Shown piece after piece: positions 1 through 37,387 of a stretch of DNA of 37,387 bases. The stretch's first letter is position 1; each line of letters opens with the position of its first letter. The translations under genes were made by a program, and so were the position numbers. The stretch is from the NCBI GenBank assembly GCA_002698225.1, contig NZWD01000036.1:26575-63961 (forward strand), read 5' to 3'. The stretch comes from Methanobacteriota archaeon (GTDB lineage: Archaea > Thermoplasmatota > Poseidoniia > Poseidoniales > Thalassarchaeaceae). Below the pieces are notes generated by a model, which was given only the letters and a program-made list of their open reading frames with translations, ran no database searches and had not been told where the DNA came from.

Positions 1-3000
1 TTCCCAGCCAAGTTCAACGGCACGGTAAACTGGCTGGATCCGGTTCAAGGAGTGTTCATGCCGGCTACAGACCTGCCAGTGCAGGTGCATATCGAATGGA
101 CAAGAAATGGAACCTCGGCCATCGAGACAATCGATGTCCTGACCGATGATGATGGCGATTTCATCGTTGGGCAGTTCCTGTTCCCTGAGGATATACATGT
201 AGGTGACAACACGACCTACATTGTCTATGCAGAGGTTACTGAGATGTTCATCCACGATGGCTCTTCCACCGAGCCAGTACCTGTGGAGGTTCGCGCTAAC
301 ACCACAATAGACTATGTCGCTTGGACCTACTTCCGCAGCGACGAACAGCCTCTGTTCGTGGACTTCAAGGTTCACTACACGGCTGATTGGGAGAGGGGGA
401 TATTCGGGAACAGATTGACCCACTCCCCAGTCTCATTCACCATCAGTGGAGGCATCTTTGGCAACTCCACTCATCCAACGATTTTTGACGGCTACGGATA
501 TGGCTATCGCGCTGATTCAGGAGGGTGGATTTCTCTGACCTTCGTTCAGACTAGCGGTTCGCAGGGTGTCTGGAAGCAGGTTCAATGGAACTCCACGATG
601 GATAATGGCCTCGGAAAGGTGCCAGGAGGTTACGAAGAGATAGTTTGGAACAACTTCTCCAAGACTCACAATATCGTCGACCGCTACAACTACACTAACA
701 CCAGCCTACCAATCGGTGATTACGCGTTCGTAGGGTACTCCAGACCTGATTTAGGGGCTGAGTGGCCCTGGCCATATCTAGAGGGTTCCAACACCGACAG
801 TTTCGCAATCAGATCGATGCACAGGATGTATGTTGAGGCCGAGATAATCACTCCGTCTATACGTCCAGTCTACTTCTGGGATTCAACCCAGTTCACCGGG
901 TCTTCATTCGGAGCATGGAGGGCACTATTCCATTCGCCTTCCCTAGCAAACGCGGGCATCTCCTACTCGGACGCGAACCTAGGAAAGCCATACCCGATGC
1001 TGTGGGACGGCACGCCCGGAGGACTGACAGGCCAGGCTGCCACACTCAGGCCATTCCTGTCTTCCAACGGAACGCATTGGTTCATCGCGATGCAGAATGG
1101 CGGTGATTTCAATGTCCCACCTTGCGGCCCGGTTGACCCACTCGATCCTGATAGCCCAGTGCGTTGTGAGATAGTGCCTGAGATGTTCACAGGTGAGGAA
1201 CTGCGTGTCATTGGAACCGTGTGGAACCGCACCATGACGCCTTGGCCGTTCGATCCAATGGCACTGCAGGTCGATGTTGATCGCAACGGTGTATTCGCTG
1301 GGTCTCAGGAGACTGGCTACGCCCGCGTACCTCAGATGATTAACGGAGAAGCGACTTTCGATTACAATTGGACCTGGTACTCTCAGTACTCGGCCGGTGT
1401 GTTCGGAATCAGGGCCGACTTCACGAACTCGAACTACTACTTCACCGGAAACCAGACTTCTGTACTAGCACCTACAGGTGCTTATGTCAATGTCTCAGTG
1501 ATTGGTACGACCGATTTCCAACTGAACAACATTCCACGACTCTATCGCGGTCAGAATACGACCATAGAGGCGAGACTGATTGACAATGCATACCAACCAG
1601 TAAGAAACGCCCCAATCAACTTCACATGGTCAGCAGATGGCACCAATAGCATCGCTGTGACTAATCAAAACGGAGTGTTCACAGTCAACCTGACAATAGA
1701 TGAACAGCACGATTTAGGCAACTTTACTCTGAGTTACTCATATCCTGGCGACCCTATACGTCAGGCAAGCTCGACCGAGATTAGCCTCTGGGTCGTATCT
1801 AGGACCCTGATTACACTGCAGAGCGCTACTTCAGGCGCTTTGAGCAGTGGAGATATATGGCAAATTTCAGCTCAGATTACTGATGATAATCGAACACCTG
1901 ATCCAACACTGTTCGATTCGGGACAGGCATTGGATGGATGCGGCGAGAATGGAGGAGAGGTACTGATTATCTTCGAGGGAACCGACTTCGAGGACCGTAC
2001 CCACAGGCAAATCGTCGAGACGACATGCCCTAGCGCCGGCTCAATCTACCACGATATTTCACTGGACCCACAATTGCTCCGTGACGACCCCGATTCGTTC
2101 CTCCCCGATGGTTTTGGTCCCGTGAATGTGATTATCAGATTTGGAGAGAACTTGCCTAACGAAGGATGCGAACCGATTGAGGATGATATGCTGAGGACTT
2201 CGGGTGCTTGGGATCCGTGCTCTCAGATACTCAATAGTGAGCACTTCCGCAAGGTACTCCAATTCAACACCCAGGGCTTCTATCTAATTGGCCGCACTAG
2301 TCTGGCTGTGGACGACCAAATTGTCTACACCTCGGAGATCGACCAGACAACTGGCCAACCGATAGACAAGCCGATGGTAATCACCGGACAGCTACTGGAC
2401 GAGTTGGGTAGCAACCTTTCATTCAGACCAATTCGCGTTGAGTACCAGATGCTGAACATGGAGACTGGAAGCCAAGTCTGCATCCCAGGAACTACCGATT
2501 CAAACGGCTTCTTCGAGATTATCTGCCCGTTAACTGGAGTGGAGGCCGGGCAGGCCATGGTTACTGTATCCTACAATCCATACGAGAGCATGGATAACTG
2601 GAGGTACAAGCCGACAAACATCACCAAGATCTTCCCGGTCTTCTCTAATTCGACGATGTTGATTCAGGAAGTCGGACCGTTCAGGACCGATGTGGATTCC
2701 TACACCTTCGCCAACGGTTCGGTATTCCCAGTGTTGTATCTGAAGGAGTCTTTCCATCTTGAGGCTATACTGACTCAGACCAATGGTAATCCAATCGGAG
2801 GTAAGTGTCTGAATATCTACTTGGATCCAGAGACCAACACGCGTCCAGTTGCCACCGCTACCACGATGGATGGCACTGGTGAGATTGATTGGTTCTCAGG
2901 CGATCCGGAGGACAACCCGAGCCGTAGAGGGGTCGAGCCCAACGGCGACCAATTGGAAGGATTCAGAACCGTTAGAGTGGCCTACGAGCCAGACAAAGAG

Positions 3001-4062
3001 TTACCAGGAGGCTGCCGAGCTGAGACTATCCCAGTTGTCAATGGCTCTTTCATGGATGTCGAAGTACTGGTCCGCAGCAGAGTGGATATTCTGCTCAAGG
3101 ATCATTGGTCAAACTCTGCAGGTTATCAGCCAGGGGATGAGATAACTGGCGCTGTGACGATTCTGCGTGATCGACTCGATCTCTCTGTAGAGGGACAGAC
3201 GGTGGTCTTCACCTTCCAGTACTGGAACGGTACTGGATGGGTAACAGGCTTCCCTCCCGAATACGCTGTTTCCAACGAGCAGGGTACAGCCAATTTTTCC
3301 TTCATCTATGAGGGTAAGAACATTCCCGGCGAGCTTGAATGCGAATCAACATCGACCGCACCTTGTGCCATTGATGGGAGATGGAGAGTGCTGGTACACT
3401 TCCTCGATACACAGTTCTTTGTCGAGGAGTTCCTGAATAGCACCCCACTAATCTTCCTCGGCGACGAGCTGGTAAGTGAGCAGACTAGTTTCTTCACTGC
3501 GAGAGTAACTGTCGTGCTGCTAATCGCACTGTCATTCGCTCTCCTGATTGGCGCGATAATGTATCGCAATTACGCTGAGCGCCGACGCATTGAGATAATC
3601 CGTGGAATTTTGACGGACTCACTGATGTCGCTGAAGGCGTCTAACGACTACATTCAGACCATCTTCAACTGCTACAAGGATCTAGTACGCTTCTTCAGGA
3701 GCAGAGGTGCCATGAAGAAGGTCTACGAGACAACCAGGGAGTTCGAGGACGCCATCAACTTGATGCTTGGTGGAATTGCTCCGCCTGAGGACTTAGATGA
3801 GTTCTTCTCAATCTTTGAGGAGGCTCGTTACTCAGACCACGAGATAGGTGCTGACCAGCGTGACCGCGCGATAGCAACCCTCCAATCAATAGTCAACCAT
3901 CTGACAGCCTCTCTAGGAGACTCAATGCTTAACAGGACTCTAAGTGGCGAATCTGGCCTCTATGGCACGGTTACCAAGGCAGGGCAGTTCGTAGACTCAG
4001 AGGGTGAGACCAGGCTAGCAGGTACTGACGAGGACAACCAGAACGACGGCTTCCGAATCTGA
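1..4062 (+). CDS. Giant membrane-anchored surface protein with Ig-like repeats and cytoplasmic DUF4129-like tail (5' end missing)
   Basis: The frame is open from the first base, so the true start lies upstream; the ATG at 52 is probably internal. About 1150 residues of extracellular, beta-rich sequence hold more than a dozen N-x-S/T sequons and repeated blocks of the kind seen in Ig-like or carboxypeptidase-regulatory-like domains (for example YRGQNTTIEARLID, then RNAPINFTWSADG). One hydrophobic segment (VTVVLLIALSFALLIGAIMY, near codon 1170 of the window frame) is followed by basic residues and then by about 150 cytoplasmic residues. These contain TTREFEDAIN and EEARYSDHEIGADQRDRA, which match the pattern of DUF4129, the domain found at the C-terminus of many transglutaminase-like membrane proteins. 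No transglutaminase core is visible in the part present. A cell-surface or envelope role is inferred; the ligand is unknown. The DUF4129 assignment is from memory of the motif, moderately sure. Confidence 0.8.
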   Translation, partial: FPAKFNGTVNWLDPVQGVFMPATDLPVQVHIEWTRNGTSAIETIDVLTDDDGDFIVGQFLFPEDIHVGDNTTYIVYAEVTEMFIHDGSSTEPVPVEVRANTTIDYVAWTYFRSDEQPLFVDFKVHYTADWERGIFGNRLTHSPVSFTISGGIFGNSTHPTIFDGYGYGYRADSGGWISLTFVQTSGSQGVWKQVQWNSTMDNGLGKVPGGYEEIVWNNFSKTHNIVDRYNYTNTSLPIGDYAFVGYSRPDLGAEWPWPYLEGSNTDSFAIRSMHRMYVEAEIITPSIRPVYFWDSTQFTGSSFGAWRALFHSPSLANAGISYSDANLGKPYPMLWDGTPGGLTGQAATLRPFLSSNGTHWFIAMQNGGDFNVPPCGPVDPLDPDSPVRCEIVPEMFTGEELRVIGTVWNRTMTPWPFDPMALQVDVDRNGVFAGSQETGYARVPQMINGEATFDYNWTWYSQYSAGVFGIRADFTNSNYYFTGNQTSVLAPTGAYVNVSVIGTTDFQLNNIPRLYRGQNTTIEARLIDNAYQPVRNAPINFTWSADGTNSIAVTNQNGVFTVNLTIDEQHDLGNFTLSYSYPGDPIRQASSTEISLWVVSRTLITLQSATSGALSSGDIWQISAQITDDNRTPDPTLFDSGQALDGCGENGGEVLIIFEGTDFEDRTHRQIVETTCPSAGSIYHDISLDPQLLRDDPDSFLPDGFGPVNVIIRFGENLPNEGCEPIEDDMLRTSGAWDPCSQILNSEHFRKVLQFNTQGFYLIGRTSLAVDDQIVYTSEIDQTTGQPIDKPMVITGQLLDELGSNLSFRPIRVEYQMLNMETGSQVCIPGTTDSNGFFEIICPLTGVEAGQAMVTVSYNPYESMDNWRYKPTNITKIFPVFSNSTMLIQEVGPFRTDVDSYTFANGSVFPVLYLKESFHLEAILTQTNGNPIGGKCLNIYLDPETNTRPVATATTMDGTGEIDWFSGDPEDNPSRRGVEPNGDQLEGFRTVRVAYEPDKELPGGCRAETIPVVNGSFMDVEVLVRSRVDILLKDHWSNSAGYQPGDEITGAVTILRDRLDLSVEGQTVVFTFQYWNGTGWVTGFPPEYAVSNEQGTANFSFIYEGKNIPGELECESTSTAPCAIDGRWRVLVHFLDTQFFVEEFLNSTPLIFLGDELVSEQTSFFTARVTVVLLIALSFALLIGAIMYRNYAERRRIEIIRGILTDSLMSLKASNDYIQTIFNCYKDLVRFFRSRGAMKKVYETTREFEDAINLMLGGIAPPEDLDEFFSIFEEARYSDHEIGADQRDRAIATLQSIVNHLTASLGDSMLNRTLSGESGLYGTVTKAGQFVDSEGETRLAGTDEDNQNDGFRI

Positions 4063-4066
4063 TTCG

Positions 4067-4083
4067 GACCCTTCTAAAGGGTC
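4067..4083 (+). terminator. Hairpin after the surface-protein gene
   Basis: GACCCTT-CTA-AAGGGTC is a perfect 7-bp stem with a 3-base loop, starting five bases after the stop codon. No long T tract follows. A second short hairpin (CGCCCC-TAT-GGGGCG, 4108-4122) lies further down in the same 123-base gap. Termination or 3'-end processing is inferred. Confidence 0.45.
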
Positions 4084-4185
4084 TGACAGCACAACGGCGT
4101 AAGCTATCGCCCCTATGGGGCGTCCCGCAGCATTCATAACAGCGACTTAGGTGGCGGCGCTACCCGAGAACGTCGAGGGAGTCAT

Positions 4186-4551
4186 ATGAGTAAGAACACG
4201 AGAAAGACCAACCCATCCCTAGTCAGCCTAATTGGCGACTTGAAGGATCAAAGCAGGTCATCCGGTTCAGCACTGTGGCGAGACGTAGCTGCTAGGCTCG
4301 AGAGAAGCCGTAGCAATTGGGCAGAACCGAACCTAAGCCGACTGTCAAGGCACGCCGCCGATGAGGATACAGTCCTCGTCCCTGGCAAGCTTCTGGGCAG
4401 CGGAGAGATCTCGGGTAAGCCAAGCGTCGCCGCATACAGTGTTAGTACTGGAGCCCGCTTGAAGATAGAAGCAGCCGGAGGTCGAGTGATGACCATCCGC
4501 GAACTAATGAAAGAGAACCCGAATGGAAAGGGGGTGAGGATACTTGGCTGA
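4186..4551 (+). CDS. rpl18e: 50S ribosomal protein L18e (eL18)
   Basis: This is a large-subunit ribosomal protein specific to archaea and eukaryotes, 121 residues, the usual archaeal length. The family pattern is clear: an N-terminal KTNPSLVSLIGDLKDQS stretch, then WRDVAARLERSR, VLVPGKLLGSGE, and a C-terminal [24 protein letters not shown]. The ATG at 4186 follows a Shine-Dalgarno-like GAGGGAG. The gene heads the conserved archaeal order L18e-L13-S9-RpoN and overlaps rpl13 by 8 bases, so it is translated as part of one operon. The promoter should lie in 4084-4185, where TTCATAA near 4133 is a weak TATA candidate. Confidence 0.95.
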   Translation: MSKNTRKTNPSLVSLIGDLKDQSRSSGSALWRDVAARLERSRSNWAEPNLSRLSRHAADEDTVLVPGKLLGSGEISGKPSVAAYSVSTGARLKIEAAGGRVMTIRELMKENPNGKGVRILG

Positions 4552-5029
4552 GGCTGGAACACTTGTTTACGATGCTAGAGACAAAATTCTCGGCCGCCTT
4601 GCCAGCCATGTAGCCAAGCAGTTGATTTCAGCCCGAAAGGATGGGCGCGAGCAACGAGTCATAATCTACAATGCGGAGCATGCAATAGTCTCTGGACCTA
4701 GGACTCAAGTCCTGTCTAGATATGACCATAAATACAAACTCAACCATGCGAGAAAGGGCCCATTCTTCCCCCGTATGCCGGACCAAATACTCAAGCGAAC
4801 CGTCCGTGGCATGCTTCCTTATCAGAAGAATAGCAGCGGTAGGGGTGCTTTGCGAGATTTGAGAATACTGATTGGTCGGCCGACAAACATCTCCGAGGAA
4901 GAGTTGCCTGAGGGGCACGCATGGGGAGAGACTGATTCAATTGAGCGACCCCTCCCCCTCAAGTTCGTCCGTCTGGGCGAGATAAGCTCATCACTGGGTG
5001 CCGATGCAACTCGATGGGAAGGTGAGTGA
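4544..5029 (+). CDS. rpl13: 50S ribosomal protein L13 (uL13)
   Basis: Universal large-subunit protein, 161 residues, close to the archaeal norm. Recognisable segments are [19 protein letters not shown] at the N-terminus, [13 protein letters not shown], and [24 protein letters not shown] in the middle. The TTG at 4544 is chosen as start because it places the family N-terminus correctly and because GGTGAGGA lies a few bases upstream, inside the end of rpl18e. The 8-base overlap with rpl18e and the overlap of its stop with the start region of rps9 point to tight translational coupling. Confidence 0.95.
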
Positions 5030-5031
5030 GT

Positions 5032-5472
5032 ATGCCACGCAAATCCAAGCGTAAGGTTTCCGTAAACACCAGCGGCAAGCGCAAAACCGCAATCGCCCGC
5101 GCCACTGTCCGCAAGGGCAAGGGACGCGTCAGAGTGAACAGCAAACCCATCCACATCATGGAGCCCGAACTGGCTAGGCGCAAAGCCATCGAACCAGTTC
5201 AAATCGCAGAGGCGATGAATCGCCTAGCTGATGCTGATGTGGTGGTTGATGTCCAAGGTGGCGGCCAGATGGGACAGGTCGACGCTATCCGTACAGCAAT
5301 CGCACGCGGTCTTGTGAAGTGGAACGGGGGCGCAGAGGGTGACGACGAGGAACTCCGTGATGAGTACATCAGATTCGACCGTAGTCTGCTAGTGAACGAC
5401 CCCCGTAGGAAGGAACCCAAGCATCAAATGGGGCGTGGCGCTCGCAAGAAGTGGCAGAAGTCGTACAGGTGA
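5032..5472 (+). CDS. rps9: 30S ribosomal protein S9 (uS9)
   Basis: Universal small-subunit protein that contacts the P-site tRNA through its basic C-terminus. Family features are [23 protein letters not shown] near the start, [20 protein letters not shown] in the middle, and the C-terminal [24 protein letters not shown] ending in the conserved K-S-Y-R. I prefer the ATG at 5032 over the GTG at 5026: GGTGA at 5021-5025 sits six bases before it, a good spacing, and it gives a normal MPRKSKRK start. The length is 146 residues, within the archaeal range. The gene overlaps or abuts its neighbours on both sides. Confidence 0.95.
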
Positions 5473-5476
5473 TTAC

Positions 5477-5683
5477 ATGCTTATACCAGTCAGATGTTGG
5501 AGTTGTGGAAAGGTAATCGCTCATGTCTATGAGCAGTACAAGGAAGCCGTAGAGGCCGGTGGAGACTCAGATCAAGCCCTAGATGATCTAGGTTTGGAGA
5601 GGTATTGCTGCAGAAGGATGTTTGTCGGCCATGTCGATCTAGTGGACGAGGTCGCTCCTTTCAGTATCGCTAGGGAAATTTGA
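5477..5683 (+). CDS. rpoN: DNA-directed RNA polymerase subunit N (Rpb10 homologue)
   Basis: Small zinc-binding subunit of archaeal RNA polymerase that helps hold the Rpo3/Rpo11 and Rpo2 subunits together. The 68-residue product starts MLIPVRCWSCGKVI and later has LERYCCRRMFVGHVDL. This gives the classic C-x2-C near the N-terminus paired with the C-C-R-R motif. The ATG at 5477 is preceded by GGTGA formed from the end of rps9, whose stop is four bases upstream. The usual archaeal continuation (rpoK, eno, rps2) is absent: a tRNA gene comes next. Confidence 0.95.
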   Translation: MLIPVRCWSCGKVIAHVYEQYKEAVEAGGDSDQALDDLGLERYCCRRMFVGHVDLVDEVAPFSIAREI

Positions 5684-5732
5684 GAGTCCGACAGGGCTTT
5701 GACCGACCACTTTCTCGCTTTGAGAGCCCAAG

Positions 5733-5810
5733 GGGCCTGTAGGTTAGTTTGGCCTATACTTCGCGGCTGGGGGTCGCGCGACCCAGGTTCAAATCCTGGC
5801 AGGCCCACCA
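5733..5810 (+). tRNA. tRNA-Pro (anticodon GGG), CCA encoded
   Basis: The acceptor stem GGGCCTG pairs with CAGGCCC, followed by discriminator A and an encoded CCA. The T arm is CCAGG-TTCAAAT-CCTGG. The anticodon stem CGCGG/TCGCG encloses a CTGGGGG loop, giving anticodon GGG. The D arm is GGT...AC with GG in the loop, and the variable loop has four bases. It sits 49 bases after rpoN and 79 bases before ligA on the same strand, so it may share a transcript with the ribosomal operon. Confidence 0.93.
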
Positions 5811-5889
5811 TTTCTCTCAGAGGCTAGATTACAGGAGTCCAAAGGACTCCTATCCGCAGGTTGAAGGCATCTGCACTACTTCGAGTACC

Positions 5890-8028
5890 ATGGCAGCGGA
5901 GCGTCCGAGCGGAGCCAGCGAGCAGGTTCTGGTGGAGTGGCTCGCAGAGCAGATTTCACACCATTCTCACCTCTACTACAACGAGGCTAGACCTAAGATT
6001 TCTGACGCTGAGTTCGATACTCTGTGGGATGAACTCAAGTCCCTTTCACCAGATCACCCGCAACTGCATAAGGTAGGTTCAGACCCTCCTCCGGGATCAA
6101 CCAAAGTTGAGCACCTGTTCCCTATGCTCAGCCTTGACAAGTCGAACACAGAAGGAGAAGTCACTCACTTTGTAGCGGAGACCACCGCCCAAGGCAACAG
6201 GTTCGTCTGTCAGCCGAAGTTAGATGGGTCAGCACTCTCACTGGAATATCGCAGAGGCAGACTAGTCCGCGCAGCTACACGCGGCAGTGGTACTAGAGGG
6301 GAGGATATCACTGCGAACGCTCGAAGAATACCAAACATTCCTGAATCACTGGATTGGGACGGAGACTGCCACATCAGAGGAGAGGTTGTCATGCCACTAG
6401 CGACATTCAGGAACAGGTATTCCGATGTTGCACCTAATCCAAGGAATCTCGCCGCCGGTTCACTCAGACAGAAGCATACTGAGGCTGGCAAGGGCAAAGC
6501 TGAGGATCTGATATTCCTAGCATATGGGGCTGAGTTTCCGAGAGATGTAGACAAACACCCTGACAGCCCAGAACCCCCAACTTTCGAGTTCGACTCCGAA
6601 TTCATCACATGGCTCCAAGAGATTGGGATCGAGGTCGCAGGGAATGAGGTTGTGGGAGGTTCTGACTCCCAAGCTACGACCGCTCAGATTATGACGGTCG
6701 TGGATAGATGGACTGAGAACAGGGATGATGCTGACTGGGAGATTGATGGAATAGTAATCAAACTGGACCTTCTGAGTAAGAGAGATTTACTCGGGATGAC
6801 CGCGCATCACCCCCGTTGGGCTTTGGCGTGGAAGTTCCCCCCCGAGGAAGCTATCAGCGTCCTGATGGATGTAGAATGGCAGACGGGCAGGACTGGTAAT
6901 GTCACTCCTGTTTCTAAGGTTGCACCTGTGGCCGTATCAGGAGTTACCGTAGAGAGCACAACGCTGCATAACAAGGGCGAGGTTGAGAGGTTAGGAATCA
7001 TGCTGGGAGATCGCGTCAGAGTAGTTCGGAGAGGAGATGTCATTCCGAAGATTACCGAGGTCCTAGGGACGGCTCAAGAATCCGATTTGAGCGGCAGGAA
7101 GCACGCTGATGGTACGCCTTTCGACGAACCTCTCCCTGTAAGGGCCACAATCACCATACCCACGCACTGCCCAAGATGCTCCTCTGACCTAGTCGAGGAC
7201 GGCGCATTCATACGATGTATGGATCTAAATTGCCCATCTCGATTGGAGCGCACTATCCTGTACTGGTGCCGCCATCTGGAGATGGACGGTATCGGAGAGA
7301 AACTCGCCGAGCAACTATGCTCGACAGGTTTGGTCAACTCACTAGCAGATCTCTACAGCCTGTCCTTAGACGATATAGCCGGACTGGAGAGGATGGCCGA
7401 GAGATCTGCAGGCAATGTAATCGACGAACTTGAAGCAAGTCGCAGCATGTCTCTCAGCACATTCCTAGCCGCTCTAGGTATGCCTAGAATCGGACCCGAG
7501 ATAGCCAGTTCAATTGCAACCGAAATAGGCAGCCTCCATAACCTGCTCGAATTGGTTAATGGGATGGATGAGGAACCAGGTCAAGATGAGGACGGGGCCC
7601 CACTGAAGTACAACGAGGCAATTTCTCGGCTAATCTCGATAGAGAGAGTCGGAGAGACCGTTGCTAGGCTGTTGCTAGAGGGCCTTTATGCCCGCACCGA
7701 GGTTGTATCGGCACTCAGTAGCGAATTAGACATCTCGGATGAGGCTGCAACTACCAGTACCGGGCCATTGGAAGGGCAGACATTCTGTATTACCGGAACT
7801 CTCTCGAGACCTAGGAAGGAGATTGCTCTGTCAATCAAGTCGATGGGTGGTAAAGTGGTGTCCTCCGTCTCTGGCAAACTGGATTTCCTAGTTGCCGGAG
7901 ACTCCTCTGGCTCCAAACTGGATAAAGCGAACAGAATGGGTGTGAGTGTACTGAATGAAATTGAACTCTCAGAGATAATCGGTCTTGACCCACCGTCAGA
8001 GAGGCAGAGCACCTTGGGTGACTTCTAA
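5890..8028 (+). CDS. ligA: NAD-dependent DNA ligase LigA
   Basis: Seals nicks in DNA using NAD+. The 712-residue protein has the full bacterial domain order: domain Ia (LYYNEARPKISDAEFDTLWDEL), adenylation domain with the nucleophile lysine in KLDG (K110), OB fold, a four-cysteine zinc finger starting at C427 (CPRCSSD...RCMDLNCPSR), helix-hairpin-helix repeats (about 450-600), and a C-terminal BRCT domain (from about 625). The ATG at 5890 gives a normal N-terminus. An upstream frame extension runs through the tRNA and is rejected. Archaea normally rely on ATP-dependent ligase; NAD-dependent ligases in archaea, as in haloarchaea, are regarded as bacterial acquisitions. The stop overlaps the convergent PAC2 gene by four bases. 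Confidence 0.96.
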   Translation: MAAERPSGASEQVLVEWLAEQISHHSHLYYNEARPKISDAEFDTLWDELKSLSPDHPQLHKVGSDPPPGSTKVEHLFPMLSLDKSNTEGEVTHFVAETTAQGNRFVCQPKLDGSALSLEYRRGRLVRAATRGSGTRGEDITANARRIPNIPESLDWDGDCHIRGEVVMPLATFRNRYSDVAPNPRNLAAGSLRQKHTEAGKGKAEDLIFLAYGAEFPRDVDKHPDSPEPPTFEFDSEFITWLQEIGIEVAGNEVVGGSDSQATTAQIMTVVDRWTENRDDADWEIDGIVIKLDLLSKRDLLGMTAHHPRWALAWKFPPEEAISVLMDVEWQTGRTGNVTPVSKVAPVAVSGVTVESTTLHNKGEVERLGIMLGDRVRVVRRGDVIPKITEVLGTAQESDLSGRKHADGTPFDEPLPVRATITIPTHCPRCSSDLVEDGAFIRCMDLNCPSRLERTILYWCRHLEMDGIGEKLAEQLCSTGLVNSLADLYSLSLDDIAGLERMAERSAGNVIDELEASRSMSLSTFLAALGMPRIGPEIASSIATEIGSLHNLLELVNGMDEEPGQDEDGAPLKYNEAISRLISIERVGETVARLLLEGLYARTEVVSALSSELDISDEAATTSTGPLEGQTFCITGTLSRPRKEIALSIKSMGGKVVSSVSGKLDFLVAGDSSGSKLDKANRMGVSVLNEIELSEIIGLDPPSERQSTLGDF

Positions 8029-8825
8029 CCGTACATCGAGCCCAGCGAGTCACCGCTATCGGCTGGTGGATTGAGGTGAACAGCCATCATCTCGCGGATT
8101 TCCCCCTCTATTCTCTGAGCCTCCTCAAGCAGAGGCTCAGGATCCAGATGTACCGCAGGAATCAAATCGTCCAAACACTCGATAATACGAGCTGCTGCCC
8201 GGGCATCGGGAAGGCCACCACCAATCGAACCCTCAGACTCAGCGAGAATGGCCATCACATCGACCCCTCTGCGCCGACTTTCCCCCATCATCACACCTGT
8301 AATGCCGCCAACAACTCCTTGCTTCAAAAGTGGAACACCGAGATCCTTGAGAGTCTTGTGGGACGCGTCCGTCGAGCCTATACCCAGAATCGTCTCATTG
8401 GTCTGGTCATCATCAAAGATGGAATGCTGCTGGCCTATTCCCTGCGCATAGGAATCAATCAGGAGAGTAGCACCAACTCCCTCTTCTTTGCACCAGTCTA
8501 GAAGGGTGTCAGCTAGTGGTAGATTCAACTCGGGCGTGACTTGGATTTCTGAGGCAATCAAGATGATCTTGTCGCACCTCTCCATGTTGCAAACCGGCTC
8601 TCCAGAGTAGAATCTCATCGGCGGCAGTGGCTTACCTTCTTGCACTAGACAAACAGGAGGCAGTTTCGGATGCCTCACCCCTCCGACTAGTTCCAACTCC
8701 AACTTGTCGACAAGGTAGTGAGCCACGATGCTGCTTACGAAACCAATTGAAGGAAAGCAACTGACAACCAGAGCACCGCTTGCGTTCAATTCAGCATCGA
8801 CTTCTACCCTAGGACCCTCGACCAT
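8025..8825 (-). CDS. PAC2-family protein (proteasome assembly chaperone-like) with C-terminal HbYX-type end
   Basis: The 266-residue protein matches the PAC2 family (archaeal PbaA/PbaB and eukaryotic Pac1/Pac2 relatives): FPSIGFVSSIVAHYLVDKL at the N-terminus, HPKLPPVCLVQ, then GIGSTDASHKTLKDLG, GGITGVMMGESRRRGVDV and PDARAAARIIECL. It is a clear paralogue of the gene at 15125-15895. Its last residues are S-M-Y-G, so the C-terminus fits hydrophobic-Tyr-any (HbYX), the tail that proteasome activators and PbaA use to dock on the 20S alpha ring. The paralogue lacks this ending. A role in proteasome assembly or activation is inferred. Its ATG is 57 bases from the divergent nuclease gene. Confidence 0.88.
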   Translation of the reverse strand: MVEGPRVEVDAELNASGALVVSCFPSIGFVSSIVAHYLVDKLELELVGGVRHPKLPPVCLVQEGKPLPPMRFYSGEPVCNMERCDKIILIASEIQVTPELNLPLADTLLDWCKEEGVGATLLIDSYAQGIGQQHSIFDDDQTNETILGIGSTDASHKTLKDLGVPLLKQGVVGGITGVMMGESRRRGVDVMAILAESEGSIGGGLPDARAAARIIECLDDLIPAVHLDPEPLLEEAQRIEGEIREMMAVHLNPPADSGDSLGSMYG

Positions 8826-8882
8826 GAGGCTGATTGATTAGACGATGGAGTTAATCGTTGTGACTCCCGGTGCCTCATCGGG

Positions 8883-10046
8883 GTGGATGAAGTGGACGAA
8901 GGTTTCACCGCTCACCAACTCTCACCGTCCTCGTGGAGTCGCTACGACGATTGTCCTCGGAAGTACTGGTTATCTCGTCAGCGGTTGCCTAGGAAGGCCA
9001 GTATGCCCGCTGCCATGGGAACTGCTGTCCACAACTCCGTCGAGGACCTGTGCAACCTAGACCTGTCTTCGAAAGACGGCGACGAAACGGGTTGGCTTCC
9101 CCCAACCGCAAAGGCGGTGTTGGACAGGCACTGGATAGCAGAGAGGGACACATTCCTAGCCACACCGCGTCATCCCCGGTGGAAGGACGAGATGATTACC
9201 AAGGCCCACGACGGTCTTGTAGGAGCCCTGAACATACTATTCTCCAAGTCTAACATCGGCAAAGTCGCTCTCTCCGAGGTCACCGTGGAGCAATGGAGGA
9301 GCGTACAGAGCATTGTACTCGCCAACGAGGGCACCCTCAAATCTGAGGATGGCAGACTCATGGGCAGACTCGATCTCCTAGTTGCTGATATGGATGAGAA
9401 CGGGATTTCCAAGGGCTGGATTGTCGCTGATTTGAAGACTGGTAATCCACCAAAGCAGAAGCTGAACGAGAAAGTCAGCCGACAACTGAGGTTCTATCGC
9501 GATCTCCTGAAGGAAAACAACCCAGATCATCCTCCTGTTCACGCAGAGGGCTGGTATTCCTCCAATCAGACGATTCACAGAGCAGAGGGGCCATCGGTGC
9601 TTGCCGATGCCCTCGAGGCATGGGAGGGTATGAGGCCGTCCCCGACTCCTCTGGAGTCGACACCAGGTGAGATGCAATGCGGTTTCTGTGAATGGAAGGC
9701 ATGGTGCCCTTCTTGGTGGGTTGCTCGAAGAGATGGATTGCTCTCTCCTGGAGCTATGTTCAGAGACGAGGTTGTTAGCACCATCAGGTTCGACCCGGAA
9801 TCGGGAGCAGCATTATTCCAGCGAATGCCACCAGTGGGTGTCGACGGTGAGTTAGCCGCTTCTGATCACAGATTCGGAGCGATATTGCGAGACCAAGCCC
9901 TCACTCAAATGCAGGAACTGATTGAGTCAGGCCATGAGGGACCAATCTTCCTCGGCAGCGCAAGGGTTGACGGCAAGATAGTGCATATGGGAGATTGGTG
10001 TGAGGTGCTGCCTTGGACTCCTCTATTGAAATCAATCAGAGAATGA
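8883..10046 (+). CDS. RecB/Cas4-like PD-(D/E)XK nuclease with Fe-S cluster cysteines
   Basis: Predicted DNA exonuclease of the RecB-family/Cas4 fold, 387 residues. Motifs in order are SRYDDCPRKYWLS with C24, GTAVHNSVEDL (the His of motif I), GRLDLLVAD (catalytic Asp), VADLKTG (D-x-K type motif), and CGFCEWKAWC with C266, C269 and C275. One N-terminal cysteine plus C-x2-C-x5-C near the C-terminus is the four-cysteine pattern that binds a 4Fe-4S cluster in AddB/Cas4-type nucleases. The start is GTG at 8883: no other start is in frame after the upstream stop. It converges on a DEDDh exonuclease gene and overlaps it by 15 bases. No CRISPR array or cas genes are nearby, so a DNA repair role is more likely than adaptation. 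Confidence 0.88.
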   Translation: MDEVDEGFTAHQLSPSSWSRYDDCPRKYWLSRQRLPRKASMPAAMGTAVHNSVEDLCNLDLSSKDGDETGWLPPTAKAVLDRHWIAERDTFLATPRHPRWKDEMITKAHDGLVGALNILFSKSNIGKVALSEVTVEQWRSVQSIVLANEGTLKSEDGRLMGRLDLLVADMDENGISKGWIVADLKTGNPPKQKLNEKVSRQLRFYRDLLKENNPDHPPVHAEGWYSSNQTIHRAEGPSVLADALEAWEGMRPSPTPLESTPGEMQCGFCEWKAWCPSWWVARRDGLLSPGAMFRDEVVSTIRFDPESGAALFQRMPPVGVDGELAASDHRFGAILRDQALTQMQELIESGHEGPIFLGSARVDGKIVHMGDWCEVLPWTPLLKSIRE

Positions 10047-10610
10047 GTCCAACAGATCATCAATGCTACCAGTAAACCTGTCTGGATATGCCTGCATCAT
10101 CCTCCATAGCAGCAACAGGGTTGCTCCGGCGTCTGCATCTGCCTGATGACTTCTGCTCATCTCTATTCCGAACCTTGCGCAGAGGTGTCCTAGAGCGTGT
10201 CTACCTGGAATTCTAAGTCTGCGTGCTAGAACCAATGTGTCAATCATTCCCTTAGGTATTGGGGCCTCCACCCCAGCCCGGATGCACTCCACTTCGAGGA
10301 AACGCCAGTCAAACTGTAGGACATTGTGTCCTACAATGATTGAACCATCAACCAACGAACTAATCTCATTCACATGCTCAGAAAACTCACCCATCCCTCT
10401 GACATCGTCATTGGTAATCCCATGCACCCTGGTTGTCTCAGGTGGTATCTTGACTCTGGGATTGACGAGAGATTGAAGATTGATGTGTCTGCCATCAGTA
10501 TCACTACCAACGAGGGCGTACTGGACTATCCTGTCCTTCCTGTGATCAAACCCTGTGGTCTCTAGGTCGAACCCGAGAACCCTGTAACCTGTTAGCAGGG
10601 TGCCTGACAT
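10032..10610 (-). CDS. DnaQ-like DEDDh 3'-5' exonuclease
   Basis: A 192-residue single-domain exonuclease of the DNA polymerase III epsilon type. All three Exo motifs are present: ExoI FDLETTGFD (D15 and E17), ExoII VGHNVLQFDWRFLE, and ExoIII HQADADA with the DEDDh histidine and the final Asp. It also has HGITNDDV and LARRLRIPGRHALGHLCARFGI, typical of this family. Substrate could be DNA or RNA (the RNase T/oligoribonuclease branch shares the fold), but the motif style is closest to DnaQ. The gene converges with and overlaps the RecB-like nuclease gene. The start codon is ATG at 10610, which lies 100 bases from the divergent lipoprotein gene. Confidence 0.9.
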   Translation of the reverse strand: MSGTLLTGYRVLGFDLETTGFDHRKDRIVQYALVGSDTDGRHINLQSLVNPRVKIPPETTRVHGITNDDVRGMGEFSEHVNEISSLVDGSIIVGHNVLQFDWRFLEVECIRAGVEAPIPKGMIDTLVLARRLRIPGRHALGHLCARFGIEMSRSHQADADAGATLLLLWRMMQAYPDRFTGSIDDLLDSFSD

Positions 10611-10710
10611 ACCCCATCATTCACCGTCACCGTCCATGAACTCTCGTAATCATCTAACGACCACTCTGTCCTGCAACAGCCCTATGAGGGAGCAGTTGAG
10701 GAGGTCAGAC

Positions 10711-11880
10711 ATGGCATCTAGCCGGAGGTGTTTGCCAACCGCACTAGTCCTGATGCTGCTCTCTGCTAGCCTAGTCGGTTGCTCGGGTCTCAGCTCCACT
10801 ACTCCTAATGCTAGAGTCAGCGCAGATCTGCAAGAGATAAACATCGGCGAGACCGTGAACTTCGATGCGAGAGATTCCTCTTCACCCGATCCGACCTACA
10901 TTGATGAGTTCCGGTGGGATTTCGGCGATGGAGATAGCAGGACTACTAAGCAAGGCATAGTCAGTCACACCTTTGATGTAGCTGGGAACTACGAAGTTGA
11001 AGTCACCGTAGTCAACGATAACGGCGAGGTTGATAGGGCTTCAGTCAGCGTATTCGTCAATTCCCAACCAACTATCATCCTCGAGATGCCCACATTTGTG
11101 AGAGCCGGAGAGCCTGCAAGGCTAGATGCTAGTTCATCGACCGATCCAGAGGGGGCCGCAATTGAGTTCCTGTGGGACTTCGATCATGGCGTGGATTCAG
11201 ATGCAGATGGGGACAAGACAAACGATGCAGATTCTTCATCATCGTTCGTGGATTTAGTTTACGAGACATCAGGCAACAGGACTGGTTCGGTGTCGGTGAT
11301 TGATGACAAGGGAGCCATGAACACTCAGATTTGGAGTCTGATGGTGGTATCGAGAAATTTCATGGTCGTCTGGGAGGAGCAGCATCTGGAATTCGAGTGG
11401 TCAGGATACTTGGAGCAAGGTCAGAGCTACGAATTGAGTCATGAGCCCGGAGAAGGGGCTCGAATCATTCAGGTCAATGCGACACTCACTTTAGCCAGAG
11501 ACCTGCTACCAATCATGTGGCCTGAAGATAACTTCACCCTTTCTCTGAATATACCTGAGACTGGCTGGAGCACCTTCGCGTCAACCACTCATGACAATGT
11601 TACCGAGAACGCCAGTGCCAGCATAGACAGATCCAACATGAACTCGATTCCTGATAGCGATTACACCGTCACCGCCGACTCATCTGAGGGATTAGTTGAG
11701 GCATTGTTGAATGAGCCAGGCGAGAGATTCGGTCAAGGGACATGGTTCTGGACGATTACTGCCGATGAGTGCGACCCCGACCTGCCGGTGGACGATGTCG
11801 ACCCAGACCAAGGGAACGAGTGGAAACTGGTCATCGAATTCGTTATTCTTATTCCTAGAGTCAGCGAGATAGGTGTGTAA
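10711..11880 (+). CDS. Secreted lipoprotein with PKD domains
   Basis: The 389-residue product begins with a Sec signal peptide and lipobox (LSASLVGC, lipidated Cys at C24). Residues about 36-110 form a PKD domain: FDARDSSSPDPTYIDEFRWDFGDGDS with the W-D-F-G-D-G hallmark, and VSHTFDVAGNYEVEVTVVND. A second PKD-like unit follows with LDASSSTDPEGAAIEFLWDFDHG and SVSVIDDKGA; its spacer DSDADGDKTNDADS is a likely calcium-binding loop. The remaining 180 residues form an unrecognised beta-rich domain. The ATG at 10711 is chosen because GAGGAGGTC precedes it and the signal peptide starts there; a longer upstream frame overlapping the exonuclease gene is unlikely. Function is probably binding or adhesion at the cell surface; no catalytic motif is seen. 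Confidence 0.85.
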   Translation: MASSRRCLPTALVLMLLSASLVGCSGLSSTTPNARVSADLQEINIGETVNFDARDSSSPDPTYIDEFRWDFGDGDSRTTKQGIVSHTFDVAGNYEVEVTVVNDNGEVDRASVSVFVNSQPTIILEMPTFVRAGEPARLDASSSTDPEGAAIEFLWDFDHGVDSDADGDKTNDADSSSSFVDLVYETSGNRTGSVSVIDDKGAMNTQIWSLMVVSRNFMVVWEEQHLEFEWSGYLEQGQSYELSHEPGEGARIIQVNATLTLARDLLPIMWPEDNFTLSLNIPETGWSTFASTTHDNVTENASASIDRSNMNSIPDSDYTVTADSSEGLVEALLNEPGERFGQGTWFWTITADECDPDLPVDDVDPDQGNEWKLVIEFVILIPRVSEIGV

Positions 11881-11933
11881 ACCTCCTCTTCTCCACGTGC
11901 GAAGGGCTTTGAACTCAACTCCGATGCCGATAC

Positions 11934-12287
11934 ATGGTCAGGTCAATCGAGATTACCAAGGTCTCCATCAGAGACAGACTAATCATCGATGCGAATGTTC
12001 GTATGAATGACCCGAAGGACTACGATTTCTCACCTAGAGTTGCAATAGATGGAAGTATCCTGAGCTTGCACAACGAGGGCGATGATGAATCCACAACATC
12101 AGTCGAACTTGACGCAGAGCAGATGACTACCGCCGAACGCGATAGGTTACTTGAGTTACGTGTCAAGTTCTCAGTCGAAGGTATGCATGGAGTTCTGACT
12201 CATAAGACCGAGAACACGAGGATTGCACCTAATGCCAAGAAACTAGCAGAGCCACGCTGGAAGACAGTTCTCCCGCTTTCGATGTGA
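11934..12287 (+). CDS. Hypothetical protein, 117 aa
   Basis: I do not recognise a family. The sequence (MVRSIEITKVSIRDRLIIDANVRM...) looks like an all-beta or alpha/beta cytoplasmic protein: it has no signal peptide, membrane segment or cysteine, and is rich in charged residues. It contains a regular strand pattern (VRMNDPKDYDFSPRVAIDGSI) and an AEQMTTAERDRLLELRVKF helix. The codon pattern resembles neighbouring genes and no competing frame is better, so it is probably real. It lies between the PKD lipoprotein and tRNA-Arg on the same strand, 53 bases after the former. No Shine-Dalgarno is obvious before the ATG. Confidence 0.65.
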   Translation: MVRSIEITKVSIRDRLIIDANVRMNDPKDYDFSPRVAIDGSILSLHNEGDDESTTSVELDAEQMTTAERDRLLELRVKFSVEGMHGVLTHKTENTRIAPNAKKLAEPRWKTVLPLSM

Positions 12288-12336
12288 TTTTCTGCACCGT
12301 CGGGGTTAAACAGAAGTCTTCGGTCGAAAACGTGCT

Positions 12337-12413
12337 GGACCCATAGTGTAGCCTGGATATCACATGAGCTTGCGGAGCTTGTAACCCGTGTTCGAATCGC
12401 GGTGGGTCCGCCA
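12337..12413 (+). tRNA. tRNA-Arg (anticodon GCG), CCA encoded
   Basis: Acceptor GGACCCA pairs with TGGGTCC, followed by discriminator G and an encoded CCA. D arm: GTG...CAC with a GG-containing loop. Anticodon arm: TGAGC-TTGCGGA-GCTTG, giving anticodon GCG, which reads CGC and CGU (Arg). T arm: CCGTG-TTCGAAT-CGCGG. The upstream 49 bases contain GGGGTTAAAC near 12303-12312, a possible BRE/TATA element about 28 bases before the gene. Confidence 0.93.
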
Positions 12414-12472
12414 CCATTCTGCCATGCTGATGGCATACGAGACTAGATAACCGAATTGTGGAATCCACAACT

Positions 12473-13618
12473 ATGCGAGCAGCAGTTTTCGTGACTCTAC
12501 TACTCTTTTCCGCCGCTCTCGCGGGCTGTGTTAGTGAAGACATCACGGATCTAGAAGAAGACATGATTACGGAGCCTAATTTGGAGGACCAAAATCGAGA
12601 TGAAGGCGATGATGTAGAACAAATCACACAAGAGGATTGCGAGGAACGCGGAGGCTCGTGGTCCGAAACTCCAGATCGGGAGGGAGAGTTCTATTGCGCC
12701 ACGGAAGAGGAAACACCAGAAGAGTCTGAGATTAACCAAGAGGATTGCGAGGAAAGAGGTGGAACTTGGGACGAGCAAACACGCAACTGCTCCTTCTCGG
12801 AGGAAAGACCCGAAGAAGAGGAGCAGGAACCCGAACCAACTTACATCCCTTCTTGCAACATCACCGCCTCACAAGGAATGAACTCTACTGCTAATCCAGA
12901 GGACTGGCCAGAATTACAGTCTGGGAAATGGAATGATATCGAAGGATTAACTCAGATTAGTTACGCTCCCCCCGTTGATGATACTGAGGCAATAGTGGAC
13001 ACAAGACTGGACTGGATGTGCGGTTACACATACTCAGTCAGACCACCTAGCGATTACAATGATAGTAAACAGTACCCCATTTTCATATTCCTACATGGAG
13101 GAGTAACTAATGATTGGTTCTTCACTAACTTCCTGACCAATAACTTCCATATTCCCCAGAATGACTCGTACATTATCGTAAGGCCATCTAAGTTACAGAT
13201 GGATTGGGATCCCAAGAAGGTACTCGATGTGCTTGAGGATGTCAAGACCCAAATGTCTGTTGATGATGACAGAGTCTACTTGACAGGCTTGAGCATGGGT
13301 GGAAGAGGTACATTCATCGTGGCTGCTGAATTACCCGATTACTTCGCTGCGATTATGCCGCTATCCCCTCATCATACCCCCTATTCTTACTTGCCTCTGG
13401 CTGAAGAAGTCGCTCATCTGCCGATATGGATGAGTCATGGAGATTCCGACAACACATCTTCGTACGATTTGGCATCGCAGATGGCCCAAGAACTGCAAGA
13501 TCTAGGTGCTGAGATAGAATTTCACACCGTTATCGGTGGCGAGCACGGAGGATGGTTCTCAATCTATTCAGATCCTGTTGTAATGGAGTGGATGCTTTCT
13601 CATGTGAGAGGCCAGTAG
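12473..13618 (+). CDS. Lipoprotein alpha/beta-hydrolase (esterase-like) with duplicated cysteine motif
   Basis: Predicted cell-surface esterase, 381 residues. A signal peptide and lipobox (SAALAGC, C19) lead into a very acidic linker (about 20-125). The linker carries two copies of a Cys-Glu-Glu-Arg-Gly-Gly-(S/T)-Trp unit, each closed by a second cysteine (C56-C75 and C92-C106). The hydrolase domain (about 150-381) has IFIFLHGG, the nucleophile elbow GLSMGG (S274), HGDSDN with the acid (D324 or D326), and GGEHGG (H358), so the catalytic triad is complete. It resembles the PHB-depolymerase/feruloyl-esterase-like branch; the substrate is unknown. I start at ATG 12473 rather than GTG 12458, since it begins directly with the basic signal peptide. 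It is 59 bases downstream of tRNA-Arg. Confidence 0.86.
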   Translation: MRAAVFVTLLLFSAALAGCVSEDITDLEEDMITEPNLEDQNRDEGDDVEQITQEDCEERGGSWSETPDREGEFYCATEEETPEESEINQEDCEERGGTWDEQTRNCSFSEERPEEEEQEPEPTYIPSCNITASQGMNSTANPEDWPELQSGKWNDIEGLTQISYAPPVDDTEAIVDTRLDWMCGYTYSVRPPSDYNDSKQYPIFIFLHGGVTNDWFFTNFLTNNFHIPQNDSYIIVRPSKLQMDWDPKKVLDVLEDVKTQMSVDDDRVYLTGLSMGGRGTFIVAAELPDYFAAIMPLSPHHTPYSYLPLAEEVAHLPIWMSHGDSDNTSSYDLASQMAQELQDLGAEIEFHTVIGGEHGGWFSIYSDPVVMEWMLSHVRGQ

Positions 13619-13660
13619 GCCTTCCATAACAGCCTTCAACGGGAGCGCCCCGGGAGTACC

Positions 13661-14077
13661 ATGGCCTTCGTCTCAGAGAGACGCGTTGACTTCCCCATGG
13701 TCGATCTGGCCAAGATAGTCTACTACCCTCGATTTTGGGACCTAGCGCACCGATTCTACGAGGAGTCTTGGGAGTACTCCTGCGGTATGCACTACAACAC
13801 CATTCTTTCAGAGCACATGATTGCCTTCCCACTAGTCCACAGCGATACCCAGTTCCTTCACCCAGTCGCTTATGGGGATACCATCCAATGCACATTGACG
13901 GTGCCTAAGGTCGGAAACACCTCGATTACCTGGAGGTATGAATTCCGTAACCAAGATGGGGTATTATGTTGGACCTCTGATCAAGTCACAGTATGCACCG
14001 ATATGAGTGAGGTGCAGAGTAAGATGATAGTGCCAGATTGGATGAGAGAGGGGCTAGCAAAACTCACCCCTGAGTGA
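13661..14077 (+). CDS. Acyl-CoA thioesterase, hotdog fold (YbgC/4HBT-like)
   Basis: The 138-residue length and RRVDFPMVDLAKIVYYPRFWDLAHRFYEE are typical of the 4-hydroxybenzoyl-CoA thioesterase/YbgC group. D15 sits at the position of the catalytic Asp, followed by I-V-Y-Y-P-R-F in place of the common G-I-V-Y-F-x-x-Y. The central LVHSDTQFLHPVAYGDTIQCTLTVPKVGNTSITWRYEF is the expected beta-sheet region. The ATG follows GGGAG at good spacing. It probably hydrolyses an acyl- or aroyl-CoA in the cytoplasm; the specific substrate cannot be told. Its stop touches the stop of the convergent pentapeptide-repeat gene. Confidence 0.85.
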   Translation: MAFVSERRVDFPMVDLAKIVYYPRFWDLAHRFYEESWEYSCGMHYNTILSEHMIAFPLVHSDTQFLHPVAYGDTIQCTLTVPKVGNTSITWRYEFRNQDGVLCWTSDQVTVCTDMSEVQSKMIVPDWMREGLAKLTPE

Positions 14078-14455
14078 TTACTTCTGAGGCCATTTCTTCG
14101 ATAGCGAGTTACGCAGGGAGTCATCGAGATTAGCATCCCACCAGTTAGCATCCCTCCAAACTGCGTACTTTCCTCTTATTCCTCTCATATCCGCGCCGTC
14201 TAGACGAGCTCCTTGCAAATTAGACAGACCTAGATTTGCCTTGATCATCCTAGCTCCTCTAAGATCAGCTCTATCCAAAGCCGCCTTCTTCAGGTTAGCT
14301 CGCTTTAGCGAAGCCCCCCTCAAGTCACTTCCAGATAGGTCAGCGCCCTCTAGGTCAGCACCGTCAAAAATTGCTCTTCGCAAGTCAGTATCAGACAGAT
14401 CAGCCTCTCTGAGATTCTTACCTACATGAGAGGTATAGGACAGATCCTTCGTCAT
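14078..14455 (-). CDS. Pentapeptide-repeat protein
   Basis: About 125 residues dominated by tandem A-(D/N)-L-x-x units: READLSDTDLRRAIFDGADLEGADL, then SDLRGASLKRANLKKAALDRADLRGARM and so on, for roughly 15 repeats. This predicts a right-handed quadrilateral beta-helix. ATG 14455 is preferred because GAGGAG lies just upstream; a GTG at 14467 would add four residues and overlap the upstream gene by four bases. Families with this fold include gyrase-protecting DNA mimics (Qnr, MfpA) but most have no known function. It is probably co-transcribed with the unknown gene at 14464-14997. Confidence 0.88.
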   Translation of the reverse strand: MTKDLSYTSHVGKNLREADLSDTDLRRAIFDGADLEGADLSGSDLRGASLKRANLKKAALDRADLRGARMIKANLGLSNLQGARLDGADMRGIRGKYAVWRDANWWDANLDDSLRNSLSKKWPQK

Positions 14456-14463
14456 GTTACTCC

Positions 14464-14997
14464 TCACAGAGACATGCTCTCAAGATGGTCAACGCCATCA
14501 TTAGTCAAAACCACGAAACGATTCTTTCTATTCTTACCCTCAGGATACTCCAAGAGCGGAGAAGACCCATCCAGCATCCTGTTGATGTATAGTGATAGAT
14601 TCCACTTCTCTACTTCATCCTCATCCCATTTCCCACTCTGGGCAATAAGTCTCCTGACATCTCTGGGAGGGGTGTCACTTTCTCTCTCAACTGATCTAAG
14701 ATAGTGTATGGCTGCTAGGATAATATCTCCTTTCTTCTCCACCCCGCATGTGTCCAGCAGACGCCTGAAGGCAGAACCTCTCTCAGGAATTCCAGATTTG
14801 ACCACTATCTCCATGGCCTGGTTAATCGCTTCCTGACGAGCCATCCTGATTCTGGACATGGTGGACTGCCAAGTATCCTGCTTGGTGATGTTGAGCCAAG
14901 CATCGCTTACCTCTCTCGCCGATCCAGAGAGGTCTATCTCCTCACTACCCGCTTTGATGTAGATTCGCCCAATTCCGCTACTCCCAGTCTCACTCAC
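14464..14997 (-). CDS. Hypothetical protein, possible winged-helix-like C-terminus, 177 aa
   Basis: I do not recognise this family. The N-terminal 40 residues contain short strands (GRIYIKAGSEEIDLSGSAREV). Residues 40-85 are helical with several basic residues (STMSRIRMARQEAINQAMEIV). The C-terminal half (GDIILAAIHYLRSVER..., DVRRLIAQSGKWDEDEVEKWNLSLYINRML, then NRFVVLTNDGVDHLESM) has the helix-helix-wing rhythm of small winged-helix domains; this is a weak structural guess. Translation starts at GTG 14997. An AAATTAAC element about 30 bases upstream on the same strand suggests a leaderless transcript. It is directly upstream of the pentapeptide-repeat gene. Confidence 0.72.
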   Translation of the reverse strand: MSETGSSGIGRIYIKAGSEEIDLSGSAREVSDAWLNITKQDTWQSTMSRIRMARQEAINQAMEIVVKSGIPERGSAFRRLLDTCGVEKKGDIILAAIHYLRSVERESDTPPRDVRRLIAQSGKWDEDEVEKWNLSLYINRMLDGSSPLLEYPEGKNRKNRFVVLTNDGVDHLESMSL

Positions 14998-15056
14998 AGG
15001 TTCCGCAACGCTTCATCGGTGTTAATTTGTCGCTGTATTCCTTAACTTATCCAGGT

Positions 15057-15075
15057 GTGAATCACTAGGATTCAC
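15057..15075. promoter_or_regulatory. Inverted repeat in a divergent promoter region
   Basis: GTGAATC-ACTAG-GATTCAC is a perfect 7-bp inverted repeat with a 5-base spacer. It lies between the start of the unknown gene at 14997 (minus) and the PAC2 gene at 15125 (plus). TTCAATAAT at 15095-15103 is a TATA candidate for the PAC2 gene. An operator for a dimeric regulator is inferred. Confidence 0.4.
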
Positions 15076-15124
15076 GAACTCCTCTGTCGTGGGTTTCAAT
15101 AATCCCCGATTAGGGGGCAACCCC

Positions 15125-15895
15125 ATGGAGGAGTACACGAGCGGGGCATATCCCCTCGTCCTACACGCCGATGCGGACCCCGATACGCTAGGCGGGACTG
15201 CAATCTGTGGATTCTCAACTGTCGGCTCAGTCGGCGTGATTGCCACCTCGCACCTGATTAAGACACTCGAACTGAGTCCAATGGGGACAGTCATGCACCC
15301 AAAGTTCCCCGCAATCGCATTGATTCATGATTCGATTCCAAAGCATCCGGTCAGGGTATACCAGGGAGAGAGACTCGGTGTGTTCACCTCCGAGATACAG
15401 TTTCCTAGTGAGAATGATGTCTACTTTGGAGAGACAGTAATTGAGTGGTTCACTAAGGGAGGATTCGATCGACTCATCGTCATTGACGGAGTTGTGAGTA
15501 ACGATTTAGGAATCAAAGAGGACAGTGATTTGTGGGGTGTTGCATCAACCGCAACTAGCAGAGACCAACTCGACGGCGCTGGGATTCAGCAAATTCAGCA
15601 AGGCATTGTCGCCGGAATAGCAGGTTATCTAATTGCAGAGGGTGAGCGCAGGGGACTAGATGTGACCGCCCTATTGGCAGAGTGCAATCCAATGTACCCC
15701 GACGCCAGAGCTGCGCTCATCGCCGTTGAAGGACTCAGTGAGCTGATGGATAGGGAGATACCCGTACAGGGTCTTCTCGATGATGCTCGAAACATAGAGG
15801 AGAAAGTCAGAGAAGCGTTTGAGCGAGCAAATTCGATGGCTCTCCCTGCACCTGATTCGAATGATGACGAAGACGATGTGCCAATGGTCTTCTAA
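15125..15895 (+). CDS. PAC2-family protein (second paralogue)
   Basis: The product has 256 residues. It shares the PAC2 pattern with the gene at 8025-8825: GFSTVGSVGVIATSHLIKTLEL, HPKFPAIALIHDSIPKHPVRVYQGER, GVASTATSRDQLDGAGI, VAGIAGYLIAEGERRGLDV, and PDARAALIAVEGLSELM. It ends in an acidic tail finishing V-P-M-V-F, not a strict HbYX end. PAC2 proteins often act as hetero-oligomers (PbaA-like plus PbaB-like), so the two paralogues could be partners; that is inference. ATG 15125 follows a strong TAGGGGG. The gene converges on the NfuA-like gene with no gap. Confidence 0.88.
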   Translation: MEEYTSGAYPLVLHADADPDTLGGTAICGFSTVGSVGVIATSHLIKTLELSPMGTVMHPKFPAIALIHDSIPKHPVRVYQGERLGVFTSEIQFPSENDVYFGETVIEWFTKGGFDRLIVIDGVVSNDLGIKEDSDLWGVASTATSRDQLDGAGIQQIQQGIVAGIAGYLIAEGERRGLDVTALLAECNPMYPDARAALIAVEGLSELMDREIPVQGLLDDARNIEEKVREAFERANSMALPAPDSNDDEDDVPMVF

Positions 15896-16459
15896 TCAGT
15901 AGAATGGATTAGTACCTGCTGCGTGATCGGTCGCATCGATGACCTCTGAAATACCTGGAACATTGTCTTTGATCATGACCTCAACACCCTGCTTGAGAGT
16001 AACATCCACCATGCCGCAGCCCTGACATCCTCCGCCAAAAGCGATGATTGCCTTACCATCGTCCACTCCAATTAGGTCGACATGGCCACCGTGCGAGGCA
16101 ACAACAGGATTGACTTCACTTGCAATAATTTCTGCAACGGCTTTCGACAACTCATCAACCCAGAGTGGATTGGGATTTTCGAAACTGAAACCTCCTCCCA
16201 TCAAGGTCTCCTTGTAGTCGAGTGTAGTCCCCTCAAGATACTGAACGCTCCTAGCCGCAACTAGGACTGGCATGCCATCCACATCCAATTCGAGATCCTC
16301 TTCCTTTCCGTCTTCACGACTCACGAACTGCAAATCGTACTGGAATCCCTTAGGGCCCCTGCCGACAATTTCGACCCTGAGAATCAATTCTACTCCTTCG
16401 TCCGCCGATTCGGCAAACTGCCCAAGCATCTCTTGGGCCTTCTCAGTGATGTTTAGCAT
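15896..16459 (-). CDS. nfuA: NfuA-like iron-sulfur cluster carrier (degenerate A-type domain + NifU domain)
   Basis: The 187-residue product has two parts. Residues 1-95 resemble a HesB/IscA A-type carrier domain (MLNITEKAQEMLGQFAESAD, then YDLQFVSRED and GMPVLVAARSVQYLEGTTLDY) but lack its cysteines, as in E. coli NfuA. Residues about 105-187 are a NifU C-terminal domain with GGCQGCGM, the C-x2-C that holds a 4Fe-4S cluster between two monomers, preceded by HGGHVDLIGV. ATG 16459 aligns with the family N-terminus and has GGGG a few bases upstream; ATG 16468 is the alternative. It is divergent from moaA, which encodes a double 4Fe-4S enzyme. Confidence 0.9.
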   Translation of the reverse strand: MLNITEKAQEMLGQFAESADEGVELILRVEIVGRGPKGFQYDLQFVSREDGKEEDLELDVDGMPVLVAARSVQYLEGTTLDYKETLMGGGFSFENPNPLWVDELSKAVAEIIASEVNPVVASHGGHVDLIGVDDGKAIIAFGGGCQGCGMVDVTLKQGVEVMIKDNVPGISEVIDATDHAAGTNPFY

Positions 16460-16560
16460 AGTCCCCATTGTCTCGTGAGCATCCCCTCTATTCAACCTGT
16501 CCGAGCGCGGGCAACCCTCATCATCGATGCTTGCTACGCGAGACTGTGACCGATTCAGTA

Positions 16561-17553
16561 ATGGACACTCTTGGCAGGTCATTGAAGGATCTGAGAATAT
16601 CAGTCACCGACAGATGCAACTTCAGATGCAGGTACTGTATGCCTAGAGAACGCTTCGGAGAGGACCATACATTCCTCCCCCGGAGGGCTTACCTTTCGTT
16701 CGATGAGATACAGAAAGTGGTAGATGCATGCAAGCCCGTGGGTCTGGAAAAGGTCAGGATTACCGGTGGCGAGCCGCTGCTGAGGCCTAATCTGGAAGAA
16801 TTAGTCTCGAGCTTGAAGGGCAGTGGTGTAGAGGTCGCTCTGACTACCAATGCATCGCTACTCGCTGGTCAGGCCGAGAGGCTTGCCGAAGCAGGACTTG
16901 ACAGAGTCACAGTAAGCCTCGATGCGCTTGACCCCAAGACCCACGCCCAGATGACCGATAGTAGCATCCCGGTTGAGACTGTGTTGGATGGAATCGATGC
17001 TGCTGTGAGTGCGGGACTTTCTCCAGTGAAGGTGAACTGCGTTATACAGAAGGGAGTGAACGAGGACCAAGTCGTTCCTCTCGTGGAGCGGTTCAGGGGC
17101 ACTGGTGTTACTGTACGCTTCATCGAGTACATGGATGTGGGCAGGACAAACGGATGGCAACTGGCTCAAGTGGTTCCTTCTGCTGATATCTTAGATTTCC
17201 TCCAGAAGAGATTCGATTTGACTCCAATTGATCCAATCAACCCTAGTGATGTAGCCAGACGCTGGGCTCATTCCGATGGTTCGGGAGAAATTGGATTCAT
17301 TTCCTCTGTCAGTAAACCATTCTGCGGTGACTGCGTCCGCGCGCGCCTGTCCGCCGATGGAAGGTTACACACTTGCCTATTCTCCTCAGGGGGCCATGAT
17401 TTGAGAGCTATAATCAACAACGACGGAAATGAGCAGACACTCTCGGACGCGATAGCAGCTATCTGGTCAAGACGCGACGACAGGTACAGTGAGATACGAT
17501 CCCTCGAAACCTCAGTATTGCCCAGAGTAGAGATGTCTTACATTGGAGGTTAG
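16561..17553 (+). CDS. moaA: GTP 3',8-cyclase MoaA (molybdenum cofactor biosynthesis)
   Basis: A radical SAM enzyme that, with MoaC, converts GTP to cyclic pyranopterin monophosphate, the first step of molybdopterin synthesis. The 330-residue protein shows LRISVTDRCNFRCRYCMP (C-x3-C-x2-C for the SAM cluster), ITGGEPLLRP, and VNCVIQKGVNEDQV. A second cluster motif reads FCGDCVRARLSADGRLHTC (C-x2-C-x13-C). The conserved C-terminal Gly-Gly, needed for catalysis in this family, is present (SYIGG). ATG 16561 gives the standard N-terminus. No other mo- genes are in the window. Confidence 0.96.
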   Translation: MDTLGRSLKDLRISVTDRCNFRCRYCMPRERFGEDHTFLPRRAYLSFDEIQKVVDACKPVGLEKVRITGGEPLLRPNLEELVSSLKGSGVEVALTTNASLLAGQAERLAEAGLDRVTVSLDALDPKTHAQMTDSSIPVETVLDGIDAAVSAGLSPVKVNCVIQKGVNEDQVVPLVERFRGTGVTVRFIEYMDVGRTNGWQLAQVVPSADILDFLQKRFDLTPIDPINPSDVARRWAHSDGSGEIGFISSVSKPFCGDCVRARLSADGRLHTCLFSSGGHDLRAIINNDGNEQTLSDAIAAIWSRRDDRYSEIRSLETSVLPRVEMSYIGG

Positions 17554-17555
17554 AT

Positions 17556-18206
17556 CTAACCCCTCCAGACGGCCCGGAATCGAGAAACATCGGGTTCATC
17601 GTCTGGTAAAGAGTGAATCTCGAGACTTTCCAATGATAGGCCCTTACCGACGGATTCGATGAATGTCTTAGATAGTGGCCAAGGGGGTCCCTCCACTGCC
17701 TCTTCATCAGCCTGATACCTGCCGATGCAGACGAGATTTCCTCCTTCTCTGACCAAAGGAGCTAGCTTCGGAGAGGCCTGCATGCGAACGGATTCAGGTA
17801 TCGCCTGGAGGATATGGACTTCCAGTACTAAATCGAATGAAGAATTCCACTCCTCGGGCAAATCCAGCAAATCTGCAGATAACCAGTTAACCTTAGATTC
17901 ACTAAACATCTCCTTTGCCCATTCGATTGCTGTAGGGGAGAGGTCGAAAGCGGTCACATCCCAACCGCGTTGGTCGAGGAAGGCAGCATCCTCTCCAAGT
18001 CCACAGCCTACCACTAGGGCACGCCCGAAATCTTGCTGCCCCACAATCCATTCTACGACCAGTGGGTTCGGACGACCATCTGACCAAGGAATCCAATCAC
18101 CGTCCCTGTCAGCGGTTGAGTACAACTCCTCGAACCATGCCAGAGGCATCCCTGCCTCGGATGCAGCCTCTGACATGGAGAGCAACTTCTCTCGAACTTC
18201 ATCCAT
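17556..18206 (-). CDS. Class I SAM-dependent methyltransferase (TPMT-like)
   Basis: The 216-residue protein has a Rossmann methyltransferase core. Motif I is ALVVGCGLGEDAAFLDQRG, motif II is VTAFDLSPTAIEWAKEMF, followed by VNWLSADLLDLPEEW and FDLVLEVHILQAIPE. The N-terminal segment WFEELYSTADRDGDWIPWSDGRPNPLV is like that of thiopurine-methyltransferase-type small-molecule methyltransferases. The substrate is unknown. The ATG is 4 bases after the trm1 stop codon, and that TGA forms part of its GGTGA Shine-Dalgarno, so translation is probably coupled to trm1. Confidence 0.87.
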   Translation of the reverse strand: MDEVREKLLSMSEAASEAGMPLAWFEELYSTADRDGDWIPWSDGRPNPLVVEWIVGQQDFGRALVVGCGLGEDAAFLDQRGWDVTAFDLSPTAIEWAKEMFSESKVNWLSADLLDLPEEWNSSFDLVLEVHILQAIPESVRMQASPKLAPLVREGGNLVCIGRYQADEEAVEGPPWPLSKTFIESVGKGLSLESLEIHSLPDDEPDVSRFRAVWRG

Positions 18207-18210
18207 CCTT

Positions 18211-19536
18211 TCACCTATCGTTAGCGGCCGAAACTACCGCATCCCAGGGGGCATCGGTTCTGAATGCAGGCTTTCCATATCTCGATACGGCTGCCCTGTA
18301 CCCCTCTTCCCGCAGTGTCTCAACCATGACACTGGGACTGACCGGGGAGCCCGAACCAAGCCAACTGGCTAGATCATCCACTAGTATCAGATGAGGGGCA
18401 TCAATCACCCCCGCTTCGTCTGAGATGTGCCTTACGCTGCGTAGAACTATCCGCTTCTCCTTCTCACATTCATGTTCTGACCACTTCATGACATCAGCAT
18501 CTTCAAACTCAGTGCTGCACATCTCAATGGCTCTCTCTTCAGTCATCGATGCCATCGCCTCAGTATCTCCTAGCGGACCAGTCCATAGCGGGCCGGAGAA
18601 ACGCTTGTCGGCACGGTCGATGGGAACACTGAGAGGCAAGAAGCAATGCATAGGAAGTGATTCTGAATCTAACGAGGTCTCCGGATGCAGTCCAGCAGAA
18701 ATCGAAGTAGATACCTCTTGGGCAGAAGGACTCGCCACCCTCCATCCAAGAGATTCCTCGACCTGGTTGGCACCTCCTACACCACGGGTCACCAGAGCAG
18801 AGACCCTCAAGTGATGAGAATCCCAAACTGAGAGAAGTGGCGTCACAGAACGATCGTGCCTTGCAGCAGTCCTAGCTAGGTTAGCAAGTAATACTCGAAG
18901 CCCAGAGTCATGAGCAAGCCCATCGGTCTTTACACGCGCCCCATAGCGCCGCAGTAGTGCATTTTTTGAAGAACCAGTTAGGGCCGCACTATCCGTCGCG
19001 CTGACTTCCAAAACCCCTCTTCTAGCCAGTGACTGAACTGCGGTGTCTAGGAAGGGTAGAGGTGAACCGTACGGATCTATATCTACCCAATGCCTGCCGT
19101 GCTCCAGCACACTCTTGCGCAGGTCACCGAGATGAGCTAGTAACACACCCTTTCCATGCTCAGGTGGAAACTCGTCGTGGCATCGCATGGCCCAGTCAAG
19201 AGCTGCTGGGTCCATGTCTCCCATAGTGGCACTGATTCGACTCGCACTCTCTGAGGGCAACTCGTTCAACCACCTCCTTGCTCTCAGTCCGGATGCAGAA
19301 AGTCCATCCAGAGCATAGATTGTTCCTTGCCCTATCAGTCCTGCTTCTATGCAATGCTGCAGGAGCAGTACACTTCGTGTCCTACTTCCCGCGACTGCGG
19401 GGTTGTGGAATACTGCGCCCTGTGCCTTGGTCGCTGGCCCGGCCCCCAATTCACTAGGGTCGCGAGACAGCCTACACAGGGTACGACCCTCTCTGTGTAG
19501 TACGCCCGGCCACCCCTCGAGATCGTTTGCATCCAT
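18211..19536 (-). CDS. trm1: tRNA (guanine26-N2)-dimethyltransferase Trm1
   Basis: Makes N2,N2-dimethylguanosine at position 26 of tRNAs; found in archaea and eukaryotes. Family marks in the 441-residue protein are GAVFHNPAVAGSRTRSVLLL near the N-terminus, YALDGLSASGLRARRW (SAM site), HWVDIDPYGSPLPFLDTA (catalytic D-P-Y-G), GVLEVSATDSAALTG and HDSGLRVLLANLARTAARHDRSVTPLLS. It is somewhat longer than the usual 380 or so residues. The downstream methyltransferase gene shares its stop region, and purM lies 49 bases upstream on the same strand, so purM-trm1-methyltransferase may be one operon. Confidence 0.93.
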   Translation of the reverse strand: MDANDLEGWPGVLHREGRTLCRLSRDPSELGAGPATKAQGAVFHNPAVAGSRTRSVLLLQHCIEAGLIGQGTIYALDGLSASGLRARRWLNELPSESASRISATMGDMDPAALDWAMRCHDEFPPEHGKGVLLAHLGDLRKSVLEHGRHWVDIDPYGSPLPFLDTAVQSLARRGVLEVSATDSAALTGSSKNALLRRYGARVKTDGLAHDSGLRVLLANLARTAARHDRSVTPLLSVWDSHHLRVSALVTRGVGGANQVEESLGWRVASPSAQEVSTSISAGLHPETSLDSESLPMHCFLPLSVPIDRADKRFSGPLWTGPLGDTEAMASMTEERAIEMCSTEFEDADVMKWSEHECEKEKRIVLRSVRHISDEAGVIDAPHLILVDDLASWLGSGSPVSPSVMVETLREEGYRAAVSRYGKPAFRTDAPWDAVVSAANDR

Positions 19537-19585
19537 GTTAACCGGAGAGCGCTATTGCACAAGGAATTGACTACTGAATAATCAC

Positions 19586-20719
19586 TCAGTAATGATCGAA
19601 GACGACGCTTGAATCTGCATGTGTGACCTTTCCGGAGTCGGTAGCAGAACCCACTCTGCGAGTACCAGGTAACCTATCTGAGAACCACTCTGTGACATCA
19701 TCAGACACTCCATGAGATACTGCCACGACCATACCCATCCCCATGTTGAATGTCCGGTGCATCTCCCTACTGTTGACTGAGCCAACATCGGCTATCCAGG
19801 AGAACTCAGGATGCACTGGCAATGGATCGTCGATATGCCATCCTAGGGTTTCGTGCAATCGTAGTAGATTCGACAGACCTCCTCCAGTAATATGGGCGAT
19901 GGCCTTGATATCCTCGGGAGCGCAAGGACCAGTACCCTCTCTGCAGGCTAGAACCAGATCAATCACTGGATCAACATAAATCATGGTGGGGTTGAGCAAA
20001 ACCTCCCCTAGAGTAACTCCTCCATTCTGCCATCTGACTATCCGCCCCGACTCTTCCAAATCGAAGGGGACCCCTTCTCCCAAAGATAGTCCCGACCTCT
20101 CAAGCACCGCCCTCACCAAGGTGTATCCATTCGAGTGAATGCCACTGCTAGGAAGCCCGATTAGAGAATCTCCAGACTCCAACCTTTCGCCAGTTACCTC
20201 GCCCCCCTTTGGGAACCAGCCGAGAGCGGTTCCAGAAAGGTCCAACTCAGTCACAATACCGGGTAGCGTGGCTGTCTCTCCGCCGGCTAAGGTGACCCGG
20301 GCCTGACGGCAACCCTCTGCTAGTGAGTGACCCAGTTCAGCGTGCACTCCCGGATCGGTTTTCGGGACCGCAATGTAGTCGACAAAAGCAATCGGCTCGG
20401 CCCCCACACAGATGAGGTCATTCACATTCATCGCAATGCAGTCGATTCCTACTCCTCTCAACCACCCGGTTTGACTGGCCAATTGTAGTTTAGACCCCAC
20501 TCCATCAGTCGCCAGAACGAGCCTAGAGTCACCAAACTCAACAATACCTCCGAACCCACCGGGTAGGGGAACTGGTGCGCCTTTCTGTCCTGCCTTTCTC
20601 ACCGAACTACCAAGCGCATCAATTAGACTGGAAATCGCCTTTCCCTCGGCATCGATGTCGACGCCACTGGAGGCGTAGTCCATCGGCTCGCCGCCCATAA
20701 CCGCCGGAGAAGCACCCAC
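19586..20719 (-). CDS. purM: Phosphoribosylformylglycinamidine cyclo-ligase (AIR synthetase) PurM
   Basis: Catalyses the ATP-dependent ring closure of FGAM to aminoimidazole ribotide in purine synthesis. Recognised by YASSGVDIDAEGKAI at the N-terminus, LATDGVGSKLQLA, DCIAMNVNDLICVGAEPIAF, AGGETATLPG, GLPSSGIHSNGYTLVRAVLE and HITGGGLSNLLRL. The start is uncertain. GTG 20719 lies about 26 bases after a TATA-like TGATAAATTT and could be leaderless; ATG 20698 or ATG 20683 would give an N-terminus closer to bacterial PurM. No other pur genes are adjacent. Confidence 0.95.
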   Translation of the reverse strand: MGASPAVMGGEPMDYASSGVDIDAEGKAISSLIDALGSSVRKAGQKGAPVPLPGGFGGIVEFGDSRLVLATDGVGSKLQLASQTGWLRGVGIDCIAMNVNDLICVGAEPIAFVDYIAVPKTDPGVHAELGHSLAEGCRQARVTLAGGETATLPGIVTELDLSGTALGWFPKGGEVTGERLESGDSLIGLPSSGIHSNGYTLVRAVLERSGLSLGEGVPFDLEESGRIVRWQNGGVTLGEVLLNPTMIYVDPVIDLVLACREGTGPCAPEDIKAIAHITGGGLSNLLRLHETLGWHIDDPLPVHPEFSWIADVGSVNSREMHRTFNMGMGMVVAVSHGVSDDVTEWFSDRLPGTRRVGSATDSGKVTHADSSVVFDHY

Positions 20720-20737
20720 TCAATGATTATCACTATC

Positions 20738-20747
20738 AAATTTATCA
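20738..20747 (-). promoter_or_regulatory. TATA box candidate for purM
   Basis: On the minus strand the element reads TGATAAATTT, centred about 26 bases before the GTG at 20719, the expected archaeal TATA-to-start-site distance. It lies in a 165-base AT-rich divergent intergenic region that stands out from the rest of the window. Confidence 0.45.
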
Positions 20748-20817
20748 ATATTTCATACTGTAAATACTCTAAAACAAGCAAATTTAGCACATTTTTACTA
20801 CCTAATCGGTTTACCTA

Positions 20818-20844
20818 CGGTAATAATACCGAATCTCTATAACT
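20818..20844 (+). promoter_or_regulatory. Operator-like palindrome and TATA candidate upstream of the amino-acid transporter operon
   Basis: CGGTA-ATAA-TACCG (20818-20831) is an inverted repeat directly followed by CTCTATAACT (20835-20844), a TATA candidate about 45 bases before the receptor ATG at 20885. A partial copy GGTTTACC lies just upstream (20808-20815). A second small inverted repeat, AACGT-GAAT-ACGTT (20871-20884), abuts the start codon, which has only a weak Shine-Dalgarno. Regulation by amino acid supply is a guess. Confidence 0.4.
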
Positions 20845-20884
20845 ACTACACTTCGTCGTGCTGGCACTGGAACGTGAATACGTT

Positions 20885-23800
20885 ATGGAAAATAAGAAAA
20901 TAATTGCAATGATGCTTACCCTGAGTATGCTGGCGGCAGCTTTCGCCGGATGCCTAGGGGGAGATGATGAGGAACCGGAACCGGAGCCCGAGGCAGTTCT
21001 GGGTTGTATGGACGCTGACGCGAACAACTACAACGCAGATGCTACCGAGGATGATGGGTCGTGTACATACGACCCAGTATGGTCCATCACCCTGGCCCCT
21101 GATATGGGCCCGGTGTGGGTGGAATCTGGCTGGGACCCCATTATCCCCAACCTGAATGCCGGCGAGATGTGCGACGCTATCATCTCGGCGATGACGAAGA
21201 CGGAAGCGAGAGACCAAGTCGTCGACTTCACCAGGGCTTACTACACAAGTAGCCAAGGTGTAATCGGTGGATCAGGATCTGCATCTATCTCCGATGTAAG
21301 CGAGCTAAACGCTGCTGGAACCATCATCGGTGTCCAATCCGGGACAACCTCGGATCTGTATGCTAATGAGAACCTTGCAGACGCGACAACTACAGCTTAC
21401 GAGGACTTCCCCTCAGTCATTGCCGCTTTGAACAACGGCGACGTACATTACGCCATGGGAGACGCACCTGTTCTGTCTCTAGAGGGCGACCTAATGGTCA
21501 CCTTCTCGGATGAGAACTTCGGTCTAGCCGTCCGTGAGACCTCCGGAGAGCTTCTAGCTGCTCTGGATGTCGCTATCGGCGCCGTCGTCGCTTCTGGAGA
21601 ATACGATGTCATTTATGGCGCGTGGTTCGATGGAGCCGTGACGCTTGCTGATGACACAACGGCTGACACTGCTACAGCATACCCTACCCCCTCTGAGGGC
21701 AGCACTCTAACGAGCGCCCTCGAGTCTGGTGATCTTAAGCTGTGCACTGACCCGTTCTACCCTCCGTTTGAGTCCTACGACGCAGACGGTAATGTGGAAG
21801 GCTTCGACGCTGACATGGCTGACGCCATTGTTGACGAGATCGCAGCTCACTACATGGGAACGGACAACCCGATGTTCCAGGCACCCGTCGATACTTCGAT
21901 CAAGATCGGATTCCTGAACCCAATCAGCGGACCAATATCTCAGTTCGCACCGCCCTTCACCTTCGCGGCTGCAGAGGCGATTGCTGACCTGAACGCTGCT
22001 GGTGGAGACTTCTCACTTGTAGAGTTGGACTCCGGATGCGACGGTACAGTTGCTGGTGCAGCTGCTCAGACCCTAGTTGACTCTGGAGTCGTAGCAGTCG
22101 CTGGAGCAGCCTGCTCTGGTGCCTCAATGGGCGCTAACGCAGTTCTGTCCGCAGCTGGTATCCCAATGGTCTCGTACGCGAGCACATCACCTGCTCTGAG
22201 TGACGCAGTAGCTCACCCACACTTCTTCCGTGTGGTGCCAAGCGATGCTATCCAGGGCCAGGCAATGAACGACATGGTCGCTGCTAGTGGAGTATCCAAT
22301 GTTGGATTGATCCACATGGTCAACGCATATGGCGCTGGTCTTGCTGACTCGTTCGTATCTAACTGGGGCGGGGAAGAATTCCTATGCACTAAGGTTGGTT
22401 ACGACGAGACCACTACATCAGATTACTCTGGTATCGTCCAAGGTGTCATCGATGCTGGTTGCGACTCAGTAGTTCTGGTGTCGTACTCCGCAGACGGTGC
22501 TATGATTGTCGAGACAATGGCCTACATGGGTCTGTCCGTGCCGACCTTCGGCGCTGACGGAATCGCTGGTGAGGCTGCTCTCAACGATTACACTGAGCCT
22601 GCTGCCGCTAATGGCCTGCAGGTTACCAAGCCTAGAGCCGCTTCCGGCGCTGGTGACTTCGGTGACCGCTGTGCTGCAGATGATGTCTGCTCGACTGGTA
22701 TCTTCCAGTCCGAGGCATACGACGCTGTAATGATGATCGGACACGCTGCCAACATGGATGGCGGGAACGACATGGCAATGCACCTCAACATGGTCGGTGA
22801 CGGCTACGCTGGTGCTAGTGGTACACACACCTTCCTAGACAACGGAGATGTTGGAGGAGCAGGATACGATGTCTGCACCTTCCACCACGTACCAACATAT
22901 GGTGACTACTTCAACTGCGACATGATGTGGACCGCTACTGATGGTCTAGCTGCCGTCCCATGGGCTGGAGCTACTGTCAAGATCGGATACCTGAACCCAA
23001 TTACTGGACCAATCGCGGTCTACGCACCTGGTTTCACAGCATCCGCTTACATCGGACTCGGCCTAGCCAACACCATCGCCTACAACCAAGGCGTACAGTT
23101 CGAGCTAGTCATGGCTGACTCTGGCTGCAGCGGCGATGTCGCTGCTACTGGTGCACAGACCCTAGTTGACGCTGGAGTTGTCGGTGTTGTCGGAGCTGCT
23201 TGCTCAGGCGCTACAATGGGTGCTAACGCGGTTCTATCCGCAGCCGGTATCCCAATGATATCGTACGCTAGCACATCACCTGCTCTGTCTGATGCTGAGA
23301 CGCACCCACACTTCTTCCGTGTGGTGCCAAGCGATGCATTGCAGGGACAAGCTGTTGACGCTGTAGTCGATGCACACGGCGGTACTGCTGTGGCTTTGCT
23401 ACACATGAACAACGCCTACGGTTCTGGACTCGCTGACTCGTTCAGCGGCTCCTACGGTGCTGACAACCTCTGCGCACAGATTGGCTACGAGGACACACTG
23501 ACCGACTTCTCGTCACAGGTCCAGTCCATTATGGACGCTGGCTGTGACACAGTCGTGATGGTTTCCTACGCTGCTGATGGTGCCGCTATCATCGAGGAAC
23601 TGGCTGCTCAGAGCTTCGCTGGACAGATAATCGGTACTGATGGAATAGCCGAGACAGGAATCGCTGTTGATATGACGGACCAGTCGCTGCTGGATGGCAT
23701 CATCGCCACCAAGCCAGCCTCTGCTACCCCGTCCGAGGTCAGCTTGACCTTCGCGTACCTGTGCTCGATGAATGCTGACTGCGCAGGCGGTATCTTCACA

Positions 23801-24052
23801 GCAGAGTCATTCGATGCTGTGACGATTATGGCTTTCGCTGCCTTCACCATGATGGCCAACCCGGGAATCACAATGTCCCAGGCCATCGCAGGCACGGGAT
23901 CCTCATGGGCCGGAGCTTCTGGCGACATCACGTTCATGGAGAACGGCGATGTTCCAGGAGCAGGGTACTGCGTCGGAACGTTCACTGCTACTGCAGACAC
24001 CGTTTCGTACGATTGCACCCAGCACTGGGACCCAACTAACGGTCTCACCTGA
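20885..24052 (+). CDS. Three-domain amino-acid receptor lipoprotein: permuted SBP_bac_3 domain + two LivJ-type domains
   Basis: Solute-binding lipoprotein, 1055 residues, about three times normal size. Signal peptide and lipobox AAFAGC (C23) are followed by a C-x-D...A-x-N-Y-N...D-D-G-S-C motif (40-60). Residues 66-255 match a family-3 amino-acid binding domain from its second strand onward: GWDPIIPNLNAGEMCDAIIS, MTKTEARDQVVDFTRAYY, VQSGTTSDLY, ALNNGDVHYAMGDAPVL, YDVIYGAWF. The segment that should come first (LKLCTDPFYPPFESYDADG, then GFDADMADAIVDEI) comes after it, at 284-319. R109 and D193, at positions that bind amino acids in this family, are kept. Two LivJ-type domains follow (about 338-690 and 698-1055). 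ATG 20885 is chosen because it starts the signal peptide. The downstream permease and ATPase genes make this the receptor of a Liv transporter. Confidence 0.93.
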   Translation: MENKKIIAMMLTLSMLAAAFAGCLGGDDEEPEPEPEAVLGCMDADANNYNADATEDDGSCTYDPVWSITLAPDMGPVWVESGWDPIIPNLNAGEMCDAIISAMTKTEARDQVVDFTRAYYTSSQGVIGGSGSASISDVSELNAAGTIIGVQSGTTSDLYANENLADATTTAYEDFPSVIAALNNGDVHYAMGDAPVLSLEGDLMVTFSDENFGLAVRETSGELLAALDVAIGAVVASGEYDVIYGAWFDGAVTLADDTTADTATAYPTPSEGSTLTSALESGDLKLCTDPFYPPFESYDADGNVEGFDADMADAIVDEIAAHYMGTDNPMFQAPVDTSIKIGFLNPISGPISQFAPPFTFAAAEAIADLNAAGGDFSLVELDSGCDGTVAGAAAQTLVDSGVVAVAGAACSGASMGANAVLSAAGIPMVSYASTSPALSDAVAHPHFFRVVPSDAIQGQAMNDMVAASGVSNVGLIHMVNAYGAGLADSFVSNWGGEEFLCTKVGYDETTTSDYSGIVQGVIDAGCDSVVLVSYSADGAMIVETMAYMGLSVPTFGADGIAGEAALNDYTEPAAANGLQVTKPRAASGAGDFGDRCAADDVCSTGIFQSEAYDAVMMIGHAANMDGGNDMAMHLNMVGDGYAGASGTHTFLDNGDVGGAGYDVCTFHHVPTYGDYFNCDMMWTATDGLAAVPWAGATVKIGYLNPITGPIAVYAPGFTASAYIGLGLANTIAYNQGVQFELVMADSGCSGDVAATGAQTLVDAGVVGVVGAACSGATMGANAVLSAAGIPMISYASTSPALSDAETHPHFFRVVPSDALQGQAVDAVVDAHGGTAVALLHMNNAYGSGLADSFSGSYGADNLCAQIGYEDTLTDFSSQVQSIMDAGCDTVVMVSYAADGAAIIEELAAQSFAGQIIGTDGIAETGIAVDMTDQSLLDGIIATKPASATPSEVSLTFAYLCSMNADCAGGIFTAESFDAVTIMAFAAFTMMANPGITMSQAIAGTGSSWAGASGDITFMENGDVPGAGYCVGTFTATADTVSYDCTQHWDPTNGLT
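21899..24040 (+). repeat. Tandem internal duplication of the LivJ-domain coding region
   Basis: The unit beginning at 21899 recurs at 22976. The offset is 1077 bases at the start and 1089 in the middle, so a small in-frame indel separates the copies. Conservation is high at DNA level in places: 35 identical bases at 22214-22248 and 23303-23337, within a longer closely similar stretch. Cysteine positions are largely shared between copies. This suggests recent duplication, gene conversion, or strong codon constraint. Confidence 0.85.
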
Positions 24053-24082
24053 AATAGGAAAGAGACAGTTACTGACGTAAAG

Positions 24083-24114
24083 CAGTGTGGAGGGCCTATG
24101 GGCCCTCCACACTG
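24083..24114 (+). terminator. Strong intra-operon hairpin between receptor and permease genes
   Basis: CAGTGTGGAGGGCC-TATG-GGCCCTCCACACTG is a perfect 14-bp stem with a 4-base loop, 31 bases after the receptor stop and 46 bases before the permease ATG. No T tract follows. It may act as a partial terminator or protect the 3' end of receptor mRNA, allowing more receptor than permease to be made. Confidence 0.65.
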
Positions 24115-24159
24115 CCCCAACATTAATCGTCGATTAGTCGAAGGTATACCTGTTGGTAC

Positions 24160-27100
24160 ATGATTCGTAAGGCGATTGACGATTTCTCGGCACTTCCTAG
24201 GAGCACTAGGAGGTCAATTATCGCAGCCCTGATTCTGTTCGATGCCGCCTATCTAGGTCTGCTCAACGGGCAGGGGCTCCTCAATCAGATTGACAAGATT
24301 GTAGGAGGTGGACTCCCAAACGATTTGGTTTGGCTACTGCAGTTGGTAGAGTCAATCTCAGCAGGCTTCTTTTTCATCAAGATACTGATTGATGATGTGA
24401 AACCCAGCATCGCAAGAAATACAGCAATCCTCCTGTCTCCACTATTCTTACTGGTGATTGTATTCTTATCTCTAGATCTACTGCTTCAGGGCCACAATTT
24501 CGATGACCGAAGCGCTAGAGTCACTCTCGACTTGGTCTCAATCTTGACCAATACACTCACTTGGTCCTCAACCTATCTCGCTATTGCAATCGGTCTGACT
24601 CTGACATACAAAGTCCAGAGATATGGAAACTTCGCCCAATCTGAATTCTTCATGATCGGGATGTTCCTTGCCATAGTGATGGCTTGGAGCGAGTACTACT
24701 ACCCAATTTACGAAGCCCCGAAAGACGGAGTGATTGCTTGGTACCTGCTTCTTTGGACCTTACTTATCGCATTCTTATGCACCGGCATCGCTGGTGTGAT
24801 AATTGACCGTCTCGTTTACCGGGGCTTCAGACTGAGGGATGCAACACCACAAGTCATGATGATTGCATCTCTAGGAGTTGCCCTAATCCTTCGTGCCATC
24901 GTCTACCTTAGATTCACAGCTGCAAGGAATATGTTCGAGCCGGACGCAGATTGGAGAATGCCAACTTTGCGTTGGGAGATACCAACCACCAAATTTAGAC
25001 TCAATCTAGGGAATAGAGACCTAGCTCCAGCTGAACCATTTGTAGATTTTTCGAACAGCACGGTCATCGCCAACGGTGTCTGGGATGAGGGGGAGTCGTT
25101 CACCGACTTGAATGGCGACGGCGCATACAATTCCGCTGAGACATACACCGGGTTCAACTGCGAGCAGACAGGAATCGACGAAGTCACCGGTGAACCCATT
25201 CTGTCTAGGATTGTAACTGAAGGATCAAAGCCTGTAATTGAGATCTATGATGTGACCACCCAATGCGTACAGGCCGCTACGAACTATCCCTACTACAAGG
25301 GAGTCGTACCGGTCGTCGTTTTCATCACGGTGACTCTGCTCTATCTACTCCTCACCAAGACTCGCCTAGGAAGAAGAATGAGAGCAGTCGCAGACAACCC
25401 AGATCTCGCTGCCAGCAGCGGAATCAATGTGGAAAAGGTCCAACTGACCAGTGCCTTCCTCTCGGCGGGCATTTCCGGAATAGGAGGCGCTGTCTTCGCC
25501 ATAACCCTGCGATACAATCCAGAGACGGCATTCGGCCTGCTCCTGCCCTCCTTCGCTGTTATCGTCTTAGGTACGATAGGCTCGATACCGGGAGCAATTT
25601 TCGGCTCGCTGATTGTTGGTTTCGTACGAGCGTTATCATCTCCGGTACTGATTGGCATAGGCCTTCCGTTAGGAAGATCGAACTACACCGCTCTAGACGC
25701 GGTGATGCCCTACATATTCCTTGTAGCGATTCTGATGATATTGCCCGAGGGAATCGGGGATGCATGGGAAAAGTGGAAGATTGAGAGGCTGCGTAATCGT
25801 AAACCGGAGACAGATCAATCTAGGAAGACTGCGGGAATACTGGCAATCCTACCGACCGGTATATTGGGACTCCATCACTTGAAGCGTAACCGCCCGGACC
25901 GTACGGTTACCTTCTCCGCCATTGCAATCGGCTCGTATGTGATGCACAGAATCGGCAGGTTCGTCGGCAAGAATTCGTTTGCAGAAGGAGCATGCGCCGA
26001 CGCCTGCTTGGACAATCCACTTGCAGACACCAATCTTGCTCATCTCACTGGGAGAGATGATGGAACACTCCTGGTGGAAGACTCTCCGTATTTCTCTGAG
26101 ACAGTTACTGAACTGGACTCCACTTGGTTTGAGCTTATGCAAACAGAGTTGCAAGTAGCGAATCTGATAGTAGACATCGGGGAATTCGTCTGGCCAGTCA
26201 TTCCACTGTTGCTTTGGGCCTATGCTGCTAACGAGGGGAGCAAACTGCTTTCCGGGTCTGACTTGAATCCGGAAAAAAGGCCATCTTCCTCCAGTAATCC
26301 ATTCGGTTGGCTCAGATTACCTAACTTTTCTGAACTCAGAAACTCATGGTCGGAGTTGGATAGGAAGCACAAGTCACTTGTCGCGAAAATAAAGAATAGA
26401 TTGACTAAATTATTCAATCGTTTGACTTCGAAAATATCTGATTCGTCTCTCAACAGGAATACTAGCCTGCGATTGTACGGTCGAGAGGGAGTTGCCGGTT
26501 CGTGGATTACCTTCGGTGTGCTGATGTTCATTCTTCTGCTGTTCATCTGGTGGCTGCCAATCAGCGACGATGTGGAGTCGATGTCTTGGAGCAAGGCTTT
26601 CCAAATGTCGAATGTATTGCTGACTCTATCAATCTTCATTCTGATGGCATTCTCTCTCAACCTCCATACCGGCGTCACTGGGATGGTAAACTTCGGTGTC
26701 ATCTTCTTCGTCGGTATTGGAGCAATCACTGTTGGCGTCCTGACTGCTCCACAAGAGATGCATGGCTACGGCTGGGATGTTCTTCCTGCGGTAATAGTTG
26801 CAGTTCTACTATCTGCTGCATTTGGATGGGCTCTGGCATATCCGACTGCGAGACTGCGTATGGATTACTTCGCAATCGTCACTATCTCTTTGGGTGAGAT
26901 AGTCAGAGTTCTTCTGGCCGGAGAACCTCTGCTACGTTCTGGCCCGATAGCATCAGCACTTGGTATAGGAAACTATACTCTGCCTCTGAAGAAGTGGTGG
27001 TTCTGCGGATCCGATATCGATATCGGCGATGGAACGCTCTACCTGAGCGCCGATGACTGCAGGGATGATGTACTGCTGTCTTCTCCTGCCACATCGGTTA

Positions 27101-27903
27101 GCGACTTACTCAATCTTGGTGACCCTGCTCCCTACTTCCTACTACTCGCAGTGCTCGGGATAGTTTGTGTGTTCGCAGTATGGCAACTCCTTGAGTCTCT
27201 TATGGCCTCTCCATGGGGTAGAATACTGAAGGCAATCAGAGAGGACGAAGATGTGGCACAGCACCATGGCCACAATGTCCTCACTCACAAGGCCTCTAGT
27301 CTTGCCCTAGGAGCCGCAATAGCTGCCTTGGCAGGGGCATTCTGGGCTTGGAAGTTGACAGGCTTCGAGCCCACATTTATGGCTCCAGCAAAATCGACCT
27401 TCCTTGTGTGGGCAGCGTTCGTTATTGGTGGGGCGGCAAACAATCGAGGTATGATTATCGGAGCATCAATTATCGTACTAATGGAATTCGTATTCAATGT
27501 CCTAGTGGCAGCCAGCTCGCCCGACCTGCCACTGTATTCAACAGCAAACAGAATTGACAGTCTGTTCGAATGGATCGTTACCGATCAATGGGCTGTCACT
27601 AAGGCATTCCTGATTCTGACCGCAATCGGTATCGCAATTAGGTCCAGGGGAGTTGCTGAGACCGGTTTATGCGGTGTAGCAGTATTTGCATTCACAGCAC
27701 TGATGTTGCAAGCTAAATCCATCGAAGAGGTAACAAATTTAGCAGGAGAGGTCTCAATCGCGGGAGCAAACATGGCCTATGTCAAGTTAATGCTGGTCGG
27801 CTCCTTGATGTTGTTCTCACTCAAGTACAACCCGAAGGGTTTGCTGCCAGAGGTGCCGAGCAGACCCGCGAGACCCACTGATTCAGGAGGTGAGTCGGAA
27901 TGA
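24160..27903 (+). CDS. Fused LivH-LivM branched-chain amino-acid ABC permease
   Basis: One 1247-residue membrane protein carries both permease subunits. The first 135 residues add extra hydrophobic segments. Residues about 135-530 are LivH-like: AIGLTLTYKVQRYGNFAQSEFFMIG, TRLGRRMRAVADNPDLAASSGI, and SFAVIVLGTIGSIPGAIFGS. A linker of about 250 residues contains two more hydrophobic stretches. Residues about 800-1210 are LivM-like: FSLNLHTGVTGMVNFGVIFF, YPTARLRMDYFAIVTISLGEI, SPWGRILKAIREDEDVAQHHG and YNPKGLLPE. The long external loop in the LivH half (about residues 306-330) includes WDEGESFTDLNGDGAYNS, an EF-hand-like calcium loop. LivH and LivM normally come from separate genes. The 3' end overlaps livG by four bases (ATGA). 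Confidence 0.93.
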   Translation: MIRKAIDDFSALPRSTRRSIIAALILFDAAYLGLLNGQGLLNQIDKIVGGGLPNDLVWLLQLVESISAGFFFIKILIDDVKPSIARNTAILLSPLFLLVIVFLSLDLLLQGHNFDDRSARVTLDLVSILTNTLTWSSTYLAIAIGLTLTYKVQRYGNFAQSEFFMIGMFLAIVMAWSEYYYPIYEAPKDGVIAWYLLLWTLLIAFLCTGIAGVIIDRLVYRGFRLRDATPQVMMIASLGVALILRAIVYLRFTAARNMFEPDADWRMPTLRWEIPTTKFRLNLGNRDLAPAEPFVDFSNSTVIANGVWDEGESFTDLNGDGAYNSAETYTGFNCEQTGIDEVTGEPILSRIVTEGSKPVIEIYDVTTQCVQAATNYPYYKGVVPVVVFITVTLLYLLLTKTRLGRRMRAVADNPDLAASSGINVEKVQLTSAFLSAGISGIGGAVFAITLRYNPETAFGLLLPSFAVIVLGTIGSIPGAIFGSLIVGFVRALSSPVLIGIGLPLGRSNYTALDAVMPYIFLVAILMILPEGIGDAWEKWKIERLRNRKPETDQSRKTAGILAILPTGILGLHHLKRNRPDRTVTFSAIAIGSYVMHRIGRFVGKNSFAEGACADACLDNPLADTNLAHLTGRDDGTLLVEDSPYFSETVTELDSTWFELMQTELQVANLIVDIGEFVWPVIPLLLWAYAANEGSKLLSGSDLNPEKRPSSSSNPFGWLRLPNFSELRNSWSELDRKHKSLVAKIKNRLTKLFNRLTSKISDSSLNRNTSLRLYGREGVAGSWITFGVLMFILLLFIWWLPISDDVESMSWSKAFQMSNVLLTLSIFILMAFSLNLHTGVTGMVNFGVIFFVGIGAITVGVLTAPQEMHGYGWDVLPAVIVAVLLSAAFGWALAYPTARLRMDYFAIVTISLGEIVRVLLAGEPLLRSGPIASALGIGNYTLPLKKWWFCGSDIDIGDGTLYLSADDCRDDVLLSSPATSVSDLLNLGDPAPYFLLLAVLGIVCVFAVWQLLESLMASPWGRILKAIREDEDVAQHHGHNVLTHKASSLALGAAIAALAGAFWAWKLTGFEPTFMAPAKSTFLVWAAFVIGGAANNRGMIIGASIIVLMEFVFNVLVAASSPDLPLYSTANRIDSLFEWIVTDQWAVTKAFLILTAIGIAIRSRGVAETGLCGVAVFAFTALMLQAKSIEEVTNLAGEVSIAGANMAYVKLMLVGSLMLFSLKYNPKGLLPEVPSRPARPTDSGGESE

Positions 27904-28697
27904 GCTCGGTGTTGAAGGTCGACGGCCTGAGGAAGGAGTTCGGTGGTCTCGTGGCCGTCAACGATGTTTCCTTTGAGATAGGAGAGGGTGAGTTCGTCGG
28001 ACTAATTGGTCCGAACGGTTGCGGTAAGTCGACCACCTTCAACTGCATCAGTGGTCTTCTGGAGCAGACGGCAGGATCTATCGAGATGTTCGGCGAGGAT
28101 GTCTCCTATCTGCGCCCCGATCAGATACAGAATCTTGGTATGACAAGGACTTTCCAGCACACAAGGTTATGGCGTCAGATGACGGTAATCGAGAACCTAC
28201 TGGTTCCGCCTAGAGGTCAGTTCGGATCGAACATTGCAGACCAAATTAGAGCAGTACTGACTCCTGGGTCCAACCCTAGCGAGACAGAGAGGTTGGAGAA
28301 GGCCTATTCTGTATTGGATCAATTAGAGGTGCCACACATGGCTCTGAATCTGACCAGTGAACTATCTGGCGGCCAGAGCAAATTGGTCGACATAGGCCGC
28401 TCGATGATGGGAGACCCGAAGCTACTGCTACTGGATGAACCGGTCGCAGGAGTAGCCGGCCCTCTGGCCATGAAAATATTCAACAATCTCAGGAACATAG
28501 TGAATGAGACCGGCATTTCCATTCTTATCATCGAGCACAACATGGACTTCATCCTAAGACAAGGAGTCGACCGCATTATCGTAATGAATGAGGGTGAAAT
28601 CCTGATGCAAGGAACCCCTGATGAGGTCAGAGGCAATAGGGAAGTTATCGAAGCCTATCTCGGAGCCTCTGGAGAACCACAGGAGGAGTTAGAATGA
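27900..28697 (+). CDS. livG: ABC transporter ATP-binding protein LivG
   Basis: ATPase subunit of the Liv transporter, 265 residues. Walker A is GPNGCGKST, the ABC signature is LSGGQSKLVDIGRSMM, Walker B is LLLLDEPVAGV, and the switch His is in ILIIEHNMDFIL. The sequences LGMTRTFQHTRLWRQMTVIENLLV and DEPVAGV are characteristic of LivG rather than other ATPases. Start and stop overlap the permease gene and livF by four bases each, so the three are translated together. Confidence 0.95.
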   Translation: MSSVLKVDGLRKEFGGLVAVNDVSFEIGEGEFVGLIGPNGCGKSTTFNCISGLLEQTAGSIEMFGEDVSYLRPDQIQNLGMTRTFQHTRLWRQMTVIENLLVPPRGQFGSNIADQIRAVLTPGSNPSETERLEKAYSVLDQLEVPHMALNLTSELSGGQSKLVDIGRSMMGDPKLLLLDEPVAGVAGPLAMKIFNNLRNIVNETGISILIIEHNMDFILRQGVDRIIVMNEGEILMQGTPDEVRGNREVIEAYLGASGEPQEELE

Positions 28698-29407
28698 GTA
28701 GAGTATTGGAAATTACAGACCTCCAAGCAGGGTATGGCTCAGTCCAGATTCTGCATGGCATCGACATACATGTCGATGAGGGAGAATTCGTCACTATCAT
28801 CGGCCCCAATGGGTGCGGAAAATCAACTCTCATCAAGGCCATCTTCGGTATCGCGACATACTACTCTGGAGGAGTCAAGTACCGCGGTTCTGAGGTCTCT
28901 GGATGGAGGACAGATCAGTTGGTGAACCATGGCATAGCCTATGTCCCCCAGGTAGACAATGTGTTCCCTTCTCTATCAGTCATGGAGAACCTGCAGATGG
29001 GGGGAAACTCCCTCGATAACTCGACTCTGAATGATAGAATCGAAAGATCTCTGGAGATGTTCCCCGACCTGCGTGACAGAGTTCACGATGTAGCGGCCTC
29101 TCTGTCCGGAGGAGAGCGACAGATGCTGGCGATTTCTAGGGCTCTAATTTCTAATCCGACATTCCTGCTGTTAGACGAGCCTACAGCTGCCCTCTCGCCA
29201 CTCTATCAGCAGCAGATTATCGAGCGCATAGACTCGCTTCGCGAGCAGGGAATCACAGTTCTCATCGTTGAGCAGAATGCTCGCCTCTCGCTATCTCGCT
29301 CGGATCGAGGATACATCATGGCCAACGGCAAGATTGTCCATACGGGAGATGCTCAGCATATCCTGACGGACCCTGAAATCGGCGAGTACTTCCTAGGTTC
29401 TCACTGA
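28694..29407 (+). CDS. livF: ABC transporter ATP-binding protein LivF
   Basis: Second ATPase subunit, 237 residues. Walker A is GPNGCGKSTLIKAIFG, the signature is LSGGERQMLAISRALI, Walker B is FLLLDEPTAAL, and the switch region is VLIVEQNARLSL. The segment HGIAYVPQVDNVFPSLSVMENL is the LivF-type Q-loop. It closes the operon; the convergent PPC-domain gene ends four bases beyond its stop. With LivG it would form a heterodimer driving the fused LivH-LivM permease. Confidence 0.95.
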   Translation: MSRVLEITDLQAGYGSVQILHGIDIHVDEGEFVTIIGPNGCGKSTLIKAIFGIATYYSGGVKYRGSEVSGWRTDQLVNHGIAYVPQVDNVFPSLSVMENLQMGGNSLDNSTLNDRIERSLEMFPDLRDRVHDVAASLSGGERQMLAISRALISNPTFLLLDEPTAALSPLYQQQIIERIDSLREQGITVLIVEQNARLSLSRSDRGYIMANGKIVHTGDAQHILTDPEIGEYFLGSH

Positions 29408-29411
29408 TTGT

Positions 29412-29840
29412 CTAGTCAAATTCCAGACCCAATAACTCAAATTCAGCAAGAGGACAACGCGTCATGGAGGCATGATCCATGACCCTGATGTGAATTTCAG
29501 CCACAACATGAACGGTCGCTTGAAACATATGACCAGCATGGACATTGTTGTCATCATCAGACCAGCAGCAGTGGATATGGGTGAACGGCGCTCCCTCCTG
29601 TGTGCGAGCAATATTGCCTGAGAGACTCACCAATTCAGATGGCGAGTCCAAAGATCGTCTTTTGTAAACACCTTCCTCATTCATGTATCCATATTGATTT
29701 TCACGAGTTCGACCAATGCCGCTTGTGATAGCACCCGCATCAAATCCAAGATCATCTGACAGTTCCTTTAGTGCTGCATGAATTTCCTCTCCCGGGTCAA
29801 GTCGCACGAGGATATCACTTCCTGAACGTGTGTGTTCCAT
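29412..29840 (-). CDS. PPC-domain (DUF296) protein
   Basis: The 142-residue product matches the PPC/DUF296 family of small trimeric proteins, which includes the DNA-binding part of plant AHL proteins and many free-standing archaeal and bacterial proteins of unknown role. Typical segments are ILVRLDPGEEIHAALKELSDDLG, DAGAITSGIGRT, LVSLSGNIA, PFTHIHCCWSDDD and HAGHMFQATVHVVAEIHI. ATG 29840 is chosen over an upstream TTG at 29879: GATTTATTC about 30 bases before it looks like a TATA box for a leaderless transcript. No AT-hook is present. Confidence 0.88.
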   Translation of the reverse strand: MEHTRSGSDILVRLDPGEEIHAALKELSDDLGFDAGAITSGIGRTRENQYGYMNEEGVYKRRSLDSPSELVSLSGNIARTQEGAPFTHIHCCWSDDDNNVHAGHMFQATVHVVAEIHIRVMDHASMTRCPLAEFELLGLEFD

Positions 29841-29920
29841 GAGTGGGCGATTGTGCAACGGTGCTTGAATAAATCCCAAGGACGATTTCTACTGCGTTCG
29901 GCGAAACTTACAGGATATTG

Positions 29921-29983
29921 CAGTGGAAGTGTTCAGTACTTCATTTGGCCACTGGAAGCAACCGTGTTGGCGCAGTGGAAGCA
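29921..29983 (+). repeat. Three origin-recognition-box-like repeats upstream of mcm
   Basis: CAGTGGAAGTG (29921-29931), CACTGGAAGCA (29950-29960) and CAGTGGAAGCA (29973-29983) are same-strand repeats in the gap between the PPC gene and mcm. The third continues CACAGGGG. Archaeal origin recognition boxes bound by Orc1/Cdc6 share a CCAGTGGAAAC core followed by a G-rich run, so the right half matches well; the left palindromic half (TTC) is not kept. No orc1/cdc6 gene is in the window. These could be an origin or a regulatory site for mcm. Confidence 0.4.
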
Positions 29984-30055
29984 CAGGGGTTGGATTTAGC
30001 CTCCAAACTGTTCATAGACCTTGAAACGGAGGGCGCACGCCCGGCGGTGTAAATT

Positions 30056-32212
30056 GTGACAATGGCTGCACACGACTCCTCTGCGAGATGGAGAACTTTC
30101 CTCACTGAGGCAAAGGAGGATGACATCCTACTCATCCTCTCAAAGCAGTCCTCGCCCTATCTAGACATACCGTTCCACGAGCTTCAGGCCTTCGACCCTG
30201 AGTTCGCCGAGGATGTACTCCAACACCCCCGTCAGATTCTTGATCGAGGATCTCAGACACTAGTTGAGATTTGCAGAGAGAGAGGAGAAGATATCGATGC
30301 GATGCTAAGGGTCGGTGAACTGCCTAGAGATAGTAGAAGAAATCTCCGCGATATCGGTACCGCAGATATCGAGCGCTTGCGCTCTGTCGAGGTGATTATC
30401 ACAAAGATCTCCGATCTCAAGCCGAGGCTACACATTGCGGTATTCACTTGCGAGGCTTGTGGGAACACAATCGAGGTCAGTCAGAAGAACGAGAGGGAAT
30501 TGGTAGAACCACTGCGATGCCCGACTGACTCTGGGTGTGGAGGAAGTCGGAACTCAAAGGACAATCCTACCCGATTTAATCTCGTAGTCAATGTATCTAG
30601 GATGGTTAACAATCAGTGGATAGAGATTCAGGAGTTACCCGAGAGCGTACCCAGCGGCGCTCAGCCCACACGCGGCTCAGTACTAGTCGAGGGCGATCAA
30701 GTCAACCGCCATCTACCCGGAGAGCGAATTGTCGCCAATGTGATGCCTGTGGTTCGTAGCGAAGTCAAGAGGAACCGCAAGACTCCAATGTTTGATATAA
30801 TTCACCACCTCATTAGTTCCGAGCACGAGAGCACACCGTTTAATGAAATCAAAATCAACGATGAGGATAGAGAGAAGATTCTAGAGATCTCAAGAAGAGA
30901 TGATTTGATTGGACTGATGCAGAACTCAATTGCTCCTTCCGTCTTCGCTACTGGAGTCATGCACTATGTCAAACGTTCTCTAGCCCTGCAACTGTTCGGA
31001 GGAGTATCTCGAATCAACCAAGACAGGACTAGGACCCGTGGCGACATCCACATCCTGCTCATGGGAGATCCTGGCGTTGCGAAGTCGCAAGTTCTCAACT
31101 ACATGTCCAAGATATCCCCCCGAGGCAAGCTTGCTTCCGGAGGGGGAGTCTCAGGGGCTGGCCTAACAGCCGCGGCTGTCAGGGATGCTTTCGGAGACGG
31201 CAGGTTCGCACTGGAGGCAGGAGTCCTACCCTTGTCGGACAGAGGATTAGCAGCGATTGACGAATTCGACAAAATTAGTGATGAAGATCGCAAGGTCATG
31301 CATCCTGCTATGGAGCAGCAGGAGATTCATGTTGCTAAGGGAGGGATTACCGCAACCCTACCCTCGCGCTGCGCCATCCTAGCAGCAGCTAACCCCAAAG
31401 ATGGCAGGTTCTCCAAGCGAGGCCCGAACCAGAGCGTCATGCGCTCATACAGCGAGACAGGACTACCTCCTCCATTGGCTTCGAGATTTGACATCATCTG
31501 GATGATGAGGGATGAGGTCAAGATTGAGGACGATGAGAGGATTGCCAGATACATCCTTGATAATAGGACGAAAGGAGTCAGTGAGACCAAGATAGAGGAA
31601 GCCATGAGTTTAGACCCATCTGAGGAAGTAAAGGATGAGATTTACGCATTCACCGTGGACAATACTGAACACCTCTCTCTCGAATTCTTGCGCAAGTACA
31701 TCGCTTATGCCAAGCGCAATCATCATCCTGACCTCAATTCAGATGCAAGAGCCAAGATTCTGGAGTACTACACCGACGAGCGTCAATCATATGGACGAGA
31801 AGATCAGATGGGAGACTCCGAAGTGATTCCGATTACCGCCCGCGCACTTGAGGCCTTGATTCGTCTCACTGAGGCCCATGCTAGGATGCATCTGAGAGAC
31901 ACCGCTACAGGCGAGGACGCAAAGGTCGCACTCGCAGTATTCAGGCACTGGAGGGATGAATCGGGTATAGAGGATGACTCCGAGCTGTACTCTGGCATCT
32001 CCGCTACCGCTCGTTCTAACAACACTACGATTCGCAATATCGTCAGAGACATCTGTCATAGCGGTGACGGCACTGCGAGTGTCACAGACATCTACAACGC
32101 GGCCTCGGCTAGGAAGATTCCCGAAACTACCGTGGACGATGTCCTCCAACGCATGCTCGTGAGTGGTGAGTTGTTCAGCCCTCGTAACGATATCTATTCG
32201 TTCGCCCGCTGA
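30056..32212 (+). CDS. mcm: Replicative DNA helicase MCM
   Basis: Archaeal replicative helicase, 718 residues, which forms hexameric rings. The N-terminal domain holds a zinc site CEAC...CPTDSGC (C132, C135, C155, C161). The AAA+ core has Walker A GDPGVAKSQ (from G337), the following SGGGVSGAGLTAAAVRD hairpin, Walker B LAAIDEFDKI, sensor-1 AAANPKDGRF and the arginine finger ASRFDIIW. A short winged-helix tail follows. The Walker A region is uninterrupted, so there is no intein at that common site. GTG 30056 has GGTG six bases upstream; ATG 30062 is the alternative. It is the first gene of a same-strand run ending with pth2. Confidence 0.96.
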   Translation: MTMAAHDSSARWRTFLTEAKEDDILLILSKQSSPYLDIPFHELQAFDPEFAEDVLQHPRQILDRGSQTLVEICRERGEDIDAMLRVGELPRDSRRNLRDIGTADIERLRSVEVIITKISDLKPRLHIAVFTCEACGNTIEVSQKNERELVEPLRCPTDSGCGGSRNSKDNPTRFNLVVNVSRMVNNQWIEIQELPESVPSGAQPTRGSVLVEGDQVNRHLPGERIVANVMPVVRSEVKRNRKTPMFDIIHHLISSEHESTPFNEIKINDEDREKILEISRRDDLIGLMQNSIAPSVFATGVMHYVKRSLALQLFGGVSRINQDRTRTRGDIHILLMGDPGVAKSQVLNYMSKISPRGKLASGGGVSGAGLTAAAVRDAFGDGRFALEAGVLPLSDRGLAAIDEFDKISDEDRKVMHPAMEQQEIHVAKGGITATLPSRCAILAAANPKDGRFSKRGPNQSVMRSYSETGLPPPLASRFDIIWMMRDEVKIEDDERIARYILDNRTKGVSETKIEEAMSLDPSEEVKDEIYAFTVDNTEHLSLEFLRKYIAYAKRNHHPDLNSDARAKILEYYTDERQSYGREDQMGDSEVIPITARALEALIRLTEAHARMHLRDTATGEDAKVALAVFRHWRDESGIEDDSELYSGISATARSNNTTIRNIVRDICHSGDGTASVTDIYNAASARKIPETTVDDVLQRMLVSGELFSPRNDIYSFAR

Positions 32213-32243
32213 GTCTATTGAACAGCGCCTCTTCGCAGTCAAC

Positions 32244-34352
32244 ATGGAGCCGCGTGGTGATATCAGAGAGCCGGGCGAACTCGAACCCGCATCCTTGGGT
32301 TTCATGTGTGGCTTGGAGATCCATCAGCAACTGGATACCGGCAAGTTACATTCAAGGATGTCCAGCGATTTATTCGACTATAGCATCGATGAGATACCAG
32401 AGAGTTGGACACGCTCGAGTCGTAGGCTAAGGGCCTCTGAGGGCGAGTCAGGGCAGGTTGATGTGGCTGCTCGCTTTGAGCAGAAGAGGAATCGCTCCTT
32501 CGTTTACATCCAACCCCCTAACGCCGGATTGATTGAGCTAGACGAGGCCCCCCCACTGGAGCATGATGACGAAGCCATCGATATCGTTCTGACCATGGCT
32601 GGAATGATGGGGGCTAAACCAGTCTCAGCATTACAGGCGATGAGGAAGACTGTTGTTGATGGTTCCAATACTAGTGGCTTTCAGAGAACTACGCTTGTCG
32701 CAACCGATGGTGCAATCAAAACTGAAGAGGGCCAGGTCGGCGTCGATGTAATCTGCCTCGAGGAAGATTCGGCAAGAAAGCTAGACACTAGACCATCACC
32801 GTCTGGTGAAGTGGTCTTCTACACTCTGGATAGGCTAGGTATGCCGTTGGTAGAGATTGCCACCGCACCAGACATCAAATCTCCCGAGCATGCACGCGAG
32901 ACCGCTCTAGTCCTAGGAACACTGCTGAGAGATACTCGCAGAGTAAGGCGAGGACTCGGCTCTATTCGCCAAGATCTCAATGTCAGCTTAGCATGCGGTG
33001 ACAGGGTCGAGATCAAGGGTTGTCAGGACCTTGATTGGATTCCACGCATCATCAGACTCGAGATGGCTAGACAATTGCATATGTACCGACTGGCCTGCGA
33101 ATTGCGTTCCGTGGCAGGCCTCCCTCCCCTGCCTGTAGATCGGGCAGACGACGAGGTGCCGGTGGAGAACAGGGTCGCCGCTGCCGCCGCTGCAAGACTT
33201 CCCTTTGAGACTCATGACCTTACTGGGCTATTCGAGAACTGTGAGTCCGAGATGGTTCGAGACTCAATCTCATCGGGCTCGAACTCCCTCGCTGTTTCTC
33301 TGTCTGGTTTTGCCGGAAAACTTGGCTCGAAACAGACCGATAGCGAAGGTGCGCAACTCCCCCGTCTAGGGAGGGAACTCGCCAGCGCGGCAAAGGTGGC
33401 CGGTGTAGCCGGTATATTCCACTCAGACGAGCTGCCGGCATATGGAATCTCATCTTCTGAGGTAGAAGCCGTGAGAGATGCCCTGTCTCTGTCCGAAGAG
33501 GACGCCTTCGTTCTATGTGTTGCACCCAAGTGGCAGGCAGAACTGGCTTTAGAGTCAGTAGTGCTACGCACGCGACTTGCCTACCACCGAATACCTCGTG
33601 AGGTTCGTAATGTAGTAATCAGAAAAGGCCAGCCCGAAGACGGCACGACCACTGCGATGAGACCACTCCCGGGTGGGGCTAGGATGTATCCTGAAACCGA
33701 CATCCCAGTGGTGCAGATTACCGAGCAGCACTGGCACAATATCAACCAGGAGTTACCCCTTACTTCTGATCAAAGAAAAGAGCGCCTTCAGGGACTGGGC
33801 GTCTCTGATAACCAGATTGAGGCTATTCTCGGCTCTGAGATGGATGACATTCTCATGATGGGTGCGGAAGGAAGGCCCGAGGGGTGCCCGTCCCTGAATG
33901 CAAAGACTTGGGCCTCAGCCATCCTTGACAATCTCCGCTCCGAGGTAGCAGAAGGGAGTAGTAAGGGTGAGACAGAGGTACCATGGTCAGTTCTGACCCT
34001 AGCAATTCATGCCCAGGAGATTGGGGTGGTGACTAGAGAGGGAGTGGTACCAATGGCGCGCATGCTCTGGCTGGAAGGACCAGCAACCGACTCTGGATTC
34101 GATCAGAGATTAGAATGGTTCTCGGACAAAGCCGAGGAAAAAGGATTCACTCCTGCAGATACTGGGGCTGTTGAGGCCGCGGTAGAGGAAGTTTTGGCCG
34201 AGAACGAAGACATGGTTCGAGATAGGGGAATGGGTGCGATGGGACCTCTGATGGGGGCCGTTATGGGCAAACTGGGAGGATCTGCTGATGGCAAGGCGGT
34301 GAGCGATGCATTACGCTCCAAGATTGCGAAACTATCATCCGAAGAAGGTTGA
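32244..34352 (+). CDS. gatE: Glutamyl-tRNA(Gln) amidotransferase subunit E
   Basis: With GatD, converts Glu-tRNA(Gln) to Gln-tRNA(Gln) in archaea. The 702-residue protein has the GatB/GatE kinase-like core (GFMCGLEIHQQLDTGKLHSR, then VDGSNTSGFQRTTLVATDG, MPLVEIATAPDI, GLGSIRQDLNVSL and VEIKGCQDLDWI). The inserted AspRS-like GAD domain (around 330-430) separates GatE from GatB. After that comes PETDIPVVQI and a helical tail domain with a YqeY-like end. ATG 32244 is 31 bases after mcm. gatD is not in the window. The stop overlaps the next gene. Confidence 0.95.
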   Translation: MEPRGDIREPGELEPASLGFMCGLEIHQQLDTGKLHSRMSSDLFDYSIDEIPESWTRSSRRLRASEGESGQVDVAARFEQKRNRSFVYIQPPNAGLIELDEAPPLEHDDEAIDIVLTMAGMMGAKPVSALQAMRKTVVDGSNTSGFQRTTLVATDGAIKTEEGQVGVDVICLEEDSARKLDTRPSPSGEVVFYTLDRLGMPLVEIATAPDIKSPEHARETALVLGTLLRDTRRVRRGLGSIRQDLNVSLACGDRVEIKGCQDLDWIPRIIRLEMARQLHMYRLACELRSVAGLPPLPVDRADDEVPVENRVAAAAAARLPFETHDLTGLFENCESEMVRDSISSGSNSLAVSLSGFAGKLGSKQTDSEGAQLPRLGRELASAAKVAGVAGIFHSDELPAYGISSSEVEAVRDALSLSEEDAFVLCVAPKWQAELALESVVLRTRLAYHRIPREVRNVVIRKGQPEDGTTTAMRPLPGGARMYPETDIPVVQITEQHWHNINQELPLTSDQRKERLQGLGVSDNQIEAILGSEMDDILMMGAEGRPEGCPSLNAKTWASAILDNLRSEVAEGSSKGETEVPWSVLTLAIHAQEIGVVTREGVVPMARMLWLEGPATDSGFDQRLEWFSDKAEEKGFTPADTGAVEAAVEEVLAENEDMVRDRGMGAMGPLMGAVMGKLGGSADGKAVSDALRSKIAKLSSEEG

Positions 34353-35008
34353 ATAACCGAATTGTTCGACCATCCAAATCCATGTCTGATTTCGTCGCAC
34401 TGATTGCTATCTTCGTACTAATATCAATAGCAGTAGCAGGCTCTACTGCCGAGGAGAATCGACTCAAGTCACTGTCTCTGACTTGGGTGCTGTTATTGTT
34501 GATCACTTTCCCGACTCTGAGTACCGAGTGGGCTCGGATGACATCTGAACTAATCGACGATGAGGGTGACTCTCACTATGGTCTTCCAGATATCTGGGAA
34601 GACAAACAAGTCGTTTGCTTCCACTTCCCAGATGGACATGCTCCGGATGGATATGGTGGCGCTAGATATCATATCGACAGCGATGGGACACAGTTCATGA
34701 CCGACTCCGATTGGAACCAAACCGGAGCATGTATCGGTGGTTTCTCAGACTTCGAAAACGGCCTCGCTTTGATGGATGAAGCAGTTGCAACTTCTAGAGG
34801 AGACTTTGCTTACAACTCAACTCAGTACACCTTCGGTATCTTCTTCAACTCGATTGCAGAAGTCAATCCATGTGATGTCTCAGCCTGCTCGGATACATCA
34901 GGAGCTTACTGGGTACTGTTCCATAACGGGCAGATGGCGATGGTTGGAATCAGCGACCTAGAGTTGGATGAAGATAGTGTAATCACTTGGTCTATCGAGA
35001 CTTGGTGA
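34349..35008 (+). CDS. Membrane-anchored DUF4430-like (transcobalamin C-terminal-like) protein
   Basis: The 219-residue protein has two hydrophobic stretches at the N-terminus (FVALIAIFVLISIAVAG and LTWVLLLLITFPTL), then an extracellular domain. The end of that domain, GAYWVLFHNGQMAMVGISDLELDEDSVITWSIETW, matches the DUF4430 pattern (W-x-x-x-x-N-G...G-D-x-I-x-W), the fold of the C-terminal part of transcobalamin. Four cysteines (VVCFHF, GACIGG, NPCDVSACS) may form disulfides. The TTG at 34349 overlaps the gatE stop and gives a basic N-terminus; ATG 34382 is the alternative. The next gene is an ECF-type substrate component, a known partner of DUF4430 proteins, so vitamin capture is likely. Confidence 0.75.
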   Translation: MNNRIVRPSKSMSDFVALIAIFVLISIAVAGSTAEENRLKSLSLTWVLLLLITFPTLSTEWARMTSELIDDEGDSHYGLPDIWEDKQVVCFHFPDGHAPDGYGGARYHIDSDGTQFMTDSDWNQTGACIGGFSDFENGLALMDEAVATSRGDFAYNSTQYTFGIFFNSIAEVNPCDVSACSDTSGAYWVLFHNGQMAMVGISDLELDEDSVITWSIETW

Positions 35009-35066
35009 GGGTTCCATTAGGACAACCATCAAGAGCAAGTTGAATCTGACTAGTAAGGGGGCGCAC

Positions 35067-35723
35067 ATGTTCGATGCACACGCTGTCACAATCGGACCTC
35101 ATGGTATGCTGTTCATCAACGCTGCAATGCTGTCCTTGATTGGCTGGGCACTGTGGAGGGCTGAGCGCAAACTTGCCTCCGGTAGCGATTGGATTCTGCT
35201 GATGATGCTGGGTGTTTTTGCGGTCTCCGGAAGAGTTCTTCTTGAGCCGATTCCCAATATTCAACCAGTCACGGTGATAGTCCTGCTTGCCGGTGTTCAC
35301 TACGGTGCTCCAAGAGCCATTGCTCTGGCTACCGCAGTCACTCTGTGCTCCAACTTGATTCTCGGACATGGTCTGTGGTCACTCTACCAAGCTGTAGGAT
35401 GGTCTGCGGTGGGTGTGGTTGGAGCCCTAATGTCCAACCAGTTGCTAATCGATGGTAGACTTTCAGTCAAGCGACTGGCGATTGTAGCTGCCGCTTCGGC
35501 ATTTGCCTTCGACTGGATTGTCTCAGTCAGCGTATTACACTCAATGGGAAGTGAACTCCTTCTGCCATACATTGCAGCCGGACTCCCATTCGATTTGCTT
35601 CACGCAGTCGGAAATGTGGCATTCGTTGCTTGGCTGGCAAACCCCCTGAGCGAGGTTATGTCCAAGCATCTCGATGCATCCCCTCCAATGGCGGTGAGCG
35701 AATCTGTCTCGAGCACCTTCTGA
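35067..35723 (+). CDS. ECF transporter substrate-specific (S) component, possibly for cobalamin
   Basis: The 218-residue integral membrane protein has about six hydrophobic segments. The central part, SGRVLLEPIPNIQPVTVIVLLAGVHYGAPRAIAL followed by LCSNLILGHGLWSLYQAVGWSAVGVVGAL, has the layout of ECF S components: P-N-I-Q-P-V, then S-N-x-x-x-G-x-G-x-W-x-x-x-Q-x-x-x-W. That variant is seen in predicted cobalamin-type S components. ATG 35067 follows AAGGGGG with good spacing. The energising A, A' and T subunits are not in the window. Substrate is inferred from the adjacent DUF4430 protein and remains open. Confidence 0.78.
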   Translation: MFDAHAVTIGPHGMLFINAAMLSLIGWALWRAERKLASGSDWILLMMLGVFAVSGRVLLEPIPNIQPVTVIVLLAGVHYGAPRAIALATAVTLCSNLILGHGLWSLYQAVGWSAVGVVGALMSNQLLIDGRLSVKRLAIVAAASAFAFDWIVSVSVLHSMGSELLLPYIAAGLPFDLLHAVGNVAFVAWLANPLSEVMSKHLDASPPMAVSESVSSTF

Positions 35724-35730
35724 ACTGACA

Positions 35731-36075
35731 ATGGTCCTAGTGACCAGAGCTGATCTAGACCTATCTAGAGGAAAGTTGGCCGCTCAATGCGGTCATGCTG
35801 TAGCTGAGTGCATCCTCAAGGCCAAGCGCGAAGACCCTAGGATGTTGAAGAGATACACTGGAGGGGGTGCTAGGAAGATTGTGTGTGCAGCTCCTAATCT
35901 AGACTCACTCAAGCGACTCTATGGAGACGCAAGGCTGTGTGGATTAGTTTGCTATATGGTGACTGATGCAGGACATACAGAAATCCCTGCAGGTACCACA
36001 ACGGTTCTCGGGATAGGGCCCGGACCACGCTCTGAAATCGATGCACTGACAAGCAATCTACCGCTTGTGAAGTGA
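35731..36075 (+). CDS. pth2: Peptidyl-tRNA hydrolase Pth2
   Basis: Frees tRNA from peptidyl-tRNA that drops off the ribosome; archaeal/eukaryotic type. The 114-residue length is standard. Family motifs are MVLVTRADLDLSRGKLAAQCGHAV (catalytic K and the H of Q-C-G-H-A), CAAPNLDSL, and the C-terminal VTDAGHTEIPAGTTTVLGIGP, all conserved in Pth2. It starts seven bases after the S-component gene, probably in the same operon, and is followed by two hairpins. Confidence 0.96.
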   Translation: MVLVTRADLDLSRGKLAAQCGHAVAECILKAKREDPRMLKRYTGGGARKIVCAAPNLDSLKRLYGDARLCGLVCYMVTDAGHTEIPAGTTTVLGIGPGPRSEIDALTSNLPLVK

Positions 36076-36089
36076 ATAACTGAAGAAAG

Positions 36090-36117
36090 CCCACCGTGAG
36101 CGAATGCTCTAGGTGGG
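36090..36117 (+). terminator. Hairpin after pth2
   Basis: CCCACC-GT-GAGC-GAAT-GCTC-TA-GGTGGG forms a 6-bp outer and 4-bp inner stem around a GAAT loop, 14 bases after the pth2 stop codon. It is the first of two hairpins in this convergent intergenic region. Confidence 0.55.
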
Positions 36118-36131
36118 GGAGTATAACGGCT

Positions 36132-36159
36132 GGACTGGGAGGCATTTGCCCCCCAGTCC
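36132..36159. terminator. Second hairpin in the convergent gap
   Basis: GGACTGGG-A-GGC-ATTT-GCC-C-CCCAGTCC is an 8-bp stem extended by 3 bp after a single mismatch. It lies between pth2 and the aquaporin-like gene on the opposite strand and could serve both transcripts. Confidence 0.55.
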
Positions 36160-36197
36160 GCCTTACGTATGCCTGTCAATCTAGTTTCCCAGAATGA

Positions 36198-36755
36198 TTA
36201 AGCCATCTCGGCGATCTTAACCGAAGCCAAAGCTCCGATACCGACCATCACGCCGTCCATGACCCAGTTGCTAGCAGCAGCAGCTATGTCGCCACCGTTA
36301 CCCATTACTTGTCCGGCCATGTCCATGTTTCCACCGACCATTGTACCCAGGGCCATCACTACAAATGCAGTGACCCAAGCATCACAGCGTGTGTACACTG
36401 TCCAAAGCAGTGCACCACCAGCTATCATACCTAGAGCAGGCCACATGTCAAACGCCCACATTTCTGCGGCGGTGACATCCGACGACTCGCCAGAGGTCAG
36501 TATGACCGTTGCGAGCACTGCTCCGATAACCTGAGCTACCAGGCGGCTTCCATTGTCCATCCAACTGTCCTGATCAGCGAGGTCACCTGTCATTATGTGT
36601 CCCCAAGTGATCACGGGCAGTATGTGAGCTCCACCAATTGCCATCCAAGCTGCAGCTAGTACGAGAGCACCACCTAGGTCCATCTCACCAACTACAAGCC
36701 AGCATACCATGAAGGCGCCGCCCATTTCATTCATCATTGTGTCTGTATCAACCAT
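36198..36755 (-). CDS. Aquaporin-like (MIP-fold) membrane protein lacking NPA motifs
   Basis: The 185-residue protein has about six hydrophobic stretches. The order of features follows the MIP family: NEMGGAFMVCWLVVGE (first helix glutamate), GGAHILPVITWGHIMTG where aquaporins have S-G-G-H-x-N-P-A-V-T, NGSRLVAQVIGAVLA (the A-Q-x-x-G-A of helix 3), and GTMVGGNMDMAGQ where they have T-G-G-S-M-N-P-A-R. Both Asn-Pro-Ala boxes and the selectivity-filter Arg are thus changed, and the protein is about 50 residues shorter than usual. Water or glycerol transport cannot be assumed. GGAGG eight bases before the ATG and a clear TATA box suggest good expression. Confidence 0.72.
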   Translation of the reverse strand: MVDTDTMMNEMGGAFMVCWLVVGEMDLGGALVLAAAWMAIGGAHILPVITWGHIMTGDLADQDSWMDNGSRLVAQVIGAVLATVILTSGESSDVTAAEMWAFDMWPALGMIAGGALLWTVYTRCDAWVTAFVVMALGTMVGGNMDMAGQVMGNGGDIAAAASNWVMDGVMVGIGALASVKIAEMA

Positions 36756-36763
36756 TGTTGTTT

Positions 36764-36812
36764 CCTCCTCACTATAGTGAGTGAATCGCGGGCTTCCACT
36801 ACGATTTATAAT
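36764..36812 (-). promoter_or_regulatory. Promoter of the aquaporin-like gene with palindrome at the start site
   Basis: On the minus strand: ATTATAAAT (36804-36812) is a TATA box, the palindrome CTCACTATAGTGAG (36768-36781) begins about where transcription should start, and GGAGG (36764-36768) is the Shine-Dalgarno. A dimeric regulator bound at the palindrome would block initiation; that is inference. Confidence 0.55.
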
Positions 36813-36921
36813 AGAATCCTACGAATTCCGGAAATATACCCCCTAAAATGAGTTATTTTCCGTAAGCCGGTGTTACCCAAGATACCTGATATCTACTCCC
36901 ACATTCATTTTCCTAACATCC

Positions 36922-36938
36922 TCGGTGCTATGCACCGA
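36922..36938 (+). promoter_or_regulatory. Inverted repeat upstream of the cysteine dioxygenase gene
   Basis: TCGGTGC-TAT-GCACCGA is a perfect 7-bp inverted repeat with a 3-base centre, 43 bases before the ATG at 36982. It lies in a 226-base AT-rich gap that otherwise shows only the divergent promoter. It may be an operator or an RNA hairpin. Confidence 0.35.
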
Positions 36939-36981
36939 ATCTAACAGAACACTTGATTCTGCATTCTGAGCCTAAATCGTC

Positions 36982-37387
36982 ATGAGGGCCACCCCGACTC
37001 GGGAGGGTGTGGTCACGCAGGTTGCTATTGATCCGGAAGTCCGCGACAACCTACTCTCTGAGTGCCCAGGCCTTTCAGGCCTGGTGGAATGGCTAGACTC
37101 GATAGATCGCAGACCGGGCTTGGATGAGCTGGACGGGCATCTCACCGACATCGAGGTGAATCTAGAAGCTCTCAGGACATGCATCGGCTATGCCGATGAC
37201 GGCTACCAGAGGAATGTAATCAAAAAGTCAGAGCACTATGAGCTGGTTGCTATCTGCTGGACTCCTGGACAGCAAACCCCGATTCACGACCATGTTGGAA
37301 GCGACTGTGCCTTCCTGATAGTCGATGGAGTGTCCACGGAGACGATCTACGAGACCGATGAAGAAGGACTCGTTCGTCCGATAAACA
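36982..37387 (+). CDS. Cysteine dioxygenase family protein (3' end beyond window)
   Basis: The first 135 residues are present and the frame is open to the window end. The cupin iron site is visible as PIHDHVGSDC: H102 and H104 match two of the three iron histidines of cysteine dioxygenase, and C109 matches the cysteine that cross-links to Tyr in mammalian CDO (same spacing, HDH-x4-C). YQRNVIKKS supplies R77, matching the arginine that binds the substrate carboxylate. The protein would oxidise cysteine, or a related thiol such as 3-mercaptopropionate, to a sulfinate. The third His and the Tyr would lie downstream. The ATG lacks a Shine-Dalgarno, so a leaderless mRNA is possible. Confidence 0.85.
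   Translation, partial: MRATPTREGVVTQVAIDPEVRDNLLSECPGLSGLVEWLDSIDRRPGLDELDGHLTDIEVNLEALRTCIGYADDGYQRNVIKKSEHYELVAICWTPGQQTPIHDHVGSDCAFLIVDGVSTETIYETDEEGLVRPIN

Follow-up and report, generated by a model that had tools for sequence, protein, structure and literature searches.

Evidence for a naturally permuted family-3 amino-acid binding domain in a three-headed archaeal receptor, with relatives broken at other points of the chain

The stretch of DNA analysed here (the window) comprises 37,387 nucleotides of a Thalassarchaeaceae genome (assembly GCA_002698225.1, contig NZWD01000036.1, positions 26,575 to 63,961). It carries a gene for a receptor lipoprotein, followed on the same strand by genes for a permease and two ATPases. 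The features on which the analysis bears, with the basis of each in brackets, are:

20858-24052 (+): three-headed receptor lipoprotein, 1064 aa (open reading frame list, Pfam)
20885-20953 (+): lipoprotein-type signal with the end AAFAGC (by eye)
21101-21631 (+): segment B of the permuted domain, Pfam profile positions 40-131 (Pfam, AncQR alignment, model)
21632-21724 (+): joint, a linker connecting the former C-terminus with the former N-terminus, GAVTLADDTTADTATAYPTPSEGSTLTSALE (linker comparison, dN/dS)
21725-21856 (+): segment A, strand 1 and helix 1, LKLCTDPFYPPFE ... GFDADMADAIVDEI, profile positions 1-37 (Pfam, AncQR alignment, model)
21893-24049 (+), outer limits approximate: two LIV-type periplasmic binding domains in tandem (Pfam)
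24160-27903 (+): permease of branched-chain amino acid type, 1247 aa, with BPD_transp_2 in three stretches (Pfam)
27900-28697 (+): LivG-type ATPase, ABC_tran and BCA_ABC_TP_C (Pfam)
28694-29407 (+): LivF-type ATPase, ABC_tran (Pfam)

The receptor frame is intact and starts with GTG; an alternative ATG lies at 20885, and it is from this codon that the residue numbers of the initial annotation count. Pfam gives the protein a family-3 domain, permuted as described below, followed by two LIV-type (Peripla_BP_6/ANF_receptor) domains, matched in two stretches each at E 1.2e-58 (Peripla_BP_6) and E 4.3e-64 (ANF_receptor). We take the AAFAGC end of the signal, recognised by eye, to be a lipobox. A GCMDADANNYNADATEDDGSC motif at 21002-21064 follows the lipid anchor and precedes the permuted domain; similar motifs stand elsewhere in relatives, for example C-terminal of the permuted domain in L067. 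Peripla_BP_6/ANF_receptor domains are found beside a BPD_transp_2 permease and LIV-type ATPases, as in the LIV (HAAT) importers, from whose receptors the window's protein differs by its additional permuted family-3 domain. The permease is probably a LivH-LivM fusion, and the ATPase at 28694-29407 would be LivF, judging by its position. A long middle segment was observed in the permease.

Segment B contains strand 2, the WDPIIPNL motif, lobe II and the way back to lobe I, ending with YDVIYGAWFD, and segment A has been relocated to the end of the permuted domain. When the whole receptor was searched with PF00497 (SBP_bac_3), it scored E 3.9e-24 and 85.3 bits, against a cut-off of 26.4, in two matches that lie in one frame in swapped order: profile positions 40-131 at 21110-21631, then positions 1-37 at 21734-21844. 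AncQR, whose structure has been solved, aligned to the native domain in two pieces (query 20-186 to chain 57-231, and query 220-257 to chain 10-47) and to the rotated domain in a single collinear stretch (17-245 to 10-231). Since the native domain does not follow the canonical SBP_bac_3 order, in which strand 1 comes first, and rotation restores collinearity, we file it as a circularly permuted homologue and not as an ordinary member of SBP_bac_3. The initial annotation had proposed this permuted order, with a cut between helix 1 and strand 2, nothing duplicated and no obvious loss, and the swapped Pfam matches and the AncQR alignments agree with it on each of these points; the motifs and the 35-residue linker that it named also lie where it had placed them. 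These results support the view that about 21101-21856 encode a family-3 amino-acid binding domain whose chain has undergone natural circular permutation. In Pfam, the permuted piece was matched by PF00497 and by no type I binding-protein family. After helix 1, at about 21857-21892, there is a short NPMF-x-x-PV stretch, seen by eye at the equivalent place in other proteins with the window's order, which may be a leftover of strand 2 such as the trimming of a tandem would leave.

An AlphaFold2 prediction, made with the window domain and 66 rows of type 1 (the window's break, between helix 1 and strand 2), gave one confident domain (pLDDT 91.7, pTM 0.86), with strand 1 (model residues 221-226) and helix 1 (245-262) both confident. 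VIA-align, a sequential aligner, matched model residues 8-194 to family-3 structures with Z up to 16.9 (5eyf). Its match to the glutamine-binding protein 1wdn starts at residue 40, so that the first strand and helix are left unpartnered in sequential order, as permutation predicts; in 5t0w, 3vv5, 1ii5 and 2pvu it starts nearer the start of the chain, these ranges giving the first and last residues only. Judging from this model, the permuted domain would fold as an ordinary two-lobed clamshell with a cleft formed by both pieces. Ligand-residue equivalents, placed by what we take to be the ligand-residue numbering of LAO, are invariant in the 66 type-1 rows: S39, T42, R47, T92 and D131 in the first piece, and D227 and Y230 in the second. 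Several of the LAO residues also occur as mutated positions in the titles of solved structures. R47 and D131 (numbering of alignment A3) are the R109 and D193 whose retention had been noted from the outset. In family-3 proteins, the arginine binds the carboxylate of the ligand and the aspartate its amino group. Comparison of the window with eight relatives gave a dN/dS of 0.05-0.17 for both pieces in every case that allowed computation (two of the eight were saturated in segment A); for the linker, three relatives gave 0.06-0.14, the near-identical L087 gave zero and four were saturated. Both pieces of the permuted domain are under purifying selection.

To what extent the order recurs was examined at two levels. 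Among 145 genomes of the window's order searched at E 1e-5, 48 matched (some partially or at contig ends) and 97 did not, and the receptor is therefore not universal. A scan of species genomes, seeded by 12 type-1 rows and one canonical row, yielded 80 loci, which were typed by the order of their matches to a canonical homologue. The window's order, which the initial annotation had suggested looking for in related genomes, is that of 65 of them, at 57-98% identity to the window; since the seeds were mainly type 1, the shares among the 80 loci are no census. The other 15 comprise two canonical proteins of the same family (L083 and L084), five loci cut by a contig end and assigned no type (L111, L148, L149, L151 and L159), two single proteins and one tandem of a second type described below (L154 and L156; L147), and five other canonical or partial matches (L153, L155, L158, L161 and L162). 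All eight type-1 receptors scanned show SBP_bac_3 together with two-stretch LIV-type matches; both family-3 pieces pass E 1e-5 alone in five of the eight, and the larger piece only in three. In some type-1 loci the match of segment A extends to about position 132-145 of the canonical query, which we judge to be a chance run into the LIV-type domain. An origin of the window's copy by deletion, from relatives with two complete family-3 domains, had been named as the case against permutation; no second complete family-3 domain was found in the type-1 frames mapped. The names of L089, L106, L108, L118 and L119 are presumably those of single-cell isolates, to judge by their style.

Two further breaks were found in relatives. 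In type 2, lobe II comes first and the break lies before its first strand; in type 3, the break lies before the last two helices. Type 2 occurs in three Asgard-phylum proteins, L154, L156 and L196, and in L183-L185, which come from a different family within the window's class, and type 3 in L197 (1111-2106, reverse strand), from a genome in L154's phylum (Asgard). According to Pfam, L154 neighbours a permease with a YCF48-like propeller, and L197 also adjoins a gene with such a propeller. Neighbours like that of L154 were seen by eye beside L156, L183-L185 and L196. In a Heimdallarchaeote, a 658-aa frame (L147, 4590-6563) contains two type-2 units in tandem. A complete canonical domain can be read in the middle of that frame. 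A type-2 structure prediction, based on an alignment of four sequences, reached a pLDDT of 37.9.

The family to which the window belongs also has divergent type-2 proteins, among them a copy in the window's genome with a weak Pfam match (34 bits); their ligand residues seem, by eye, to have been lost, and they form a long branch in the tree. L189 (3251-7275, G000:C28, in the window's genome) codes for a divergent type-2 family-3 protein of 331 aa with a C-terminal hydrophobic segment; its gene is placed back to back with one that encodes a fusion of a YCF48-like propeller and an ABC permease (752 aa) and is followed by an ABC ATPase gene. In an Asgard-phylum genome, a 652-aa frame (L200, 736-2691, reverse strand) holds two canonical family-3 domains in tandem. 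In the canonical L083 and L084, the domain forms part of a large protein that looks secreted and contains cysteine-rich repeats, for example CDNGEEIPASWENDGEADCYDGSDE.

A profile of the joint (A2, 14 rows) was used to search more widely. In the window's class, 81 of 321 genomes matched at E 1e-8; the 78 matches at 1.5e-41 or better fall in 71 genomes of family f1 and six of f3, as counted by match and not by mapped order. In Thermoplasmatota, 26 of 282 genomes matched at E 1e-18, all of them f1 or f3, and among the Asgard-phylum genomes 15 of 222 matched at E 1e-10, four of these at full length. Bacteria gave a type-2 protein with an unlike linker in two of 168 genomes of the phylum to which L162's genome, a Thermoleophilia MAG, belongs. 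These proteins (L248, 1090-1968; L249, 1021-1968) are lipoproteins, and by eye their genes are preceded by a canonical family-3 gene and followed by an ABC permease-like gene. No such protein was obtained from 168 genomes of the phylum of L155's genome, a Deltaproteobacteria MAG, in a search run without a positive control. A type-2 query matched 37 plasmid records, none of them with at least 80% coverage in one place, and a viral structure library gave three matches at E 0.001 or better.

In order to relate the breaks to each other, we compared linkers and built trees of the rotated domains. The core of the window's linker scored above all 5000 shuffles in each of the comparisons with L183, L184 and L185 (type 2) and L197 (type 3). 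With Asgard type 2, shuffling gave p 0.03-0.12 for the core and 0.01-0.04 for the full linker of the window, and 0.06-0.17 and 0.0004-0.007, respectively, for that of L144; given this weak likeness, our inference that the joint arose only once among the archaeal types is insecure. In a tree of 46 rows, the archaeal permuted rows together with L083 and L084 lie on one side of a branch supported at 100/99, and the same branch received 99/92 in a 33-row tree with a wider outgroup and without divergent type 2. Of the 65 type-1 loci, 23 entered the former tree and eight the latter, in each case beside the window; seven long-branch rows (L161, L190, L155, L158, L191, L186 and L199) were omitted from the 46-row tree, and L161 and six divergent type-2 rows from the 33-row tree. 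L162 (a partial match), the five loci cut by a contig end and L192-L195 (which repeat others) were excluded as rows, as was L102, from the tree units only, and L190 is represented in the trees by one of three proteins of the same name. A grouping of the permuted rows without L083 and L084 was rejected (AU p 0.00285, for a group named after the earlier tree had been seen), and so was the joining of bacterial type 2 with the archaeal permuted rows (AU p 0.0185). The bacterial type 2 is apparently a separate permutation event; since the two bacteria share the type-2 break and have an unlike linker, the same break can arise repeatedly.

The position of L083 and L084 among permuted proteins bears on the history of the joint. 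On the C side, the match to the joint profile continues beyond the domain into the linker, to position 48 in L083 and 44 in L084, and stops by position 37 in the ten other single-domain canonical proteins that match there; an eleventh had no clear match on this side, and in the tandem L200 the profile matches across that protein's own junction. On the N side, it enters the linker in L083 (from 48) and L084 (from 40), and since two Asgard-phylum canonical proteins also start at 49, this side is less telling. L161 and L162 were left out of this comparison. L083 and L084 have apparently returned to canonical order from a tandem, a reading of the sequences that rests on rooting by the canonical outgroup; their longer joint matches may also reflect closer kinship to the profile proteins alone.

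Taken as a whole, we consider it probable that the window's domain is a permutant with a clamshell fold and a receptor role, and that its family began as a tandem which was trimmed to types 1-3 and, in one case, back again. Two family-3 copies would have been joined head to tail in an archaeal ancestor, fixing the joint, and later shortening of the ends, at sites that differed between lineages, would have produced type 2, type 3 and type 1; in one pair of relatives, L083 and L084, trimming would have restored the original order. In the window's protein, the chain runs from strand 2 through lobe II to lobe I, and on through the conserved linker to strand 1 and helix 1. The ligand of the permuted domain would be an amino acid, bound in a cleft to which both pieces contribute, and the domain would serve, alongside the two LIV-type domains of the lipoprotein, as receptor for the adjacent LivHM-G-F importer. 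A tandem is likely to be the kind of intermediate through which permutation proceeds, and since one exists in L147, deletion from a tandem and circular permutation would here be one process. A broader proposition is that the archaeal family-3 domains amount to an almost circular chain, with a joint that became fixed a single time and ends that have since shifted between three or more breaks, a canonical return included, by way of tandems, one of them still extant in a Heimdallarchaeote; bacteria would have reached one same break independently. We regard its chances as evenly balanced; if true, it would constitute a natural permutation series within one protein family.

Each break might instead have arisen separately from a canonical protein, through its own duplication and trimming. 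The permutation would be no less real, the likeness of linkers would be due to convergence or low-complexity drift, and L083 and L084 would simply have kept the ancestral order. Such a history would account for the bacterial type 2, which looks like an event of its own with its unlike linker, and it fits the weak match of the Asgard linkers to the window's and the existence of a canonical tandem duplication (L200). However, the window's linker resembles those of L183-L185 and L197 more closely than shuffled sequences do, and the archaeal permuted rows cluster with only two canonical proteins nested among them, and we think separate origins unlikely, if worth keeping in mind. It is also conceivable that two half genes were re-fused in the other order, by fission and fusion instead of tandem duplication; against this stand the tandem of permuted units in L147 and the joint traces on both sides of L083 and L084, which fit a tandem, and we find this route improbable.

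As to function, the permuted domain could be a non-binding structural spacer reaching from the membrane anchor to the two LIV-type domains. The divergent type-2 copy in the window's genome, with its 34 bits in Pfam and ligand residues that seem by eye to be missing, suggests that loss of these residues may occur in the family, but in the 66 type-1 rows the equivalents are invariant and dN/dS is about 0.1, which leaves a mere spacer with little probability. A canonical gene mis-joined in assembly or binning might be suspected in a draft genome that is 68% complete and lies in 45 contigs, yet the window's order stands in one open frame and recurs at 65 loci from many assemblies, at 57-98% identity. 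We rejected this explanation as next to impossible, since an order common to 65 of the 80 loci is no assembly error.

Family-3 proteins (SBP_bac_3, PF00497; GlnBP, LAO, AncQR and AncCDT-1) are homologous to the permuted domain over its whole length, and with family-3 structures the larger piece aligns and the ligand-residue equivalents are kept; what sets the window's domain apart is the rotated chain, the conserved linker joining the old ends and the fusion to two LIV-type domains. In GlnPQ, the domains SBD1 and SBD2 are fused to a permease. As two family-3 domains in tandem (6h30), they provide a natural C-to-N joint, although both units are canonical and both are retained, unlike in the window's domain. 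As a rule, a circular permutation is recognised from two proteins, the intermediates having been lost. Here several breaks, a tandem and an apparent reversal all occur in relatives, so that the duplication-and-trimming model becomes testable on real intermediates. The same route, a tandem duplication with subsequent trimming of both ends, has been proposed for saposin and swaposin (PMC3320104), and the present family adds several breaks and an apparent return around a similar joint.

A natural permutation is also known in TpMglB-2 (Tp0684), a type I sugar-binding protein and tethered ABC-transporter component that still binds sugar (PMC4990184); its authors leave open that the permuted part was derived from another gene and raise a benefit for tethering as a possibility. 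The window's domain belongs to family 3 and does not show the type I sugar-binding fold ('type Ic') of TpMglB-2, from which it also differs in that both of its pieces are clear family-3 homologues. Permutation relocates the attachment points around lobe I, with a possible advantage for tethering. Among the matches listed from open-access literature on permutation and on Thalassarchaeaceae transporters, we found no permuted family-3 binding protein, in line with the initial annotation, which knew of no such permuted domain described in an archaeal transporter receptor. Evolution seems to have opened and resealed this single fold repeatedly. The family also indicates that the clamshell fold, as used for engineered sensors, accepts several new termini in nature, which offers designers ready break points.

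Finally, livK and aapJ have been reported among the most transcribed genes of Thalassarchaeaceae MAGs (PMC9723583). We infer that the livK named there is the gene of the window's receptor, and the receptor whose picture is corrected here may be one of the more strongly transcribed receptors of abundant marine archaea. The window's family also contains canonical, longer, AapJ-like family-3 proteins of about 400-550 aa (L071-L078), in which the PF00497 match is confined to the first two thirds of the profile.

Follow-up and report, generated by a model that had tools for sequence, protein, structure and literature searches.

A putative aquaporin-derived protein family without the pore asparagines and filter arginine in Candidatus Poseidoniales

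The heart of the aquaporin pore is usually taken to be two asparagines and a filter arginine. Deviations from this pattern have been described: the available sections of a review of prokaryotic aquaporins present boxes in which one or two positions differ, such as TPV/VPA in Segniliparus and NPN/NEA in Sulfolobus (PMC6912568), and trypanosomal AQP2 has NSA/NPS boxes with Leu in place of Arg (PMC4150397). In addition, some major intrinsic proteins (MIPs, or aquaporins) pass undissociated lactic acid (PMC4150397). The proteins described here, termed family A, resemble these altered-box MIPs in departing from Asn-Pro-Ala (NPA) and, as some of them do, from Arg (PMC6912568; PMC4150397). By contrast, the Segniliparus, Sulfolobus, and AQP2 examples retain more of the motif, while family A is without either Asn, the Arg, and the Glu of TM4 throughout an order, and nothing like it is described among the altered-box prokaryotic aquaporins in the available sections of the review (PMC6912568). 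The order is Poseidoniales, an uncultured group whose metabolism is believed to draw on lipids and peptides (PMC9723583), and our literature search found no paper joining aquaporins with Poseidoniales or Marine Group II. An order-wide, fixed loss in these abundant archaea of the surface ocean would amount to a natural experiment on the fold without those residues.

The family A gene studied here lies in a stretch of DNA of 37,387 nucleotides (hereafter the window, meaning the whole stretch analysed), and its translation contains ...GGAHILPVITW... and ...VGGNMDMAGQVMG... as the initial annotation had described. Each of the 13 genomes in the window's genus carries the gene, and dN/dS between close family A orthologues is 0.08–0.28; it is a real and conserved gene under purifying selection. 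A decaying aquaporin pseudogene, to which the loss of the signature residues might point, is refuted by this ratio, well below 1, together with boxes conserved across the family; the reading frame is also open in nearly all genomes and the same substitutions are fixed across genera, which leaves this explanation a negligible probability. A profile built from 22 family A members matched 121 of 293 Poseidoniales genomes, a few of the weaker matches being cross-hits to canonical MIPs or to family B (see below), and gave no match outside Poseidoniales in a phylum sample of 293 genomes. In total, the genomes searched hold roughly a hundred family A genes. Among the genomes searched, family A is confined to Ca. 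Poseidoniales (Marine Group II), and the viral contigs searched contained no member of family A or family B. Family A proteins differ from MIPs in being very acidic (pI about 4) and rich in Met. The window protein had been called shortened, which is correct in direction (185 aa against a family A median of 202 and 204–237 in canonical Poseidoniales MIPs), although the difference is only modest.

Searched singly against Pfam and NCBIfam, the window protein matched no MIP model, and against the PDB it reached aquaporin-1 only at E = 0.069. Two other identities, XdhC_CoxI (E = 0.019, single-sequence search) and the weaker Adeno_E3, were both below cut-off and absent from other members, and were taken as chance. 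At the family level, no Pfam family other than MIP was matched by more than two members, and MIP itself by 6 of 22 (best E = 8.1e-5); in genome searches the best family A match to PF00230 scored 24.4 bits, just under the curated Pfam cut-off of 25 bits, which family A does not reach. Formate/nitrite transporters (FNT) have an aquaporin-like fold without NPA boxes and pass small acids; family A differs from these in that its sequence similarity is to MIPs, and none of the 22 members matched the FNT Pfam profile at E up to 10. Comparison of profiles with hhalign likewise connected family A to MIPs (PF00230; archaeal AqpM-like and canonical Poseidoniales proteins). Family A scored 62.1 over 150 columns against canonical Poseidoniales MIPs, family B, a second divergent family, scored 77.2 against canonical MIPs, and the two families scored 165.5 against each other, whereas reversed, column-shuffled, and hydropathy-preserving shuffled controls reached at most 25.1 (160 shuffles per query). 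The family B profile also found canonical MIPs in other Thermoplasmatota, with E up to 1.5e-11. Because the profile scores greatly exceed the controls and family B provides a bridge, the homology of family A to MIPs and its descent from them are well supported at the family level. The ancestry proposed in the initial annotation is thereby borne out, although the window protein alone gives no MIP match.

Structure prediction, which had been suggested as a check, did not confirm an MIP fold, with mean pLDDT of about 40–43 in both AlphaFold runs. The model built with 10 family members (mean pLDDT 40) gave no informative fold match and was unlike an MIP. The model with canonical MIPs from viral contigs added to the alignment (mean pLDDT 43) has eight helices ordered as six TM helices and two re-entrant half-helices, and its best fold matches were aquaporins, which is circular. 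A membrane protein of another fold, resembling aquaporins by chance or composition, would be consistent with the first of these models, with the lack of a confident MIP fold, and with the failure of the single protein to match any MIP model. It is nevertheless a very improbable explanation, given profile scores far above the reversed and hydropathy-preserving shuffled controls, the bridge via family B to canonical MIPs of other Thermoplasmatota, and conserved MIP landmarks that occur in order along family A proteins.

An alignment of family A, family B, canonical MIPs, and Marine Group III-type MIPs indicates which of these landmarks persist. The repeat-1 scaffold is kept in family A, including the TM1 Glu (invariant), the loop B His and Pro within G-A-H..P..T of box 1, and the TM3 Gln, and Gly-Ala motifs are shared with MIPs as well. 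Box 1 in loop B reads Leu-Pro-Val/Met/Ala throughout family A (H-[ILV]-L-P-[VMA]), with no Asn-Pro-Ala; the replacement noted at the outset therefore applies to Asn and Ala (N-P-A to L-P-V), while Pro is retained in the members seen. In loop E, N-P-A-R of box 2 has become M-[AG]-x-x in family A, with an invariant Met, and mostly [VILF]-G-x-x in family B. Both former Asn positions are now hydrophobic (Leu, Met) in family A, the TM4 Glu is lost, and the Arg of the ar/R filter is gone, with Gln in the window protein and other non-Arg residues in other members.

The register of box 2 was fixed by two glycines, that of (T)G(A) before the box and the final one of NPARxxG after it. On this reading of the alignments, Asn corresponds to M146, Pro to A147, Ala to G148, and Arg to Q149, which agrees with the VNPGV found at this place in Marine Group III proteins. 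The register given in the initial annotation (Asn = D145, Arg = G148) is probably shifted by one residue, so that its Arg-to-Gly change would instead be Arg to Gln149; its main point stands, as box 2 lacks NPA and Arg under either register. Judging from the aligned homologues, the altered boxes, with the loss of both pore Asn and the filter Arg, are fixed across family A. The safest statement is that this is an order-specific membrane protein derived from MIPs that lacks the aquaporin pore signature, with a conserved promoter element (described below) tying it to lipid and acetyl-CoA genes. Judged on the defining residues it should not be classed as an aquaporin, even if it may function in the manner of a channel. 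A functional water or glycerol channel that accommodates altered boxes would be compatible with MIP descent, with natural MIPs that have changed boxes or lack the Arg, such as trypanosomal AQP2 (PMC4150397), and with the failure to detect any other MIP relative in most genomes of the genus. Because neither Asn, nor the Arg, nor the TM4 Glu survives, and hydrophobic residues occupy the two Asn positions, we consider such a channel distinctly improbable.

Table 1. Features of the family A gene and its leader in the window.
Feature	Positions	Strand	Basis
Family A MIP-derived membrane protein (P0001), CDS of 185 aa, ATG start	36198..36755	minus	ORF
Box 2, D145-M-A-G-Q-V-M-G152 (canonical MNPARTFG): Asn to Met, Pro to Ala, Arg to Gln	36300..36323	minus	register from flanking Gly
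Box 1, H44-I-L-P-V-I-T50 (canonical HxNPAVT): Asn to Leu, Pro kept	36606..36626	minus	alignments
TM1 Glu (E10), shared with canonical MIPs	36726..36728	minus	alignments
Shine-Dalgarno GAGGAGG	36764..36770	minus	sequence, kept in orthologues
Leader hairpin CTCAC-TATA-GTGAG, overlapping the Shine-Dalgarno	36768..36781	minus	sequence and orthologue leaders
TATA box TTATAAAT, -56 to -49	36804..36811	minus	sequence, kept in orthologues
Palindromic promoter element, left half degenerate (GGTATCTTGGGTAACACC)	36869..36886	minus	motif scan

Phylogenetically, families A and B together fall on one side of a long-stemmed branch that has full support (100/100). Their genes are adjacent in several genomes (L064, L072, L156, L157, L159, L161), and in one locus (L154:1700-4103) genes for family A, family B, and a canonical MIP line up consecutively; this adjacency suggests that tandem duplication, followed by divergence, gave rise to A and B. 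Short MIP-like proteins of Marine Group III (L194-L201, L203) resemble family A in their length and in the loss of both the filter Arg and the TM4 Glu. They differ in that Asn-Pro survives in their box 1 and box 2 mostly reads VNPG, and in forming a separate branch. Their state looks intermediate, and a clade of A, B, and the Marine Group III MIPs has an AU p of 0.565, so that the grouping is neither shown nor rejected. Canonical MIPs, the Marine Group III state, and the two derived families A and B together provide a comparison set.

The gene pairs also bear on what family A proteins might do. A non-conducting MIP derivative, serving as a structural or regulatory subunit (e.g., a silent heteromer partner of family B or of a canonical MIP), a membrane receptor, or a scaffold, would fit the adjacency of A and B, once beside a canonical MIP, as well as the loss of every polar pore determinant tested and the frequent presence in front of family B genes of their own copy of the promoter palindrome discussed below. 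In the window's genus, however, a canonical MIP above cut-off is absent from 12 of the 13 genomes, one of them 97% complete, and searches for family B in the sampled genomes gave only cross-hits; therefore, that lineage is unlikely to have an obligate MIP partner. On balance, a non-conducting role is a serious contender, plausible if short of probable.

The initial annotation had also proposed a strong promoter and ribosome site, and both a TATA box and a strong Shine-Dalgarno sequence do precede the gene and are kept in orthologues. In 46 of the 59 family A orthologues, the ATG is preceded at about -130 or -160 by a palindrome, [AG]GTGTN8ACAC[CT], against a background of 0.23 per kb for a similar palindrome pattern. 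This palindrome starts 74–76 nt upstream of the TATA start in each of the 31 orthologues whose TATA box was recognised. The left half of the window's copy is degenerate (GGTATC). The palindrome is assigned to the family A gene because its position holds when the upstream neighbour is a gene other than cysteine dioxygenase. Closer to the start codon, a stem-loop with a loop of 3–6 nt lies across or directly beside the Shine-Dalgarno in 38 of 59 orthologues, compared with a mean of 4.3 after shuffling and with 11% of other long ORFs, and its stem changes in sequence while pairing is kept (CTCAC/GTGAG, CTCGT/ACGAG, CTCGC/GCGAG). Given the TATA box at about -53, this hairpin may form the 5' end of the mRNA; an Rfam search of the leader gave no match. 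Taken together, the TATA box, the Shine-Dalgarno, the conserved hairpin, and the palindromic site support regulated expression.

The promoter palindrome, in its strict form GGTGTW-N6-WACACC, is new in the present analysis. It is rare in Poseidoniales, with 0–4 sites per genome, and it recurs upstream of genes for enoyl-ACP reductase (four genomes), citrate synthase (three genomes), an AMP-binding acyl-CoA-synthetase-like enzyme (three genomes, in one only through its frame), malate dehydrogenase with a divergent gene of the PNT/alanine dehydrogenase family (two genomes), and HMG-CoA synthase (two genomes). It is also found upstream of genes for fatty acid desaturase, thiolase, a xanthine/uracil permease, and, in both families of the order, CD36 family proteins. 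A number of further sites fall within ORFs or precede unrelated genes and seem to be chance occurrences. For the relaxed form, RGTGTWN6WACACY, a backwards control was as frequent as the pattern; therefore, only the strict form and its recurrence before the same gene carry weight. The spacing from palindrome to start codon is variable in the lipid and acetyl-CoA genes, unlike in family A. The palindrome would thus associate family A with fatty-acid, acetyl-CoA, and TCA-cycle genes through a shared DNA motif, by a recurrence seen mostly in genera other than that of the window. The recurring sites (L233-L249, L252-L255, L264, L265, L267) suggest an undescribed Poseidoniales regulon of lipid, acetyl-CoA, and TCA-cycle genes, and the shared palindrome offers a testable lead on lipid use in this order.

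The CD36 family is best known from animals. CD36-family proteins are encoded in Poseidoniales (L244, L264, L265, L267), with the Pfam CD36 model above cut-off in L244, L264, and L267.

Between a conducting and a non-conducting role we lean, tentatively and only slightly, toward the former, namely a facilitator whose hydrophobic centre would admit a small compound, weakly polar or undissociated, from lipid or acetyl-CoA metabolism. The family A protein would still form six helices and two re-entrant half-helices, while the hydrogen-bonding, Arg-gated water path would no longer be present, and the hydrophobic centre might pass a small, weakly polar or undissociated metabolite such as a short-chain acid. 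Expression would occur when a putative lipid-responsive regulator acts on the palindrome promoter. We lean toward a facilitator because of the MIP homology, the fixed boxes, the purifying selection, the palindrome before lipid and acetyl-CoA genes, and the precedent of lactic acid. This reading is weakened by the low confidence of both fold models and because a non-conductor would be equally expected to lose the Asn residues, the Arg, and the TM4 Glu, and its link to lipids is weakened because the motif occurs mostly in other genera and the window's copy is degenerate. A broader scenario, which we regard as rather unlikely, is that an aquaporin gene was duplicated in Ca. Poseidoniales and its pore rewired into the paralogous families A and B for uptake or handling of lipid-derived compounds, within a lipid/acetyl-CoA regulon that would include the CD36-like protein and the acyl-CoA-synthetase-like enzyme.

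In the window's lineage, the family A gene is a stand-alone unit between a convergent PTH2 gene and a divergent cysteine dioxygenase gene, and the neighbours are therefore uninformative on its function. Also in this region, two genes for short DUF4430-like and DUF6580-like proteins (window positions 34349-35008 and 35040-35723) lie between a GatB/GatE-domain gene and PTH2, and this pair is syntenic in 24 loci.
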